Shown here: positions 1 through 64,000 of the stretch, in pieces
How positions within the stretch are numbered: the first letter of the stretch is position 1
How the letters are laid out: every line of letters begins with the position of its first letter
Assembly: GCA_014297435.1 (NCBI GenBank)
Contig: JACOQA010000003.1
Span: forward strand, 124,001 to 188,000
Source: Candidatus Nanohaloarchaea archaeon
GTDB taxonomy: Archaea; Nanohalarchaeota; Nanosalinia; Nanosalinales; Nanosalinaceae
Reading direction: 5' to 3'
DNA: 64,000 bases
The notes under the pieces: generated by a model
Databases searched by the model: none
What the model saw: the letters and a program-made list of their open reading frames with translations, nothing else
Told to the model about the DNA's origin: nothing
Translations under genes and position numbers: made by a program

Positions 1-1
1 A

Positions 2-253
2 AAACTGCTTAGAAACCGTCTAAAGGACGATTTATGTAAACATGATCTTTCTAAGGCGGTTGATTCCACTTATTCACACACAGTTAAAGTGGTTGATCGT
101 TTTGAAGAACTAGAACTTATCGAAACCAAAAAAGAGGGTAGAAAAATGGTTATTACCCTAACATCAAAGGGTGTTGAGGTTGCTAAGGCTCTCGAAAACC
201 TGGAATCTGTAAAAACAAAAAAGCTGGATTTAGAAGGAGTTGAATCTGCATGA
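2..253 (+). CDS. Winged-helix DNA-binding protein (5' truncated by window edge)
   Basis: Open frame from base 2: ...TVKVVDRFEELELIETKKEGRKMVITLTSKGVEVAKAL..., MarR/ArsR-like wing pattern; stop at 251-253. Confidence 0.6.
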   Translation, partial: KLLRNRLKDDLCKHDLSKAVDSTYSHTVKVVDRFEELELIETKKEGRKMVITLTSKGVEVAKALENLESVKTKKLDLEGVESA

Positions 254-363
254 AAAAGGATTCAATCGCTCAACGTATCTATAACGATTGTAGAAGAAGT
301 GGATTAGGACATAGCCATTCAATCCGTATAGTTAAAAGCCGTATTGGAGGTATTAAGCAGTAA
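250..363 (+). CDS. Small basic ORF (37 aa)
   Basis: ATG overlaps upstream stop and its TAA overlaps the next ATG (TAATG); MKKDSIAQRIYNDCRRSGLGHSHSIRIVKSRIGGIKQ. Confidence 0.35.
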   Translation: MKKDSIAQRIYNDCRRSGLGHSHSIRIVKSRIGGIKQ

Positions 364-527
364 TGTCTGGTTTCTACCGAACCTGTTATTTATGCGGTGC
401 AGAGATTGACCAAAAGAAAAATTCTAAGCGTTTTGAAATAGAAGGGGAACCTTCTGGAATTCTTTATGGTCATAAACATGAAGTAGAGCGGAAAATCCGG
501 AGAAACGATAAATATGTAGAGGTTTAG
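363..527 (+). CDS. Small CxxC protein
   Basis: MSGFYRTCYLCGAEIDQKKNSKRFEIEGEPSG...; overlapping start/stop with upstream ORF. Confidence 0.4.
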   Translation: MSGFYRTCYLCGAEIDQKKNSKRFEIEGEPSGILYGHKHEVERKIRRNDKYVEV

Positions 528-531
528 GAAC

Positions 532-975
532 ATGGAAGAGGTTTCTAGCCTTAAAAGTCCTGAAGCTAGAATTGAATCTCTTGAAAAAGCTGTTAGGCAT
601 TTGAAGGATAAAGTCAGAGAGTTAGAAGAACAAAAAGCCGATTTAAGCGATAGAGTACAGTTTCTTGAAAACAAAGAAGGAAAAAATCAGCCTAACAGAA
701 AGTTTAAAGTTTCTAAAAGAATTACTAACGACAAAGGAGAATTAGAAAGAGATTTTTATGATGAAAGAGCTAAAAATGTCGCTAAAGAAGTTATGAAGCG
801 TGGCAAAGCGAGAAGCGGCGAATTTGATAAAATACTCAGAGAACATGATGTCGACGTAAGTAACCCAACTAAATTGAATATAATGCGAAGATATGGCAAA
901 GCCTTTGATTTTTTCAAGTTTAAAGGGCAGAAAAAAGGCGTTAGAAAGGAATCAGCTTTAATCCATACCCCTTAG
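532..975 (+). CDS. Coiled-coil protein of unknown function
   Basis: 147 aa ORF; N-terminal heptad-like region SLEKAVRHLKDKVRELEEQKADLSDRVQFLE. Confidence 0.55.
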   Translation: MEEVSSLKSPEARIESLEKAVRHLKDKVRELEEQKADLSDRVQFLENKEGKNQPNRKFKVSKRITNDKGELERDFYDERAKNVAKEVMKRGKARSGEFDKILREHDVDVSNPTKLNIMRRYGKAFDFFKFKGQKKGVRKESALIHTP

Positions 976-1006
976 AACCCTATTTAGCTCATTATTTTTA
1001 GGTCGA

Positions 1007-1336
1007 AAAAACCTTAATTTTACACGTTTCTGAAAGAAAGGCATAGCCGGAAGTTTAAGGTTTTTGCGATATTGAAAACCTTAAACTATGTAGCTGGCTG
1101 GTTCTTCTTGTAAAATTCGGTTTTGTCTAGAAGTGTGAAAAAGCGGATTTAATGTTTAAGGTTTTCTAAAATATAACACCATTATATAACACTGTTATAC
1201 TTTAGAAGTACACTTACAGACTCTTAACGTTAATTTTTTGGCGTAATGACTAAACAGTAAAAAACAGCGTTAAAGCCTAAAACCTTAATCTTCGGGGGGT
1301 TGGGGTCTCTAAGAAACGTGTAAAATTAAGGTTTTT
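1007..1336. repeat. Array of six AAAACCTTAA / TTAAGGTTTT motifs bounded by a 25-bp inverted repeat
   Basis: AAAACCTTAA at 1008-1017, 1075-1084, 1279-1288; TTAAGGTTTT at 1055-1064, 1156-1165, 1326-1335; outer arms 1007-1031 and 1312-1336 are exact reverse complements. Confidence 0.85.
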
Positions 1337-1348
1337 AGCACGGACTTA

Positions 1349-1367
1349 ATTATAACGCCGTTATAAT
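1349..1367. promoter_or_regulatory. 19-bp palindrome ATTATAACG-C-CGTTATAAT, possible operator just upstream of the virion cassette
   Basis: Perfect arms; related palindromes at 1185-1199 (TATAACA-C-TGTTATA) and 8481-8493 (ATAACG-G-CGTTAT). Confidence 0.6.
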
Positions 1368-1379
1368 TTAGGACTAACT

Positions 1380-1814
1380 ATGAAACTATCAAACTTAACT
1401 CCCGGAAATTCGGACAGCTCCGGGGCGTTACTCGATTCCGGTGGTCGGGTCGCTGGTTCAATATTTCTTTTAGCGACTATGGCTCTTTTTGGCGGATTCG
1501 AACACGTCACGGGGTATTTAACTAGCGAGGCTTTTACTGTAGCCGGAGTTACCATGCTTTGGGCAGAAGTGGCGGTTATAGCGACTTCACTCTACGCGGT
1601 TGCTAACGCACAGACGACAAAGACAGGTATAAGCACGGCAGGAGCAACTTTACTTGTTTCAAGCGTGGCTTTTGTCTTTTCGAGCGGCTTGACTTCTTGG
1701 GTTAGTGGTTCTGCATCCAAGAGTCTTTTAATAACGGCTATTACGGCAGTAATCTATATAGCAACTATTGAAGGACGAGAGATAGGAGGTGCTGTGAAAA
1801 ATGTCACGAACTAA
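1380..1814 (+). CDS. Small multi-TM protein, pleolipovirus VP3-like major membrane protein candidate
   Basis: 144 aa with about four hydrophobic segments; first gene of the cassette. Confidence 0.55.
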   Translation: MKLSNLTPGNSDSSGALLDSGGRVAGSIFLLATMALFGGFEHVTGYLTSEAFTVAGVTMLWAEVAVIATSLYAVANAQTTKTGISTAGATLLVSSVAFVFSSGLTSWVSGSASKSLLITAITAVIYIATIEGREIGGAVKNVTN

Positions 1815-2826
1815 ACTGATCTTCGGCTCACTTGCCGTCCTAAGCCTCATAGGAATGGTTTCGACATCAACCGCCTACCTTTCAGCAACCGACAGCGGAT
1901 ACGACACCAGCAACTACATAACGATCACAGAACCGATCAACAAGACCACAGTTTTCTACGGCGATCTAGAACAAGGAGAAAGCGACACAATAAGTTTTGA
2001 AGCAACTGTAGACCTTCAAGCAATCGCAAACGACAAAGGCTACAATTCCCCAAGCGACTTGCATGTTGGAGCCGTAGTAGCCAACGGATTCGGAGACAAC
2101 CAAACAACCGCAAGCCTAGACAGCTACGGAACCATAAACAGAAACCTAACAAACGGAACGATGACAGTAACCGGTCAAATGCCACTTTACAACCTTAAAG
2201 ACCAGTTAGGAGACGCATTATGGAGCGAAGGCTACGGCTTCACAATATCGGCATTCAACGCCACGGACGGCTTCACAGAAGCCGACCTCACAAAGCTTGA
2301 AGCACGACATTCACACGCCTTCAAACTTGAAAGAGCACAAGACACACTCTTACAAGCAAACACCACAGAATCATGGAATTCAGCGGTCGAGACAACCACA
2401 GACTTCAAGTTTGAGAACGATTCAGCGAAAGCAACAAGCAAAAACGCATCACTACAGTTTAATGAAGTTCCAGCACAGATTTACGAAAGCCTAGAGATCG
2501 AAGTAAGCAAACAGGACGCCAACTCGAACGTAGACGCACAGATCGAATACCTCAACACCGGAAACAGCCGGACGGAAGCACTTAGTGACGGGTTGAACAC
2601 AATCGACCCGAATGTTCCGGACAACACGGAAGAGGTAAGAATCAGCATAGAAACCGACTCAGAGAACGTATCAATCGACTCTGTCAATCTATACGGCAGA
2701 TTCGACAATCTACAACTTACGCCTATAGGAGCTATAGGCGGTTCGGAGATCCCGATCATTTCAGATCTGTTGAACGGTCTGGAAAATCTGTTTAACGCGG
2801 TCTTGGAGTGGATTCCTTTCGTATGA
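1801..2826 (+). CDS. Secreted/envelope protein, possible spike or second spike protein
   Basis: N-terminal signal-like segment, many N-x-S/T sequons, hydrophobic C-terminus ...IISDLLNGLENLFNAVLEWIPFV. Confidence 0.5.
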   Translation: MSRTKLIFGSLAVLSLIGMVSTSTAYLSATDSGYDTSNYITITEPINKTTVFYGDLEQGESDTISFEATVDLQAIANDKGYNSPSDLHVGAVVANGFGDNQTTASLDSYGTINRNLTNGTMTVTGQMPLYNLKDQLGDALWSEGYGFTISAFNATDGFTEADLTKLEARHSHAFKLERAQDTLLQANTTESWNSAVETTTDFKFENDSAKATSKNASLQFNEVPAQIYESLEIEVSKQDANSNVDAQIEYLNTGNSRTEALSDGLNTIDPNVPDNTEEVRISIETDSENVSIDSVNLYGRFDNLQLTPIGAIGGSEIPIISDLLNGLENLFNAVLEWIPFV

Positions 2827-4307
2827 AGCGAAAGGTCGCCACTCTGACCCTAATTTCTCTTATCCTCATCAGCACCGCATCAGCCTTAGCTTTATCTTCT
2901 GTTGCCGTAGCCTCAGGTATTGGAGTTTGTGCTATTGATGCAGTTGCCGGAGACGGATGTTTCGGATTCGGCGGAGACGGAGAAATTGACGGAGCAACAC
3001 CAGACGAAGTTAAAAACAGCATATACGGCAACGGAGTATTTAGGGAAGATCAAAGACAACGCATGGTTACGCAGGTTTCTAGCTATGCGAATCAGAGCTA
3101 CGGAGTTTCGATGGGTCAAGCCAAAATGTACGGCATAGAAGCCCACAACAACGGTTCAGCGAAATCTGTAGCCTATAACAAGATCCAGAGCGAGGTAAAC
3201 GACTTTTACGCAACATATCAGCTTTCACTTATCAGAGACAGAAACACCGAAGCCCTCAAGTTCAACGAATCACTTAACACGATCCAAGCAACGAATGAAC
3301 TCAGCACAGAAGATGTTTTCAGAGTCAAAGCATCCTCTGACAGCCACTCAGGAAACGTCCATAATGCCGAGATCGTCGAGGAATCGGTAACTCTAGTCAA
3401 CGGATCAGAAATTAAAAGTTATCAAGTAAACGTAAGTTTCACAGATGGTTATACAGATAGTGAGATTGTTGAAGAGGTCTACACAGAACTAGGCAAGTTT
3501 AAGAGCGACCTATCCGATCCCGAAGCAGTCATCGGCAAGGACAGCGATGGCGATACTGCAAGATTTCTTGATAACAGCGATTACAGCGAAGCATGGAACG
3601 AAATTAACGGACATCGCCAAAGAGCGATTGACAACGTGAACAACGTCATCGACAAGGTTTACAGCCAGTACGACCCCGGAGAAATCGATTTGAAGGACAC
3701 GATGACCCCACTAGAACTCTTACAGACAGCATCAACCAACTACGAGGACACGGGCTATTACGGCTATGCGTCCCTTTCGTTGGAGTACATGGGTCTTTCA
3801 AGCAACGAAAGCTATGCGTTCAACGTGACATGGAACAACCAAGGTGTAGACGAGAAAACCGGGCACGGACAGTTATTTGTCAACAAGGACGACTTTAGCA
3901 ACGGTCTCGAAGTTGACACGACTTATGACGCATCGAATCGACCGGCTTGGTTCGTCCACAGCAACGACAACGGAAAAGCCCAAACAACACGCCTCAACGG
4001 CACTTTCACAATCAACGAAATGACAGACACGGAAACAGGCGAAACTGTGAACAGTACAGGCGTACAAAGCACAAAGTTAGTGACGACAAACACGACCAAG
4101 CTTGAAGAACAGCTTTCAGAACTACGAGAGGACATGAAAGACCTTCAAGGCGGCGGAATCACCCCAGTTGTCGATGGATTCACGGACTGGGTTTCTGGCG
4201 TGTTCGGAAGCCTAAAGAAAGGAATTGGAGCATTAGTTATCGTCCTTGCCGGTCTAGCGGCTTTAAGCTCCGGCGTTGGAAGAAACTCGGGAGGAGGCGA
4301 TAACTAG
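2808..4307 (+). CDS. Pleolipovirus VP4-like spike protein candidate
   Basis: 499 aa; signal-like N-terminus, acidic ectodomain, short coiled coil (LEEQLSELREDMKDLQ) followed by C-terminal TM and short tail. Confidence 0.55.
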   Translation: MDSFRMKRKVATLTLISLILISTASALALSSVAVASGIGVCAIDAVAGDGCFGFGGDGEIDGATPDEVKNSIYGNGVFREDQRQRMVTQVSSYANQSYGVSMGQAKMYGIEAHNNGSAKSVAYNKIQSEVNDFYATYQLSLIRDRNTEALKFNESLNTIQATNELSTEDVFRVKASSDSHSGNVHNAEIVEESVTLVNGSEIKSYQVNVSFTDGYTDSEIVEEVYTELGKFKSDLSDPEAVIGKDSDGDTARFLDNSDYSEAWNEINGHRQRAIDNVNNVIDKVYSQYDPGEIDLKDTMTPLELLQTASTNYEDTGYYGYASLSLEYMGLSSNESYAFNVTWNNQGVDEKTGHGQLFVNKDDFSNGLEVDTTYDASNRPAWFVHSNDNGKAQTTRLNGTFTINEMTDTETGETVNSTGVQSTKLVTTNTTKLEEQLSELREDMKDLQGGGITPVVDGFTDWVSGVFGSLKKGIGALVIVLAGLAALSSGVGRNSGGGDN

Positions 4308-4309
4308 AA

Positions 4310-4825
4310 ATGAAGGTGAAAAAACCCGCCTTCATGCTTCTCTTCTTTATTGCTCTTATATCTGGAGGACTAGCCCAGTCTTCAAACTCCTCTTCTTCTT
4401 TTGAAGACTCTTCAATTATCAGTATTGATGAAACAACAAAGATTGTAAACACGACATGGGGTTCTAACGGAGTTAAAATTGTTTTCGATTCCGAAATACC
4501 TAAACTAATCAGTATTACAGATGTTAATAGTATTTCAAGTACTGGAGCGTCGACAGTAAACTTTAAGCGTACTAGATTATCGCCCGGAATGACTACAGTA
4601 CGGATGGATTTAACTATGAAAAGAGGTGACATGAAGGCTATAATAGGATCAGGTAAAACTTTTGTATCAATTTCAAATCCTTCTAAGCCGTTACTTTCCA
4701 ATATAACACGATTAGACTTTTATTTGGAGGGCTTGATGGTTGCCGTCTTTACATCGCTACAAGTAGTTTGGAGGCATAAATGGTACTATTACCGGCTTAA
4801 AAAGGGGCTTAACAGGGTGATTTAA
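4310..4825 (+). CDS. Membrane protein of virion cassette (ORF6-like position)
   Basis: 171 aa; signal-like N-terminus and C-terminal hydrophobic segment. Confidence 0.45.
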   Translation: MKVKKPAFMLLFFIALISGGLAQSSNSSSSFEDSSIISIDETTKIVNTTWGSNGVKIVFDSEIPKLISITDVNSISSTGASTVNFKRTRLSPGMTTVRMDLTMKRGDMKAIIGSGKTFVSISNPSKPLLSNITRLDFYLEGLMVAVFTSLQVVWRHKWYYYRLKKGLNRVI

Positions 4826-4830
4826 CTAAA

Positions 4831-5664
4831 ATGGTTTCAATAACTCCAAGCAAAACAGTTAAGCGTAAAAACCCGGACAATAACCGTGAAAAAGTTCATA
4901 AATTTGTTATGGAACATCGAGCGGTTTCCGGGTTTACTATAGCCGGGGTTGTAGCTCTGTTTTTCTTTAAAATAATTCCCTTGCCGTTTATCGGCTTGAT
5001 ACCATCAGGAATTTATAAGATCGGCGTTATGGCAGTAATTGCAAACGTATTAGCTTTTTATCCGTCTAAAAAGATTTTTCAATTCATGAAAACCGACCCA
5101 GTAGACTGGATATTGGAGTTATATATCAATCCGGAGAATGAGAAAACTATAAAGGGTTACACATACTTTAAAGGACGATTTGAGGAAGAATACACTTTTA
5201 AGGAAGGAAGCCCAATTAAAGAGACTAGTAAAAGAGGTAAAGATGTTTATATAGTGAATAATATTGATAAGGAAAATAAAGAGGTTGTAGCTCCAGAACT
5301 TGGAGAATACAACGACATAGAATTTTTATCCAAAGTCGAAACGATTGAAGCCAACCGCTTGAGAAATAGAAAATTAGCAAAAGCCGGAGGAAAGGCTTTA
5401 AGGCGTTTAAGAACCATAGCCGACCGAATGAAAGCCAAGCATTACAATAGAAACCAAAAAAAGGATATAGAAATGGTCGAAGCTGATCCAGAAATGATTC
5501 TGGATGAGGTCGAAGCTGAAATTCCCGAGCTTCTCGGGGATTCGGACGAGGACGAGGACGACACAAGTATTCAAAAAATTTTAAGAGAAGTTGAGAGTCC
5601 ACAAGATGAGTATAACGCCAGTTTAGAGTTCTCGACTGGCTCCGGTGGTGAATCTGATGAGTGA
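4831..5664 (+). CDS. Membrane protein of virion cassette (ORF7-like position)
   Basis: 277 aa; two hydrophobic segments near N-terminus and charged cytoplasmic-type C-terminus. Confidence 0.45.
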   Translation: MVSITPSKTVKRKNPDNNREKVHKFVMEHRAVSGFTIAGVVALFFFKIIPLPFIGLIPSGIYKIGVMAVIANVLAFYPSKKIFQFMKTDPVDWILELYINPENEKTIKGYTYFKGRFEEEYTFKEGSPIKETSKRGKDVYIVNNIDKENKEVVAPELGEYNDIEFLSKVETIEANRLRNRKLAKAGGKALRRLRTIADRMKAKHYNRNQKKDIEMVEADPEMILDEVEAEIPELLGDSDEDEDDTSIQKILREVESPQDEYNASLEFSTGSGGESDE

Positions 5665-6736
5665 CGTGCTTAGTGGGGATAAGTTGGAAGAACATAAAGT
5701 CTTGATTTCACGGATTCTGCGAGAGGTTCTTAAATCCGACAATAACGACTTGTACGCCTATGAGAATGCCGGGCTTCTAGATCCTGAAGCTCTTGAATAT
5801 CTTTCAAAGTTTGAAAGGTACAACGATTCGGATTATACCAAAGACGAGCGTTACCGTACAGTATTAAAGAGAAACACAAGTAAAAACATTAATGAGGCGA
5901 TTCGAGAGGGCGACATCCATCGCATGGCTCATGCGATTGGGTTAAGCACGGGAGACAAGAAAACGGATTACAGAAAAATTGAGGATGACTTTAAACCGTT
6001 TATAGCCCAAGAAGGTAAAATATACTATATCTCCGGCAACCCTAACAGCGGTAAAACCAATCTCGCGTTGTTTATGGCTGAGTTATGGCGTGAAGAGGTT
6101 GGTGGCGATGTCGCAAGTAATATTTCAAGTGTTAAGGCGTTTAGAACTGTGGAAAGCTTTAAAGAACTTAAAAGCTTCTTTGAAGAACCCGGCGAGAAAT
6201 TCTTTATTGCGGATGACTTTTCAAACCATGCCTCCGGTTATTCTGGCGATAGACAAAAATTTGAACAAAAAATTCGGAAGACGACAAACTTCATAGCCAA
6301 ATACAAGGCTTCTCTAGCCTTCATCGGTCATACAGGAATGGATTTACATGCGGATGCTCGGAGAAAAGCCAGATTTTTGGATAAAAAGAATAAAACGCAT
6401 GTAGATGTATTTAAAGGCGTTAAGAACGGTCAAGGCACGAATAAGAAAATGACCCTTGAATCAATTCCAGAGACTAAACATGGTTATGACCCATATGAGA
6501 AGACTAAATGGGATTGGAACATCGAAGAGGATGGCACGGACGAGAAAGAGATAAGAAAAGAGATTAACGAACGAATCAAAAAACTAGCTCTTCAGAAAAA
6601 CACGATTAAGAGAAGTGACGACCTTGGCGAGTATAAAACACGTTTGGCAAAGCTTGAGATGCGGGATTTTGCCGAAGACTCAAGCGACTGGCGTTTTAAA
6701 ACAAGCCCTCAAAGACTCGAAAAACGCCGTATATAA
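5645..6736 (+). CDS. P-loop NTPase, VP8-like
   Basis: 363 aa; Walker A GNPNSGKTN, Walker B-like KFFIADD; last gene of cassette. Confidence 0.7.
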   Translation: MVNLMSDVLSGDKLEEHKVLISRILREVLKSDNNDLYAYENAGLLDPEALEYLSKFERYNDSDYTKDERYRTVLKRNTSKNINEAIREGDIHRMAHAIGLSTGDKKTDYRKIEDDFKPFIAQEGKIYYISGNPNSGKTNLALFMAELWREEVGGDVASNISSVKAFRTVESFKELKSFFEEPGEKFFIADDFSNHASGYSGDRQKFEQKIRKTTNFIAKYKASLAFIGHTGMDLHADARRKARFLDKKNKTHVDVFKGVKNGQGTNKKMTLESIPETKHGYDPYEKTKWDWNIEEDGTDEKEIRKEINERIKKLALQKNTIKRSDDLGEYKTRLAKLEMRDFAEDSSDWRFKTSPQRLEKRRI

Positions 6737-7208
6737 TAAAGGACATATATCTTCGAGCAGATTCTTTATAAAGAATAAGATCTAGATCCTGCCGATAGGT
6801 TTTATACATCCTTTATTCTAGAGTTTTCAGATATCGCAAGATATAACGGCTTTTTCAAAATTTCATAGATGACTCACTCGAACCGGTCAAATCGGCATTT
6901 TTCAGGCTTTGACTATACGTTTTATAGGCATCTCACAAAGGCAAATGTGAAAGTTGGTACATCTCTGGCGTTTAACCATGCCCAATCTAAAAAATGATTT
7001 GTAAGGTCTATATATCGGACATAGAAGCTCCGAGATTCGAGATATAGATTAGAAGATTCAAATTCTTTGAACTTCCCGCAATATCTCATACCAGGAGGGT
7101 TAATCAGGGTCAAAAAATTGAGTATATCAGGATTCCCCGAATGAGCAAAGCAATTATGTCCGAAAGCTGTTTAAATATCCGTGAATATTTCGGTTCAGGG
7201 CGATAACT

Positions 7209-7436
7209 GTGGGAAAAAGGGTTGATATTCCGGTCAAGGACATAGAAGAAGAGTTTAAAAACGTCAGAGAGTTTATTGAAACCGAATACCCGGGTCGTGA
7301 AAGCTATGGAAAGCGTTTTATAGGTAAGAAAGCTTTTAGCATCGCATCAAAGCAGGTTGACGACTGGAAACATGAAACAAAAGACATAAAGGACGACTGG
7401 CATAGCTTAAAGAAAGAAATAGAAGATACAATTTAA
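7209..7436 (+). CDS. Small charged protein of unknown function
   Basis: 75 aa ORF convergent with integrase. Confidence 0.4.
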   Translation: MGKRVDIPVKDIEEEFKNVREFIETEYPGRESYGKRFIGKKAFSIASKQVDDWKHETKDIKDDWHSLKKEIEDTI

Positions 7437-8407
7437 GCTTTTATTTCTTCTTCTTGAGACCATAGCTTATTCATAGCCTCGTCTAAATCGCTATTAGCCA
7501 TTCTGATGTATTTACGGGCATGTTTAGACCCCTGAACCCAACCAAAAAATTGGCAAATTTGAGGTTGATTAAGACCCTTTTTAGCTAAATATGTCGCTCG
7601 TCCTTTCCTAAAAGCATGGAAGTTTGTTTTACATTCAATACCGCCAGACCGGTCTAAAATATCTTCCATTTGGTTTCTCATACCTTGATAGGTTATAATA
7701 TCATTCTTATTTAGTTTAGTAAAAATATAACTGTCTCTGGACGCGTTAGGATGTTCTTTTTGCCATTTCTTTAGATGCTTGACCGATTCTTTAACAGGAA
7801 CTTTTCTCTTAATTGTTTTTGAGTTAGTAAAGCGGATTTTATGACCTTTTTCAACACTTTGGAGGTCTTTCCATTTAATATGAAGAACCTCAGAGATTCT
7901 ACCCCCAGTTTCCCACAAAACAGAGATAAACGCTTTATCCCTAGGATTAACAGCGTGTTCTTGTAGCTTCTTTACTTGCTCAGGGCATGGTAATTCGTCT
8001 GGATCGGTAAAGGATTGCTCATTTTTCTTTACCATGACTGTAACAAAATCTGTTATCTCAGGGTTTTGTGTGCCTTTATGCCAACTATAGAACTTTTTAA
8101 TTGCTTTTTTATACTCTGCTAGGGTGTGAGGCGAGTAATCCTTTTTATTTATTCTATCTTGGTTGATCTTGCCAACTAAACTTATTATATCCGATCTCTC
8201 AGCTTCTTTAAGTTCAAAGTCTACAATACTCTCCAACGTGTTGAAAGTGGTCATATAACGGCAAATTCTGGATGTACTGAGCCCCTGAGCCATTAAATAG
8301 TCTTTAAAATCCAATATCGCTTCTTTATTAGACCTAGAGTAATTTCCATCTTTGATATTTTGTACCTGACCATTTAGGTCGGAATTTCGATTGTATATTT
8401 CGGACAT
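7433..8407 (-). CDS. Tyrosine recombinase/integrase
   Basis: GGRISEVL (catalytic Arg), HAFRKGRATYLA (HxxR), FFGW, ARKYIRMA (catalytic Tyr). Confidence 0.9.
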   Translation of the reverse strand: MSEIYNRNSDLNGQVQNIKDGNYSRSNKEAILDFKDYLMAQGLSTSRICRYMTTFNTLESIVDFELKEAERSDIISLVGKINQDRINKKDYSPHTLAEYKKAIKKFYSWHKGTQNPEITDFVTVMVKKNEQSFTDPDELPCPEQVKKLQEHAVNPRDKAFISVLWETGGRISEVLHIKWKDLQSVEKGHKIRFTNSKTIKRKVPVKESVKHLKKWQKEHPNASRDSYIFTKLNKNDIITYQGMRNQMEDILDRSGGIECKTNFHAFRKGRATYLAKKGLNQPQICQFFGWVQGSKHARKYIRMANSDLDEAMNKLWSQEEEIKA

Positions 8408-8704
8408 ATGTATACCATACCCGATATATTAACTTTTTTATAACCTTTGTTACCTTTAGGTAAAAACACTTATTTCGTCAATAACGGCGTTATACTACGG
8501 TTGTAATATAAAAATCAGGTCAAAAAGTATGTATAGGAGAAAAATGCCTAGGCGGTGTTGTCGCACCCCTAGGCGGCTATTATGGCGTATATGGTGAATA
8601 ACCTATGAATGGATATACAACTCAAAACTTAAAAAACCGACAGGGTTTAACGCCCAGCCTCGGCGTCCCTCCTAGGATTTTCAACAAGAAGCTTAAATTG
8701 AAAC

Positions 8705-9040
8705 CTAATCAGCCAGATATCTATCTAGTTCTGATAATGTAGTCTCAGCAAATTCGACAGCTGCCACACGGTCATTTTCTGTGCTCATAACGGTCATACA
8801 TGGCTCACCAAAACAGTTGATTATAGCAGGCAAATCATTATTCTCTGCAAAATGTTCAAGCTCTCCGACAATAAGATTCCTGGATTCAGGAAAACTTTAC
8901 TCTATAGATTGATGCTCTTCAAAACTACTACCATAGTTCGTGAAGACCTTTAATTCAACATATTCTCCTGAGTTATCAAGCCACGTATCGCTCTCGTAGT
9001 GAGCTACTTTTTCACGTCCATACTCTAAACCCACAACCAC
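8705..9040 (-). pseudogene. Acidic hypothetical protein interrupted by one in-frame TAA
   Basis: GTG-start frame VVVGLEYGREKVAHYESDTWLDNSGEYVELKVFTNYGSSFEEHQSIE*SFPESRNLIVGELEHFAENNDLPAIINCFGEPCMTVMSTENDRVAAVEFAETTLSELDRYLAD*; stop codon at 8897-8899. Confidence 0.6.
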
Positions 9041-9067
9041 ATATTAACAGCTAAAGTATAAACCGTT

Positions 9068-9286
9068 ATGGCAGGATCACCGCCTTCAAAGATAGAACTG
9101 GAGGAAGCGAAAGTCTACATACACAAGAAGGATGAGAGCTCAGGATCTCAGAACATCCACATAGATGTAGAGTACCCTAAGTTGAACGAGATTATAGAGT
9201 CGGGAGAAAATACGTTTGTAGGCGGAAAGAACGGAGGAGTCTTTATTGTTTTGAAAGATGAAATGATCGAGAGAGCTAGAATTTAG
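9068..9286 (+). CDS. Hypothetical protein
   Basis: 72 aa ORF. Confidence 0.4.
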   Translation: MAGSPPSKIELEEAKVYIHKKDESSGSQNIHIDVEYPKLNEIIESGENTFVGGKNGGVFIVLKDEMIERARI

Positions 9287-9299
9287 TCGAGAAAAGAGA

Positions 9300-9611
9300 T
9301 CAGAAACCGTCCAGAGCTTCAAGAAGGTTTTCCGCGACCTTGACTGCTTCAAACTCTTCTTCTATCTCAAGAACCGTGTAAGCTTTCTCTTCTTCCTGGT
9401 AGAATTCAGCGACTTCCTGTCTTTCAATTGCTTCGGAAGCATCTTCCTCAAAACCGTATCTAAGTATATGGAAAGAATCCTCCATATCGATGTAGAAGAG
9501 GCTTACCTCGGTTTCACCGAACTTCTCCGTTTCAACCTTCTTATCGTGGTAAGACGGGATAGATTCATCCAATTCAACAATCTTGTAAATGTCTTCAGAT
9601 TCTACCGACAC
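9300..9611 (-). CDS. Acidic hypothetical protein
   Basis: 103 aa ORF, strongly acidic. Confidence 0.5.
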   Translation of the reverse strand: MSVESEDIYKIVELDESIPSYHDKKVETEKFGETEVSLFYIDMEDSFHILRYGFEEDASEAIERQEVAEFYQEEEKAYTVLEIEEEFEAVKVAENLLEALDGF

Positions 9612-9663
9612 ACGAAAATTCCTATAGGTTAAGTGTTAAAACTGCTTTCGGTAAAAAATCTTT

Positions 9664-10245
9664 ATGGAGAGCTTTATCGACGAGTTCAAGGACGATAGAG
9701 AGAAAAACTCGGACATTATCATAGCGATCGATGGAATGGCCGCAGCAGGGAAAGGAACTGTCGCCAGATTTATCGCTGACAAACTTAATATTGAACATTT
9801 TTCGGCGAGCGATGTATTCTACCAGGTTGCCGATGAGAGAAACCTTGAGGATCATGAGCTTTCCGAAGAGGCCGAAAAAGAACTAGACCTTGAAATAGAT
9901 AGAAGAACTCTTGAACGGGCTTTGGAACAGGATTGTATTGTCGAAGGTCGGATTCCTTGTTATGCGGTCGGAAGCTTTGCAGACCTGAAGATAAAGATTA
10001 AAGCAGATCCTAGTGAAAGAGCGAGAAGGCTTGCAGGACGCGAAGATATCGAGATCGAGGAATCAGAGAAAATTGTTGAGAAACGTGACAGGGAGGACTC
10101 AAGACGTTACAAAGAATACTACGGGATCAACACTTCCGATACCGAGATATACGATATCGTTATTGACAACACCGATCTTTCCATAAACAAGCAGAACAAG
10201 TTAGTACTTGAAGAACTGGAAAAACTGTTTCCAGAAAAGGTGTAA
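9664..10245 (+). CDS. cmk: Archaeal cytidylate kinase
   Basis: IIIAIDGMAAAGKGTVARFIADKLNIEHFSASDVFY P-loop. Confidence 0.8.
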   Translation: MESFIDEFKDDREKNSDIIIAIDGMAAAGKGTVARFIADKLNIEHFSASDVFYQVADERNLEDHELSEEAEKELDLEIDRRTLERALEQDCIVEGRIPCYAVGSFADLKIKIKADPSERARRLAGREDIEIEESEKIVEKRDREDSRRYKEYYGINTSDTEIYDIVIDNTDLSINKQNKLVLEELEKLFPEKV

Positions 10246-10249
10246 GCAA

Positions 10250-10669
10250 ATGGGTTACAAGATACTTGGACATACGGCAGACGAGAAGTTTCATGCAGAA
10301 GGAGAAACAGTTGAAGAAGCTTTTTCCGAATCAGTGAAGGCTGTCGCCGAAATTGTTGGAGCTGATCCTGGAGCCGGCGAAAACCATCATAATGTAGAGA
10401 TTGAGTCCGAGTCTTACGAAGCTTTATTCTTCGACTTCCTCGACAAGATAATTTTTCTACAGGATACAGAGAACCAGGTTGTCACACACGCCGAGAACCT
10501 GAAAGTTGAAAAAATCGGGAATATTTACTTGCTTGAAGCGAAGCTGAATACTGACCCTATAGTTGAAGGCTCAGGATTCCTTGATCTTAAGGCTCCGACT
10601 TACAACGAGATGAAGGTTGACTACGAAGACGGCACAGGCTGGATCTTAGAGGCAGTTCTTGATATCTAG
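10250..10669 (+). CDS. Archease (RtcB activator)
   Basis: MGYKILGHTADEKFHAEGETVEEAFSESVKAV; ATG at 10250. Confidence 0.85.
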   Translation: MGYKILGHTADEKFHAEGETVEEAFSESVKAVAEIVGADPGAGENHHNVEIESESYEALFFDFLDKIIFLQDTENQVVTHAENLKVEKIGNIYLLEAKLNTDPIVEGSGFLDLKAPTYNEMKVDYEDGTGWILEAVLDI

Positions 10670-11355
10670 ACATAGTCATTCCTGTCAATTTTATAGACGG
10701 TCTCGTTGACCTTCTTGAACTGTTCGTTATCATCTTTCTCCATCCTGCGGGAAAGATTGTTCTTTCCTCTCTTCTTCACAATCTGTTCTTCCAGATTGTC
10801 TGCAATAACGTACTCCGTTCTTTCACTAAATTCATCAAATATTTCACCAAGCTCCGCGCGGTCATGCTCTCGTTCAAGTTTCGCTACCACATACTCCAGC
10901 ACCTGATTCTCCTCTTCAATAGAGGGAAGGCTTTCTGTGTCACATTTTACGTAGTTCCAGTCAGATAGGTTAGAACCTGAAACGTCCCACTTGTTTCCAA
11001 AAGCCGAGTTCTCAACCAACGTAATATCCTTGGATACATACTCTTGTAGTTCGTTTGCTAATTCAAAGATCCTAGAAACGCTATTTTGGGGAATGCTATC
11101 TGGAATGTTGTGGCGCTCAAACTTGGAGGATTCGAACGTGCTCTTCTTATAGCACGTCTCATCGCCCTTCTGAACCAATACGTTGTTCTCGAGACCTCTA
11201 TAGATACTGTCTATATATCTTCGGAAGTCCCGGACAGCTTGATGGCTATTCCCTATAGTGCCTCGTTTTCCTCCTTCCTCATACAGCTCTATTTCGCCTT
11301 CTAAAACCAAGTTGAAGAACTCAGATATCTCATTCTCTGACTCCAGTACGCTCAT
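10666..11355 (-). CDS. Hypothetical protein
   Basis: 229 aa ORF. Confidence 0.5.
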   Translation of the reverse strand: MSVLESENEISEFFNLVLEGEIELYEEGGKRGTIGNSHQAVRDFRRYIDSIYRGLENNVLVQKGDETCYKKSTFESSKFERHNIPDSIPQNSVSRIFELANELQEYVSKDITLVENSAFGNKWDVSGSNLSDWNYVKCDTESLPSIEEENQVLEYVVAKLEREHDRAELGEIFDEFSERTEYVIADNLEEQIVKKRGKNNLSRRMEKDDNEQFKKVNETVYKIDRNDYV

Positions 11356-11433
11356 TCTCTTGTTACCTGATAGAAACTAAAGATTTTTGAGTGAGAGGTC
11401 AGGTTCTAAAGCCTTGGCTCAGAATCTTTACAC

Positions 11434-12870
11434 ATGACAGACTCTAAAGACATCGAACTAGAGAAGGTTTCAGAAAACATCTACGAGATCCCTCAAACAG
11501 AGGAGATGAACGTTCCAGCTAGAGTATACTCATCAGAGCCATTACTTGAGAAAATGAAGGGCGACGATACCTTGAACCAGGTAAAGAATATGGCGGAGCT
11601 TCCGGGGATCGAAAAATATTCTATCGTGATGCCTGATGGACATCAGGGCTATGGTTTTCCCATCGGCGGTGTAGCAGCGTTCGACAACGAAACCGGGATT
11701 ATAAGCCCTGGCGGGATCGGCTACGACATCAACTGCGGAGTGAGGGTTCTAAAAACAGATTTGAAGAGAGAAGATATTGATGGGGATGAACAGAGAATAG
11801 CTAATATTCTATACTCAAAAGTTCCTGTAGGTCTTGGAAAAGGCGGTTATATCGATACTTCTGAAGAAGATGTTGTCGAGATTCTTGAGAAAGGCTCGGA
11901 ATGGATGCTTGAAAACGGTCATGCAAAAGAATCTGATCTTGAAAGATGTGAGGAAAACGGTAGATTGCCGGGAAATCCAGAGAAAGTTCCCGACGAAGCT
12001 ATTAAGAGAGGTTTGAAACAGGTCGGTTCTCTTGGATCCGGAAACCACTTCATGGAAGTTCAAGTCGTCTCCGATATATTTGAAGAAGAGAAAGCGGAAT
12101 CTTATGGACTTGAGGAAGACCAGATCGTAGTCATGATACACTCCGGGTCGAGAGGTCTCGGACACCAGACCTGTACTAACTACCTTAGAAAGTTTGAGAA
12201 GGAGTACCCTGAAATTGTCGAAAGTATTCCCGAGAAAGAATTAATTTATGCTCCTATCGCCGATAAACTAGCTGAGGACTATCGAGATGCTATGTATGGT
12301 GCAGCGAACTATGCTTGGGCAAATAGACAAGCGATCACTCAAGGAGTAAGGGAGTGTTTCAACACCTTGTTCGATGATGTGGAGATCGAGCTTGTGTACG
12401 ATGTCTGCCACAACATAGCCAAAGAGGAAGTACATGAGGTTGATGGCGAGGAGAAGGAGTTGCTTGTTCATAGGAAAGGTGCGACACGTGCGATGCCAGC
12501 CGGAAGACCCGAGGTGCCTGATGTTTATTCAGAGGTAGGACAGCCCGTACTAATTCCGGGAAGCATGGGAACTTCTTCTTACATTCTTTCAGGCGGAGAC
12601 AAATCATCAGAACTAAGCTTTGGTTCTACAGCACACGGAGCCGGGCGTTTGAAGTCACGTACTCAGGCAAAGAAGGATTACTGGGGTGAAGACGTTCAGG
12701 CAGAACTAGAAAGAGAAGGAATTCTGGTTAAGGCCGATTCCGGTTCCACAATAGCGGAAGAGGCTCCAGGCGTCTATAAGGACGTGGATGAGGTAATACA
12801 GGTTTCAGATAAACTAGAAATTGGGCAAAAAGTGGCGAGAATGAGACCTTTAGTAAATATTAAGGGATAG
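11434..12870 (+). CDS. rtcB: tRNA-splicing ligase RtcB
   Basis: MPDGHQGYGFPIGGVAAFD, GGIGYDINCGVR, GSLGSGNHFMEVQ, HSGSRGLGHQ, PGSMGTSSY. Confidence 0.97.
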   Translation: MTDSKDIELEKVSENIYEIPQTEEMNVPARVYSSEPLLEKMKGDDTLNQVKNMAELPGIEKYSIVMPDGHQGYGFPIGGVAAFDNETGIISPGGIGYDINCGVRVLKTDLKREDIDGDEQRIANILYSKVPVGLGKGGYIDTSEEDVVEILEKGSEWMLENGHAKESDLERCEENGRLPGNPEKVPDEAIKRGLKQVGSLGSGNHFMEVQVVSDIFEEEKAESYGLEEDQIVVMIHSGSRGLGHQTCTNYLRKFEKEYPEIVESIPEKELIYAPIADKLAEDYRDAMYGAANYAWANRQAITQGVRECFNTLFDDVEIELVYDVCHNIAKEEVHEVDGEEKELLVHRKGATRAMPAGRPEVPDVYSEVGQPVLIPGSMGTSSYILSGGDKSSELSFGSTAHGAGRLKSRTQAKKDYWGEDVQAELEREGILVKADSGSTIAEEAPGVYKDVDEVIQVSDKLEIGQKVARMRPLVNIKG

Positions 12871-12954
12871 AGAGCCCTTAACCACTAAATTCCATATTCT
12901 GTTCTTCTGACAGCCACACCCTATTTATAAAACTTGGTTGGGATTCATTCTTTA

Positions 12955-12996
12955 CCCTTCAGCATTTTTGAAGGGACAAGCCTCAAGCTTTGAGGC
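12955..12996 (+). promoter_or_regulatory. Tandem hairpins in the leader of the ribosomal-protein operon
   Basis: CCCTTCA-(7)-TGAAGGG (12955-12975) and GCCTCAA-(3)-TTGAGGC (12980-12996); TATA-like CTATTTATAAAAC upstream, L3 ATG at 13021. Confidence 0.6.
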
Positions 12997-13020
12997 CTAT
13001 GGAAACAAGGTGTAGAACAA

Positions 13021-13992
13021 ATGTCACAAGTAAACAGACCAAGAAGCGGATCACTAGGCTACAAGCCGAAGGTACGCGCAGACAGAATCTATCCCTCAAT
13101 CGACACATGGGAAGAAATAGATGAACAAAAACCTCTAGGATTTGCTGGCTACAAGGTCGGCATGACAAGAATACTTAGAATCGACGATACCGAAGGAGCA
13201 ACACAAGGACAAGAAGTTGCGACACCGGTAACAATCCTAGAAGCTCCACCACTAAGAGTTTACGGAGCAAGATTCTACACCGAAGACCTGAACGACGGAA
13301 AACAGGTCTACACAGAAGCATGGACTGATTCTCCAGCCAAAGAACTCCAAGAAGCAACCAACGTACCAAAAGAAGGAAACATGGACAATCTGGAGAAAGC
13401 AAAAGAAAACTCAGAAAAAATTACAGATGTCAAACTCCTCGTCCACACCCAGCCACAGAAGACCGGCGTAGGAAAAGATAAAGCCGCAAACTTCGAGCTG
13501 GGAATCGGCGGAGACACAGAAGAAAATATTGAATACGCAGAAGAGATGATCGGAAAACAGATCGAATTCTCTGATGTATTCGATGAAGGAGACTTCTCCG
13601 ATGCAATCGCCGTAACAAAAGGAAAAGGAACAGAAGGTCCTGTAAAGAGATACGGGATCAAGAAGCTCGGTCACAAGACACAGAAGAAAAGAAGAAAGGC
13701 CGGAAACGTAGGTCCATGGCACCCAGATACACTTTCATGGAGAGTTCCGCTTCCAGGACAGCAAGGATTCAATAACCGAACCGAGTTCAACAAGAGAATC
13801 CTCGGACACGGCGAAGAACCTGAAGACGTCCAGAGAGATGGCGGATTCAAGAACTACGGAGAAGTAGAATCAAACTACATCCTAGTCAAAGGATCGGTTC
13901 CAGGAGCAACAAAGAGACTAGTAAGGCTTAGAACCGCTCTAAGAAAAGACGAAAACCCAGGAACACCTGAAATCACTCACATCAACAGGTGA
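13021..13992 (+). CDS. rpl3: Ribosomal protein L3
   Basis: GFAGYKVGMTRI, KGTEGPVKRYGIKKLGHKTQKKRRKAGNVGPWHP. Confidence 0.96.
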   Translation: MSQVNRPRSGSLGYKPKVRADRIYPSIDTWEEIDEQKPLGFAGYKVGMTRILRIDDTEGATQGQEVATPVTILEAPPLRVYGARFYTEDLNDGKQVYTEAWTDSPAKELQEATNVPKEGNMDNLEKAKENSEKITDVKLLVHTQPQKTGVGKDKAANFELGIGGDTEENIEYAEEMIGKQIEFSDVFDEGDFSDAIAVTKGKGTEGPVKRYGIKKLGHKTQKKRRKAGNVGPWHPDTLSWRVPLPGQQGFNNRTEFNKRILGHGEEPEDVQRDGGFKNYGEVESNYILVKGSVPGATKRLVRLRTALRKDENPGTPEITHINR

Positions 13993-14000
13993 AAATAGAT

Positions 14001-14759
14001 ATGACAGACACACCAACACAGTTTAACGAAAGAGTAAGACCCGACATAATCAAGAGGGCGTTCCTCTCAATCCAGTCAAAGAACCGGCAGGACTACGGAA
14101 CAGATCCGGAAGCCGGACTGAAACACGTTACAAGGATCAAACAGAGGAACAACGCATTCAGAGGACAGAAAGGAAAAGGAATGTCCCGAACACCGAAGAA
14201 AGCCATGCTCGCCAGAGGACAGCAGTTCTACTGGGTCGGAGCAAAGGCGCCTCACACAAAAGGAGGTAGAGTAGCCCACGGACCTAAAGCCGAGAAAGAC
14301 TTCGAAGAAGAGATCAACGACAAGGAAAGAAGAAAGGCAATCAGGTCAGCTATCGCAGCTTCAAACGATATCGAGCTAGTCTCCAAGAAACATGATTACG
14401 ACGGAGAACTACCGCTTATCGAGGAAGGACTGAACGAAGTAGAGAAGACACAGGAACTGAAGGAAAGACTCGAGGATCTTGGACTCGAAGATGAACTAGA
14501 AAGAGCTTCGGAGAAGAAGGTTCGAGCAGGTAGAGGAACTTCAAGAGGAAGAAAGTACAGGACGAAGACAGGACCTCTAGTTGTTTACGCAGAAGATGAA
14601 GGAATTGTTAACGCAGCAAGCAACCTTCAGGGAGTTGACTCCTCAAGAGTCGACCAGTTAAACGCAAAGAAACTTGCACCAGGCGCACAGCCAGGAAGAC
14701 TTGTTGTCTGGACAGAAAAAGCTGTAGAAGAACTAAAAGAAAAAGAGCTTTACAGGTGA
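14001..14759 (+). CDS. rpl4: Ribosomal protein L4
   Basis: GKGMSRTPKKAMLARGQQFYWVGAKAPHTKGGRVAHGP. Confidence 0.95.
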   Translation: MTDTPTQFNERVRPDIIKRAFLSIQSKNRQDYGTDPEAGLKHVTRIKQRNNAFRGQKGKGMSRTPKKAMLARGQQFYWVGAKAPHTKGGRVAHGPKAEKDFEEEINDKERRKAIRSAIAASNDIELVSKKHDYDGELPLIEEGLNEVEKTQELKERLEDLGLEDELERASEKKVRAGRGTSRGRKYRTKTGPLVVYAEDEGIVNAASNLQGVDSSRVDQLNAKKLAPGAQPGRLVVWTEKAVEELKEKELYR

Positions 14760-14764
14760 TTAAG

Positions 14765-15034
14765 ATGGAAGAAGAGAAAGCATGGGACGTGATCGAGAAT
14801 CCTCACATGACAGAGAAAGCGATGGATCAAGTCGATATGGAGAACAAGCTAGTTCTCATAGTTGATCTTGATGCAGACAAGAACCAGGTTGAGGACGCGG
14901 TCGAGACCCTATTCGATGTCACGGTTAAAAAAGTAAACACTAGTATCACACCACAGGCAAAGAAAAAAGCGTTCGTCAGACTTTCAAACGCAGACGACGC
15001 GATGGATGTTGCCACGAAAATGGGTATGATGTAA
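14765..15034 (+). CDS. rpl23: Ribosomal protein L23
   Basis: NPHMTEKAMD..NKLVLIVDLDADKNQVEDAVETLFDVTVKKVNT. Confidence 0.95.
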   Translation: MEEEKAWDVIENPHMTEKAMDQVDMENKLVLIVDLDADKNQVEDAVETLFDVTVKKVNTSITPQAKKKAFVRLSNADDAMDVATKMGMM

Positions 15035-15050
15035 GAGAGGTGAACAAGAT

Positions 15051-15755
15051 ATGGGATCTCCACTAAGACAACAGAGAAGAGGAAAAGGATCGCCTAATTA
15101 CAGGGCTAACTCCCACAGAGGAAAGGGAGGAGTAGATCACAACAACGCAGAAACCACAGGAACAGTAGTAGATCTACAGCACGATCCTTCGAGAACAGCA
15201 CCAGTCGCCGTAGTCGAATTTGACAGCGGAGAGAAAAAGAACGTGCTTGCACCAGAAAACCTCTCAATCGGACAGCAAATCGAAATCGGCAGAAGCGCCG
15301 AAATCAAAGAAGGAAACACACTACCTCTCGGCGAAATTCCGGAAGGAGTTCCAATACATAATATTGAGCTCCAGCCTAACGACGGCGGAAAACTTGTAAG
15401 GTCCTCAGGAACGTACGCTTTCGTTGTCACACACGAAAAGGATGGAGTCAGAATCAGCCTTCCTTCCAAGTCGTTCAAGAAGCTCTCGAAAGAGTGCAGA
15501 GCGACTGTCGGAAAGGTTGCTGCCGGCGGAAGAAAGGAGAAGCCTTTCGTCAAGGCCGGAAACAAGCACAAGGCGATGAAAGCGCGCGGAAAACCTTATC
15601 CAAAGGTATCTGCAGTTGCTATGAACGCCGTCGACCACCCATTCGGTGGATCAGCAAAACCAGGACAGCCCAAGACAGTTTCCAGGCATGCATCGCCTGG
15701 TTCAAAGGTTGGAAACATCGGAGCAAAACGCTCTGGCAAGAAGAAGAACGACTAG
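15051..15755 (+). CDS. rpl2: Ribosomal protein L2
   Basis: AMNAVDHPFGG and LGEIPEGVPIHNIE. Confidence 0.97.
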   Translation: MGSPLRQQRRGKGSPNYRANSHRGKGGVDHNNAETTGTVVDLQHDPSRTAPVAVVEFDSGEKKNVLAPENLSIGQQIEIGRSAEIKEGNTLPLGEIPEGVPIHNIELQPNDGGKLVRSSGTYAFVVTHEKDGVRISLPSKSFKKLSKECRATVGKVAAGGRKEKPFVKAGNKHKAMKARGKPYPKVSAVAMNAVDHPFGGSAKPGQPKTVSRHASPGSKVGNIGAKRSGKKKND

Positions 15756-15767
15756 AGGCCTAGAACT

Positions 15768-16148
15768 ATGACAGATGAAGACTTTACATTCAGAGGAAAA
15801 AGCCTTGAGGAACTGAAGCAGATGAACCTCGACTCCTTCGCAGACCTCGCAAACGCGAGAGCAAGGAGAAAGATCAAGAGAGGACTAAACAGAAAGGAGA
15901 AGAAACTGCTTTCAGACCTTGAGGACAGCGACACAGCGAAAACACACGAGAGAAACATGATCGTTGTTCCTTCGATGGTTGGAAAAACCGTTGAAGTCTA
16001 CAACGGACAGAGATTTATCGAGGTAGATATCGAGGGCGAAATGCTCGGACACTACCTAGGCGAATTCGCAAAAACCAGAAAGAAAGTCGAACACAGCGCT
16101 CCAGGACTTGGAGCTACACGTTCGTCACAGCACGTACCTCTCAAGTGA
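15768..16148 (+). CDS. rps19: Ribosomal protein S19
   Basis: NMIVVPSMVGKTVEVYNGQRFIEVDIEGEMLGHYLGEFAKTRKKVEHSAPGLGATRSS. Confidence 0.96.
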   Translation: MTDEDFTFRGKSLEELKQMNLDSFADLANARARRKIKRGLNRKEKKLLSDLEDSDTAKTHERNMIVVPSMVGKTVEVYNGQRFIEVDIEGEMLGHYLGEFAKTRKKVEHSAPGLGATRSSQHVPLK

Positions 16149-16153
16149 TCATC

Positions 16154-16570
16154 ATGAGTCTAGAAGTAGAAACACACCAGGCAAAGGCCGTAGGGAAAAA
16201 CCTACGTGTCTCCTGGAAGGACTGCACAGAGATTGGCAGGTTTATTGACGGAGACTCCGTCGAGAAAGCCAAGAACAAGCTTGAGAGAGTAATCGACAAG
16301 GAGCTACCAGTTCCGATGACAAAGTTTGACTCGGACGCAGGACACAAATCCGGTCAGGGTGCTGGAAAGTACCCTGTTAAGGCAGCGGAAGAAATGCTTT
16401 CACTTGTCGAACAGGCAGAATCCAACGCAGAACACGAAGGACTTAACACCGGACAACTTGAAGTCCAGAACATCATCACCAATCAGGGTCCTTCGATCCG
16501 CACACCGAAGCGTCATAGAGGACGCCAGATAAAATCAGCTCACGTAAAAATGGTCGTGGGCGAAAAATAG
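16154..16570 (+). CDS. rpl22: Ribosomal protein L22
   Basis: Position and archaeal L22 sequence; RTPKRHRGRQIKSAHVKMVVGEK. Confidence 0.92.
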   Translation: MSLEVETHQAKAVGKNLRVSWKDCTEIGRFIDGDSVEKAKNKLERVIDKELPVPMTKFDSDAGHKSGQGAGKYPVKAAEEMLSLVEQAESNAEHEGLNTGQLEVQNIITNQGPSIRTPKRHRGRQIKSAHVKMVVGEK

Positions 16571-16585
16571 AGGTTTAAACATACT

Positions 16586-17656
16586 ATGCAAGAAAAACAA
16601 TTCGTACAGAAAGGAGCCAGAAAGGTTCGTCTTCACGAGTTTCTGAAAGACGAGCTTGAAGGCGCAGGTTACTCTCACGCAGATATCGTGAGAACACCTA
16701 CATCGACAAAAGTCGTGATTTACGCACAGAGACCTGGACTCGTTATTGGAAGAGGTGGTTCCCGTATCAAGGAACTTACTTCTGACATGGAAGCAGAGTT
16801 CAACTTTGAGAACCCTCAGATAGAGGTAAACGAGATCGACGAACCTGATGCAGACGCACAGGTAGTCGCACAGTCCATGGCTGACTGGCTTGAGAAAGGC
16901 GGTCGCGCCAAAAGGGTTGGCTACACCTACCTTCGCAGGATGAAGGAAGCAGGTGTCCCAGGTGCAGAGATCGAGATCTCCGGAAAGCTTTCCGGAAACC
17001 GTGGAAGAACAGAAAAATTCTCGTTCGGATACGTAAAGATCTGCGGAAACACAGCAAAGGAAAACGTAGACCGCGGATACGAACTAGCTAGAACCAAGCC
17101 AGGTGCAATCGGAGTAAAGGTCAGGATGATGGAAGAAATGCCTGACTTCATGCACAGAGACGTAGATGTAGAGGAAGAGATCATGCATGAAACAGTTGAA
17201 GGCGGAGAATCCGTTGAAAAGGCAGAGAGAATTTCCGAGATCATCCAGGAAGCAGACAACATGACAGCAGCCGAGATCGAAGACGCTATCGAGACACTTG
17301 AAGAGGTCAAGACCTCTGACATCTCGAAGGACGAAGTAAGACAAGTCTTCGAGGACGGCGGACACGAAGAAACTTCAGAAGATGACGAAGAGGAAGCTGT
17401 TTCCGAAGAACCTGAGGAAGAAGATCAGGACGAATCGAAGGCAGACGAAGAAGCACCAGTAGAAGACACGGAAAAGTCTGACGAATCTGAAGGCGACGAA
17501 ACAGAGTACGCGGAAATCGTCTCAGGAACCATCAGCGATGCAAAGGACGCAATTGACGAACTTGAAGAGCCTGACTTCGCAGAGCTTCTTGCTGCTGAAG
17601 AGGCAGACAAAAACCGAACAACCTTTATTGACTGGTTGGAGAACAAGAAAGAATAA
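16586..17656 (+). CDS. rps3: Ribosomal protein S3 with acidic linker and extra C-terminal module
   Basis: KH-domain RPGLVIGRGGSRIKELT; about 130-aa acidic extension after the S3 core. Confidence 0.95.
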   Translation: MQEKQFVQKGARKVRLHEFLKDELEGAGYSHADIVRTPTSTKVVIYAQRPGLVIGRGGSRIKELTSDMEAEFNFENPQIEVNEIDEPDADAQVVAQSMADWLEKGGRAKRVGYTYLRRMKEAGVPGAEIEISGKLSGNRGRTEKFSFGYVKICGNTAKENVDRGYELARTKPGAIGVKVRMMEEMPDFMHRDVDVEEEIMHETVEGGESVEKAERISEIIQEADNMTAAEIEDAIETLEEVKTSDISKDEVRQVFEDGGHEETSEDDEEEAVSEEPEEEDQDESKADEEAPVEDTEKSDESEGDETEYAEIVSGTISDAKDAIDELEEPDFAELLAAEEADKNRTTFIDWLENKKE

Positions 17657-17680
17657 AAGCAGAGTAAGGAGTGATTACAC

Positions 17681-17878
17681 ATGGCGATTCTAAAGGCAGA
17701 CGAGATCAGGGACATGAGCGAAGATGAGGCTCGAGAGAGACTCAACGACCTCAAGAAGGAAATTGTAGAGGAAAAAGGACAAATTGAGACAGGAGGATTC
17801 GCTGAAGACCCTGGAAGAATCAAGGAGATGAGGAGAACCATCGCCCGCATCAAAACAGTTCTCAACGAAAAGGAGTAA
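17681..17878 (+). CDS. rpl29: Ribosomal protein L29
   Basis: Small helical protein LKADEIRDMSEDEARERLNDLKKEI...RIKEMRRTIARIKTVLNEK. Confidence 0.92.
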   Translation: MAILKADEIRDMSEDEARERLNDLKKEIVEEKGQIETGGFAEDPGRIKEMRRTIARIKTVLNEKE

Positions 17879-17888
17879 ACGTACCAAG

Positions 17889-18194
17889 ATGTCAGATCTT
17901 AACGACGATAACCTACCGGACGACTTCGACCCTATGGACCAGCTTGCACGGTCCGAACAAACCATCACAGTCAAGATCGACACTCGTAGCTTCGGCAAGG
18001 AAATGACTGTTGTCGAAGGATTCGGGGACGATGTCGATATTTCTGAACTCGCATCCACCCTCAAGTCCAAGCTTGCATGCGGTGGAACCGCGAAGAATGG
18101 ACAGATCCAGCTCCAGGGAGATCACCTGAGGAGGATTGAAGAAGTTCTCGAAGGCGAAGGCTTCGACCGGGAGAACATCGACGTCAAACGCTAG
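17889..18194 (+). CDS. Translation initiation factor SUI1/aIF1
   Basis: ELASTLKSKLACGGTAKNGQIQLQGDHLRRIEEVLEGEGF. Confidence 0.95.
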   Translation: MSDLNDDNLPDDFDPMDQLARSEQTITVKIDTRSFGKEMTVVEGFGDDVDISELASTLKSKLACGGTAKNGQIQLQGDHLRRIEEVLEGEGFDRENIDVKR

Positions 18195-18280
18195 AAACTC
18201 CGTTCAAAAGCTTTCTTTGAACGGTTTCACAGCCCTTTTTACTTCCCAACTTTTAATTCTAGAATCCCTAATTCAACTAT

Positions 18281-18811
18281 ATGCCAGGACCTGTATTCCT
18301 AGAAGGAGAAGAAGCTGAACTAAGAACTATCGAGGAAGGAGATATTGAATTCCTCAGAGACAGTGTAAACCTTCCTGTTATCCGTAGAAACATTTTATCG
18401 GTAAGAAAACCGGAAAATAGAGCCAGCAGCGAGGACTTCTTCGAGAACGTAGTATGTTCTGACAATACTGTCCATTTCCTTATCTGTAAAGACGGCGAGA
18501 GAGCCGGCATAATCTCGGTAGAGGATAAAGGAACTGTGGAGAAGCTTGGACAGCTAGGTCTCTGGATACACCCAGATTACCATAACCAGGGTCTTGGAAC
18601 AGAGTCAACCAAACTAATGATTGAGCACGCCTTCGAACAGCTGGACTATCACAAACTGTATGCACGAGTCCACGAGAATAACGAGGCATCACAAGCACTC
18701 TGGGAAAAACTTGAGTTCGAGAAAGAAGGAAGACTGAAGGAACACTGTTACACAAACGGAGAATACATCGATGTAATTATGTACGGAATGCTTAGGAGGG
18801 ATTGGAGATGA
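18281..18811 (+). CDS. GNAT acetyltransferase (RimJ/RimL-like)
   Basis: WIHPDYHNQGLGTESTKLMIEHAFEQLDYHKLYARVHENNEASQALWEKLEF. Confidence 0.88.
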   Translation: MPGPVFLEGEEAELRTIEEGDIEFLRDSVNLPVIRRNILSVRKPENRASSEDFFENVVCSDNTVHFLICKDGERAGIISVEDKGTVEKLGQLGLWIHPDYHNQGLGTESTKLMIEHAFEQLDYHKLYARVHENNEASQALWEKLEFEKEGRLKEHCYTNGEYIDVIMYGMLRRDWR

Positions 18812-19335
18812 CAAGGTTTATGGAACGCGACGGAGTTGTATTTAGACCGGTAGAGGAAGAGGACAAGGAATTCCTTAGAAAGCTAATTAACCATGAAAAT
18901 GTCAGAGACACAATCGGCATGGCTCCTAAACCAAAGAACCTGAAGGACGAAGAAGAACATGTCGAGTTAGCTAGTGAACAAGATGATGCAGCTTACTTCC
19001 TGATAGAGTACGAAGGCGAAAAGGTCGGAACAATCTCACTTGAAAATATTAACAGAGATTACCGTAGATGTCACCTAGGTCTGTCGATCCATCCGGATTA
19101 TCACGGGCAGGGAATCGGAACCACAAGCGTACAGATGATCACAGATTACGCATTCAAAGACCTCAACATGCACAAGGTGAGAGGCGGCTACCTCGAACAC
19201 AACCCTGCTTCGAAAAGAATTATGGAGAAAGCCGGGTTTCAGGAAGAAGGAATAGAAAGAGAGTTCAAATTGGTTGACGGTGGCTGGAAAGATGTTATCT
19301 GGATGAGCATCCTCGAACAAGAGTGGCGAGAATGA
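18808..19335 (+). CDS. GNAT acetyltransferase (RimJ/RimL-like)
   Basis: SIHPDYHGQGIGTTSVQMITDYAFKDLNMHKVRGGYLEHNPASKRIMEKAGF. Confidence 0.88.
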   Translation: MTRFMERDGVVFRPVEEEDKEFLRKLINHENVRDTIGMAPKPKNLKDEEEHVELASEQDDAAYFLIEYEGEKVGTISLENINRDYRRCHLGLSIHPDYHGQGIGTTSVQMITDYAFKDLNMHKVRGGYLEHNPASKRIMEKAGFQEEGIEREFKLVDGGWKDVIWMSILEQEWRE

Positions 19336-19815
19336 GAGTTAGAGAAGCCAGGAAGAAAGATGTTGAAGGTATTAGTGAGATAGCGGAGAAGACATGGATG
19401 GATTCTTACAGCTCGATCATTTCTGAAAGCACTATTCAGAAGGTTATCGATGACTGTTATGATTTAGATTCCTTAGAATATCAGCTGGATAAAGGTCTTT
19501 TCTACGTAGCCGAAGAAGACAACGAAGTAATCGGTTTCGCCCACGCAGGTTCCCGAAGACGGAAGTAAAGCCAATCTCTACCGGATCTACGTTGATCCAA
19601 ATTCTCAGAGAAAAGGTGCCGGCTCAAGGCTCTATGAGAAAATAGAGAATGAACTAAAGGATAGAGATATCGAAGGAATTAGACTGGAAGTCGTGTCTGA
19701 AAATGAGAAAGGTTTCAGTTTTTACAGGAAGAACGGATTTGAAACAGTGAATGTGGAGACAGTTGAGTTGAAAGGCGATGAAGTGGACCAGAAAGTTATG
19801 GAGAAAGGGATCTAG
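19332..19815 (+). pseudogene. GNAT acetyltransferase interrupted by a frameshift
   Basis: First frame ends ...EVIGFAHAGSRRRK* near 19568; shifted frame continues EDGSKANLYRIYVDPNSQRKGAGSRLYEKIENELKDRDIEGIRLEVVSENEKGFSFYRKNGFE...*. Confidence 0.75.
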
Positions 19816-19941
19816 AGTTATGGTATTGAATACTTGATTATAAGTTTGCCTATTGAGGTCAGTAAGCTCTTAGGAATCTAGTTCTTGAGAAAATAGGCTT
19901 CTCCCTAAACCCATTTAATTGTTACTATGTAATAACAAAGT

Positions 19942-20718
19942 ATGTCGTTATTTGTTCAAAGGCAGCAACGCGGTATAGAAGCCGAGTTCGAGGATATTTT
20001 GCTAAATGACCCGCTCGGCCATGGAGCTGAATTGAACGAAGAGGCAATTGAGGATATATTCAGGGTCATAGAACTAGCAGACCGAGAGATCAATCACGGC
20101 TTCGCGGAAAGAGACTATATCTTTGATCATGGAAGAGCTGCCTTTGACTCCGATAAAGGAGGCGACAAAATCTCTATATCAATGGCTACAGAGTTCAAGC
20201 CCTTCAGACTCTGCCACGAGCTGGGACACAGCGCATACCATTCAGAGATACGGGAAAAAGTACCTGAATCTGACCCGGAGCCGATAAGAACTTCCTATTC
20301 CGAAGCATTCGCTGAACTTACTGCCTACCACCTCTTCGATCAGGTAGAAATGGACTACTCTGAATCCATACCAGAAAGAAACCCTTACACAAATCCTGAT
20401 CAGACAAGATTCTACGCCGAACTCGTAGAGGAAGATATACCTGACTGGAAGGAACACCATGAGAACTCAGATCTTCAGGTTGACTTACAGCACCACTCCG
20501 CAAACCTAATTGGTAGGAAGATGAGTGAGAAGGGATTAAACCCGAATAATGCCCTAGACTCAACACAACAGTTCTTCTCATTAGTGCGTCAAGGCCTCGA
20601 AGCAGTTGTGGAACACGGCACAGAGCTCTACAGACAGGGAGAGCTCGAACAGATCTACCCGCAGGGAAAAGAGAGATACGAGGAGAGACTGGACCAGATA
20701 ATAGAAAACAACTTCTGA
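19942..20718 (+). CDS. Putative zinc metallopeptidase-like protein (HExGH)
   Basis: FRLCHELGHSAYHSE plus downstream conserved-looking EAFAELTAYHLF. Confidence 0.55.
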   Translation: MSLFVQRQQRGIEAEFEDILLNDPLGHGAELNEEAIEDIFRVIELADREINHGFAERDYIFDHGRAAFDSDKGGDKISISMATEFKPFRLCHELGHSAYHSEIREKVPESDPEPIRTSYSEAFAELTAYHLFDQVEMDYSESIPERNPYTNPDQTRFYAELVEEDIPDWKEHHENSDLQVDLQHHSANLIGRKMSEKGLNPNNALDSTQQFFSLVRQGLEAVVEHGTELYRQGELEQIYPQGKERYEERLDQIIENNF

Positions 20719-20773
20719 CCCTCCAAAAGAACTATCAAAAGACCGTAAAAAATACCGAGAAACAAATTTATTT

Positions 20774-21988
20774 ATGGAGAAAGTCTTCCCCAAGTATGGC
20801 GAGGCATCGCTGGCAGACATTCCCGGAACAGTACTCTCCCTCTTTAATATAGAATCAGACCTAACCCGGTTAGACGAAGATATAGTTAATTCAGAGGAAG
20901 ACTACGAAAACGTAGTAGTAATTCTGATCGACGGTCTTGGACTAAACCAGTTAGAGAATTTTTCAAGAGGTTTTTTTGAAGAAGCTAAACAATCTGGAGA
21001 GCTTAAGGGGATTACTAGTGTATTTCCGTCAGCGACCCCAGCCACGCTTACCAGTATTAACACCGGCAAAACACCTAAAGAACATGGTTTGCTTGGATGG
21101 GAGATGTACTACGAGGAGATAGACTCGAATATCTTTACACTACCTTTTCTGACAACAGAGGGCGAAAAACCTCAAGATGCATTCGAGGAAGTTGACCCGA
21201 AGATGCTTTTCGAAGGCGAACCTATCTACCCAAGGCTTGAACAGAATGATGTAAACTGTTTTTCAGTAACTAAAGAGGATATTGTAGACAGCGAGTACAC
21301 TGAGATGGTCAAAAAGGGGTCGGAGATAGTGCCTTACCTGAACACTGCCGATATGGCGCTACAAATCAGGAGAACCCTGGAAGAAAATGAAGGTAAAAAG
21401 TACATCTATGCTTACACGTCCGATATTGATTCGATCTCCCATATGCGGGGTCCGAAGACTGAGGATGAGCGCAATCAGCTGGAGATGATCTCTGAGACCC
21501 TTAACAGAAATCTGGTTGAGGAGATGGATGAGGAAACAGCCGAGGACACTCTCGTGTTAATTACAGCCGATCACGGCCAGATCGAGCATGATGAAAAGGT
21601 GGATCTCTTCCAGTGGGATAATGTAGGTGAAAGCCTGAAGACGGATGACAACGGCGACTTGATAACTCCGACAGGTAACGGAGGTCGCTCCATCTTCCTA
21701 CATGTGAAAGAGGAGAAGCTCGATGAACTGCACAGCTTTCTGAACGAAAAGCTTGATGCAGAGGTAATGAAGACAGAGACAGCTCTAGAAGAAGGATACT
21801 TCGGTGAAGGAGAACTAGCAGATAATTTCAAGGCAAGAGCCGGAGAGTTAGTCATAGTTTCAAACGACAACAAAATTCACTGGGGTGAGCCCTGGAACCT
21901 TGAAGACATCGGGGTTCATGGAGGACTACATCAGGAAGAGATGAAGATTCCGTTGCTGAAGTTTGAGTTATCCGATTTAAGGAGGTAG
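20774..21988 (+). CDS. Alkaline phosphatase superfamily / type I phosphodiesterase-like hydrolase
   Basis: VVVILIDGLGLNQL, FPSATPATLTSINTGKTPKEHGLLGW, LITADHGQIEHDE, GVHGGLHQEEM. Confidence 0.87.
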   Translation: MEKVFPKYGEASLADIPGTVLSLFNIESDLTRLDEDIVNSEEDYENVVVILIDGLGLNQLENFSRGFFEEAKQSGELKGITSVFPSATPATLTSINTGKTPKEHGLLGWEMYYEEIDSNIFTLPFLTTEGEKPQDAFEEVDPKMLFEGEPIYPRLEQNDVNCFSVTKEDIVDSEYTEMVKKGSEIVPYLNTADMALQIRRTLEENEGKKYIYAYTSDIDSISHMRGPKTEDERNQLEMISETLNRNLVEEMDEETAEDTLVLITADHGQIEHDEKVDLFQWDNVGESLKTDDNGDLITPTGNGGRSIFLHVKEEKLDELHSFLNEKLDAEVMKTETALEEGYFGEGELADNFKARAGELVIVSNDNKIHWGEPWNLEDIGVHGGLHQEEMKIPLLKFELSDLRR

Positions 21989-22045
21989 ATTTCAAAACCT
22001 AGAAATTGGGAAAAACTCAAAAATCGGCGTGAAAAACCTCTAAAT

Positions 22046-22648
22046 ATGAGAGATACCGTCAAGAAAGGCTACGAAGAAGGCGACTACGAAGGAGAGTATC
22101 GAGAGAACAGAGAGATAGTTGAAAAAGAAAAACAGCTGTTCAAGAAGCTTTCTGACAACATCAAAGGCGATAAAGTACTTGATCTGGGTTGCGGTACGGG
22201 CGTTCCTTTCGATCGTTACCTCGTTGACGAGGGCTTCGACTTGACAGGTATCGATATATCAGAGAAACACATCAGAAAGGCAAGAGAAAACATACCTGAA
22301 GCCAAATTTCTTCAGGGAGACTTCTTTGATCAGGACTTCGGAGAGAACAGTTTCGATGCCGTAGTAAGTTTCTACGCTATCTTCCATATACCTAGAGAAG
22401 AACACCAGAAGCTTTTCGAAGAGGTGAGGCCCTGGTTGAAAGACGATGGAGCCCTACTTGTCACGATGGGTGCTGAAGAAATGGAGCAGCATAAAGAAGA
22501 AATAGGAGGAGGTGAACTTGTCTGGAGCTCCTACTCACGCGAGAAGAACAAAGAGCTAATAGAAAAAGCCGGGTTCAATATTTTGGAAACGTACGTAGAG
22601 GATTGGCGCGAGGAAACACATCTATGGATACTTGCCGAGCCCAACTAG
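22046..22648 (+). CDS. SAM-dependent methyltransferase
   Basis: KVLDLGCGTGVPFDRYL, FDAVVSFYAIFHIPREEH. Confidence 0.9.
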   Translation: MRDTVKKGYEEGDYEGEYRENREIVEKEKQLFKKLSDNIKGDKVLDLGCGTGVPFDRYLVDEGFDLTGIDISEKHIRKARENIPEAKFLQGDFFDQDFGENSFDAVVSFYAIFHIPREEHQKLFEEVRPWLKDDGALLVTMGAEEMEQHKEEIGGGELVWSSYSREKNKELIEKAGFNILETYVEDWREETHLWILAEPN

Positions 22649-23286
22649 AAATCCTCACCATCCATCTCCATCTCTATTCTTTCAATAGCTTGTTTATGCC
22701 TCTCTAAACGTTTCTCCGCCACTTTCTTAGTATAGTCAAAGTTAAGCTTCTTCATCTGTCCTCTATAGCGGTCAACTGCAGAGTCCCAGAAGTATTCTAG
22801 GCTATCATCAAAAGTTCTTTCGTGTTCGGCTGCGTAATGTATCTGCCGCCAGAGGTTGTTTACACCGAAGTTTGAAACCTTGTCAGCATCCTGCACAATT
22901 TTTCCTTCGACAGTTTGAGGTTCGGAGTGATGGTTCCTGATAATTCTTTGAATTTTCTTGAGCTGGTCTTCTGTAACAAAGTCAGAAACGTATTCCTCGA
23001 TTATCTTGGCTCCTCTTTCATCGTGTCCTTCATGTCCTTCAAAAGGATCCATCTCACCGTCTTCAATATCCTCTTTTCTGCCGATATCATGGTAGAGAGC
23101 GGCGATCTCCAAAACGTTCTCATCTATCTCCTCACTTGTTTCGACGTTTTGTTTCAGTTTGTGTACGATCTCTAGAACCGTTTTAAGGTGTCTGTAACGG
23201 TAGTTCTTTCCCCCGGCTATCTCGGTATAGTTTGAGAACTCGTCTTTCAGCCTTGATTTAAGCTCTTCTTCGACCTCTTTCTCCAT
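22645..23286 (-). CDS. HD-domain phosphohydrolase
   Basis: RHLKTVLEIVHKL...AALYHDIGRKED...IIRNHHSE. Confidence 0.85.
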   Translation of the reverse strand: MEKEVEEELKSRLKDEFSNYTEIAGGKNYRYRHLKTVLEIVHKLKQNVETSEEIDENVLEIAALYHDIGRKEDIEDGEMDPFEGHEGHDERGAKIIEEYVSDFVTEDQLKKIQRIIRNHHSEPQTVEGKIVQDADKVSNFGVNNLWRQIHYAAEHERTFDDSLEYFWDSAVDRYRGQMKKLNFDYTKKVAEKRLERHKQAIERIEMEMDGEDF

Positions 23287-23347
23287 AGAATAGTTATTGG
23301 AACAGAAAATCTTACAAGTTTGAGTTGAAAGTTAAAGGGGTAAAAGT

Positions 23348-23465
23348 AGTCTGGCAGCGTCCCGGAACTCCCGCCTGTAAGGCAGTACCGACCGGATCGC
23401 TGAGGGACTTTACTTCCGTGTTCGGGATGGGTACGGGTGTAACCCCCTCGCTCTGACCGCCAGTA
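23348..23465 (-). rRNA. rrf: 5S ribosomal RNA
   Basis: Reverse complement contains CCCGTACCCATCCCGAACACGGAAGTAAAGTCCCTCAGCG with complementary ends CTGGCGGTC...ACGCTGCCAG. Confidence 0.93.
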
Positions 23466-23551
23466 TCACAAATATCAGGTTTAACTCTTATAAACAGTGA
23501 TGGCGTTTAAGTCACGAAACATTCAAGCCCTTCCTAAGGTAATCTTTGGTT

Positions 23552-24037
23552 ATGAGAATTAGAACCGCGGATATCGAGGACAGAGAAATCTTGGCTCATG
23601 AGATGTGGATAGAACTTGCCGAGATGATGGAGCCTTACAGCGAAGCTAACGAGCTTAAGGAAGATCCTAAAGAGCTTGCTTTAAACGGATTCGAGAATGT
23701 TCTAGAAAGCGAAGATTACGAGACATTTCTAATCGAAAAAGACGGCAACGAAATAGGTTTCATGAACGTCAAGGTAGAGGAAAAAACCACTTTCAAGATG
23801 GATAAATGCTTGGACATAGTCGACCTTTTCATCAAAGAAGGTTTTCGTGGCGAGGGCTACGGAACCAAGTTAGTTGAGAAAGCGGAAGAATACGCAGATA
23901 AAACCGGATGCGATTACATAACCGTTTCCGCCGAGTGGAAGAACAAGAAAGCACAGGAGTTCTACGAGAAGAAAGGTTTTAAGCAAAAGCAGGTTCAGTT
24001 CATCAAATTGAGGGATGAAAAATGGAGCAGGCGATAA
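23552..24037 (+). CDS. GNAT acetyltransferase
   Basis: FRGEGYGTKLVEKAEEYADKTGCDYITVSAEWKNKKAQEFYEKKGF. Confidence 0.87.
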   Translation: MRIRTADIEDREILAHEMWIELAEMMEPYSEANELKEDPKELALNGFENVLESEDYETFLIEKDGNEIGFMNVKVEEKTTFKMDKCLDIVDLFIKEGFRGEGYGTKLVEKAEEYADKTGCDYITVSAEWKNKKAQEFYEKKGFKQKQVQFIKLRDEKWSRR

Positions 24038-25002
24038 AGGATAAGATTGAATCAGCTCTTGAAGAAAGTTTTGAGTGGACGAAAATTGAGAAAGGCTTAA
24101 ACAGTGTTTACAGAATCTATTCCGGGAAAAAAAAGTTTATCGTGAAAGTTCATACTAACGAAAACCTTGAATCCGAAAATTTCAAAGCCGAGCCACTCAT
24201 TTACGATGCAATACAGGAAAAAACGGATGTTCCAAGCCCTAAAGTCATACATGAATCACTTGATGACGAAGAGTTCAGCTTCTATGTCATGGAATTAATT
24301 GAAGGAGAGAATCCCGGACCAAGAAGAAAGAACTTGGAAATGGAAACCCTTGAAGACTTAATTTTCGAATACGGCAAGATTCTAGGGGAGATACATAGAG
24401 AAATAGGCTTCGAATCCTACGGAGAACTCGAAGGAAGTACGGACGGACCGACAGTCAGGGATAGTTCTGAGAACTGGAGGGATGAGCTCTCTGAAATATT
24501 CCATGTTTATAGGGATATTGTCGAAGACGAGTGGGATAACCCTCCGAAAATGGAAATACCTGATAATTTGGGCTGTATACCTGAGAGACCTAAGCCCTCA
24601 CTTATTCACGTAGACAACAGACTTGACAATCTTCTAGTCGAAGACAATCGGATAACCGGATTTATTGACTGGAGTTTTACACGTACCGGTCATAACGAGT
24701 ACGATCTCATACGGGCAGAATATCTGCTAATAGATTATGATCTAAGATTTCTTAGTGAGACCAAAAAGGAAAGACTCAAAGAAAGCCTTTTCGGAGGGTA
24801 TAGGGAGGAAATTGATCTGGATAAAGATTCTGGGTTCAAAGCAAGGAGACAGTTGTACCGGTATGCCCCGGTTTTCTGGCTGGCTGCAGGGTTTCAGAGC
24901 TGGGGTCAGGACCTAGAAAAAGATGCTTACCAGGAGATGCTCCAGTTGATTATTGAAAGCCTAAAGGAGGAAAAGCCAAAAAATCTTCCCTTCAACCAAT
25001 AG
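24022..25002 (+). CDS. Aminoglycoside phosphotransferase-like kinase
   Basis: LIHVDNRLDNLLVEDNRITGFIDWSFTRTGHNEYDLIRAE. Confidence 0.85.
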   Translation: MEQAIKDKIESALEESFEWTKIEKGLNSVYRIYSGKKKFIVKVHTNENLESENFKAEPLIYDAIQEKTDVPSPKVIHESLDDEEFSFYVMELIEGENPGPRRKNLEMETLEDLIFEYGKILGEIHREIGFESYGELEGSTDGPTVRDSSENWRDELSEIFHVYRDIVEDEWDNPPKMEIPDNLGCIPERPKPSLIHVDNRLDNLLVEDNRITGFIDWSFTRTGHNEYDLIRAEYLLIDYDLRFLSETKKERLKESLFGGYREEIDLDKDSGFKARRQLYRYAPVFWLAAGFQSWGQDLEKDAYQEMLQLIIESLKEEKPKNLPFNQ

Positions 25003-25004
25003 TT

Positions 25005-25289
25005 ATGCCTATCACTCCTGAAAACCTTCCCCGCCACGAACTGATCGGACTTGAATGCGAAGTTGTAGAAGCAAAGGATGAGAACCTGATCGGATTGAAA
25101 GGCGAGGTTCTTGATGAGACTCAATCCCTACTAAGGATTGGTGATACGAAGGTCGAAAAGAAGATCTGCACTTTCGAATTCGAGCTTCCTTCAGGCGAAA
25201 AGGTCGAGCTGGACGGCAAACTGATTGATAAGAGACCTGAGGAACGTGTCGGGATGAAGCTTCCGGGCAAATGGAGTTACGTTGATTGA
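25005..25289 (+). CDS. rnp1: RNase P protein component 1 (Rpp29/Pop4)
   Basis: HELIGLECEVVEAKDENLIGLKGEVLDETQSLLRI. Confidence 0.85.
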   Translation: MPITPENLPRHELIGLECEVVEAKDENLIGLKGEVLDETQSLLRIGDTKVEKKICTFEFELPSGEKVELDGKLIDKRPEERVGMKLPGKWSYVD

Positions 25290-25326
25290 ACGAGCCTTTT
25301 TGAATTTTTGTTACTAACTGGTATGT

Positions 25327-25614
25327 ATGGGAGAGGGGAACTACACTTCGATCGAAGATTATTCTCAAGAAGGAGAGTTTGAGGTTGTGACTGCATTCAA
25401 CCTTGTAAATGAATTTGATATGAATCCTGAGCCAGGGAAGATGTGGGCTGTAGCCGATTATCTTATGAAGTCACTTCAGGGAAAGGACGAGGCTGATTCT
25501 TATGACGAAGCTATCCTCAAGTCGGCGAGAAACACCAGTATTGATCGTGGAGACAACCAACTGGACCTAGCTTACGATACTATCGAGGAGCTTGGAAAGC
25601 TTTACCTCGACTAA
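25327..25614 (+). CDS. Hypothetical protein
   Basis: 95 aa ORF. Confidence 0.5.
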   Translation: MGEGNYTSIEDYSQEGEFEVVTAFNLVNEFDMNPEPGKMWAVADYLMKSLQGKDEADSYDEAILKSARNTSIDRGDNQLDLAYDTIEELGKLYLD

Positions 25615-25647
25615 ACCCCTTTTTAAAACTTTAGTTCTATTGTTGGG

Positions 25648-25771
25648 ATAGCCGCTTGGAGTCGTGAATTGACGAAAGCCTATTGTCCGGGTTTTCAGAT
25701 TGGAGCGATACTCCGGGAGCAGCGAGAGAAAAACCTCGTGTAGAACGTACAGTTTTTCCCGGGTAACTTAC
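25648..25771 (+). ncRNA. Candidate structured non-coding RNA (unidentified)
   Basis: No ORF; TATA-like TTTTTAAAAC about 25 bp upstream; long-range stem TTGTCCGGG/CCCGGGTAA, nested TTTTC..GAGAAAA and GGAG-CGATA-CTCC, plus GCTT-GGA-GTC(7)GAC-GA-AAGC hairpin. Confidence 0.4.
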
Positions 25772-25828
25772 CAGTGGTTTACTTAAAAAGTTTACAATCG
25801 AACGAGACTACATCAGGGCTAAAGAACC

Positions 25829-26110
25829 ATGACAGAATCAATTGAAACCGAATACCCCGTTAGGGGAGGAACTTTCGTTGGGACGGTAGAGTCCACGAAG
25901 ATGCAGAAATCCGCAACAGTAAGATGGGAGTACTCTGAGAAGGTTCCCAAGTACGAGAGGTACGAGAGAAGAAACACCAAGATAACGGTTCACGTGCCCG
26001 AAGACGTAGAGATCGAGGAAGGCGACGAAGTCAAAGTAGGAGAAACGAAGCCTATCTCGAAGACTAAAAGCCATGTTATAATCGAAAAAGTAGAAGACGG
26101 TGAAGAGTAA
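25829..26110 (+). CDS. rps17: Ribosomal protein S17
   Basis: GTFVGTVESTKMQKSATVRWEYSEKVPKYERYERRNTKITVHVP. Confidence 0.95.
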   Translation: MTESIETEYPVRGGTFVGTVESTKMQKSATVRWEYSEKVPKYERYERRNTKITVHVPEDVEIEEGDEVKVGETKPISKTKSHVIIEKVEDGEE

Positions 26111-26509
26111 ATGAAGCCGATCGGATCCAACATAACAAGAACACTGGATATCGGCGCAGAACTTACATGCGCAGATAACTCCGGAGCAAAGAAGCTAGAA
26201 ATCATCGGAGTCAAGGCAAGACAGGGACGACGTTCCCGAAGGAACTCTGCAGGAATCGGAGACAAAGTAATGGTAAAGATCCTGAAGGGAGACCAGGAAG
26301 TCAAGAACCAGGTCTTCGAAGCAGTGATCGTCAGACAGGCAAAGGAATTCCAGAGACCTAACGGACTAAGAGTAGAGTTTGAAGACAACGCAGCAGTACT
26401 AGTGGAAGACACAGGACTTCCAAAAGGATCGGTTACAAGAGGACCTATCGCGAAAGAAGTCGTCGAAAGATACAGCCCGATCGGAAAGATCGCATCACAG
26501 GTGGTGTAA
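26111..26509 (+). CDS. rpl14: Ribosomal protein L14
   Basis: TCADNSGAKKLEIIGVK...GIGDKVMVKILKGDQEVKNQVFEAVIVRQAKEFQRPNG. Confidence 0.96.
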   Translation: MKPIGSNITRTLDIGAELTCADNSGAKKLEIIGVKARQGRRSRRNSAGIGDKVMVKILKGDQEVKNQVFEAVIVRQAKEFQRPNGLRVEFEDNAAVLVEDTGLPKGSVTRGPIAKEVVERYSPIGKIASQVV

Positions 26510-26512
26510 AAA

Positions 26513-27247
26513 ATGGTAAACGAGACAGAGAACTGGAGTAGCAACTGGAAATCAAGCAAGAAACCTTCAAAACAGAGAAAGTACAGAGATAACGCACCTC
26601 TACACGTAAAGGACAAACTTGTTTCTGCACATCTAGACGAAGAACTTAGAGAAGAAGTCGGAACAAGAAACATGCCTCTCAGAACAGGAGACAGAGTAAG
26701 AGTTATGAGAGGAGACCAGAAAGGTGCAGAAGGAATCGTAAACAATATTGACAGAGAAAATACTCGAGTCTACATCGATGGAGTTGAGAACGAGAGAACC
26801 GATGGTTCAACGAACCAGAAGGCTTTCCCTCCATCCAACGTACAGATCGTAGCACTAAACATCGAAGACATCTCAAGGATCGAGAAATACGATGTCGAAG
26901 ACTACGAAGAGATCAAAGTCGAAGAAGAAGAGCTCGAAGAAGCCCTAGCAGAAGATGAAGAAGAGAACGAGATGATGCAGCAGATGCAGGGCGGAGAATC
27001 AGGAGCTCACGAGCAGTTCGAAGAAGACGAAGAAGAAACAGAAGAAGTAGAGGAAGAGACTGAAGAAACAGAAGAGGAAGAAGTTGAAGCCGATTACAGC
27101 GAAGTTGTTTCGCAGAACATCGGCGATGTAAAGGATTCAGTTCAGGAGATGGAAAGCCCTGACTACGATGCTCTGCTCGAAGCAGAGGAAGACAACAAGG
27201 ACAGGAAAACCATGAAGGAATGGATCGAATCTCAAAAAGAGGAGTGA
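26513..27247 (+). CDS. rpl24: Ribosomal protein L24 with acidic linker and extra C-terminal module
   Basis: NMPLRTGDRVRVMRGDQKGAEGIVNNIDRENTRVYIDGV; acidic run then ending resembling the S3 tail. Confidence 0.94.
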   Translation: MVNETENWSSNWKSSKKPSKQRKYRDNAPLHVKDKLVSAHLDEELREEVGTRNMPLRTGDRVRVMRGDQKGAEGIVNNIDRENTRVYIDGVENERTDGSTNQKAFPPSNVQIVALNIEDISRIEKYDVEDYEEIKVEEEELEEALAEDEEENEMMQQMQGGESGAHEQFEEDEEETEEVEEETEETEEEEVEADYSEVVSQNIGDVKDSVQEMESPDYDALLEAEEDNKDRKTMKEWIESQKEE

Positions 27248-27253
27248 TTTCAA

Positions 27254-27913
27254 ATGACAAAACACCAGAAAAGGCTTTCAGCACCTAAGCACTACCCTAT
27301 CTCGAGAAAGGATAACACTTACGTCTCGACGATCAAGGGTTCAAGAAGTTTCGAAAACGCAATACCGACCGTCCTACTTCTCAGAGACGTACTTGAGTAC
27401 GCGGACAACGAGAAGGAAGCGAAAAAGATTGTCAGAGACGGAAAAGTCTACAGAAACGGCGACAGGATCAGAGACGTAAAAGAAGGCGTAGGTCTTCTGG
27501 ACGTCGTAACAATCCCTGAAACAGAGGAAGCCTTCAGAGCAGTAAGAAGAGGCAAGTACCTAGAGTTCGTCGAAATTGAGGACGAAGAAAGGGTTGCCGC
27601 AAAAGTCGTTGACAAATCTGTTGAAGGAGATGAATACGTTTACAGGCTTCACAACGGAGAAAACTATGCTACTGGAGACGAGTTCTCCACAGGCTCAACG
27701 CTTGTTTTCAACGGCGGAGTCGAGGAACTAGAGCTCGAAGAAGGAGCAACAGTTCTAGTTGTCGATGGACAGCACGCCGGAGAGACAGCAGAGCTTGAAG
27801 AGATCAACGAAAGAGGAATGAACAAGAACACAGGTCTCGTGTCCACGGAAGAAAACTCTTTCGAGACACAGCTCGAAAACCTTGTAGCAGTTGGAGACCT
27901 GGAGGTCGAGTAA
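27254..27913 (+). CDS. rps4e: Ribosomal protein S4e
   Basis: TKHQKRLSAPKHYPISRK...VLLLRDVLEYADNEKEAKKIVRDGKVYRNGDRIRD. Confidence 0.95.
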   Translation: MTKHQKRLSAPKHYPISRKDNTYVSTIKGSRSFENAIPTVLLLRDVLEYADNEKEAKKIVRDGKVYRNGDRIRDVKEGVGLLDVVTIPETEEAFRAVRRGKYLEFVEIEDEERVAAKVVDKSVEGDEYVYRLHNGENYATGDEFSTGSTLVFNGGVEELELEEGATVLVVDGQHAGETAELEEINERGMNKNTGLVSTEENSFETQLENLVAVGDLEVE

Positions 27914-27916
27914 AAA

Positions 27917-28429
27917 ATGAGCGAGAACGTGATGAAGCAGATCGAGATCGGTAAAGTTGTAGTAAACATAGGAATAGGACAGGTCGGAGACGACGTTGAA
28001 AAAGCAGTCAACCTGCTTGAAAAACTTACAGACAAGCAGCCTGTCAAAGCAGAATCAAAGGAAGCTTCGAAGACGTTCGGAAAACGTTCCGGACTAAATA
28101 TTGGAGCATTCGTAACCCTCAGAGGAGAGGAAGCAAGAGAGTTCCTCGAAAAAGTTCTTCCTGCAAAGGACGAGCTTGATGCCGACGCATTCGATGGAAA
28201 CGGAAACTTCTCATTCGGTATCTCCGAGTACATTGATGTTCCGGGTGTAGACTACGATGCGGACATCGGCATGATGGGATTCGAGGTAGCAGTAAACCTC
28301 GAAAGACCTGGTTACAGGGTAAAGAAGAGAGACCACAAGCCAACCAGTGTTGGAAAAGAACACCAGGTTTCCAACGACGAAGGAAGAGAGTTCGTCGATG
28401 AAAACTTCGAAGTCGAGGTGAACGAGTAA
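27917..28429 (+). CDS. rpl5: Ribosomal protein L5
   Basis: IGKVVVNIGIGQ..., GNFSFGISEYIDVPGVDYDADIGMMGFEVAVNLERPGYRV. Confidence 0.95.
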   Translation: MSENVMKQIEIGKVVVNIGIGQVGDDVEKAVNLLEKLTDKQPVKAESKEASKTFGKRSGLNIGAFVTLRGEEAREFLEKVLPAKDELDADAFDGNGNFSFGISEYIDVPGVDYDADIGMMGFEVAVNLERPGYRVKKRDHKPTSVGKEHQVSNDEGREFVDENFEVEVNE

Positions 28430-28654
28430 ATGTCATACGAGAAAGTACTAGACCAGATCAAGCACAAAGAAGGAAAGAGAAAGAAGTTCGAGAAGCACAA
28501 CGCTCCCAAGGACAGGGACTACGGAAAAGCAAAGAAAGAATGCAGAAGATGCGGCAGAACAGGGAAAGGAATTCTTTCCCAGTACGGACTTAACTACTGC
28601 CGTCAGTGCTTCCGCGAAATCGCAGAAGATCTGGGATTCAAACAACTAAAATAG
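28430..28654 (+). CDS. rps14: Ribosomal protein S14
   Basis: [33 protein letters not shown]. Confidence 0.96.
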
Positions 28655-28667
28655 AGGTGAAGAAGAG

Positions 28668-29057
28668 ATGCAACACGATACACTGAGCGACGCACTTTCC
28701 GCAATCAACAACGCAGCGAGAAAGGGCAACAACTACGCAACAATCAGCCCTACAAGCAATCTTATCCAGAACGTCCTACTCAAGCTTCAGGACGAAGGAT
28801 ACATCGGAGTCTTCGAACTTATCGAGGACGGTAAAGGTGGAAAGTACAAGGTAGAGGTCAAGGAAGCAGTAAACAAGTGTGAACCAGTCAAGCCTAACTT
28901 CTACGTTGGAAGCGACGAACACACAGAGTGGGCAAAGAGATACTTGCCTGCACGAAACTTCGGAAAACTCATAGTAACAACACCGAGAGGAGTTCTCACC
29001 CACGACGAGGCAGTTGAAGAAAACGTGGGCGGAAAGCTCCTTGGGTACGTCTACTAG
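28668..29057 (+). CDS. rps8: Ribosomal protein S8
   Basis: DTLSDALSAINNAARKGN...GVLTHDEAVEENVGGKLLGYVY. Confidence 0.95.
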   Translation: MQHDTLSDALSAINNAARKGNNYATISPTSNLIQNVLLKLQDEGYIGVFELIEDGKGGKYKVEVKEAVNKCEPVKPNFYVGSDEHTEWAKRYLPARNFGKLIVTTPRGVLTHDEAVEENVGGKLLGYVY

Positions 29058-29594
29058 GTGAAAAAGAAAATGAGAGAGACAGCAGACCTCAACGGATTCG
29101 AAGCCAACTACGAAGACGGCGTACTTGAAGTTGAAGGAAACGGCGAAACAGTTTCAAGAAAGCTTAACCACGCACGAATCGATGTAGAAGTCAAGGATGG
29201 AGAAGTAGTTTTCTCCTCAGACGAGAGCAACAAGACAGTTAAGTCAATCCTTGGAACTTTCAGGTCCCACGTCCAGAACATGGTCGACGGACTTGAAGAT
29301 GAACACGTCTACCAGATGAAAGGTGTTTACGCACACTTCCCTATGGACATCGATGTAGAGAACGACCAGGTAGTGATCGGAAACTTCATGGGAGAAAGAA
29401 ATCCTAGAAAGGTCGATATTGCTGAAGGCGCAGAAGTATCAGTAAACGGCGAAGACCTAGAAATCAGAGGTGCAGACAAAGAAGCAGTAGGACTTACCGC
29501 CGGACGTATCGAACAGGCATGCAAGAAAGGGAACCGCGATCCAAGAACGTTCCAGGACGGAGTCTACATTACAGACAAAGGTGAGAAAGAATGA
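29058..29594 (+). CDS. rpl6: Ribosomal protein L6
   Basis: MKGVYAHFPMDIDVENDQVVIGNFMGERNPRKVDI. Confidence 0.94.
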   Translation: MKKKMRETADLNGFEANYEDGVLEVEGNGETVSRKLNHARIDVEVKDGEVVFSSDESNKTVKSILGTFRSHVQNMVDGLEDEHVYQMKGVYAHFPMDIDVENDQVVIGNFMGERNPRKVDIAEGAEVSVNGEDLEIRGADKEAVGLTAGRIEQACKKGNRDPRTFQDGVYITDKGEKE

Positions 29595-29929
29595 GCGACG
29601 ATTTCAAGAGAGAAGACAACCACAAGAAGACACAGACCCCTAGCTCGTGGAGAAAGCCTAAAGGAGGGCACTCCCGTGCACGTCTGAAGAAGAAAGGTGC
29701 GAACCCTCTTCCGAAGGCAGGTTACAGAACTGATAAAGATGTTAGAGGCAAGCATCCTTCCGGATATGAGGAAGTGCTTGTCCACAACACCTCCGACCTT
29801 GAGGAACTTGATGAAGAGACAGAAGCAGCACGAATCGGTTCAACAGTCGGAGACAGAAAACGTGAAAAGATAGTTAAAAAAGCTGACGATGAAGGAATCC
29901 ATGTGCTTAACAGAGGTGACGAAGAATGA
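29591..29929 (+). CDS. rpl32e: Ribosomal protein L32e
   Basis: SSWRKPKGGHSRARLKKKGANPLPKAGYRTDKDVRGKHPSGYEEVLVHN. Confidence 0.94.
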   Translation: MSDDFKREDNHKKTQTPSSWRKPKGGHSRARLKKKGANPLPKAGYRTDKDVRGKHPSGYEEVLVHNTSDLEELDEETEAARIGSTVGDRKREKIVKKADDEGIHVLNRGDEE

Positions 29930-30369
29930 CCGACCTTAAATCACAGAAGAGAATGGCTTCAGAAGTACTTGACGTAGGAAAGAACCGTGTCTGGATCGAT
30001 CCGGACAACACAGAGAAAGTAGAGGAAGCCATCACAAGGAACGACATCAGGAACCTGGTCGAGTCAGGAGTCATCCAGAAAAAAGATGTTAAAGGAACCT
30101 CGAAAGGTCGTGCAAGAGACAAGAAGAAGCAGAAAGCCAAAGGACGCAGAAAAGGTCAAGGAAACAGGAAAGGAAAGAAGACAGCAAGGAAAGATTCCAA
30201 AGAAGAATGGCAGGAAAAAATCCGTGCCATCAGGAAAAGACTCAAGGAAATGAAGGAAGAGGAAGAAGTTTCGAACGACGAGTACTGGGATCTTTACGAC
30301 ATGGCAAAGGGAGGATTCTTCCGTAACACAAAACACCTAGAAAACCACGTCGAGAACAAGCTAGAGTGA
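29926..30369 (+). CDS. rpl19e: Ribosomal protein L19e
   Basis: LKSQKRMASEVLDVGKNRVWIDP...GRARDKKKQKAKGRRKGQGNRKGKKTAR. Confidence 0.95.
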   Translation: MTDLKSQKRMASEVLDVGKNRVWIDPDNTEKVEEAITRNDIRNLVESGVIQKKDVKGTSKGRARDKKKQKAKGRRKGQGNRKGKKTARKDSKEEWQEKIRAIRKRLKEMKEEEEVSNDEYWDLYDMAKGGFFRNTKHLENHVENKLE

Positions 30370-30375
30370 TTACAA

Positions 30376-30885
30376 ATGGCAGACACATCAAACTACGAAC
30401 TACCTTTCAGGAGAAGAAGAGAACAGAAAACAGACTACAAACAGAGACTTGGACTTCTGAAATCAGGTAAGCCAAGAGCAGTTGTAAGAATCTCTAACAA
30501 CCATACTAGAGTCCACCTCTCTCACTACAAACAGGAGGGAGATGAAAACACAGCTCAGACACTTTCAAAGGAGCTTGAAGAGTACGGATGGGAGAACCAT
30601 ACAGGCAATCTTCCTGCCGCTTACTTGACAGGTTTCCTTGCAGGAATGAAGGCTGAAGAGGACGAAGCAGTTCTCGACCTAGGACTAAGAGAGAAAAACA
30701 AGGGCGGAAGAATGTTTGCCGCTCTCAAAGGATTGATCGATGCAGGAGTCGAAATCCCTGCAGGCGAATCCATCTTCCCATCCGAGGAAAGACTAAGGGG
30801 AGAACACATCGAAGAGATGACAGACAAAGAAGTACCTGCAAACTTCGATGAAACAAAGGAAGCAATCAGAGGTGAGTTCGAATAA
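30376..30885 (+). CDS. rpl18: Ribosomal protein L18
   Basis: YELPFRRRREQKTDYKQRLGLLKSGKPRAVVRISNNHTRVHL. Confidence 0.95.
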   Translation: MADTSNYELPFRRRREQKTDYKQRLGLLKSGKPRAVVRISNNHTRVHLSHYKQEGDENTAQTLSKELEEYGWENHTGNLPAAYLTGFLAGMKAEEDEAVLDLGLREKNKGGRMFAALKGLIDAGVEIPAGESIFPSEERLRGEHIEEMTDKEVPANFDETKEAIRGEFE

Positions 30886-31556
30886 TGTCACAGGAAATGG
30901 AAGAAGAGGAGATCTGGAAGCCACGCACCAAGCTAGGCGGAAAGGTCGCTAACGGAGAAATCACAAAGATCACAGAAGCACTTGACTCCAAGTACCCAAT
31001 CATGGAAGAAGAGATCGTCGACCAGCTTGTCGACCTGGACGAAGAGGTAATCTTGATCGGAGGAACACCAGGAAAAGGAGGCGGCGTAAGAAGAACTGTT
31101 TCAAAGAGAACATGCAGAATGCACAAGTCAGGAGGACGTTACTCCACAAACGCTATGGCAGTTCTCGGAAACAGAAGAAATGTTGTAGGACTTGGAGAAG
31201 GAGACGCAAACGATACAAGAGCAGCTATCGAATCCGCTTCAAGAGAAGCAAAGCTCAACCTCATAAAGGTAAACAGAGGGAACGGATCCTGGGAAGACAG
31301 AGGAGACGACTCAACATCGATTCCTTTCAAAGTTACAGGAAAGTCCGGTTCTGTTGAAGTAGAGCTTAAGCCTGCACCGAGAGGAACAGGGCTTGCAGCA
31401 TCAGAAGGAGTAAAGAAGATGCTTGAGCTTGCCGGAATCCAGAACATCTACGTTGAATCCCGAGGACAGACAAGAACACGGGAGAACATGATGAAGGCAA
31501 CATTCGAAGCTCTCAAGAAGCTCAACGAATACGAATCACCAGGTGATGCAGAATGA
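30885..31556 (+). CDS. rps5: Ribosomal protein S5
   Basis: WKPRTKLGGKVANGEITKITEAL...RRTVSKRTCRMHKSGGRYSTNAMAVLGN. Confidence 0.93.
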   Translation: MSQEMEEEEIWKPRTKLGGKVANGEITKITEALDSKYPIMEEEIVDQLVDLDEEVILIGGTPGKGGGVRRTVSKRTCRMHKSGGRYSTNAMAVLGNRRNVVGLGEGDANDTRAAIESASREAKLNLIKVNRGNGSWEDRGDDSTSIPFKVTGKSGSVEVELKPAPRGTGLAASEGVKKMLELAGIQNIYVESRGQTRTRENMMKATFEALKKLNEYESPGDAE

Positions 31557-31900
31557 TCGCAGCAGTAAGAGTAAGAGGTCCAGTAGACCTTAACGAAACA
31601 GTGAACAACACACTCGACAACATCAACCTGAACACAAAAAACCAGGTTGTAGTCTTCGAGGAAAACGAAGCAATCATGGGAATGATGAACTCTGTAAAGG
31701 ACTACATCACCTATGGAGAGATCTCCGATGAAGTAGTAGAGAAACTTGAGGAAAGAAAAGGAGAGAGTCTCGAGTCAGGAGATACAGTCAATCTTTCGCC
31801 TCCATCAGGAGGATTCGAAGACACGAAAAGAAACACGGGACAGGGCGGAAGCCTTGGAAAACGTGAAAATATCGACGAACTTTTAGAGAGGATGGTATAA
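31553..31900 (+). CDS. rpl30: Ribosomal protein L30 (short)
   Basis: AAVRVRGPVDLNETVNNTLDNINLNTKNQVVVFEENEAIMGMMNSVKDYITYGEIS. Confidence 0.9.
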   Translation: MIAAVRVRGPVDLNETVNNTLDNINLNTKNQVVVFEENEAIMGMMNSVKDYITYGEISDEVVEKLEERKGESLESGDTVNLSPPSGGFEDTKRNTGQGGSLGKRENIDELLERMV

Positions 31901-32326
31901 ATGACGAAGAGAAGATCTAAGAAGAATAAGTCCGGTTCTCACGGACACGGTTCATCGAAGAAAAACCGTGGAGCAGGAAGCAAAGGTGGAAGAGGTAACG
32001 CCGGAAGAGGAAAGAAGGCAAAACACCACAAGATGCAGTCAGGCGAAGTCCACGAGCTTGGAGAGAAAGGATTCAACTCCCGGAAGTCCGAGCAGGACGG
32101 CATCAACCTGAGAGACATCGACCAGAGAATCGACGACTTCGTAGAAGAAGGTTCTGCGGAAGAAACTGAGGACGGTTATGTCTTCCACGCTTCCGACGCA
32201 GGATACGAAAAGGTTCTCGGAAAAGGACAGCTCAGGAAGGACATCGAGATCCATGCCGAAGATTTTTCCAGCACGGCAGAAGAAAAGTTAAAAGAAGCCG
32301 GAGTTGAACCTGTAATAGAGGATTAA
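31901..32326 (+). CDS. rpl15: Ribosomal protein L15
   Basis: RRSKKNKSGSHGHGSSKKNRGAGSKGGRGNAGRGKKAKHHKM. Confidence 0.93.
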   Translation: MTKRRSKKNKSGSHGHGSSKKNRGAGSKGGRGNAGRGKKAKHHKMQSGEVHELGEKGFNSRKSEQDGINLRDIDQRIDDFVEEGSAEETEDGYVFHASDAGYEKVLGKGQLRKDIEIHAEDFSSTAEEKLKEAGVEPVIED

Positions 32327-32330
32327 ACGA

Positions 32331-33719
32331 ATGTCGAAACTAGTCCAGGCAGCATCTTACTTACCAAGCATCAAGGAACCCAAGAAAGAACAGTCATTAA
32401 GGAGAATGTTGACCTGGACCGGGATTGCCCTGGTTCTTTACTTTATAATGGGTTCGATCGATCTCTACGGCGCTAACGCCCAGTCGGTCGAACAAGCACT
32501 TCAGAGTTTGCAGACTTTCCAGACTATTCTAGGAGCTCAGATTGGTTCTATAATTACACTAGGTATTGGACCTATCGTTACGTCATCGATTATCCTTCAG
32601 ATGATGGTAGGTTCGGATCTCCTTCCATGGAATACTAACACACAGGAAGGAAAGATCAAGTTCCAGTCGGCGCAGAAGGTACTTGCGTACGGCTTGACAG
32701 TAATTGAAGCCTTCGGGTACGTTCTCTCAGGCACCTTCGGTAACGTTGCAGGAGACCCTATGCTATTGTTCCTGCTAGCCGGACAGATAACACTGGGCGG
32801 ATGGCTGATCATCCTGCTTGACGACATGGTCCAGAAATGGGGATTCGGATCAGGGGTATCGCTGTTTATTGCAGCAGGTGTATCTAAAGCAGTATACATC
32901 TCAACTATCTCTCCACTTACATCCGCAGGAGAACTATTCTGGACTGTAGGAGGAAACCCTGTAGGACACATCATCCAGTTCTTCCTAACGTTCCAAGCAT
33001 CATCCATAATCCCTGTAATATTCACAGTACTGGTCTTCGCAACAGTAGTTTACCTACAGGCTATGCGTGTGGAGATTCCGTTGACCTTCGGAAACGTCAG
33101 AGGGTTCGGTCAAAAATGGCCTCTGAAATTCCTCTACACCTCGAACATGCCTGTCATCCTGATCGCAGCACTTGTGTCTAACTTCAGGATACTTGGAACC
33201 ACACTTGCCGGAACAAACGGTTGTTCAATCCTTGGATGTTTCCAGGGAGGACAGGCAACATCCGGACTCGTCGCATATCTCAGCGCTCCACAGAGCTTCG
33301 TGGATGGACTGATTAACGGAACAGTTCAGATGGTTGGAACCGGTGGACTTATGCACGTCCTAATCTACCTGAGTGTTTACACGTTAGGATCGATCATGTT
33401 CTCGATCTTCTGGATGAAGACCTCAGGACAGGACGCCGACTCTGTTGCGGAAGATATTCAACAGACCGGCATGAAAGTTCCAGGATTCAGGAAAGACAAA
33501 CGAGTAATCAAGAAAGTACTCAATCGGTACATCCCAGGACTGACAGTACTGTCGGGAGCAGTTGTTGGACTCCTTGCAGGAATCGCCAACATTACAAACG
33601 CTGCAGGGGGCGGAACAGGAATCCTACTTACAGTCATGATCCTGTACCAGATGTATGAGCAGCTGGCTCAGAAACACATGGAGGAACTTCACCCAGCACT
33701 CAAGGACTTCATGTCCTAA
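32331..33719 (+). CDS. secY: Preprotein translocase SecY
   Basis: Multi-TM; ARCHAEAL SecY motifs IGSIITLGIGPIVTSSIILQMMVGS, FGNVRGFGQKWPLKFLYTSNMPVIL. Confidence 0.97.
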   Translation: MSKLVQAASYLPSIKEPKKEQSLRRMLTWTGIALVLYFIMGSIDLYGANAQSVEQALQSLQTFQTILGAQIGSIITLGIGPIVTSSIILQMMVGSDLLPWNTNTQEGKIKFQSAQKVLAYGLTVIEAFGYVLSGTFGNVAGDPMLLFLLAGQITLGGWLIILLDDMVQKWGFGSGVSLFIAAGVSKAVYISTISPLTSAGELFWTVGGNPVGHIIQFFLTFQASSIIPVIFTVLVFATVVYLQAMRVEIPLTFGNVRGFGQKWPLKFLYTSNMPVILIAALVSNFRILGTTLAGTNGCSILGCFQGGQATSGLVAYLSAPQSFVDGLINGTVQMVGTGGLMHVLIYLSVYTLGSIMFSIFWMKTSGQDADSVAEDIQQTGMKVPGFRKDKRVIKKVLNRYIPGLTVLSGAVVGLLAGIANITNAAGGGTGILLTVMILYQMYEQLAQKHMEELHPALKDFMS

Positions 33720-33792
33720 CAAACCTCATTTTTACTCCTCCTCCTGAACAGCCTCCGATTTAAAAGCCTTCTCCGCGAAGTTACTTGATAAG

Positions 33793-34527
33793 ATGGCATC
33801 GATACAGGGATTCCTAAACGTTTTATTCGGGTTCTATGATACGCTTTTCCAGCCGATACTAAGTTTAGGACCGCTTCCCTCACTCGCAATCTTCTCCGGA
33901 ATGTTAGCCGGAATGTTCTCGATAATATACTACATCTTCCTAGATATCGAGGCGATGGATGAAATTAAAGAGAAAATTAACGAGAAACAGGAAAAACGGA
34001 AGGAAGCACAGAAGAACGATAACGTCGATGAAGCAACCGACCACATGAAGGAAGCTATGTCTCTGAATCAGGAGATGATGATGCTCAACTTCAAACCGAT
34101 GATCGTGACTATGATTTGCGTAGCATTCATCTTCCCATGGCTTGGGGCAACATTCGCACCATCAATCGATCTACAGCAGACATCTAACTCGACATTTGAA
34201 GGAGATTTCCAGTTTAACGGTCAAAACGAAAAGATAACTATAGTTAATGATACAGAGCCAGTGGTTAAGATGGATGATCAGAACGCTTTGATCGGCGGAG
34301 AGGTCAACGCCTTTGGTGTGGACTGGGATGTAGTCAGGTTCGGTGAAAAGAAAGGAGGCTTCTTCTCATCAGGCGGAGAAGGACACGTTTTGAAGATGAA
34401 TGCCAGGTTCGTAGACCTGCCTTTCAGCATTCCGCTTGCAGGAGCAGCACTGAACTGGCTTGGAACCTACATCCTAATTTCGATGCCACTAACCTTCCTG
34501 TTCAGGAAGATGCTAGGAATCCAGTAG
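33793..34527 (+). CDS. DUF106 / EMC3-TMCO1-like membrane insertase
   Basis: Multi-TM with coiled-coil loop after first TMs, NFKPMIVTMICVAFIFPWLG; adjacent to secY as commonly in archaea. Confidence 0.8.
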   Translation: MASIQGFLNVLFGFYDTLFQPILSLGPLPSLAIFSGMLAGMFSIIYYIFLDIEAMDEIKEKINEKQEKRKEAQKNDNVDEATDHMKEAMSLNQEMMMLNFKPMIVTMICVAFIFPWLGATFAPSIDLQQTSNSTFEGDFQFNGQNEKITIVNDTEPVVKMDDQNALIGGEVNAFGVDWDVVRFGEKKGGFFSSGGEGHVLKMNARFVDLPFSIPLAGAALNWLGTYILISMPLTFLFRKMLGIQ

Positions 34528-34583
34528 GTTTTCCCTCTCCATTTTCAGTTGATCAGATAAAAGTTTCTCAAAGAGGTTAAGTT

Positions 34584-35540
34584 ATGGATTGGTACACCCG
34601 GGACGAGGCAGAGACATCCGAGGAATACGGATCAATACCAGAAAAACGTTCTATCGAAGAACTGATGGATAAAGGATTTTTTGTAGTAGACAAGCCCTTC
34701 GGACCACAGTCAAAACAGGTCTCAACCTGGATAAAGAAAGAACTTAACCTGAAGAAGACAGGTCACTTTGGAACACTTGACCCAAATGCTACAGGCGTAC
34801 TACCTGTAGGAGTAAACTCGGGAACCCGCATAAACGATATACTATCTGGTTCAGACAAAGAATACATATTCGAAGCAGTTCTGCATGAGGAAAGAGAAGA
34901 AGACAAGATAAAGGAGAAACTACTGGAGTTCAAAGGCACGAACAAGCAGACACCTCCTGAAAAATCCGCTGTGAAAAGAGAGGAAAGAGAAAGAGAGGTA
35001 TACGAAGTAGAACTGCTTGAAAAAGACGGCAAGAAAGTTCTTGGAAGAGTCAAATGCGAGTCAGGTTTTTACGTAAGAGTATTGATCACGCAGCTGGGAG
35101 AAAAACTTGACACAGAAGCAGAGATGAATGAGCTTAGAAGAACTAAACAAGACCATCTATCCGAAGAAGACGCTAACACGTTACAAGATATTGTAGATGC
35201 TTACCACTTCTGGAAACAGGATGATAGAGAAAACGAGATCAGAGATATTCTGCATCCTATCGAGAAAGCTGTGGAACATGTTCCGAAGATCGCAGTAAAG
35301 GACTCTGCGGTAAACGCTGTGGCTAACGGCGCGGATCTAGGTGCTACGGGGATTTCGAAGTTCCAGAGCGGTATAAAGGAGGGGGATACTGTTGCAATAA
35401 CGACCTTGAAAGGCGAGCTTGTCGCGCTTGCAGAGGCAAGAATGAACTCAGAGAAACTTTACGATGAGGACGGAACCGCAGCCTCACCAGAATCTGTGCA
35501 TATGGCTCCTGAAACCTATCCAAAACGGTGGAAACAGTGA
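34584..35540 (+). CDS. Cbf5/TruB-family pseudouridine synthase with PUA
   Basis: GFFVVDKPFGPQSKQVSTWIK, TGHFGTLDPNATGVLPVGVNSGTRI; C-terminal PUA-like region. Confidence 0.9.
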   Translation: MDWYTRDEAETSEEYGSIPEKRSIEELMDKGFFVVDKPFGPQSKQVSTWIKKELNLKKTGHFGTLDPNATGVLPVGVNSGTRINDILSGSDKEYIFEAVLHEEREEDKIKEKLLEFKGTNKQTPPEKSAVKREEREREVYEVELLEKDGKKVLGRVKCESGFYVRVLITQLGEKLDTEAEMNELRRTKQDHLSEEDANTLQDIVDAYHFWKQDDRENEIRDILHPIEKAVEHVPKIAVKDSAVNAVANGADLGATGISKFQSGIKEGDTVAITTLKGELVALAEARMNSEKLYDEDGTAASPESVHMAPETYPKRWKQ

Positions 35541-36112
35541 TCGAAACACTTCTTAAAGCACTAGAACTGAAGGATGAGAAACGTACCGGACAAGAAATCT
35601 ACAATATATCTGAACCTGACTCTGTTGCCGGACATTCATGGAATGTTGTTTTCCTGACGATGCTTTTTGGTGAGGGCGAAGATGTCAACATGAAGAAGGC
35701 TTTGAAGATCGCTACAGTGCACGATCTAGCTGAAGCCGAGACAGGTGATATCGCGAAGAGAGCCGACGAAGATAAACAGGATTTAAGCGACGAGGAGAAA
35801 GAAGTAGAAGAGTTCGAGGCGATAACAGGGCTTTCCGAATCACTGAACTCTCACGAGATCAGGATGCTCTGGAAGGAGTACGAGGACTGCCAGACACCTG
35901 AAGCCAGACTGGTCAACGACATGGACCACATCGAGAAATGTCTGACGGCTTTGAAGAATGAAAAAGAAGAAAATTATGATCCGGGAGAAAACGATACAGG
36001 GTTTGAGAACCTGGATGAGTTCTTCGAGACAGCTGAAAAAGAGTTCAAAACCGGTTTTGGAGAGGAGCTTTTCAACGAAATAAAATCACGTTACGAGGAC
36101 GAAAGAGAATGA
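35537..36112 (+). CDS. HD-domain hydrolase (HDDC2/YfbR-like)
   Basis: EPDSVAGHSWNVVFL...TVHDLAEAETGDIAKR...LVNDMDHIEKC; probable GTG start overlapping cbf5 stop. Confidence 0.85.
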   Translation: MIETLLKALELKDEKRTGQEIYNISEPDSVAGHSWNVVFLTMLFGEGEDVNMKKALKIATVHDLAEAETGDIAKRADEDKQDLSDEEKEVEEFEAITGLSESLNSHEIRMLWKEYEDCQTPEARLVNDMDHIEKCLTALKNEKEENYDPGENDTGFENLDEFFETAEKEFKTGFGEELFNEIKSRYEDERE

Positions 36113-36681
36113 TTTCAGATGACCTAGACTTCATTCTTGAGTCATACAACGTAAAGGATGAAGTGAGAACCGGATGGCTTTTCAAAGGTGTCCGCGACCC
36201 GGAATCCGTTGCATCTCACGTTTGGGGCGTCAAGTTTCTCTGTCTTCTCTACGCTGAAGAAGAGGATGTTGACGAGGGAAGAGCTGTGAAGATGGCGGTA
36301 ATCCAGGATCTTCCTGAAGCCAAGACAGGAGATCTAGTTTCAGAAAAACATGCGGAAAGATACGAGCTTACAGACGAAGAAAAAGACCGGAAGGAACGAG
36401 TCGCGATGCACGAACTACCTCCCGAAAATCGATTTGATGACATAATTGAACTCTGGGAGGAATATCAGGAAAGAGAGACGAGAACTGCGAGGTTCGTGAA
36501 AGATATGGATATGATCGATATGTGTTTCCAGGCTTTGAAGTATGAAATCGAACATAGAAGGTCTCCTGAAAAGTCGATGGACGAGTTCTTCGAATATACA
36601 GAACCACGGCTTAATACTGATACAGGTAAAGAGCTTTTTGAAGAGCTGAAATCTAGATACGAGAAGGTCAAAAAGGAATAG
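36109..36681 (+). CDS. HD-domain paralog with HD changed to QD
   Basis: DPESVASHVWGVKFL...VIQDLPEAKTGDLVSEK...FVKDMDMIDMC. Confidence 0.82.
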   Translation: MISDDLDFILESYNVKDEVRTGWLFKGVRDPESVASHVWGVKFLCLLYAEEEDVDEGRAVKMAVIQDLPEAKTGDLVSEKHAERYELTDEEKDRKERVAMHELPPENRFDDIIELWEEYQERETRTARFVKDMDMIDMCFQALKYEIEHRRSPEKSMDEFFEYTEPRLNTDTGKELFEELKSRYEKVKKE

Positions 36682-36729
36682 GTTATAAGATGGTTTCCCG
36701 AATAAAAGTTCTATACTAGATAGCTTTGT

Positions 36730-36815
36730 GCCGGAGTGACTGAGTGGCTAAAGGTGCCGGTCTTGAGAACCGGTGAGGCACACGCCTCTCCTGGGTTCAA
36801 ATCCCAGCTCCGGCG
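36730..36815 (+). tRNA. tRNA-Ser(UGA)
   Basis: GCCGGAG...CTCCGGC acceptor, loop CTTGAGA, long variable arm, GGTTCAAATCC. Confidence 0.95.
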
Positions 36816-36874
36816 AACTCTTTCTTTTCCAAGCTAGAAAACTGTTTTAAACAACCATTTAACACGTTTTAGGT

Positions 36875-37288
36875 ATGGTTAAGACTGCCGAGGAGCTGAT
36901 GGATGAACCTGACTTTATCGAAGCTGATGCCCCGATTGAAGAAGTAGAAAAAGAGTTCGAAGGCTCAGAAAACACGTTAATCGTAAGAAGAGACGATGAG
37001 CTCATCGGCGAAATACATGAAAACGCTCTCCTAAAACTACTGATTCCAGAGGAAAGGCTTGACGAAGAGAAAGTTATCGGAATCATAGGTTTTTCGTTCG
37101 ATCAGAGCTATGTCGCGGAGAAGGCTGAAGATCTAGCCTCGAGACACGAAGTAACTGTTCCGAAGGACGAAGAACTAGGAGAGATAGCCTTTCTGATGGA
37201 TCGTGAGGACATCCGTTCGCTTCCTGTAGAGGAAGATGGCGAGGTAGTTGGAGTTGTGCATGAAAACCGTTTGATGGAGGAGATTTAA
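36875..37288 (+). CDS. CBS-domain-pair protein
   Basis: 137 aa with two CBS-like repeats; abuts antiporter gene. Confidence 0.65.
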   Translation: MVKTAEELMDEPDFIEADAPIEEVEKEFEGSENTLIVRRDDELIGEIHENALLKLLIPEERLDEEKVIGIIGFSFDQSYVAEKAEDLASRHEVTVPKDEELGEIAFLMDREDIRSLPVEEDGEVVGVVHENRLMEEI

Positions 37289-37289
37289 G

Positions 37290-38495
37290 GTGGCGGCAGG
37301 ACTCTCAACAAACACACTTTTCGCCTTAGCGATGGTTCTCTCAGTATCATTTATTGTCGGAGAACTCTTTGAACGGATAGGTCTTGAATCTATAATCGGA
37401 TATATCATTTCGGGTTTGATGCTCGGTCCCGGAATAAAGAATCTTGCACCACACGTCCCTTTCCTTGAAACCTCTATGGCGATTTCAGCTTCCTCTTTGG
37501 CAGGTTTCGGAACCATTGGAGCCACATTAATTCTCTTCCAAGCCGGTTTAAGAGAAGAGAACGCCGCAGACATCTTCAGACACGAAAAAGGACTCGACCT
37601 AGGTGTAGGAATTCTTGTCGGCTCCTTCACATTTATTCTTGGCGCGCTTCTAATGTTCCCAGACGTACTAGGGCTTGAATCTATACAAGCAGCAGTATTT
37701 GTCGCACTTGGATACTCGATGGTAGATATCGGAGTGCCCTCCAAGATAATGCTTTCTAAAGGCTTGATGCGTGAAAAAATTGGACCTTACACAATCAAAT
37801 CATCGGTCATCAACGTCACAGCCGGATTCGGAATACTTACCACGCTTGTACTTATATCCTCTGCTTCTATCGGAGACTTCGCAATCAAAATAGCCGGGAT
37901 CTTCGGCTTTGCACTCGTCTTTTACATCCTACACGAGTTCATCCACCGTCTTGATGATTACATCATAATGTTCGAGGAGACCGAGGCGCAGTTCGCTATT
38001 ACGTTCGCTCTTCTCCTTTTCATGGCCTACTTTACCGAGTCAGTAGGTCTCTCCAGCGTGATAGGTGCTTTCTTCGCAGGAGTCATAATCTCCCGGAGCG
38101 AGTTCTCCGAATCCCGCTCATTCCAAGACAAGATACAAGCAATTGGAATGGGGCTCTTTATCCCACTTTTCTTCGCATGGTTCGGTCTAGGACTCCAAAT
38201 CTTTGGCTCCGGAGGAATGCTTGCAAACATGGAGGCCGCAACATTCCTCTTCCTGCTTTCGACAGTTTCGAAACTTGGCATCGGTTATGCGATCACCAAG
38301 TACCACGGAGTGAAGAAGTCGATGACGGTTGCTGGATCGCTTCTCAGCCTTGACATCGAGACGCTAGTTGTTATCCTGATCGGTATCGATCTAGGAATTC
38401 TAGGTTCAGAGATGCTTCAGATCTTCGCACCTTCCGTACTGTTCTCGACGATCACGATCGTCGGAATCTACTTTATCTTGGAGAGAAAGGCCTAG
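37290..38495 (+). CDS. CPA2-family cation/proton antiporter (KefB/NapA-like)
   Basis: 401 aa, many TMs; SIIGYIISGLMLGPG, LILFQAGLRE, VIGAFFAGVIISRSE. Confidence 0.87.
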   Translation: MAAGLSTNTLFALAMVLSVSFIVGELFERIGLESIIGYIISGLMLGPGIKNLAPHVPFLETSMAISASSLAGFGTIGATLILFQAGLREENAADIFRHEKGLDLGVGILVGSFTFILGALLMFPDVLGLESIQAAVFVALGYSMVDIGVPSKIMLSKGLMREKIGPYTIKSSVINVTAGFGILTTLVLISSASIGDFAIKIAGIFGFALVFYILHEFIHRLDDYIIMFEETEAQFAITFALLLFMAYFTESVGLSSVIGAFFAGVIISRSEFSESRSFQDKIQAIGMGLFIPLFFAWFGLGLQIFGSGGMLANMEAATFLFLLSTVSKLGIGYAITKYHGVKKSMTVAGSLLSLDIETLVVILIGIDLGILGSEMLQIFAPSVLFSTITIVGIYFILERKA

Positions 38496-38549
38496 CCTGA
38501 AAGTTTGATTCTTAAAGGTTAGACTTTCTTCTTCATCTACGGAGTTTAT

Positions 38550-38622
38550 AGCCCCCTGGTGTAGTGGCCAATCATGAGAGGCCCTGGCCCTCTCGACGCA
38601 GGTTCGAATCCTGCGGGGGCTA
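38550..38622 (+). tRNA. tRNA-Gln(CUG)
   Basis: AGCCCCC...GGGGGCTA, anticodon stem AGAGG/CCTCT with loop CCCTGGC, GGTTCGAATCC. Confidence 0.92.
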
Positions 38623-38692
38623 AAACATTCTCTTTCCAGGTTTCTCTGAAGTTACCCGCATACTTTACCGTAAAGCTTTCTAACATACTACT

Positions 38693-39619
38693 ATGAACTG
38701 GACTGCTGATGATTTACCGGATTTGAAAAGCAAGAAAATCATAGTTACAGGTGCGAACTCAGGACTTGGATTTGAGGCAGCTAAAGAGTTTGTCCTGAAA
38801 GGCGCAACAGTTATTATGGCATGTAGAAACATGGAAAAAGCTGAGGAAGCTGCTGAAGAGATCAAATCCGAAGATCTCGAAGGCTCACTCGACGTTTTGG
38901 AGCTTGATCTTGCCTCACTTAAATCTATCGAAAGCTTTGCCGAAGAATACAGAAAGAATCATAATGAACTCCATGTTCTCTGCAACAACGCCGGTGTTAT
39001 GGCTATTCCTCGAAAGGAGACTGAGAATGGTTTCGAGTACCAGTTCGGAGTTAACCACTTAGGGCATTTTGCGTTGACATCTGAGCTAGTAGAATTGCTT
39101 GAAAAAACAGAGGGCGAGACAAGAGTGGTGAATCAGAGCTCCGGGCTTCATGAGAGCGGAAGCCTTGACTTTGATGACTTGATGCTTGAAGACAATTACG
39201 ATAAGTGGAAGGCTTACGGCAACTCGAAACTTGCGAACATTCTGTTCACTAAAGAGCTTGATAGAAGACTAAAGGAAAACGATCTGAATATTCGATCAGT
39301 TGCTTGCCATCCCGGATATGCCTCCACCAATCTTCAATATAAGGGACCGGAAGAGAGCGGAAGCAGATTAAGGTTGCTGGGAATGAAAGTAGCTAACAGT
39401 TTGTTCGCTCAGAGCGCGGCTAAAGGAGCTCTACCTATGCTTTATGCATCTACATCGCCTGATGTTCAAGGCGGCGAGTATATCGGACCTGGAGGCTTCA
39501 GGAATATGAGAGGTTATCCTGAGAAACAACAGCCTTCAAATGAAGCTCGAGACCTAGAAGTAGCAGAAAAACTTTGGAATAGATCTGAAGACTTGACAGG
39601 AAAGAGCTTCAATATTTAG
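38693..39619 (+). CDS. Short-chain dehydrogenase/reductase
   Basis: IIVTGANSGLGFEAAKEF, NNAGVM, YGNSKLAN. Confidence 0.92.
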   Translation: MNWTADDLPDLKSKKIIVTGANSGLGFEAAKEFVLKGATVIMACRNMEKAEEAAEEIKSEDLEGSLDVLELDLASLKSIESFAEEYRKNHNELHVLCNNAGVMAIPRKETENGFEYQFGVNHLGHFALTSELVELLEKTEGETRVVNQSSGLHESGSLDFDDLMLEDNYDKWKAYGNSKLANILFTKELDRRLKENDLNIRSVACHPGYASTNLQYKGPEESGSRLRLLGMKVANSLFAQSAAKGALPMLYASTSPDVQGGEYIGPGGFRNMRGYPEKQQPSNEARDLEVAEKLWNRSEDLTGKSFNI

Positions 39620-39690
39620 ATACGTACCCCTAATTTTCTTACTTTAGTTCTCAGACAATAAACAAGTAATATGTAGAACAGGACACGGCT

Positions 39691-40239
39691 TTAGTACAAG
39701 CCTCCCTGTAGACTTGATTCTACGGTTTCCTCCAACCGATTGTAAGCATTTTCATCTACAGGATGTTCCTTAGGATCCAGACCCCGTGAAATAGGAAGGA
39801 AAATCTGTTCAACTACGTTTTTGGCGGCATTTTCAGCTTCCTCGACTTTTTCTACAGCTTGCTCTACCTCTTCAACCCTGCGCATATCACCTAGTTCCGC
39901 CATCAAACATTTGGTCTGGACTACAGACATGTTTTCAGGCTCTCCGAGAGCAGAGTAGGCTTCTCCAACCGGAATACCGGATTCTGTTAAATAATTCTTT
40001 TGATCTAGCTCGTCCTGAAGGTTCTCATATGCATCAACTGCCTTCCCCAAATTCTGATCCGAGTAATCTCCTTCATTTATGCCATATGGAAGATCTTCTA
40101 GCTCTCCTACCATCGATCTCAAGCTCTCAGCTTTATGCTGGTTCAGAGGTTCAAGTTCGTCAATAGCAGTATATAGATTGTCTATTGCGGCTTCTGCACC
40201 GGTTTTGGTATAACCCGGAAGGGCGATCATTGAGCTCAC
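39691..40239 (-). CDS. Hypothetical protein
   Basis: 182 aa ORF. Confidence 0.5.
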   Translation of the reverse strand: MSSMIALPGYTKTGAEAAIDNLYTAIDELEPLNQHKAESLRSMVGELEDLPYGINEGDYSDQNLGKAVDAYENLQDELDQKNYLTESGIPVGEAYSALGEPENMSVVQTKCLMAELGDMRRVEEVEQAVEKVEEAENAAKNVVEQIFLPISRGLDPKEHPVDENAYNRLEETVESSLQGGLY

Positions 40240-40288
40240 ACATTAGATTGTTACTCTAGAGTTATAAACGTATTGTTTCTCCCTTCAA

Positions 40289-40696
40289 TCAGAATATAAC
40301 TTCCGACCTCAACCTTTCTCTCAACTCTTTCATGTCAAGAGGAAGCTCCGTAGGATCCAAGAATATTATATCCTCAATTACACGACCCATACACTCTGCC
40401 TGAAGATAACGTTGAACTTTGCTTTTCCTGTCGCCAGGAGAAAGATTGGTTTCAACCTCATAGATGTGTGCTGTATCCGCATCGATGACATCAACAATCC
40501 ATCCGTTCGGAACCTCAACTTCTGTCCTTACTTCGTGTCCTTCTTCCGCTAGAATGTTGTAGATCGCGGACTTGACCATGAAATGGCGGTACTCGTCGCC
40601 GTGCCTGTTGACACCCGATTTCTTGTTCCACTCCTTGTGACCGCCGCATTTCTCTATTATACCCATCTTCTGTTTGAACAGTTCTTTCTTATTCAC
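40289..40696 (-). CDS. Putative PD-(D/E)xK-like nuclease-fold protein
   Basis: HFMVKSAIYNILAEEGHEVRTEVEVPNGWIVDVIDADTAHIYEVETNL. Confidence 0.5.
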   Translation of the reverse strand: MNKKELFKQKMGIIEKCGGHKEWNKKSGVNRHGDEYRHFMVKSAIYNILAEEGHEVRTEVEVPNGWIVDVIDADTAHIYEVETNLSPGDRKSKVQRYLQAECMGRVIEDIIFLDPTELPLDMKELRERLRSEVIF

Positions 40697-40752
40697 CGGT
40701 TACTCCTCTAAGAAAAAATTGGCAGGGATGCTTAACAGAGTAAAGGTTTTTC

Positions 40753-41097
40753 TCAGTTAGCGGCATCAGCTGTAACGTTTAACTCTTGCGAATTTTCAGG
40801 TATCTCAACATCTATACTGAAACGTCTTCTTTCACCCTGTTTCATGTTCGCAGTCTCAGAAAACTCGCCAAGCACCACCTCATTTGAGTCAAGGAACTGA
40901 GCAGTAACCTCAACCTCTCCAGCCGAACCGTTGTTGAGAACGGTTGCGGTAACTGTCGCATCGTTCCCTATAAGGCTCTCTAAGGTTCCCTGTTCGAGAC
41001 TAGAGCTTTCAACAATAGGATCTGGAACCGTTGCACCGCATCCAGCAGCCACGACAGGTAAAGCTAAAGCCAGTAAAACACCGATCTGCGTTTCCAT
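40753..41097 (-). CDS. Predicted secreted lipoprotein
   Basis: LLALALPVVAAGCGATV lipobox. Confidence 0.6.
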   Translation of the reverse strand: METQIGVLLALALPVVAAGCGATVPDPIVESSSLEQGTLESLIGNDATVTATVLNNGSAGEVEVTAQFLDSNEVVLGEFSETANMKQGERRRFSIDVEIPENSQELNVTADAAN

Positions 41098-41210
41098 ATC
41101 CTGTTAACAGAGCCTACATAAAAATTGATTATTCCACTAAATAACATATTCTCGAGAGGTAGAGAAAGCAGGTTTCTTAAGAGTTAGAACCACTGGTTTC
41201 TATAGAGTTC

Positions 41211-41370
41211 AGCCCCCTGGTGTAGTGGCCAAACCAAACTGATACTCCGGTTTGGGGTAATTCATAGCGGCCTTTGGAACCTCAAGTTCTAGCTGAACGG
41301 GGATTAAGAAGATCTCTTGGTCTTCGATCGAAGATAGCCGCTGACCCAGGTTCGAATCCTGGGGGGGCTA
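41211..41370 (+). tRNA. tRNA-Gln(UUG) with two apparent introns (D-loop region and 37/38)
   Basis: AGCCCCC...GGGGGCTA; AGTGGCCAA | ~27-nt insert | TTCAT; anticodon stem GCGGC CTTTGG | 58-nt insert | A GCCGC; GGTTCGAATCC. Mature form resembles the tRNA-Gln(CUG) at 38550. Confidence 0.85.
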
Positions 41371-41432
41371 TAAACTATCAGTTAGATTACCATGGTCAAT
41401 AATGATGTAATAGTTACCACGAATTTTCTCAC

Positions 41433-42140
41433 ATGGAAATCTTGAATTTACTTCTTTCTGCCAAACTTCTGACATTAGCAGGTGCTATAGTAACTTTAAG
41501 CATATATTACCAGAGAAGATTCACAACAAGAAGTAGAATAGCGGATGCATTCCTACAGGAAGTGGGGAAAAATAGAGAAGGCATCAAAAACCTGAAACCC
41601 CATCTCAAACAGGCAAACATAACTCATGAAAAGCAAGTTCCTCTTCCTGGAAAATTTGATTATCTGCCTGATGGGACTAAACTGCAGCGAACCGTTCCTG
41701 CATACTGGTTTCCAAAATACGAGAAAGGAGATATACCTCCTTCTTCTCGAATTTCAACCGCTGTATATAACGGGAACGCCTCTGAAATAACTCGATTCAG
41801 AAAATCAACCACCAATAAGCTGATAGACTATTACTACGATATAGAATTCATCAAATCACTTATAGACAGATTGCATAAAGGTGAAGAACTAGCTCCTGCC
41901 GCCTATGGAGTTTTACCAACCAAAATCAACGACCTCACTCAAATAGAAGACTTGGAAAAGCTCTTGAAAACTGAGAAACGACGATTCCCTCGCTTACAGC
42001 GTCTGTTAAGAATCAGTAAGAGCAGATTAACTTCAAAGATTCCGGAACTCCATAGATTCCAGCCAAACAACCGCATTAATAGTGATAGCGAGAACCTCAG
42101 AGAGTCACACATTCTCTTTCAGAAAACCGATAGATTCTAA
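41433..42140 (+). CDS. Membrane-anchored hypothetical protein
   Basis: 235 aa, N-terminal hydrophobic segment. Confidence 0.5.
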   Translation: MEILNLLLSAKLLTLAGAIVTLSIYYQRRFTTRSRIADAFLQEVGKNREGIKNLKPHLKQANITHEKQVPLPGKFDYLPDGTKLQRTVPAYWFPKYEKGDIPPSSRISTAVYNGNASEITRFRKSTTNKLIDYYYDIEFIKSLIDRLHKGEELAPAAYGVLPTKINDLTQIEDLEKLLKTEKRRFPRLQRLLRISKSRLTSKIPELHRFQPNNRINSDSENLRESHILFQKTDRF

Positions 42141-42195
42141 GACCTCCACTATATAACTCGGAGTTCGGTGACCGATTCGGTGCAAGTTAAAGCTA

Positions 42196-43515
42196 ATGGT
42201 CGCACCCGTTCCCAACACGATGGCAGCAGGCGACCCTAACGACTTCGACGAAAAACTGGCAAGCTCAATACAGAAGATAAAGACCTCCGACCAAATAAGC
42301 GAACACAACAAAGATGTTCTACTCGACTTCCACCAATTTCTAGAAGAAGACGGCTTATCTACAGGAAGAATTGAAAGGCCTCTTACTATCTGGAGAATTA
42401 TACTGGTTCAGGGAAAAGAAGATTTCAAGCTAGATGAACCAGCAGAAGAAGACATCAAACGAGTAGCAAAGAAGATCACGAACGGCGATCGAGAAGATGA
42501 AGACTTAATAGACGGAAAAGACAGAATTAAAGAAATGTCCGTAGGAACGCAAAGAGAGTATCTAAAAGCTGTAAGAAAACTTGTTACAGGATACCTTGAG
42601 GATCGTAAAAGCAACTTCAAAGGTGAAAACCTGATTAACTTCACTCTTCCAAGCGAAGAAAAGCTACTGGAACCAGAAAAACTGCCACGCCCAGAACATA
42701 TAGAACAAATGCTGAATAATGTAGAGAGCCTGAAGGTTAGAAACAAGGCTCTCATAATGACTCTATGGGGTTCAGGTGGAAGAATATCGGAAGTGCTTAG
42801 CCTGAAATGGAAAGATGTTAACCTCTCAGACCAAGGCGGAATACTTCACTTCAGAGATACAAAGAGAGGCGGCAAGAACAAGAAAACACATCGAAAAGTC
42901 CCTCTACTCGAAGGATATATTTACCTCCAACAGCTAAGAAACCATCACGAAGACGCAGATGACCCAGAAGGATTTGTATTCCAGAACAGCCAGACAGGCG
43001 AACAACTCAAATCCTCAGCAGTCCGCAGACTACTTAATAGAATCCAAGAGAGGACAGAAATGCCTGAAGAAATACGGACTAATCCGCACGCTATCCGTAA
43101 AGGTAAAGCTCGATACCTAGCGATGAAGGGATGGGAATACACCGACCTGTGTAAATTCTTCGGCTGGGAACTTGGAAGCTCAGTGCCAAAACGCTACATT
43201 AGACTCGCTGACGGAGACCTACAAATGAGAGCCAAAAAATTCTCCCGCAACCACAGAGTAGAGGAAGAAGAACTCAAAGAAGGCTACCACTTCGAACCCG
43301 TAAAGTGCCCTAGTTGCGGAGAACTACAGAGATGGGACAACAACACCTGCGAATGTGGAGAAGAGCTTACGGAAAGTGCCTACTTCGACCATGTCCGCAT
43401 CGAAGAAACCACGCAGAAACTGCAGGCAGAAATTATCAAAGACCAGGTAGGACTCGACGACGAGCAAATAAATGAAAAGGCGAAGGAACTGGTCAAGGAG
43501 GCGAAGACACTGTAA
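42196..43515 (+). CDS. Tyrosine recombinase with C-terminal zinc ribbon
   Basis: GGRISEVLSLKWKDV, NPHAIRKGKARYLA, FFGWELGSSVPKRYIRLAD, then CPSCGELQRWDNNTCECGEE. Confidence 0.9.
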   Translation: MVAPVPNTMAAGDPNDFDEKLASSIQKIKTSDQISEHNKDVLLDFHQFLEEDGLSTGRIERPLTIWRIILVQGKEDFKLDEPAEEDIKRVAKKITNGDREDEDLIDGKDRIKEMSVGTQREYLKAVRKLVTGYLEDRKSNFKGENLINFTLPSEEKLLEPEKLPRPEHIEQMLNNVESLKVRNKALIMTLWGSGGRISEVLSLKWKDVNLSDQGGILHFRDTKRGGKNKKTHRKVPLLEGYIYLQQLRNHHEDADDPEGFVFQNSQTGEQLKSSAVRRLLNRIQERTEMPEEIRTNPHAIRKGKARYLAMKGWEYTDLCKFFGWELGSSVPKRYIRLADGDLQMRAKKFSRNHRVEEEELKEGYHFEPVKCPSCGELQRWDNNTCECGEELTESAYFDHVRIEETTQKLQAEIIKDQVGLDDEQINEKAKELVKEAKTL

Positions 43516-43572
43516 GTAGATAATAGTGCGATAATCCAAAGCTATTTGCTACTACCGACCAAACTACAACCT

Positions 43573-45027
43573 ATGCCTGACACAAACATCCCTACCGAGA
43601 TTATACTGGAATTCTTGGAAGAGCAAGACTCTGAAATACGAGAGCGATACCAGAAATTTCGTGAAACAGAGTTAGCAGACGACGAAATCAAAATGACTGC
43701 TCTCGATAGAATAGGGACAGGCGAAGAAAAAGAACTATTTCCATTCCTGCTAAATACAGAAATTGGTATTCAGCAGTTTCAAGCGAGAAACTTTGAACTC
43801 ATACCGACGGATTTCCTCTATTCCACAGGACTTTGCTTCTTCATATCAACCCTTGAAGACCACACCATAGTTAGCCCTAACGGAGAAGAACTAAATAGAA
43901 GCCTATCAGACTTATACGGAGCAGAAATAATCTCCGACCCAGAAGATTTCTGGAATGTCTACTACGAAATGGAAGTCGCAAACACGCTTGTAAATGGAGG
44001 ACTTAAGGCATACCCTATCGATGAAACTGCTGTAGAAGGAAATGGTGCGGATGTCCTGGTGAGAGAAAACGGAAGAGAGTTCTGGGTAGAATGCAAGAAC
44101 AAAAGGAAATCAACACCTCACGAGTGGGATTTGGAAAGGTTAAGCAAGGAAGTAGCGGATTCTGTATGGAGAGACCACGACCTGCTTTCAAAAATTGGAG
44201 AAGACAGTTTTGCGGTTAAAATATCTGGCTCGGACGATTTTTCCGACGAAATCTTAAACAACCAACAGAATCGGCAGAAGTTCATCGAACTCGCAAGCGA
44301 AAAAGTCTCAAATCTGATTGAAAATAGAAAATCAGATACTAAAATAGAATTCAAAGGATTCTCCCTCAAAATAGAGCTTATAGATTACTATGAGGGACGC
44401 TATAAAGTGGTGCTTGAGTCTGAACAAATGGAAGCTCTAAATAATAGAGGTAAGGTAGAAAAGGTCGTCAATCCTTTCCAGCACTTGGATTTCAACCCAG
44501 ATGTTTTGGACGGAAACGGGCACGCCTATCCTTATATGGAAAAAACGGATAATGGAGAGGCTGTAGAAATATTCAACGCCTGTGCTTTCGTCCTTGATAT
44601 CCCGTGGGATATACCATATCACCGCTGGGTCTACTCCACAATCAAAGATGTTAGAAAGCAGCACTCCGACCATTCTAACCTAATTATTTTCACGAAGATT
44701 CCTACTGGAGTGGTGAAGCAAATGATGAGGGAAGACGCTTCAGAACCTAATCATAATGGAGACATAGTCAAGAAGTGGGAAAGGCTTGAAGAAAAGATTA
44801 TAGGCATATTTGGTCAAACTGACAGAGTTAAAGCCGTAGTTCTTACAACAGATATTGTTCAAGTAAGAGGGAAAAGTCAAAATCTCAGGAATCCTGTGAA
44901 ACCTATCTACAATAGAAATGTTAAAGACCAGATACCAGACAAATTAGTTGAGATTTTGGATGACAAGCCTCAGATAGAGAATACATTAAGAAACGCTAAG
45001 CTCGATGGTATACCTAAAGAGCGTTAA
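43573..45027 (+). CDS. Putative PD-(D/E)xK nuclease-domain protein
   Basis: MEVANTLVNGGLKAYPIDETAVEGNGADVLVRENGREFWVECKNKRKST; ATG at 43573. Confidence 0.55.
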   Translation: MPDTNIPTEIILEFLEEQDSEIRERYQKFRETELADDEIKMTALDRIGTGEEKELFPFLLNTEIGIQQFQARNFELIPTDFLYSTGLCFFISTLEDHTIVSPNGEELNRSLSDLYGAEIISDPEDFWNVYYEMEVANTLVNGGLKAYPIDETAVEGNGADVLVRENGREFWVECKNKRKSTPHEWDLERLSKEVADSVWRDHDLLSKIGEDSFAVKISGSDDFSDEILNNQQNRQKFIELASEKVSNLIENRKSDTKIEFKGFSLKIELIDYYEGRYKVVLESEQMEALNNRGKVEKVVNPFQHLDFNPDVLDGNGHAYPYMEKTDNGEAVEIFNACAFVLDIPWDIPYHRWVYSTIKDVRKQHSDHSNLIIFTKIPTGVVKQMMREDASEPNHNGDIVKKWERLEEKIIGIFGQTDRVKAVVLTTDIVQVRGKSQNLRNPVKPIYNRNVKDQIPDKLVEILDDKPQIENTLRNAKLDGIPKER

Positions 45028-45257
45028 ATTATGTCATAGATGTCGATCCCCCATTTCTCACATTTTTTCTTTAATTCCGTGGCCTGTTTACGGACTTCCT
45101 TTTCCTTTTCCTTTCGAAGCTGTCTGTGCCTGTCCATCTCCTCGACAGCAGTATGATATGCTTCTCCGACCTGCTTATTGCCCAGGTTGTTCTTCTCCAG
45201 CAGCTTCTTGTCGGTCTTGGTGATGTGGATGCTTGTTGTGCCTGTGTCAAAGCCCAT
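45024..45257 (-). CDS. Small charged protein of unknown function
   Basis: 77 aa ORF, coiled-coil-like. Confidence 0.45.
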   Translation of the reverse strand: MGFDTGTTSIHITKTDKKLLEKNNLGNKQVGEAYHTAVEEMDRHRQLRKEKEKEVRKQATELKKKCEKWGIDIYDII

Positions 45258-45494
45258 AGAAAGTCAGACCGTATATTAGGCCTTAAACCTAATGGGTTGA
45301 AACAGAAAAACCAATTTTAGAAAACTCCTTTCAGCCAAATGCCTGGAAAAGCTACAGAAGAAAGGTTGAAACTGCTACAATTACCAAGGTAGATACACTG
45401 AAAGAGGGTAGAAAACTGCGAACCTAATACCTTCCGAAGCTCCAGACCTAATAGAATCACGGTTTCCCGTAAACAGTTCTATGCTTCAGCTAGT

Positions 45495-46883
45495 TCAAGA
45501 TACTTTCTCGTACGAACCTATTCCTGCTTCTGCTGCTATGTCTAATCCTTCGTTGTCGCTGGTCATGAATAGTCTGCCCTGTGAATTGTATTCTATCCAT
45601 TTTCTGTCGAAGATGTAGGTGTCGAGTTCTTCTCTTACTTCTCTGGCTTCTGCCATCACATCGTGGTCTTCCATCATTTCTTCTACTTCATCTTCGCTCG
45701 GGCTGCCGACTTCGACATCTTCTGCATACCAGCCTTCAGAACTCATATCAGTTTTCATAGACTGTCTGATGTAGCTTTCAGTATATTCGTCTTCCATCCC
45801 TTCTGCTACTGTTTCTCTCAAGACATCGGCAGCTTCAAGCTTCATCAAGGCAGGTATAGCGTTGTCGTTGACATGGTATGAGCCTTCTATTTCAGAGAAA
45901 GTGTCTTCTATCTCTGGTGCTAACTTGACAGCTTGGTTGATTGTCTGTTCTGCGTATTCTTCTGGTGTGAGGTTGTAGTCGAATGCTTCCAGAAGTTCTT
46001 CTCCGAGTTGTTCAGCTTTTCCTCTGTATTCGTCTATGTGCTGGTTGATATGGTTTAGTCTCTTTTCTTTCATCCATCTGGGTGCGTCATGGTCTGATTC
46101 TGCCCAGGGCATTCCACTTTCTGTTGTTACAGGTTCTTTTTCCAGAATACGGTCTTCATCCTTTCTTGCGATATTATCCATTAAGTCCGGGACTTCATTC
46201 CATTCTTCCATGTCTGCGTGGAATGGTGCTACTGCTCTTGCTATGTCTGTTCCTGTGGTTCTTTGTATGTATTCGTTGCTGAATTCTGCACTTCTTACGG
46301 ACTCATTTCTTTTGTTTCGAATTATTTCTCGGTAGAACTGTTCTGTTCCTGGTTCTACATCGAATGTTGGTATGTTTTCGTTTCGGTTTAGCCAGGCTTC
46401 TATTGGTCCTTCTGGAATGGATTCTACGGTTTCTGCTGGCATATTGACTCGGAGCATGTGGTTCTGGTCATCGTGCCTATAGTCTACGGTGAACCCTGTG
46501 ATTGACATTTCTTCAGGTCGTGAAGCGTATTTTTCTGCTATTGTAGTGTGGTCTGCTACTTCTTCGGCTATCTCTTTTAGGAATGGTTGGACTCTTTGTG
46601 GTGGTCCGTCTTCCCATTCTTCTTCTGACCATTCTTCGTTCCAGTCGAGGTCTGGGTCTGCTGCTTTCACATCGCCCAGCATTTTTCGGATGTGGGCTTT
46701 CATCAATCTGTCTTTTTCTTGTTCTGGATTTTCAAGACTATTACGCCGAGCTTGAACTGCGTTAACTGTGTTGTCTAAGTTTTGTGAGAACTTGTCGTCT
46801 GACATTAGTCGATGCCAGCTTGGGTGCTGTTCTAACGGCTGGAAGTAGCCGTTTATGTCTTCTCTCGTTAAATCCAGAATCAT
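45495..46883 (-). CDS. Large acidic hypothetical protein
   Basis: 462 aa ORF with no motif I recognise. Confidence 0.55.
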   Translation of the reverse strand: MILDLTREDINGYFQPLEQHPSWHRLMSDDKFSQNLDNTVNAVQARRNSLENPEQEKDRLMKAHIRKMLGDVKAADPDLDWNEEWSEEEWEDGPPQRVQPFLKEIAEEVADHTTIAEKYASRPEEMSITGFTVDYRHDDQNHMLRVNMPAETVESIPEGPIEAWLNRNENIPTFDVEPGTEQFYREIIRNKRNESVRSAEFSNEYIQRTTGTDIARAVAPFHADMEEWNEVPDLMDNIARKDEDRILEKEPVTTESGMPWAESDHDAPRWMKEKRLNHINQHIDEYRGKAEQLGEELLEAFDYNLTPEEYAEQTINQAVKLAPEIEDTFSEIEGSYHVNDNAIPALMKLEAADVLRETVAEGMEDEYTESYIRQSMKTDMSSEGWYAEDVEVGSPSEDEVEEMMEDHDVMAEAREVREELDTYIFDRKWIEYNSQGRLFMTSDNEGLDIAAEAGIGSYEKVS

Positions 46884-46941
46884 CTTTCTTCACCTTATTT
46901 TTTGTTGTGGAGAGTGATTACTACTTGTTCAATTCTCTGCA

Positions 46942-47502
46942 TTATTCTCCTACAGTCCAAGACCTTTCTCCTGTAACTTCTTCCCGTGCATCTTTAACAC
47001 TCATTCCTTCTTCAACAAGTTCCATAATCTCTCGATGTTCTGGGTTGATGTCTATGTCCGGGCTTGGAAGTTCGATGCCGTGTTCTTCGTAAGCTGCTTT
47101 TCTCACATCAAGGTATCTTCTCTTGGCATCGTATGCATTTTCGGTATCAGGCCAGTCGTTTTCTGTAAAGTCTTCCATTACTTGTCTCTCTGGGTCTTCA
47201 TCCCCTGCTGTTACTGGTCTTTGCCCAGCAAGGAACTCTGCTCCTGAGTCGTATCCATGTTCCTCAAGCAGTTCTCCGAACTCGTCAATTACATCGTGTT
47301 CTTGAAGCTGCTCACTAACTTCGTCCAAAGCTTCATCGAGTTCTTCGTAAACCTCTTTAGCCTTTTCGGCAGGTCTTTTGACATGTTCTTCATCAACTTC
47401 TCCTTCATCATACATCTCAAGACGGCTTTCAACTTCACCTGTATAGAACTCTAATTCATCTGCTGTTTCGTCCAAGTATTCTTGTTCAACGAAGTCTGCC
47501 AT
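46942..47502 (-). CDS. Acidic hypothetical protein
   Basis: 186 aa ORF; C-terminal EHREIMELVEEGMSVKDAREEV helix-turn-helix-like. Confidence 0.5.
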   Translation of the reverse strand: MADFVEQEYLDETADELEFYTGEVESRLEMYDEGEVDEEHVKRPAEKAKEVYEELDEALDEVSEQLQEHDVIDEFGELLEEHGYDSGAEFLAGQRPVTAGDEDPERQVMEDFTENDWPDTENAYDAKRRYLDVRKAAYEEHGIELPSPDIDINPEHREIMELVEEGMSVKDAREEVTGERSWTVGE

Positions 47503-47865
47503 ATTGTGACTTTAAAGTGGCAAAATCTTTTAAGTGCTTCCCTACGAAAGGGAGTTCTTCTGTAACTTTATAATGAAAACAGGAGAGAAAACACCTGTGA
47601 GGCTCTGAAAAGAGCTTTTTGGAGAATGATAATTATGTTAGAAGAATTAATCCAAAATACAGAACGAGTTGTTTCTGAAAGCCAAAGTGGCTTGATCCTC
47701 ATCAAAGCATTCTACTTGCTCGAAATAACTCATAAACTCTAATTTTAACCAAAAAATTTAAACGTTATCTTGAGGTGGCAACATAAACGGATCTTGGAGT
47801 CAATTCTCCTAGCTCAACAGCTAGAGTAACTCATTTGTATAAAGATTCCAAACCCGAAATAGTTT

Positions 47866-48147
47866 ATGACAGAAGTACGTGCATCACACATCCTTGTAGA
47901 TAACGAAGAACACGCCAAGCAGCTAAAACTGAAGATTGACAGGGACGAAGCCAGTTTTGAAGATCTGGCGAAAGAACATTCCGACTGCCCTTCAAGCGAG
48001 AAAGGTGGCGACCTAGGCTTCTTCGGAAGAGGGAAGATGGCGAAACCCTTCGAAAGAAAAGCATTCGAGCTTGACGAAGGAGAAATTTCCGATCCTGTAG
48101 AGACCCAGTTCGGATGGCACCTCATTAAGAAGACCGGGGAGAAATAA
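47866..48147 (+). CDS. Parvulin-type peptidyl-prolyl isomerase
   Basis: VRASHILVDNEEHAKQLKLKI...HSDCPSSEKGGDLGFFGRGKMAKPFERKAFELDEGEISDPVETQFGWHLIK. Confidence 0.95.
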   Translation: MTEVRASHILVDNEEHAKQLKLKIDRDEASFEDLAKEHSDCPSSEKGGDLGFFGRGKMAKPFERKAFELDEGEISDPVETQFGWHLIKKTGEK

Positions 48148-48199
48148 ACCCGGTCCACCTTTATAAAATTTAACAGAGATTCATGGAGTACGGGTTATC

Positions 48200-48685
48200 A
48201 TGTCTGAAACACAGGAAGTTGTAAGGATCGCCAGAACCGGAATCGACGGCACCAAGCCTGTCGGAAAAGCACTGACAGGACTAAAAGGAGTAGGTGACAT
48301 GTACGCTAACGCAGTCGCCGAGAACCTTGACGTCGACGAAGATCAGAAAATGGGAGACCTATCTGAAGAAAAAATTGACGAAATTGAAGAAATGCTAAAG
48401 AACCCTGACCAGTTAGAACTACCAAACTGGATCAGGAACAGAAGAAAAGAAAGAGAAACTGGCGAAAACAACCACCTTATTGAGTCTGACCTTGAACTGA
48501 AAGAAGAGTTCGATATCAGAAGGATGAAGGAGATTGAATCCTACAAAGGTTGGAGACACCAAAACGGACTTCCTGTACGCGGACAGAAGACAAAATCCTC
48601 ATTCAGATCCGGTTCAAAGATCGGAGTCTCACGTGCAAGACTTCAGGAAGAAGCCTCAGAGGGAGGCGGCGGAGACGAGGAATAG
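48200..48685 (+). CDS. rps13: Ribosomal protein S13
   Basis: VRIARTGIDGTKPVGKALTGLKGVG...SYKGWRHQNGLPVRGQKTKSSFRSG. Confidence 0.95.
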   Translation: MSETQEVVRIARTGIDGTKPVGKALTGLKGVGDMYANAVAENLDVDEDQKMGDLSEEKIDEIEEMLKNPDQLELPNWIRNRRKERETGENNHLIESDLELKEEFDIRRMKEIESYKGWRHQNGLPVRGQKTKSSFRSGSKIGVSRARLQEEASEGGGGDEE

Positions 48686-48696
48686 AGGTGTAAAAA

Positions 48697-49245
48697 ATGG
48701 TAAAGAAACTAAAACAACAGTACGAGACACCGAACGAAGGATGGAGCGAAGAAAGAATCAACAAGGAAGACCAGCTCCTAGAAGAATACGGACTGAAAAA
48801 CAAGAGAGAAGTATACAAGGCAGAATCCAAGCTAAGAGGATTCAGAAGAGAAGCAAGAAAACTGATTGCTTCCGAAGACGAGGACAGAAGACAGGATCTC
48901 GTCAGAAAAACTCACTCGCTCGGACTCATCAAAGAGGACGGCGGGCTTGAAGACATTCTAACACTCAATACTACAGACCTTCTTGACCGAAGGCTTCAGA
49001 CAGCTGTCGAGAGAAAAGGCTTCGCAGACACAGCACTCGAAGCAAGACAGCTTGTCAACCACGGACACGTTGAAATTGAAGGGGACAGAGTAACTGTTCC
49101 AGGCTACCTTCTTACACAGGAAGAAGAGAAGAAAGTCACAGTAGAACTTCCAGAACCAGAGGAAGAACCTGAAGAAGTTGAGGAAGAGGTTGAAGAGGAA
49201 TCTGAAACCGAAGAGAACGAAGAAGACGAGGAGGCTGAAGAATAA
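48697..49245 (+). CDS. rps4: Ribosomal protein S4 with acidic tail
   Basis: [68 protein letters not shown]. Confidence 0.95.
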
Positions 49246-49628
49246 TGACAAAGAAAGGTATCGTAAACATCTACTCAAGCTTCAACAACACAATAATCCA
49301 CATCACAGACGGAACCGGAGCTGAAACAATTTCCAGAATTTCAGCAGGAATGGTTACTGACAAAGGAAGACTACAGGGAAGCCCTTTCCCAGCTATGAAG
49401 GCAGCTAAACAGGGAGTCGAGGAAGCTCTTGAGAAAGGAATCGAGAAGGTCGATATCCAGGTTAGAGCTCCCGGCGGACAGAAGCAGAAGATGCCAGGTA
49501 AAGGAGCTCAGCCAGCAATCAGAGCTATCTCAAGATCCGATCTAGAAGTCGGAAATATTGAGGATGTTACTCCTGTACCTCACGACGGATGCAAATCCAA
49601 GGGAGGAAAGAGAGGAAGAAGGGTCTAA
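49245..49628 (+). CDS. rps11: Ribosomal protein S11
   Basis: [34 protein letters not shown]. Confidence 0.96.
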
Positions 49629-49631
49629 AAA

Positions 49632-50204
49632 ATGGATATTGAGACCGTTGAAGAAACTGATGACGTTTTGAAACTTGAAGTTTCTGGGATCAACGAAGCC
49701 ATCGCAAACTCTCTAAGAAGGGCGATGATGGTCAAAGTCCCTACACTCGCAGTTGAAGAGCTTGATATTAATTCTAACGAATCAGCTCTCTACGATGAAA
49801 TGCTTGCAAACAGAGTAGGACAGGTGCCTTTTACCATCCCTCAAAATGTAGACGAGGAAGACACGGTTCATATCGCACTTACTCAGGAAGGTCCTGGAAC
49901 AGTTCTCGCCGAAGATCTTAAAGCGGATAACGATGAAGCTGAGCCTGTTAATCCTGAAGCAGTTATCGTAGATCTCAAAGAAGATCAGAAAGTTGATTTT
50001 GAGGCTACAGCAACCCTTGGAACAGGAGATGAGCACGCCAAACACCAGGGCGGAACAATAGGTTACGAGAAACTGGACGATGGAGAGTTCAGGTTTAGAA
50101 TCGAGTCGACTTCAGGTTACAGTAATGAGGAGCTTTTCGAGCAGGCTATCGAAGAGATCAGGAACGAGCTTGACGAGTTTGAAGAAGCTGTAGCCGAGCT
50201 TTAA
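49632..50204 (+). CDS. rpoD: RNA polymerase subunit D (short)
   Basis: ISGINEAIANSLRRAMMVKVPTLAVEELDINSNESALYDEMLANRVGQVPF. Confidence 0.93.
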   Translation: MDIETVEETDDVLKLEVSGINEAIANSLRRAMMVKVPTLAVEELDINSNESALYDEMLANRVGQVPFTIPQNVDEEDTVHIALTQEGPGTVLAEDLKADNDEAEPVNPEAVIVDLKEDQKVDFEATATLGTGDEHAKHQGGTIGYEKLDDGEFRFRIESTSGYSNEELFEQAIEEIRNELDEFEEAVAEL

Positions 50205-50248
50205 CCTCATATCTATTTAACATTGTTCTCTAGTGTAATTGTTAGGCT

Positions 50249-50809
50249 ATGTCTTACGACGGAGAACGTGAAATTGTTACACCGCATGATCAAACACGTG
50301 TAGAAGATCTCGCGACCGATATATCCGGAGTCGGAATAGGAATGAGCTCCGAGCATTACGAAGTTGCGGAAGAATTTGATCCTGACCCCGGAGTCGTACC
50401 AATAGGAGGCTATGATCTGGACGATCTTGTTAAACATGAGATCGGAGAGATCCCGGGAGAGCTAAGACTTGTTAACGCAGATGAAGACAGGGCGATCTAC
50501 CAGGGAAGAGCTACCGAGGTAGACGTGACTGCTGATGAAGATGGTTTCATAATCGGATGTACTGTCGACCAGAGACTCGGTTATAATCATAACGCTCCTT
50601 TAGTGGAGGCTGATGAGGTTCCTCCGTTCGCAGAGGTCCTCCAAGGAGAAATAAACGAAGACAGAGGAAACCGTTACGAATGGCGCGTAGGACCCGGAGA
50701 GACGGAAGTACTCGATCAGACTTTCGACGATCTTGCGTATACCGACCAGGTTCTATCAGAAAACTCGCGCTTCCTTTCAAGATATGAGGTAGGACCCGAA
50801 GAAAAGTAG
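50249..50809 (+). CDS. Hypothetical protein
   Basis: 186 aa ORF. Confidence 0.5.
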   Translation: MSYDGEREIVTPHDQTRVEDLATDISGVGIGMSSEHYEVAEEFDPDPGVVPIGGYDLDDLVKHEIGEIPGELRLVNADEDRAIYQGRATEVDVTADEDGFIIGCTVDQRLGYNHNAPLVEADEVPPFAEVLQGEINEDRGNRYEWRVGPGETEVLDQTFDDLAYTDQVLSENSRFLSRYEVGPEEK

Positions 50810-50860
50810 GTTCTTACCCTTCTTCTTTAACTCTTTAACCTCAGTTCTAATTTAGTAGAT

Positions 50861-50943
<83 letters not shown>

Positions 50944-50987
50944 AACTTGCTATATCTTTTTAACCAAGCTTCGACAATTCTCCGATA

Positions 50988-51938
50988 ATGGATATGGAAG
51001 AGGCTTTTCCCCGGCTCTCAAGCAAAAATAAGTCTGAAGATGAAGAGGATCTGAAGAAGAAGGTTGATGATGTTCTGGACGAGAAAGAGTCGGAATGGGA
51101 GGACACCTTTTCCAAGTACCAGGAGATGAACCGCCAATTACATGTAAAAGCGATGGCGGAAGCCCAGAGAAAGGTCCTCAGAGAGGTAATGGAAGATATG
51201 GTGGAGATGGTCGAGGATAGGACCGATGCCACTAAGGAAGAGCTTGAAGAAATGGTAGAAAACAGGACGGAAGAACTCGAAGAAGAGATAGAGTCGAACG
51301 CTGAAAAAATAGATGATTTAGAAGAGACGCACGAAGAAGATACGGAAGAGCTTGAAGAGAATATCAAAGAATCTAACAAGGACTTGCTTGAAAGAATTGA
51401 TTCGACTAAGGAGAAGCTTAACGAGAGGATTGATTCGAACCGTTCCTTATTCAGGAAGAAATCAGATACTTTGACAGATAAAATAGATGAAGCCACGCTT
51501 AAACTTAAATCGATTGAGGAAACCGAAACACCTGAAGCACTGAGCGAAAAGGTTGAAACCTTATCGGAGAAAGTTGAGAAGGTCGAGGAAGAGTCCCGAG
51601 AGGCTGATAACGCAGGCGTTGATACTGATGAGGTAGTGGAGAAAGTAAGAGAAAGGCTTGAAGTCGAGAAAATGAAACAGATTGAGGAATCGAACGATGA
51701 TGAAGAGGAGTCTTCTGCATTAACACCTGGAAAGATTGATGAGTCGATGGAAGGAAGAAAAGTAAAGGTTGAAGGCAATCTCGAGTTCAGGAAGAAAGTA
51801 AAGGAATATAATTTCTACAAGATGTCGGAGAAAGGCGAACATGTTATTGTAAGATCGAAGGATCGTATTCCTTCAGGCAGACATGTCTTTGATGGAACTG
51901 TGAAGAAGATCAAGGGCAATCTTGTTGTCGACACATAG
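50988..51938 (+). CDS. Coiled-coil protein with C-terminal beta/OB-like domain (short paralog)
   Basis: KESEWEDTFSKYQEM N-terminal block; heptad-rich centre; C-terminal GRKVKVEGNLEF...VIVRSKDRIPSGRHVFDGTVKKIKGNLVVDT. Confidence 0.7.
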   Translation: MDMEEAFPRLSSKNKSEDEEDLKKKVDDVLDEKESEWEDTFSKYQEMNRQLHVKAMAEAQRKVLREVMEDMVEMVEDRTDATKEELEEMVENRTEELEEEIESNAEKIDDLEETHEEDTEELEENIKESNKDLLERIDSTKEKLNERIDSNRSLFRKKSDTLTDKIDEATLKLKSIEETETPEALSEKVETLSEKVEKVEEESREADNAGVDTDEVVEKVRERLEVEKMKQIEESNDDEEESSALTPGKIDESMEGRKVKVEGNLEFRKKVKEYNFYKMSEKGEHVIVRSKDRIPSGRHVFDGTVKKIKGNLVVDT

Positions 51939-52011
51939 ACCGGTTTATAAAGTTCACCTTCTCTTTTGTGGATACCAGCAGTGGCATTTTGTTGCCGCGA
52001 GGTAGATTACT

Positions 52012-52362
52012 ATGGATGCTAAAGCAGATCCAACCAACCCGGTACTAGTCGAAACAATCGAGCTTCTCAAGGAGCAGGACGCACCTGTATACAGAGAAGC
52101 CGCAGAAAATCTTGGAAAAGTTAATAGAAGACGTCCGGAAGTCAACATTTCGGACATCGAAAGAAATACTGAGGAAGGCGACACCGTGATCGTTCCCGGA
52201 AAAGTCCTGGGAACAGGATACCTTTCGAAAGGTGTTAAGGTCGCAGCCTTCAAAGCCTCATCCAGCGCAAAAGAAAAGATCAGTGAGGAAGGCGAGTTCA
52301 AGTTTATCGAGGATCTTGTAGAAGAAAATCCTAAAGGAGAAGAGGTGAAGATTCTAAAATGA
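52012..52362 (+). CDS. rpl18e: Ribosomal protein L18e
   Basis: DPTNPVLVETIELLKEQDAPVYREAAENLGKVNRRRPEVNISDIER. Confidence 0.93.
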   Translation: MDAKADPTNPVLVETIELLKEQDAPVYREAAENLGKVNRRRPEVNISDIERNTEEGDTVIVPGKVLGTGYLSKGVKVAAFKASSSAKEKISEEGEFKFIEDLVEENPKGEEVKILK

Positions 52363-52772
52363 CTGTAGTAGTAAACGCAGAAAACAAAGTTCTAGGAAGA
52401 CTTGCATCAAATATCGCCAGAAAGATCAACGACGGAGAAGAAGTAAGAGTTGTTAACTCCGAGAAAGCAGTTATCTCCGGCGACGAAAAAGAAGTCAAGG
52501 AAGAGTACAAGACAAAATACGACAGAGGTGCAAGAGACTTCGGACCATACTACCCAAAAAGACCTGACAAGATCCTGAAGAGAACAGTAAAAGGAATGGT
52601 CGCAGACGGCGACGAAGACCACGTCAGAACCTACCTTGGAGTTCCTGAAGAGCTTGAAGACTTCAAGGAAGTTGATGTCAAGGAAGGAGACGACCTTAAG
52701 AACAGGAACTATGTAAAACTTGGCGAGGTATCCAAGTTTATCGGATGGACTCCCTCGGGTGATCTAGAATAA
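52359..52772 (+). CDS. rpl13: Ribosomal protein L13
   Basis: NAENKVLGRLASNIARKINDGEEVRVVNSEKAVISG. Confidence 0.95.
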   Translation: MTVVVNAENKVLGRLASNIARKINDGEEVRVVNSEKAVISGDEKEVKEEYKTKYDRGARDFGPYYPKRPDKILKRTVKGMVADGDEDHVRTYLGVPEELEDFKEVDVKEGDDLKNRNYVKLGEVSKFIGWTPSGDLE

Positions 52773-53170
52773 TGACACACGCAAACGGAAAAAGAAAGAC
52801 AGCAAAGGCAAGAGCTTCAGTTACTGAAGGAGAAGGAACCCTGAGGATCAACTCCCAGCCACTCAAAACATACAGAGAAATGTTCAGACAGAGAGTCAAA
52901 GAACCTCTCGTAATCGCAGGCGAAGATGTCTACTCCGACCTAGACATCGATGTAAACGTTGAAGGCGGAGGAATCCAGGCACAGGCAGAAGCCACAAGAA
53001 TGGCAGTCGCCCGCGCACTTGTAGACCACACAGGAGACGACGATCTCGAGAGAGACTTCAGGGACTATGACAGGAACATGATAGTCGAAGATCCAAGAAG
53101 AACCGAGACACGCAAACCTTCGCAGTCCTCAAAGGGAGCGAGACACAAACAGCAGAAGTCGTACCGTTAG
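52772..53170 (+). CDS. rps9: Ribosomal protein S9
   Basis: ANGKRKTAKARASVTEGEGTLRIN; C-terminal GARHKQQKSYR. Confidence 0.96.
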   Translation: MTHANGKRKTAKARASVTEGEGTLRINSQPLKTYREMFRQRVKEPLVIAGEDVYSDLDIDVNVEGGGIQAQAEATRMAVARALVDHTGDDDLERDFRDYDRNMIVEDPRRTETRKPSQSSKGARHKQQKSYR

Positions 53171-53182
53171 AGGTATCCAAGA

Positions 53183-53380
53183 ATGCAAATACCAGTACGC
53201 TGCATGTCATGCGGCAAGGTAATCTCCGACAAATGGGAAGAGTTTAACGAGAGAGTCGATGACGGAGAGGACAAGAAGGAAGTCCTTGACGACCTCGGAC
53301 TAGAGAAGTACTGTTGTAGAACAGTCTTCCTTACCCACGTTGACACAGTAGAAGAAGTCGGAGAGCACAAGATCGTTTAA
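53183..53380 (+). CDS. rpoN: RNA polymerase subunit N
   Basis: IPVRCMSCGKVISDKWEEF...LGLEKYCCRTVFLTHVD. Confidence 0.96.
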   Translation: MQIPVRCMSCGKVISDKWEEFNERVDDGEDKKEVLDDLGLEKYCCRTVFLTHVDTVEEVGEHKIV

Positions 53381-53420
53381 AGCGATCTTTTTTTCTCCCC
53401 TATTTTCCTAACAAGGATTT

Positions 53421-53807
53421 TTACTTTCTTCCAAGCTTCCTGAGCGCAGGAAGAACCATCTCTAGATTAGGAGCTAGGTCTAATTCATCGAGTTCAGAGC
53501 CGTTGAACCATTCAAGTTTTCCAAATTTTTCTTCCTTCAGTTCAGGTTCTTCGCTGGTTTCGGCGAGGTAGCAGTGCCAGAGGAACAAAGTTCCATCATG
53601 TTCGAACTCTCCCGTGTAGAACGGCTTCCGTAGCTCCAATTCAACACCGATTTCTTCCCGTGCCTCTCTCACAGCTGCTTCGGTCGGGCTCTCCTCGCCC
53701 TCAACTTTTCCTCCGGGAACCTCCCAGTATCCTTCGTCTTCTCTATACAGAAGCAATATCTTTTCGTTCTCTATGATTAAACTCCCAGCCAACTCAGTGT
53801 ACTCCAT
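53421..53807 (-). CDS. NUDIX hydrolase
   Basis: GGKVEGEESPTEAAVREAREEIGVE. Confidence 0.93.
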   Translation of the reverse strand: MEYTELAGSLIIENEKILLLYREDEGYWEVPGGKVEGEESPTEAAVREAREEIGVELELRKPFYTGEFEHDGTLFLWHCYLAETSEEPELKEEKFGKLEWFNGSELDELDLAPNLEMVLPALRKLGRK

Positions 53808-54604
53808 TAGAAGAGAACTAGTGGAAGCATGGATAAGAAGCCTACGACCAGACCTGTAGCCATCTCCTTTTTACCGCCGCCTTCAAGGTCTTCGCCCTCC
53901 TCAAGTCCTTCAGGTATCAAATGGTGTACAACAAGTACAGACATGGCGCCTGCTGCAAAACCGAAGCCGTACGGAAGGAAAGCTCTTGCTAAAGTAACGA
54001 AGTAGTATGCGATCACGGCACCTATAGGCTGCGGAAGCGATGAGAATACAGCCCACCAGACCATACTGTACTTCGAAAGACCTAATCGTTTGATAGGTAT
54101 CGAAATAGCAAGACCCTCCGGAATGTTGTGTATAGAAATAGCTATAGTCATGAAGACTGCCAAAACCGGTACTGTAAAACCAAGGAAATCGATTCCTGCA
54201 GCCAAATTAAGATCTGCGAACGAGACGCCAATAGCCACGCCCTCGGGAAAGCTGTGAACCGTTAAAATACCTAGAATTAGTACAAGTTTCGTAAAATCTG
54301 CTTTCGGAAGCTCTTCGGGTTCATAATTAAACCTGTGGATAACCTTGTCCGCTATAAAAACAAGTACCCCGCCCAGAAAACCACCAGTTAAAACCTGAAA
54401 TATAGTTCCCTCAGCCAGACCTTCTAATACCAGACCGAACACAGATGCGGAGATCATTATTCCCGAGGCTAGACCCCATAGTCCGACCGTCCACCTATCT
54501 GAAACTTCATCCTTGAAGAAGTATGGCAAAGCTCCTAAACCGGTCGCTAAAGCAGTTATAAGTCCTGAGATAAAGACCAGCGTGAACTCTGCAAGCGTGG
54601 TCAT
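53807..54604 (-). CDS. ZIP-family metal transporter
   Basis: HSFPEGVAIGVSF and HNIPEGLAISIPI. Confidence 0.9.
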   Translation of the reverse strand: MTTLAEFTLVFISGLITALATGLGALPYFFKDEVSDRWTVGLWGLASGIMISASVFGLVLEGLAEGTIFQVLTGGFLGGVLVFIADKVIHRFNYEPEELPKADFTKLVLILGILTVHSFPEGVAIGVSFADLNLAAGIDFLGFTVPVLAVFMTIAISIHNIPEGLAISIPIKRLGLSKYSMVWWAVFSSLPQPIGAVIAYYFVTLARAFLPYGFGFAAGAMSVLVVHHLIPEGLEEGEDLEGGGKKEMATGLVVGFLSMLPLVLF

Positions 54605-54692
54605 AAACCAAAGTGTTTACTCCATGGTTAAGAGTGCTATGTTTCTGCGGGAACCATTTTAAGCCAGCCGAGCAAAAAACTTTCTACGGAAG

Positions 54693-57600
54693 ATGAGCCT
54701 GAAGCAGATAATCTCCGACCTCCGTTCAAGAGACGAAAAGTTCGAGAAAGAAATCGAGGAAGTCCAAAGCCAAGAGGAAGAGGAGATAGTTTCAGAAATT
54801 GACGAGGACATGAAGAGAATCGTCGAGCAGAAGAAATCAGAGTGGGAAGATGCATTTGAAAACTACAGAGAGGAAGACCGGGAAACTTTCATACAGGCTG
54901 TAGAACACATCAAAAACAACTTTATACAAGAACTGAGGAAGGACGTAAGACAGGTAACCGAGGAACACCATAAGGAAATAAGACAGAAACTTCTAGAGGA
55001 GCTGGATGAGTTCGAGGAGAACCAGAAAGAACTTAGCGAAGAGATCGAGCTAGAAGTCGAACACCAGAAACAAAGAATCGACAAGAGACTAGATGATAAG
55101 ACGGAGGAGCTGGAGAAGCAGCTTGATCAGAAAATAGAAGAGTTAAACCAGGAAAGAGAAGATTTGGAGAAAAGCGTCGAGTCCAAATCTCAAGAAGTAG
55201 ATGAAAAACTTGCAGAAGTAGATTCTAAACTTAAAGAAGCTAATGAAAGGATCGAATCAGGTCTCGAGTCTGAGAAGGAAGAGATAGAGCAACGGTTCGA
55301 ACAACAGAACTCTGAACTTCAGAGAAGACAAAAGGAAGCTAAGAAAGAACTTGAGTCGAAGACTGAAGAGCTTGAAAATGAGATAAACGAAAAAGCAGAA
55401 CAAGTTGAAAAAGAGTCGAGAGATCTACGTTCTAACTTTGGAGAGTTCAAACAGGACGTCAAGAGCAATATAGACGAACAAGAAGAGAAGATCGAAACAA
55501 GATTCAAACAGCAAAGAGAGAAGATCAAGAAGAAAGAAGAGGAACTGGATTCCAGATTCGAAGAGAGCCAGAAAAAGGTTGAGAAAACGCTAGAGGAAAA
55601 GGAAGAAGATTTAGAAGATAATCTAGAGAAGAAAAGCAGCAGTATAGATGAAAAAATCGACCGGATAGAGTCCCAAATAGATGACCACGAGGAAAATGTT
55701 AGTTCACGTCTAGACCGGAGGGAGAAAGCCTTCGAAGAGAAGCAGAAACAACTTGAGAAAAAACTGGAGAAGAAAGAGGAAGAGTTGAATAGCCATCTAG
55801 AGGAGAAAAGTAACGAGCTAAACGAAGAAATAGATCAGATACGCTCCAAAGTCAAGAAACACGAGGAAAATGTTGATTCCCGTTTCGAACAGAAGAAAAA
55901 AGAGTTGGAGGAGCGAGGAGATAAGTTAGAGAAGAAGGTCGAGGAAAACCACGACAACCTTGTCTCCAGGATCGAAACCAAGGAGAACGAAATAGATTCT
56001 GAACTTAAAGACCATCGACAAGAAGTGGATTCAAGGCTGGAAAACGAGTTTGAGAAGCTTGAAGACAAGATGGAACATGATAGTAAGCAACTAAGTGAAA
56101 AGTTCAAAGAAAAGTCAAAGCAGCTCGATCAGAGACTCGAGGACAAACTTGATACCGCTGTTTTCAAGAAGGAGAAACAAGAATTGTCGAAACAGATTTC
56201 AGAAATTGGAGAGGAACAGGAGAGAAACACTAGTCAGCTTCAGGACATAAACCAGGAAATGGATAGTCTTAACGATAAACTAGATGATACAAAGGACGAA
56301 TTCAATAATAGGATCGAATTTGAGAAAGAGTCACGTCAGGAAACCGTAGAAGAGCTTAACCAGAAAATTGAAACGAAAGCGGACTCCAAAAAACTTGAGG
56401 AACGTGCACGTGAACTGGAGGACTCACTAGAGGAAACCTCTGAAGACCTAAGTAAAACAGAGGAAGAGTTTAACGGAAGACTTGAACAAAAGATAAGCGC
56501 AGAGGAGCTCGAAAATAGCATCAAATCAGCTAAAGAAGCTCTCTCAAACAGAATAGAGAAAAAAGCTGATAGCGAGGAAATCGAAGACAGTATAGAGGAT
56601 CTTAGAAAAGAACTCAATGAATCAGAAGAGAAGATTGAAAACCATATAGAGACCAATAAAGAAAGATTAAGTTCGAAGGTAGAAGAGAAAGAACTTGACC
56701 AGAAAACGAAAGATTTGGAGGAAGAAATAGAGAAAATTGAGGAAAATGTCGAAAATTCAATAGAGGACCAAGAAGAAAACATCGAGAGCTTTAGGTCTGA
56801 TATTGAGGAAAGGATAGACGAAAAGCTGGAGGATTCGAAGGAGAAAAGAGAAGATATAACAAAAAGGCTAAAACAGAAAGCAGAATCCTCAGAGATAGAT
56901 AGCCTGAAAAAGGACATAGAGGATAGACCGAAGAACGAAAAGGTAGAAGAAAAGTTCGAAGAAGTTCTTGAAAACATAGCAGAGTATGAGAAGAAAGTTG
57001 AGGGAAATCAGGAGAACATAGATGATCTAAGTAAAGAATTAGAAAATAGAGTGGGCTCCGCAGCAGACAGAGAGGACCTGGAAGAACTCGAACAGAAACT
57101 AGAGGACTCTATAAGTGAAAAACCAGGAGAGGAAGAAATAAATGATCTAGAAAAGAAGATTGAAAGCAAACCCGGTTTTGAAACCTTAGAGGAGGCTCTA
57201 AGGGAACGAATTGATTCAAAGGCTGACATTCAGAAGGTTGAAGATCTTGAGAAAAGACTTGAGGAAACAGCTGACGCAAGAATCGAGGACGAAATTGAAG
57301 AACTTGAAGAAAAAATCAGCGATGCTAAAGAAGTGGAGGAGGAACTTCAAACCGTGAAGAAGCGTCTTGAACAAATTGAAGAAAGCGATAACGCTACCGA
57401 ATCAGATATTGAAAAAGTGAAACAGAGTCTCGAGAAAAAGATTCTAGAACCTAATGAAGTTAAGAGGATTGCTTCGAACACGCAGGAAGTTGAAAAGCTT
57501 GAGAAACGTATCAAGAATCTTGAAAACCAGGATCGCTCCGATCTAGAGAGAAGAGTCGAAAAGCTCGAGAAACAACTGGAACAGACCTCTAGCTCAACTG

Positions 57601-57851
57601 GGACAAGATCAAGACAGGAGAAAAAGGATTTCTTCGAGCCTTCAGATTTGGACAAGGGAATGACAGGAAACAGGATGAAGGTAAAAGGAAAGTTGAACTT
57701 CCATGAGGAGACTTCGGGAACTTTCCTTTACTCTTTGAGAGGTTCTGATGACTGGGTTGTAGTGCGTTCAAGTCAGAAGTTAGAGGAAGGTTCTACAACA
57801 CTTCAAGGAGAGCTGAAGATACATCACGGCGATCTCTACCTAGAGGTCTAG
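54693..57851 (+). CDS. Giant coiled-coil protein with C-terminal beta/OB-like domain (long paralog)
   Basis: 1052 aa, almost continuous charged heptads; KKSEWEDAFENYREED N-terminal block; C-terminal GNRMKVKGKLNF...VVVRSSQKLEEGSTTLQGELKIHHGDLYLEV. Confidence 0.75.
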   Translation: MSLKQIISDLRSRDEKFEKEIEEVQSQEEEEIVSEIDEDMKRIVEQKKSEWEDAFENYREEDRETFIQAVEHIKNNFIQELRKDVRQVTEEHHKEIRQKLLEELDEFEENQKELSEEIELEVEHQKQRIDKRLDDKTEELEKQLDQKIEELNQEREDLEKSVESKSQEVDEKLAEVDSKLKEANERIESGLESEKEEIEQRFEQQNSELQRRQKEAKKELESKTEELENEINEKAEQVEKESRDLRSNFGEFKQDVKSNIDEQEEKIETRFKQQREKIKKKEEELDSRFEESQKKVEKTLEEKEEDLEDNLEKKSSSIDEKIDRIESQIDDHEENVSSRLDRREKAFEEKQKQLEKKLEKKEEELNSHLEEKSNELNEEIDQIRSKVKKHEENVDSRFEQKKKELEERGDKLEKKVEENHDNLVSRIETKENEIDSELKDHRQEVDSRLENEFEKLEDKMEHDSKQLSEKFKEKSKQLDQRLEDKLDTAVFKKEKQELSKQISEIGEEQERNTSQLQDINQEMDSLNDKLDDTKDEFNNRIEFEKESRQETVEELNQKIETKADSKKLEERARELEDSLEETSEDLSKTEEEFNGRLEQKISAEELENSIKSAKEALSNRIEKKADSEEIEDSIEDLRKELNESEEKIENHIETNKERLSSKVEEKELDQKTKDLEEEIEKIEENVENSIEDQEENIESFRSDIEERIDEKLEDSKEKREDITKRLKQKAESSEIDSLKKDIEDRPKNEKVEEKFEEVLENIAEYEKKVEGNQENIDDLSKELENRVGSAADREDLEELEQKLEDSISEKPGEEEINDLEKKIESKPGFETLEEALRERIDSKADIQKVEDLEKRLEETADARIEDEIEELEEKISDAKEVEEELQTVKKRLEQIEESDNATESDIEKVKQSLEKKILEPNEVKRIASNTQEVEKLEKRIKNLENQDRSDLERRVEKLEKQLEQTSSSTGTRSRQEKKDFFEPSDLDKGMTGNRMKVKGKLNFHEETSGTFLYSLRGSDDWVVVRSSQKLEEGSTTLQGELKIHHGDLYLEV

Positions 57852-58249
57852 ATTTCTGACCTGATCTCTTCTGCTAATTTCTCTCCACTCTTTAGTTCAG
57901 TTCTATCATACTCAATTTCAATCTCTTCGCCAGTGTATCTTGGAGTTATATGGAAGTGCATATGCATGACTTCCTGTCCAGCAACCTCCCCATTATTTTG
58001 CTCGACGTTTACACCTTCCGCGTTGAATGCATCTTTTACAGCGGTCGAAACTTTCACTATACCGTTCCACATGTAGTCCATGTCGTGGGCTTCATGTATG
58101 GTTTCAACGTGTTTCTTTGGTACAACCAATGCATGACCTTTTGAAACCGGTTCTGCGTCAAGGAATGCGATTAGGTCGTCTGTCTCGTAAATCTTGTGCG
58201 AAGGTAGGTCTCCTTCGATTATTTTACAGAAAACACAGTCATCATTCAT
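57848..58249 (-). CDS. HIT-family protein
   Basis: CVFCKIIEGDLPSHKIYETDDLIAFLD...EVMHMHFHITPRY. Confidence 0.95.
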   Translation of the reverse strand: MNDDCVFCKIIEGDLPSHKIYETDDLIAFLDAEPVSKGHALVVPKKHVETIHEAHDMDYMWNGIVKVSTAVKDAFNAEGVNVEQNNGEVAGQEVMHMHFHITPRYTGEEIEIEYDRTELKSGEKLAEEIRSEI

Positions 58250-58338
58250 GTAAAAACTGTTTATCTTCCAACTCTAAATAGTTGAATTCCAGAGCTTGAC
58301 CACGTTTAAAAGTGTTGTACCCCCCTGTAAAGTTATAG

Positions 58339-58413
58339 GCGGCCGTGGTGTAGTCTGGCCAATCATTTCGGCCTTTCGAGCCGATGACCCGGGTTCAAAT
58401 CCCGGCGGCCGCA
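58339..58413 (+). tRNA. tRNA-Glu(UUC)
   Basis: GCGGCCG...CGGCCGCA, loop CTTTCGA, GGTTCAAATCC. Confidence 0.95.
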
Positions 58414-58448
58414 TATCCTTTATCGTTTCTATAAAATCTAAGTAAAAT

Positions 58449-58931
58449 ATGGTCGAACCTCTTTCAGTAGCACTCGGAGCAGTTATCAAGGAAGGAAAAG
58501 TTCTTCTTGTCAAAAGAGAATCTAACAACTTCAAGAACCTTTACGGTTTTCCAGGCGGCAAAATAGAGGGCGAGGAGCATATCCGCGATGCGTTAAAAAG
58601 AGAAATTGAAGAGGAAACAGGCTTTGAAACAAGTCTTAAACGTCACTTAGGGACCGTGTCGGAAAAGATAGAGAATCCTGAAAGCCATTCTCCAGTATTA
58701 TTACATTTCTTCGAGATGAAAATTGAAAGAAAAAGTTCTGAATCGGAAATGGAGACAAGTTGGTTTGAACTTGAAACAATATCACAAAATGAGAACTCTA
58801 TTATCCCCAGCGGCTCTCAGATGATACAGGAAATTGTTAAGAATGGAAAAAGAGGCTATTTCGAGAGCAACATAGTTAAGAAAAGCAAAAAAGCTTATTT
58901 AGATAGATTCGACAAAATAGGAAAGAATTAG
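58449..58931 (+). CDS. NUDIX hydrolase
   Basis: GGKIEGEEHIRDALKREIEEETGFE. Confidence 0.93.
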   Translation: MVEPLSVALGAVIKEGKVLLVKRESNNFKNLYGFPGGKIEGEEHIRDALKREIEEETGFETSLKRHLGTVSEKIENPESHSPVLLHFFEMKIERKSSESEMETSWFELETISQNENSIIPSGSQMIQEIVKNGKRGYFESNIVKKSKKAYLDRFDKIGKN

Positions 58932-59530
58932 TGGATGTCGTGACCTCTTTCCCGGTCACGCTGCCTAAGTGCCTCGTCCACTGATTTATCTTCGTGCTCT
59001 TCCGCCGAGTCAATTATGTCGCGTACTCTTTCGTTTCCAGAGTATTCGGGTCTTAGGTCGCCTCTAAACAGGTCTTCGAGGTCGTCCCATTTCTCCTTGT
59101 GGATCATCTCCTGTACATCCTCTCTTTTCAGCATGTCTACAACCTCTTCCCGATCCATCTCTTCTAGGTCCTGAACGATTCCTTGGTCCTCCATAAGGTT
59201 CTGTTTCCTTTTTACAGCGATCAGTCCGTTTACTACTCTGAGTGCGTCCATCATCTGGGCGTGTTCGTTGTGGTAGATCGCCATCTCGTCTTCAATAGAT
59301 GCAATCTCTTCGGCCAGTTCTTCTTCAAGAAGATCGTCGTCCGTCCCTCTTAATCTTTCGAATTTTCTTCTTCTTTTCTCAGCCAGACCTTCATGCTTGT
59401 CTCTTTTTAGTTCCATGTCGGCACGGATCTCTGATTTTTCTTCCATAAGTTCGTCGAGATCCATGTGCTCGATTTTTACAGCATCATCCTGCGTAAATCT
59501 GTCGATTATACCGCTTAATACAGCTACCAT
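58928..59530 (-). CDS. Helical/coiled-coil hypothetical protein
   Basis: 200 aa charged helical ORF. Confidence 0.5.
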   Translation of the reverse strand: MVAVLSGIIDRFTQDDAVKIEHMDLDELMEEKSEIRADMELKRDKHEGLAEKRRRKFERLRGTDDDLLEEELAEEIASIEDEMAIYHNEHAQMMDALRVVNGLIAVKRKQNLMEDQGIVQDLEEMDREEVVDMLKREDVQEMIHKEKWDDLEDLFRGDLRPEYSGNERVRDIIDSAEEHEDKSVDEALRQRDRERGHDIH

Positions 59531-59562
59531 ATACCAATATTGAATATTTTGAACTAAATAGG

Positions 59563-59904
59563 TTAACTATAGTTCTGCCTGAAAGCATTCCAGCGATACC
59601 TGAGGGTCTTGAAACATTCCTTCGCGGGATCACCCTGCTCAAAGAACATCCTCTTCCAACCACTCTCCGTCTCAACCTTTATGTTGGGAAACATGGACTC
59701 AGGCTGGAATTCCAACGATTCAATCTTCGAGAAATGTAGTTTGTCCACAAGTTCATCAGAATCGAAGTTCTCTTCTATACGTTCCCAGTCCTGATTCTGA
59801 TTCCTGTCTCTTTCGACATGTTCGGTCGAGACTGCTACCTCTCCAAGCTCGGAGTCGAACTCATCATGCTCCATAACAGTATTTTTGAAACAATTACTTT
59901 TCAA
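59563..59904 (-). CDS. Hypothetical protein
   Basis: 113 aa ORF. Confidence 0.5.
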   Translation of the reverse strand: MKSNCFKNTVMEHDEFDSELGEVAVSTEHVERDRNQNQDWERIEENFDSDELVDKLHFSKIESLEFQPESMFPNIKVETESGWKRMFFEQGDPAKECFKTLRYRWNAFRQNYS

Positions 59905-59915
59905 CTGTACGCCAA

Positions 59916-60614
59916 TTATTCTCCTTCGTAACTCCCTTCCTGTCTACGGAAAGGTTCCTCGTCCATCTCCTCTCTTACATGTGCAACTATTCCAGGAGTT
60001 CTCGCGATAATAAAGATTCCTTTTCCAAGCCTCCAATCCCAGCCGATCTCAGACATGACAGCGGCTATAGCGCCGTCCACATTCAGAACCAGGTCGACCT
60101 TTTTGTCTGCAAGCTCTTGCTTCAATTCCAGCATATTCTCAATACTTTCGCCGTCAAAACCGTTTTCACGTGCTTTCTCCAGTATTTTCTGGGCTCTCGG
60201 ATCTTCTTCCTCGTAGACCTTGTGTCCTAAGCCAGGAACTCTTTCACCCTCTTCAAGCTTTTCCTCAACTATTTTTTCCGCAGACTTCGAAGACTGAACC
60301 AGTTTCATCGCCTCCTCGATCGCCCCGCCATGAGAGTCGCCTAAAGCAAGTATTCCGGCAGCTACCGAAGCATTCATCGAGTTCCCGCCGCTCTGAACCG
60401 TTCTAGCTGAAACAGTTGAAGGATTTCCAACACCATGGTCGATTGAGCTTGAAAGGACTGTATTGAATACTTCAGATTCCTCATCTGTAGGCCTCTCACC
60501 TTTCAGTATCAGGTAAATTGCATCGGAGAAACCCATCTCCATGACCTCCTCGAGTTTCTTTCCTCTTACTACAGCTTCTTCTCCCGACGATGAGATTTCT
60601 GTCTCCCAGTCCAT
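59916..60614 (-). CDS. Citryl-CoA lyase-type citrate synthase-like protein
   Basis: DHGVGNPSTVSARTVQSGGNSMNASVAAGILALGDSHGGAIEEAMKLV; ARTPGIVAHVREE; 232 aa. Confidence 0.82.
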   Translation of the reverse strand: MDWETEISSSGEEAVVRGKKLEEVMEMGFSDAIYLILKGERPTDEESEVFNTVLSSSIDHGVGNPSTVSARTVQSGGNSMNASVAAGILALGDSHGGAIEEAMKLVQSSKSAEKIVEEKLEEGERVPGLGHKVYEEEDPRAQKILEKARENGFDGESIENMLELKQELADKKVDLVLNVDGAIAAVMSEIGWDWRLGKGIFIIARTPGIVAHVREEMDEEPFRRQEGSYEGE

Positions 60615-60641
60615 ACATAGTATTCAAAGCCATCAAAATAA

Positions 60642-61241
60642 ATGAGTAGGGACGAAAACACGCTCATGAAACTGAAACTTGTACTAGCTCTGGCGGTAGT
60701 TGCCTCCGGATGTATAGGATCAACGACATATACTTCGGAACAGGCATCAAACGCATTACCTGAACTAGAAGACTTGAGATCATCAAGTTTCCACAGCCAG
60801 CTCGAAGATGGAAACCAGTACTCCTTAACTACGAATAATCAGGAAGAAAGAAAGACTGTCGAGAAAGAGAATCATACGATGTTCACAAGGCAGTTCATGA
60901 TAATGCCAGAGAGCTCAAATATCCCTGTTGTAGAAAGTTCTGCACCTATAATTATCATAGGAAGCGTATACCATTTTAACGATACAAGCTCAGCAAAGCA
61001 GAACTACGACAAAGCAGTCTTCCAGAAGAAGGATGTTATTGCAGACGAAATCTGGCAGATAGAAAACAGGAGCTTCGGACGCGTGGCCAAGATAAATGTT
61101 TCTTCAGGGTCCAAGCTTACTGAGGTAACCTCTAGGGAACAAAACGTTTACCTACAAGCAAGTACCGCCAATATCGAAGAATTCAAGGTTGATGAAGCCC
61201 GTGAAATCCTCAAGAGAATGCGGGAGAAACTGAAATCATAG
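60642..61241 (+). CDS. Predicted lipoprotein
   Basis: LVLALAVVASGCIGST lipobox. Confidence 0.6.
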   Translation: MSRDENTLMKLKLVLALAVVASGCIGSTTYTSEQASNALPELEDLRSSSFHSQLEDGNQYSLTTNNQEERKTVEKENHTMFTRQFMIMPESSNIPVVESSAPIIIIGSVYHFNDTSSAKQNYDKAVFQKKDVIADEIWQIENRSFGRVAKINVSSGSKLTEVTSREQNVYLQASTANIEEFKVDEAREILKRMREKLKS

Positions 61242-62126
61242 GATCTGCTTAAGTCTGTTCCCTATCTCGTGGTGTACCTCAACTACTTCCGCACCTGCAT
61301 CTCTCAAGGCTTTCTTCTTCCCGGAAGGCGTTCCCCTGTCACCTCTTATTATTGCTCCTGCGTGGCCGTACTTCTTTTCCGGCATCGACTCCGTAAACTG
61401 TCCGGCAATAAAACCGACTAAAGGCTTCGAGAAACCACCTTTTCTGACCAGTTCGGCAGCTTTCTCCTCGTAAGTTCCGCCAAGCTCGCCGTACATCACT
61501 ACTGCATCGGTCTGACTGTCCTCTTCGAACATTTCAAGAGCTTCACTGTAGCTTGTGCCACAGAGAACATCACCGCCTATCGCCACGGCAGTAGAAACCC
61601 CGAAACCGGCCTGTCTCAAGACCCATGCTGTCTCTGTAGTCATACCGCCGCTTTTGGAGACTAAACCGATTCTGCCTTTCTTGAAAACTTTTTCAGGGTT
61701 TGATCCTCCGATAGGTCCGATCTTGGTCTTTCCAGGAGATATTATGCCGACAGATGTAGGTCCGACCACGCGAACATTATTTCTTGAAGCCTTTCTGTAG
61801 ATTTCGTAGGAGTCCTTTGTTGGAATCCTTTCTGTAACGATATTCAGGAGCTCTAAGCCGTTTTCGATAGCTTCGAAAGCTGCATCCTTAGCGGCAAAAG
61901 GCGGAACATAGATTAGAGAGGTATTGATCTCCGGGTGGTTTTCAAGAGCTTGTTTTACAGTATTATAGACCGGGACTCCAGCCGCTTCCTCACCTTTCTT
62001 TCCCGGAGTGACTCCTGCCACCACCTCAGTTCCGTACTCTATCATCTCTGGAACTTTCTCGGATGCTTCTCTACCCGTAATTCCCTGGACAAGAACTTTG
62101 GTATCTTCATCTACTAGTATAGACAT
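61236..62126 (-). CDS. SucD-like CoA-ligase alpha subunit (citryl-CoA synthetase/ACL-type candidate)
   Basis: VLVQGITGREA, VSKSGGMTTETAW, VAIGGDVLCGTSY, KYGHAGAIIRG (phosphohistidine loop). Confidence 0.88.
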   Translation of the reverse strand: MSILVDEDTKVLVQGITGREASEKVPEMIEYGTEVVAGVTPGKKGEEAAGVPVYNTVKQALENHPEINTSLIYVPPFAAKDAAFEAIENGLELLNIVTERIPTKDSYEIYRKASRNNVRVVGPTSVGIISPGKTKIGPIGGSNPEKVFKKGRIGLVSKSGGMTTETAWVLRQAGFGVSTAVAIGGDVLCGTSYSEALEMFEEDSQTDAVVMYGELGGTYEEKAAELVRKGGFSKPLVGFIAGQFTESMPEKKYGHAGAIIRGDRGTPSGKKKALRDAGAEVVEVHHEIGNRLKQIL

Positions 62127-62751
62127 TTCTATTCACCTTCTCCGCTATTCTTTGGACCTCGAGACCCCCAATTTTCTCGTAATCTTCGTTCTTTCCGAAT
62201 ACTTTGTACTGCTCTACAAGAACAAAGCTCATTCCGACTTTGCGGCACGCCGGATCTCTTTCTAGGTTGTTCCCGAAGTAGACAAACTTACCTGGTCCGG
62301 AATCTCTTTTTTCGACAAAAGCCTCAAAGATCTCGGTTTCAGGCTTCTCCACACCAACTTCTTCAGATACAACCAGTCCTTTGTATGGAACTTCGTGAGA
62401 TTCGAGTTGATCTCTGAACCATTCTTTGCCTTTCTGCGAGTTGTCGCTGATAAAACCAATTTTACCGAACTTTTCCGAGCATTTTCTAAGGAACTTGAAG
62501 ACACCTTTCTTCTCCATAAAATGCTTCTCTCTTTCTTCATACCTCTTAACGACTTCTTCAGGGTCGGTGCCGCTTAAACCGTGTTTTTCCATGTATCTCT
62601 CGACGTGAGACGGATTGTATATTCTGAAATTGTTTACATTGAAATGTGGAACCTCTTCGCCGTTCTCCCTGAAAACATCATCAATTAACTCATTCTGGAG
62701 TTTTGATGAAGGTATCAATGTATCTCCAATATCGAAGACTGGTGTTTTCAT
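62107..62751 (-). CDS. HAD-superfamily hydrolase
   Basis: VFDIGDTLIPSS, IGFISDNSQKGKEW, EKPETEIFEAF, FGNNLERDPACRKVGMSFVLV. Confidence 0.82.
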   Translation of the reverse strand: MKTPVFDIGDTLIPSSKLQNELIDDVFRENGEEVPHFNVNNFRIYNPSHVERYMEKHGLSGTDPEEVVKRYEEREKHFMEKKGVFKFLRKCSEKFGKIGFISDNSQKGKEWFRDQLESHEVPYKGLVVSEEVGVEKPETEIFEAFVEKRDSGPGKFVYFGNNLERDPACRKVGMSFVLVEQYKVFGKNEDYEKIGGLEVQRIAEKVNRNVYTSR

Positions 62752-63935
62752 TCCCCAACCATCTCCATCAAAGTCTCCGCAGTTTTAGTCATCGGAGTAT
62801 CGTTCCTAAACAGCTTCATATTCAGTCCTAACTCTTCTCTTGTTTCTCTCAGGAGTTCGAAGGCTTCATCGGCTTGAGGACCATCACGCCTTACCACAAT
62901 CGGGTAATCCGGTTTTTCCTCTCTAACAGCTTTGCAGAAACCTTTCATTGTCCTTAATATGTTTGTATTATTCGCCGTCCCTCCAACATGCCAGAGACCG
63001 TTGAGATCTTTCGACATTACAATTTTTGAAAGCCTGTAAACTTTTTCTGAAGGAGGATTTCCACCGTACTCAGTGTAGTTCGCCGGAGAACCGCCGTATT
63101 CGATCAGTGCATCCATGTTAGTAAGTGAGGCGCCGCCACCACACAAAAGCATTCCTATATTCCCTTCCAGCTCTGTATATTTTCCTGCTATCCCTCTGTG
63201 ATCATTTTCATCTATCTTCTTCGCTTTCTTCTCTCTTTCAGTCTTCTTCCTTCCCATGTCAGACCGGTCTGGAAAGCTTCTTTCTCTCCTGTAGCCGGCA
63301 TCGTCATCAAGATCAATCATAGCATCGAGCACGACTAGACCTTCTCCAGTTTTGGCTAGCGGGTTGATTTCGATCATCCTGGCATCTTGCTCGAGAAATG
63401 CTTTGTAGATCTTTGAGAGCGTTGAACCTAGCTCCACAATATCTTCTAGTGCCGTATTTTCTCCGATAAACTGTCTGAATTCGTGGGGCATACCTTCTTC
63501 GATAACAAGTTTTTCGACCTCTCTATCCTCGATACCTGAGCCTCCGGAGTCGGAGAAAAGCATTACCGGAGATCTTGTATCCGTATCGTAGAGAAAAGCT
63601 ACGTAGTATTCTTTAGAAAAATCTAATTTGTTTTCAATAAGCACTTCTTCTACTTTCTGGTCGTTAACCTTGTTCCCTTCCATTTCTTCGGCGATATTTT
63701 CTGCTTTTTCCCGCGTATCAGCGAAACGGATACCGCCATCATCTTTCCTGTCCTTCGCAAGCACCTGAGCCTTTACAACAAACTCTCCGCTCTTTTTCCC
63801 CGGAGTTCTGAGACCGTAGTCTTCAAGAACTTTTTTGGCCTCGTGCTCGTAAAGCTTCACAGCCCAAGGATTATCGGAGAGGTTTAAACCTTTGACCCAG
63901 AGAAAAGCAACAGGTTCTAAACTCCCCTCCCACAA
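62748..63935 (-). CDS. ATP-grasp CoA-ligase beta subunit of ATP-citrate lyase / citryl-CoA synthetase type
   Basis: CGGGASLTNMDALIEYGGSPANYTEYGGNP, GGTANNTNILRTMKGFCKAV, VVRRDGPQADEAFELL, FRNDTPMTKTAETL. Confidence 0.85.
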   Translation of the reverse strand: MWEGSLEPVAFLWVKGLNLSDNPWAVKLYEHEAKKVLEDYGLRTPGKKSGEFVVKAQVLAKDRKDDGGIRFADTREKAENIAEEMEGNKVNDQKVEEVLIENKLDFSKEYYVAFLYDTDTRSPVMLFSDSGGSGIEDREVEKLVIEEGMPHEFRQFIGENTALEDIVELGSTLSKIYKAFLEQDARMIEINPLAKTGEGLVVLDAMIDLDDDAGYRRERSFPDRSDMGRKKTEREKKAKKIDENDHRGIAGKYTELEGNIGMLLCGGGASLTNMDALIEYGGSPANYTEYGGNPPSEKVYRLSKIVMSKDLNGLWHVGGTANNTNILRTMKGFCKAVREEKPDYPIVVRRDGPQADEAFELLRETREELGLNMKLFRNDTPMTKTAETLMEMVGE

Positions 63936-64000
63936 AGATTCAGTATGGTATATACGGGACGAGGTGACAGGGGTAGAACAGATCTATCATCTGGTGAAAG

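Follow-up and report, generated by a model that had tools for sequence, protein, structure and literature searches.

Two copies of one predicted four-helix domain on the ribosomal proteins uS3 and uL24 of a nanohaloarchaeon, and their possible role in docking

Domains common to different ribosomal proteins are rare. In the window (the whole stretch of 64,000 nucleotides of nanohaloarchaeal DNA analysed here), the ribosomal proteins uS3 and uL24, which belong to different subunits, appear to end in the same appended helical module. A sequence-only reading of this DNA took the module for a mobile domain or a handle for a shared docking partner in halophilic archaea. This raises the questions of what kind of unit the two tails represent, how far it extends beyond them, and which function it may have.

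The two tails in the window

The open reading frame of uS3 (16586-17656, plus strand, 356 aa) begins with the ribosomal core, residues 1-186 (16586..17143, plus strand), consisting of the KH_2 and S3 C-terminal domains (Pfam PF07650/PF00189, NCBIfam TIGR01008) and modelled by AlphaFold2 (AF2) with a pLDDT of mostly about 80-94. A tether follows (17144..17506, plus strand), in which weakly helical residues 187-257 precede a disordered acidic linker (residues 258-307), as delimited by pLDDT, composition and identity within the family. The C-terminus is formed by the first module copy, residues 308-356 (17507..17653, plus strand), defined by alignment, profile and a four-helix AF2 model. The open reading frame of uL24 (26513-27247, plus strand, 244 aa) contains a ribosomal KOW core (26513..26884; Pfam PF16906/PF00467, NCBIfam TIGR01080), an acidic linker of 70 residues (residues 125-194, 26885..27094) and, at its C-terminus, the second module copy (27095..27244), assigned by translation, alignment and profile; all three lie on the plus strand. 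Translation of both tail intervals reproduces exactly the sequences reported before, and the acidic character then ascribed to the linkers that join core and tail is borne out by composition, Asp and Glu making up 56% of the uS3 linker and 54% of the uL24 linker. The module copies themselves carry a net charge of about -10. Neither Pfam nor NCBIfam assigns a family to the uS3 or the uL24 tail.

Ungapped alignment of the two tails recovers the 24 identities in 49 positions that had been counted by eye, far above 20,000 shuffles (mean 3.9, maximum 13). Their Smith-Waterman score of 136 lies 22 s.d. above shuffled sequences (25.5 +/- 5.0, maximum 51). A chance or low-complexity match of the tails is ruled out by shuffles, profile and fold. 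Within the window, no further matching copy was found besides those of uS3 and uL24. From alignment and predicted structure we conclude that one and the same four-helix domain of 48 residues is present in both tails.

Fold, hosts and distribution of the module

Based on 110 aligned copies, AF2 predicts helices at positions 2-6, 9-17, 24-34 and 38-48 with a pLDDT of 93.8. In the full-length AF2 model of uS3 the module reaches about 83-89, residues 258-305 fall below 50, and the core is confident. E31 and R37 are present in 110/110 copies and K13 in 104/110; K35, T39 and an aromatic residue at position 43 are nearly invariant, and K38 is a further conserved basic position. Its spacing places E31 on the helix face turned towards the core. 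With E31 and R37 invariant and the helices predicted at this confidence, the tails do not behave as low-complexity sequences lacking a common fold. According to the models, the module folds on its own and is held by a disordered linker, which is the structure expected of a tethered docking module; its invariant residues may maintain the fold instead of forming a surface for binding.

A sequence search of the PDB and a Foldseek search against the PDB returned nothing significant (for Foldseek, none at E<=0.001, best E 8.9), short domains being hard for Foldseek. No structural relative of known function was retrieved via PDB, Pfam, Foldseek or BFVD, the last of which yielded just small unnamed viral proteins at E ~1. 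L12 models matched 1-2 of 110 copies at E>=0.05, Pfam Ribosomal_L12 among them with 2/110 (best E 0.06), and E3_binding lies outside the 25 Pfam families that these copies match most often. For a UBA/CUE-like fold, with three helices in UBA and an idea formed by eye, there was no such family among the matches listed and no PDB fold match, and AF2 gives four helices. A weak Pfam match of a single copy to DUF5817_CT (PF22798) was discarded, as this family marks a different protein of ~670 aa when mapped on the genomes.

The window's genome (998,768 bp on 15 contigs, 99% complete) holds seven module sites according to protein and profile searches. Besides uS3 and uL24, the hosts are eS24 (identified by PF01282), a membrane protein with PH and zinc-ribbon, a single-TM protein with an N-terminal module and a DsbC_N-like outer part, and a 510-aa coiled-coil protein with two N-terminal copies, whose C-terminal part is FlaD/E-like by eye and has no Pfam hit. 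Ribosomal proteins account for 3 of these 6 hosts, with a probability of ~0.003 if 60 of 1100 genes are assumed to be ribosomal. The naming of S3 and L24 as carriers is correct for both and too narrow, since across the genomes eight ribosomal hosts were identified by Pfam or similarity (uS3, uL24, eS24, eL31, uL10, eL32, uS4 and eS6), together with many other proteins. On these eight, and on the RNA polymerase subunit Rpo1C of relatives, the compact module follows the host's C-terminus after a long acidic linker predicted to be disordered.

In family f1, the module is found on eS24 in 19/19 genomes and on uS3 wherever uS3 is complete. An apparent loss from uS3 of one genome (G002) was rejected, the gene merely meeting a contig end. 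The large-subunit carrier in this family is mostly uL24; eL31 takes its place in G009 and G015, both proteins carry the module in G008 and neither does in G003. In G009 and G003, uL24 keeps the acidic tail and lacks the module. The eL32 host was found in family f33, and the uS4 and eS6 hosts in metagenome-assembled genomes (MAGs) labelled Diapherotrites. By position on the ribosome, six of these hosts form three pairs: uL24 with eL31 at the exit-tunnel rim, uS3 with uS4 where the mRNA enters, and eS24 with eS6 on the foot of the small subunit. Lineages may thus differ in which of two neighbouring proteins carries the module at each of these sites.

Non-ribosomal hosts include the RNA polymerase subunit Rpo1C (families f3 and f5, sometimes with two copies), a protein with a chemoreceptor signalling domain, a KaiC-like ATPase, a tyrosine recombinase and archaellum-like coiled coils (FlaC-like). 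Three recurrent membrane-protein families carry the module as well, and several membrane proteins bear it at one of their ends. In an E2 acyltransferase (L096) it is placed between the lipoyl and E3-binding domains, the region of E2 proteins where docking domains sit.

The module was detected at E<=0.001 in 27/28 genomes of the order, typically with 4-11 copies each. Absence from the 28th (G021) was rejected: its uS3 bears a divergent copy with an insertion, scoring 12.6 bits and above all 5000 shuffles. Among 32 more distant archaea in the sample of relatives, 31 gave no genome-wide match and G031 was the sole match, so most S3 proteins of archaea lack the module, and it is not a general feature of archaeal S3 and L24. 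Further genomes were scanned with a profile built from a 10-row subset of the 110-row module alignment. Among relatives of G031, carriers belong to families f9, f33 and f36, with a single case in f45. Carriers with names are nanohaloarchaea, two MAGs labelled Diapherotrites, which to judge by their isolate names originate from soda-lake sediment, and one Haloarchaeobius; among relatives of the latter, 29/41 genomes match, nearly always on EtfA (PF01012/PF00766 on one). The view of the module as a trait of halophilic archaea holds in so far as it occurs in such lineages, and fails as a restriction to halophiles, since it is also kept where S3 is lysine-rich (f36 and G021).

Selection and gene conversion

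Within family f1, identity of uS3 amounts to 0.80 in the core, 0.63 in the module and 0.35 in the linker. Between genomes, the module on the same host retains a protein identity of 0.65-0.67, whereas fourfold sites agree at 0.46 (f1) and 0.33 (f9). As protein identity is kept while synonymous sites are nearly saturated, selection acts on the module protein, and on these sequence comparisons the module is under purifying selection.

In four genomes, the module DNA on two different ribosomal genes is 90-98% identical. The eL31 and eS24 modules agree at 121/121 bp in G108, 110/111 in G107 and 124/131 in G106; in G008, a single-contig genome, eS24 and uS3 share 90% DNA identity and 14/14 fourfold sites. 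The repeats of G108 coincide with contig ends. In all four genomes the match between genes exceeds the best match of the same host elsewhere (0.72-0.81), and the sequences involved are specific to each genome, which together indicate repeated gene conversion limited roughly to the module. By permutation, similarity across hosts is higher within than between genomes for uS3-eS24, uS3-uL24 and uL24-eS24 in f1 and for eS24-eL31 in f9, with p of 0.0002-0.009 at the DNA level, where codon use common to a whole genome could inflate the result, and of 0.004-0.014 at the protein level, which is less prone to this. Family-wide permutation gave no homogenisation for uS3 versus eL31, nor for uS3 versus eS24 in f9.

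The idea of a mobile, independently folded helical module is thus strongly supported by profile search, AF2, many unrelated hosts and gene conversion, and we regard its existence, fold, spread and gene conversion, taken jointly, as close to certain.

Possible functions and related systems

The combination of a folded unit, a tether, multiple copies, diverse hosts and homogenisation is best explained by docking, either with one partner or by self-association. A docking function of any kind appears probable to us. For the fuller proposal, that the tails are a tethered docking module of which all copies are recognised by one partner or by each other, arguments seem evenly balanced; the same balance applies to a single partner common to all copies, which the host pairs lacking homogenisation leave unproven. 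In such a mechanism, the long acidic and predicted-disordered linker would hold a compact domain off the C-terminus of its host, the two subunits of each ribosome would both display equivalent copies, several in all, and one partner (or fellow modules) would recognise every copy. Through this recognition, ribosomes would be brought or anchored to one shared location along with RNA polymerase and certain membrane or motility components, and copies suited to the partner would be maintained by gene conversion. A tentative picture, which we hold to be slightly less likely than not, is that both subunits of the ribosome, and in some families RNA polymerase too, display interchangeable adaptor-binding domains that gene conversion keeps matched. 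The position of the module inside E2 speaks for docking; the functional diversity of the hosts, the uL24 proteins with an acidic tail and no module, and the negative outcome of the searches for a structural relative of known function speak against it.

Modules may instead bind each other, which would gather ribosomes, RNA polymerase and membrane proteins into clusters or join ribosomes into dimers or arrays. Such homotypic association would suit tandem copies with short linkers within one protein (uS3 L087, Rpo1C L089, FlaC-like L093, and L042), the occurrence of the module in one genome on proteins of either subunit as well as on membrane proteins, and the homogenisation of copies. However, the strongly negative window copies would require screening by high salt, and we consider this reading rather unlikely.

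The very acidic module and linker in the window, and the salt-in halophilic appearance of most carriers, would also be consistent with an appendage that serves structure or solubility: an acidic cap adapted to salt, with no partner, which would shield the surface of the ribosome or stabilise termini. Net charge of the module tracks lineage, though, and takes positive values (+2 to +4) in f36, whose uS3 still carries the module; a plain acidic tail would suffice, as on uL24 of G009 and G003, and shielding needs no conserved fold with invariant E31 and R37. We therefore judge a mere cap improbable.

Conserved basic residues (K13, K35, R37 and K38) and hosts such as ribosomal proteins, RNA polymerase and a tyrosine recombinase could point to a nucleic-acid-binding module, a SAP/HeH-like helical pair holding rRNA, mRNA or DNA. 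Pfam SAP matches 1/110 copies (E 0.0016) and does not recur, though, Foldseek finds no solved SAP structure, the charge of the window copies is unfavourable, and EtfA, chemoreceptor-like and membrane-protein hosts have no nucleic-acid role, which makes this option very improbable. A non-functional mobile 3'-end cassette, spreading by recombination between gene ends, would fit conversion limited roughly to the module and its patchy presence among hosts, but it is disfavoured to the point of near dismissal by retention on every complete f1 uS3 and all 19 eS24 proteins, by protein conservation against nearly saturated synonymous sites, and by the divergent copy kept in G021.

If the docking reading is correct, archaea with minimal genomes would possess a modular tethering system that links ribosomes, transcription and membrane proteins; it would have been assembled by fusion of one domain to ribosomal proteins that differ from lineage to lineage. 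As a docking handle, the 48-residue module could serve as bait, a direct biochemical route to an organiser of ribosomes in nanosized archaea with small genomes. In the literature searched, mostly outside subscription journals and preprints, there was no precedent for one small domain on eight ribosomal proteins and RNA polymerase, and the portions available of four papers (PMC8116511, PMC7203096, PMC13257274, PMC6053082) contain no mention of the module.

The closest counterparts, distantly related to the module, are themselves unannotated. The N-terminal extension of haloarchaeal EtfA (1-2 copies) resembles the module in profile (hhalign probability 98.0, E 2.4e-13), with an invariant E and R six positions apart; in contrast, it has essentially one host protein per Halobacteria genome, and no ribosomal hosts were seen there. 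Small phage and halovirus proteins (phrog_29632, 29345 and 1983) carry a C- or N-terminal copy of the pattern near capsid genes, and differ in having a single copy and a virus as host. On a halovirus contig, the gene that carries it has a virion structural gene on one side and a head-tail adaptor on the other; in Vibrio phages, such genes lie between those for capsid and tail sheath. The module consensus gave no tblastn match in phages, and a phage-derived copy used as query gave weak matches to Vibrio phages; hhalign probabilities are 96.6 for module versus phage proteins and 97.4 for EtfA versus phage proteins. Whole-domain profile similarity and the shared E/R spacing thus argue that module, EtfA N-terminus and phage proteins are one unnamed superfamily, an unannotated group extending to haloarchaea and phages.

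The E3-binding domain of E2 acyltransferases is likewise a small helical domain for docking that is held by a flexible linker, and stands side by side with the module in L096, but has a different motif and no sequence match to it. C-terminal domains of the ribosomal stalk proteins (L12/P-proteins) are several copies of a small domain on flexible tethers that recruit factors. The module is similar in offering several tethered copies of one small domain; stalk copies, in contrast, belong to one protein at one site, whereas the module is fused to many ribosomal proteins of both subunits. Finally, in concerted evolution of complex subunits in prokaryotes, copies within a genome are also kept similar by gene conversion. 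There, conversion acts on whole paralogous genes (PMC6053082), whereas here it affects just a 48-codon module inside otherwise unrelated genes; gene conversion between essential, unrelated genes is unusual in itself.

Segments joining ribosomal cores to the module

In family f9, two C2H2 zinc-finger motifs separate the eL31 core from the module (L204, L205, L207 and L210, loci from relatives), and the eL31 of L204 displays C2H2 matches in Pfam. By eye, a single C2H2-like zinc-finger motif likewise lies between core and module in the uS3 of family f36 (L211, L212); in the f36 genomes with this motif, uS3 is lysine-rich and non-acidic.

The uL24 proteins of the related genomes G009 and G003 (L264, L265) retain a long acidic tail ending in GDQ/GDN, while the module is absent. 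Hence, acidic tail and module of uL24 can be gained or lost separately.

Organization of the S10/spc cluster

The S10/spc ribosomal cluster is interrupted within 17889-25289 of the window: approximately 6.7 kb of unrelated genes separate an aIF1/SUI1 gene, which follows uL29, from a gene at 25005-25289 whose product resembles RNase P subunit p29. Three or more of these genes encode GNAT acetyltransferases; others encode a type I phosphodiesterase, a methyltransferase and an APH-like kinase, and a minus-strand gene has an HD domain.

Module copies at contig ends

Assembly breaks in G108, an f9 genome, fall exactly on module copies (L210, L219, L221, L227), as would be expected with near-identical repeats. 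Comparable contig-end fragments are present in the genomes G061, G022 and G109.

Distant relatives in EtfA and in viral proteins

Haloarchaeal EtfA proteins (L175-L202) carry an unannotated N-terminal extension made up of the module domain, present either singly or in two copies. The domain is also located at one end of small halovirus and phage proteins (phrog_29632/29345), encoded at 2722-3168 of L273, 2740-3162 of L267 and 3989-4384 of L173, with capsid or head-tail genes nearby in L273 and L173.
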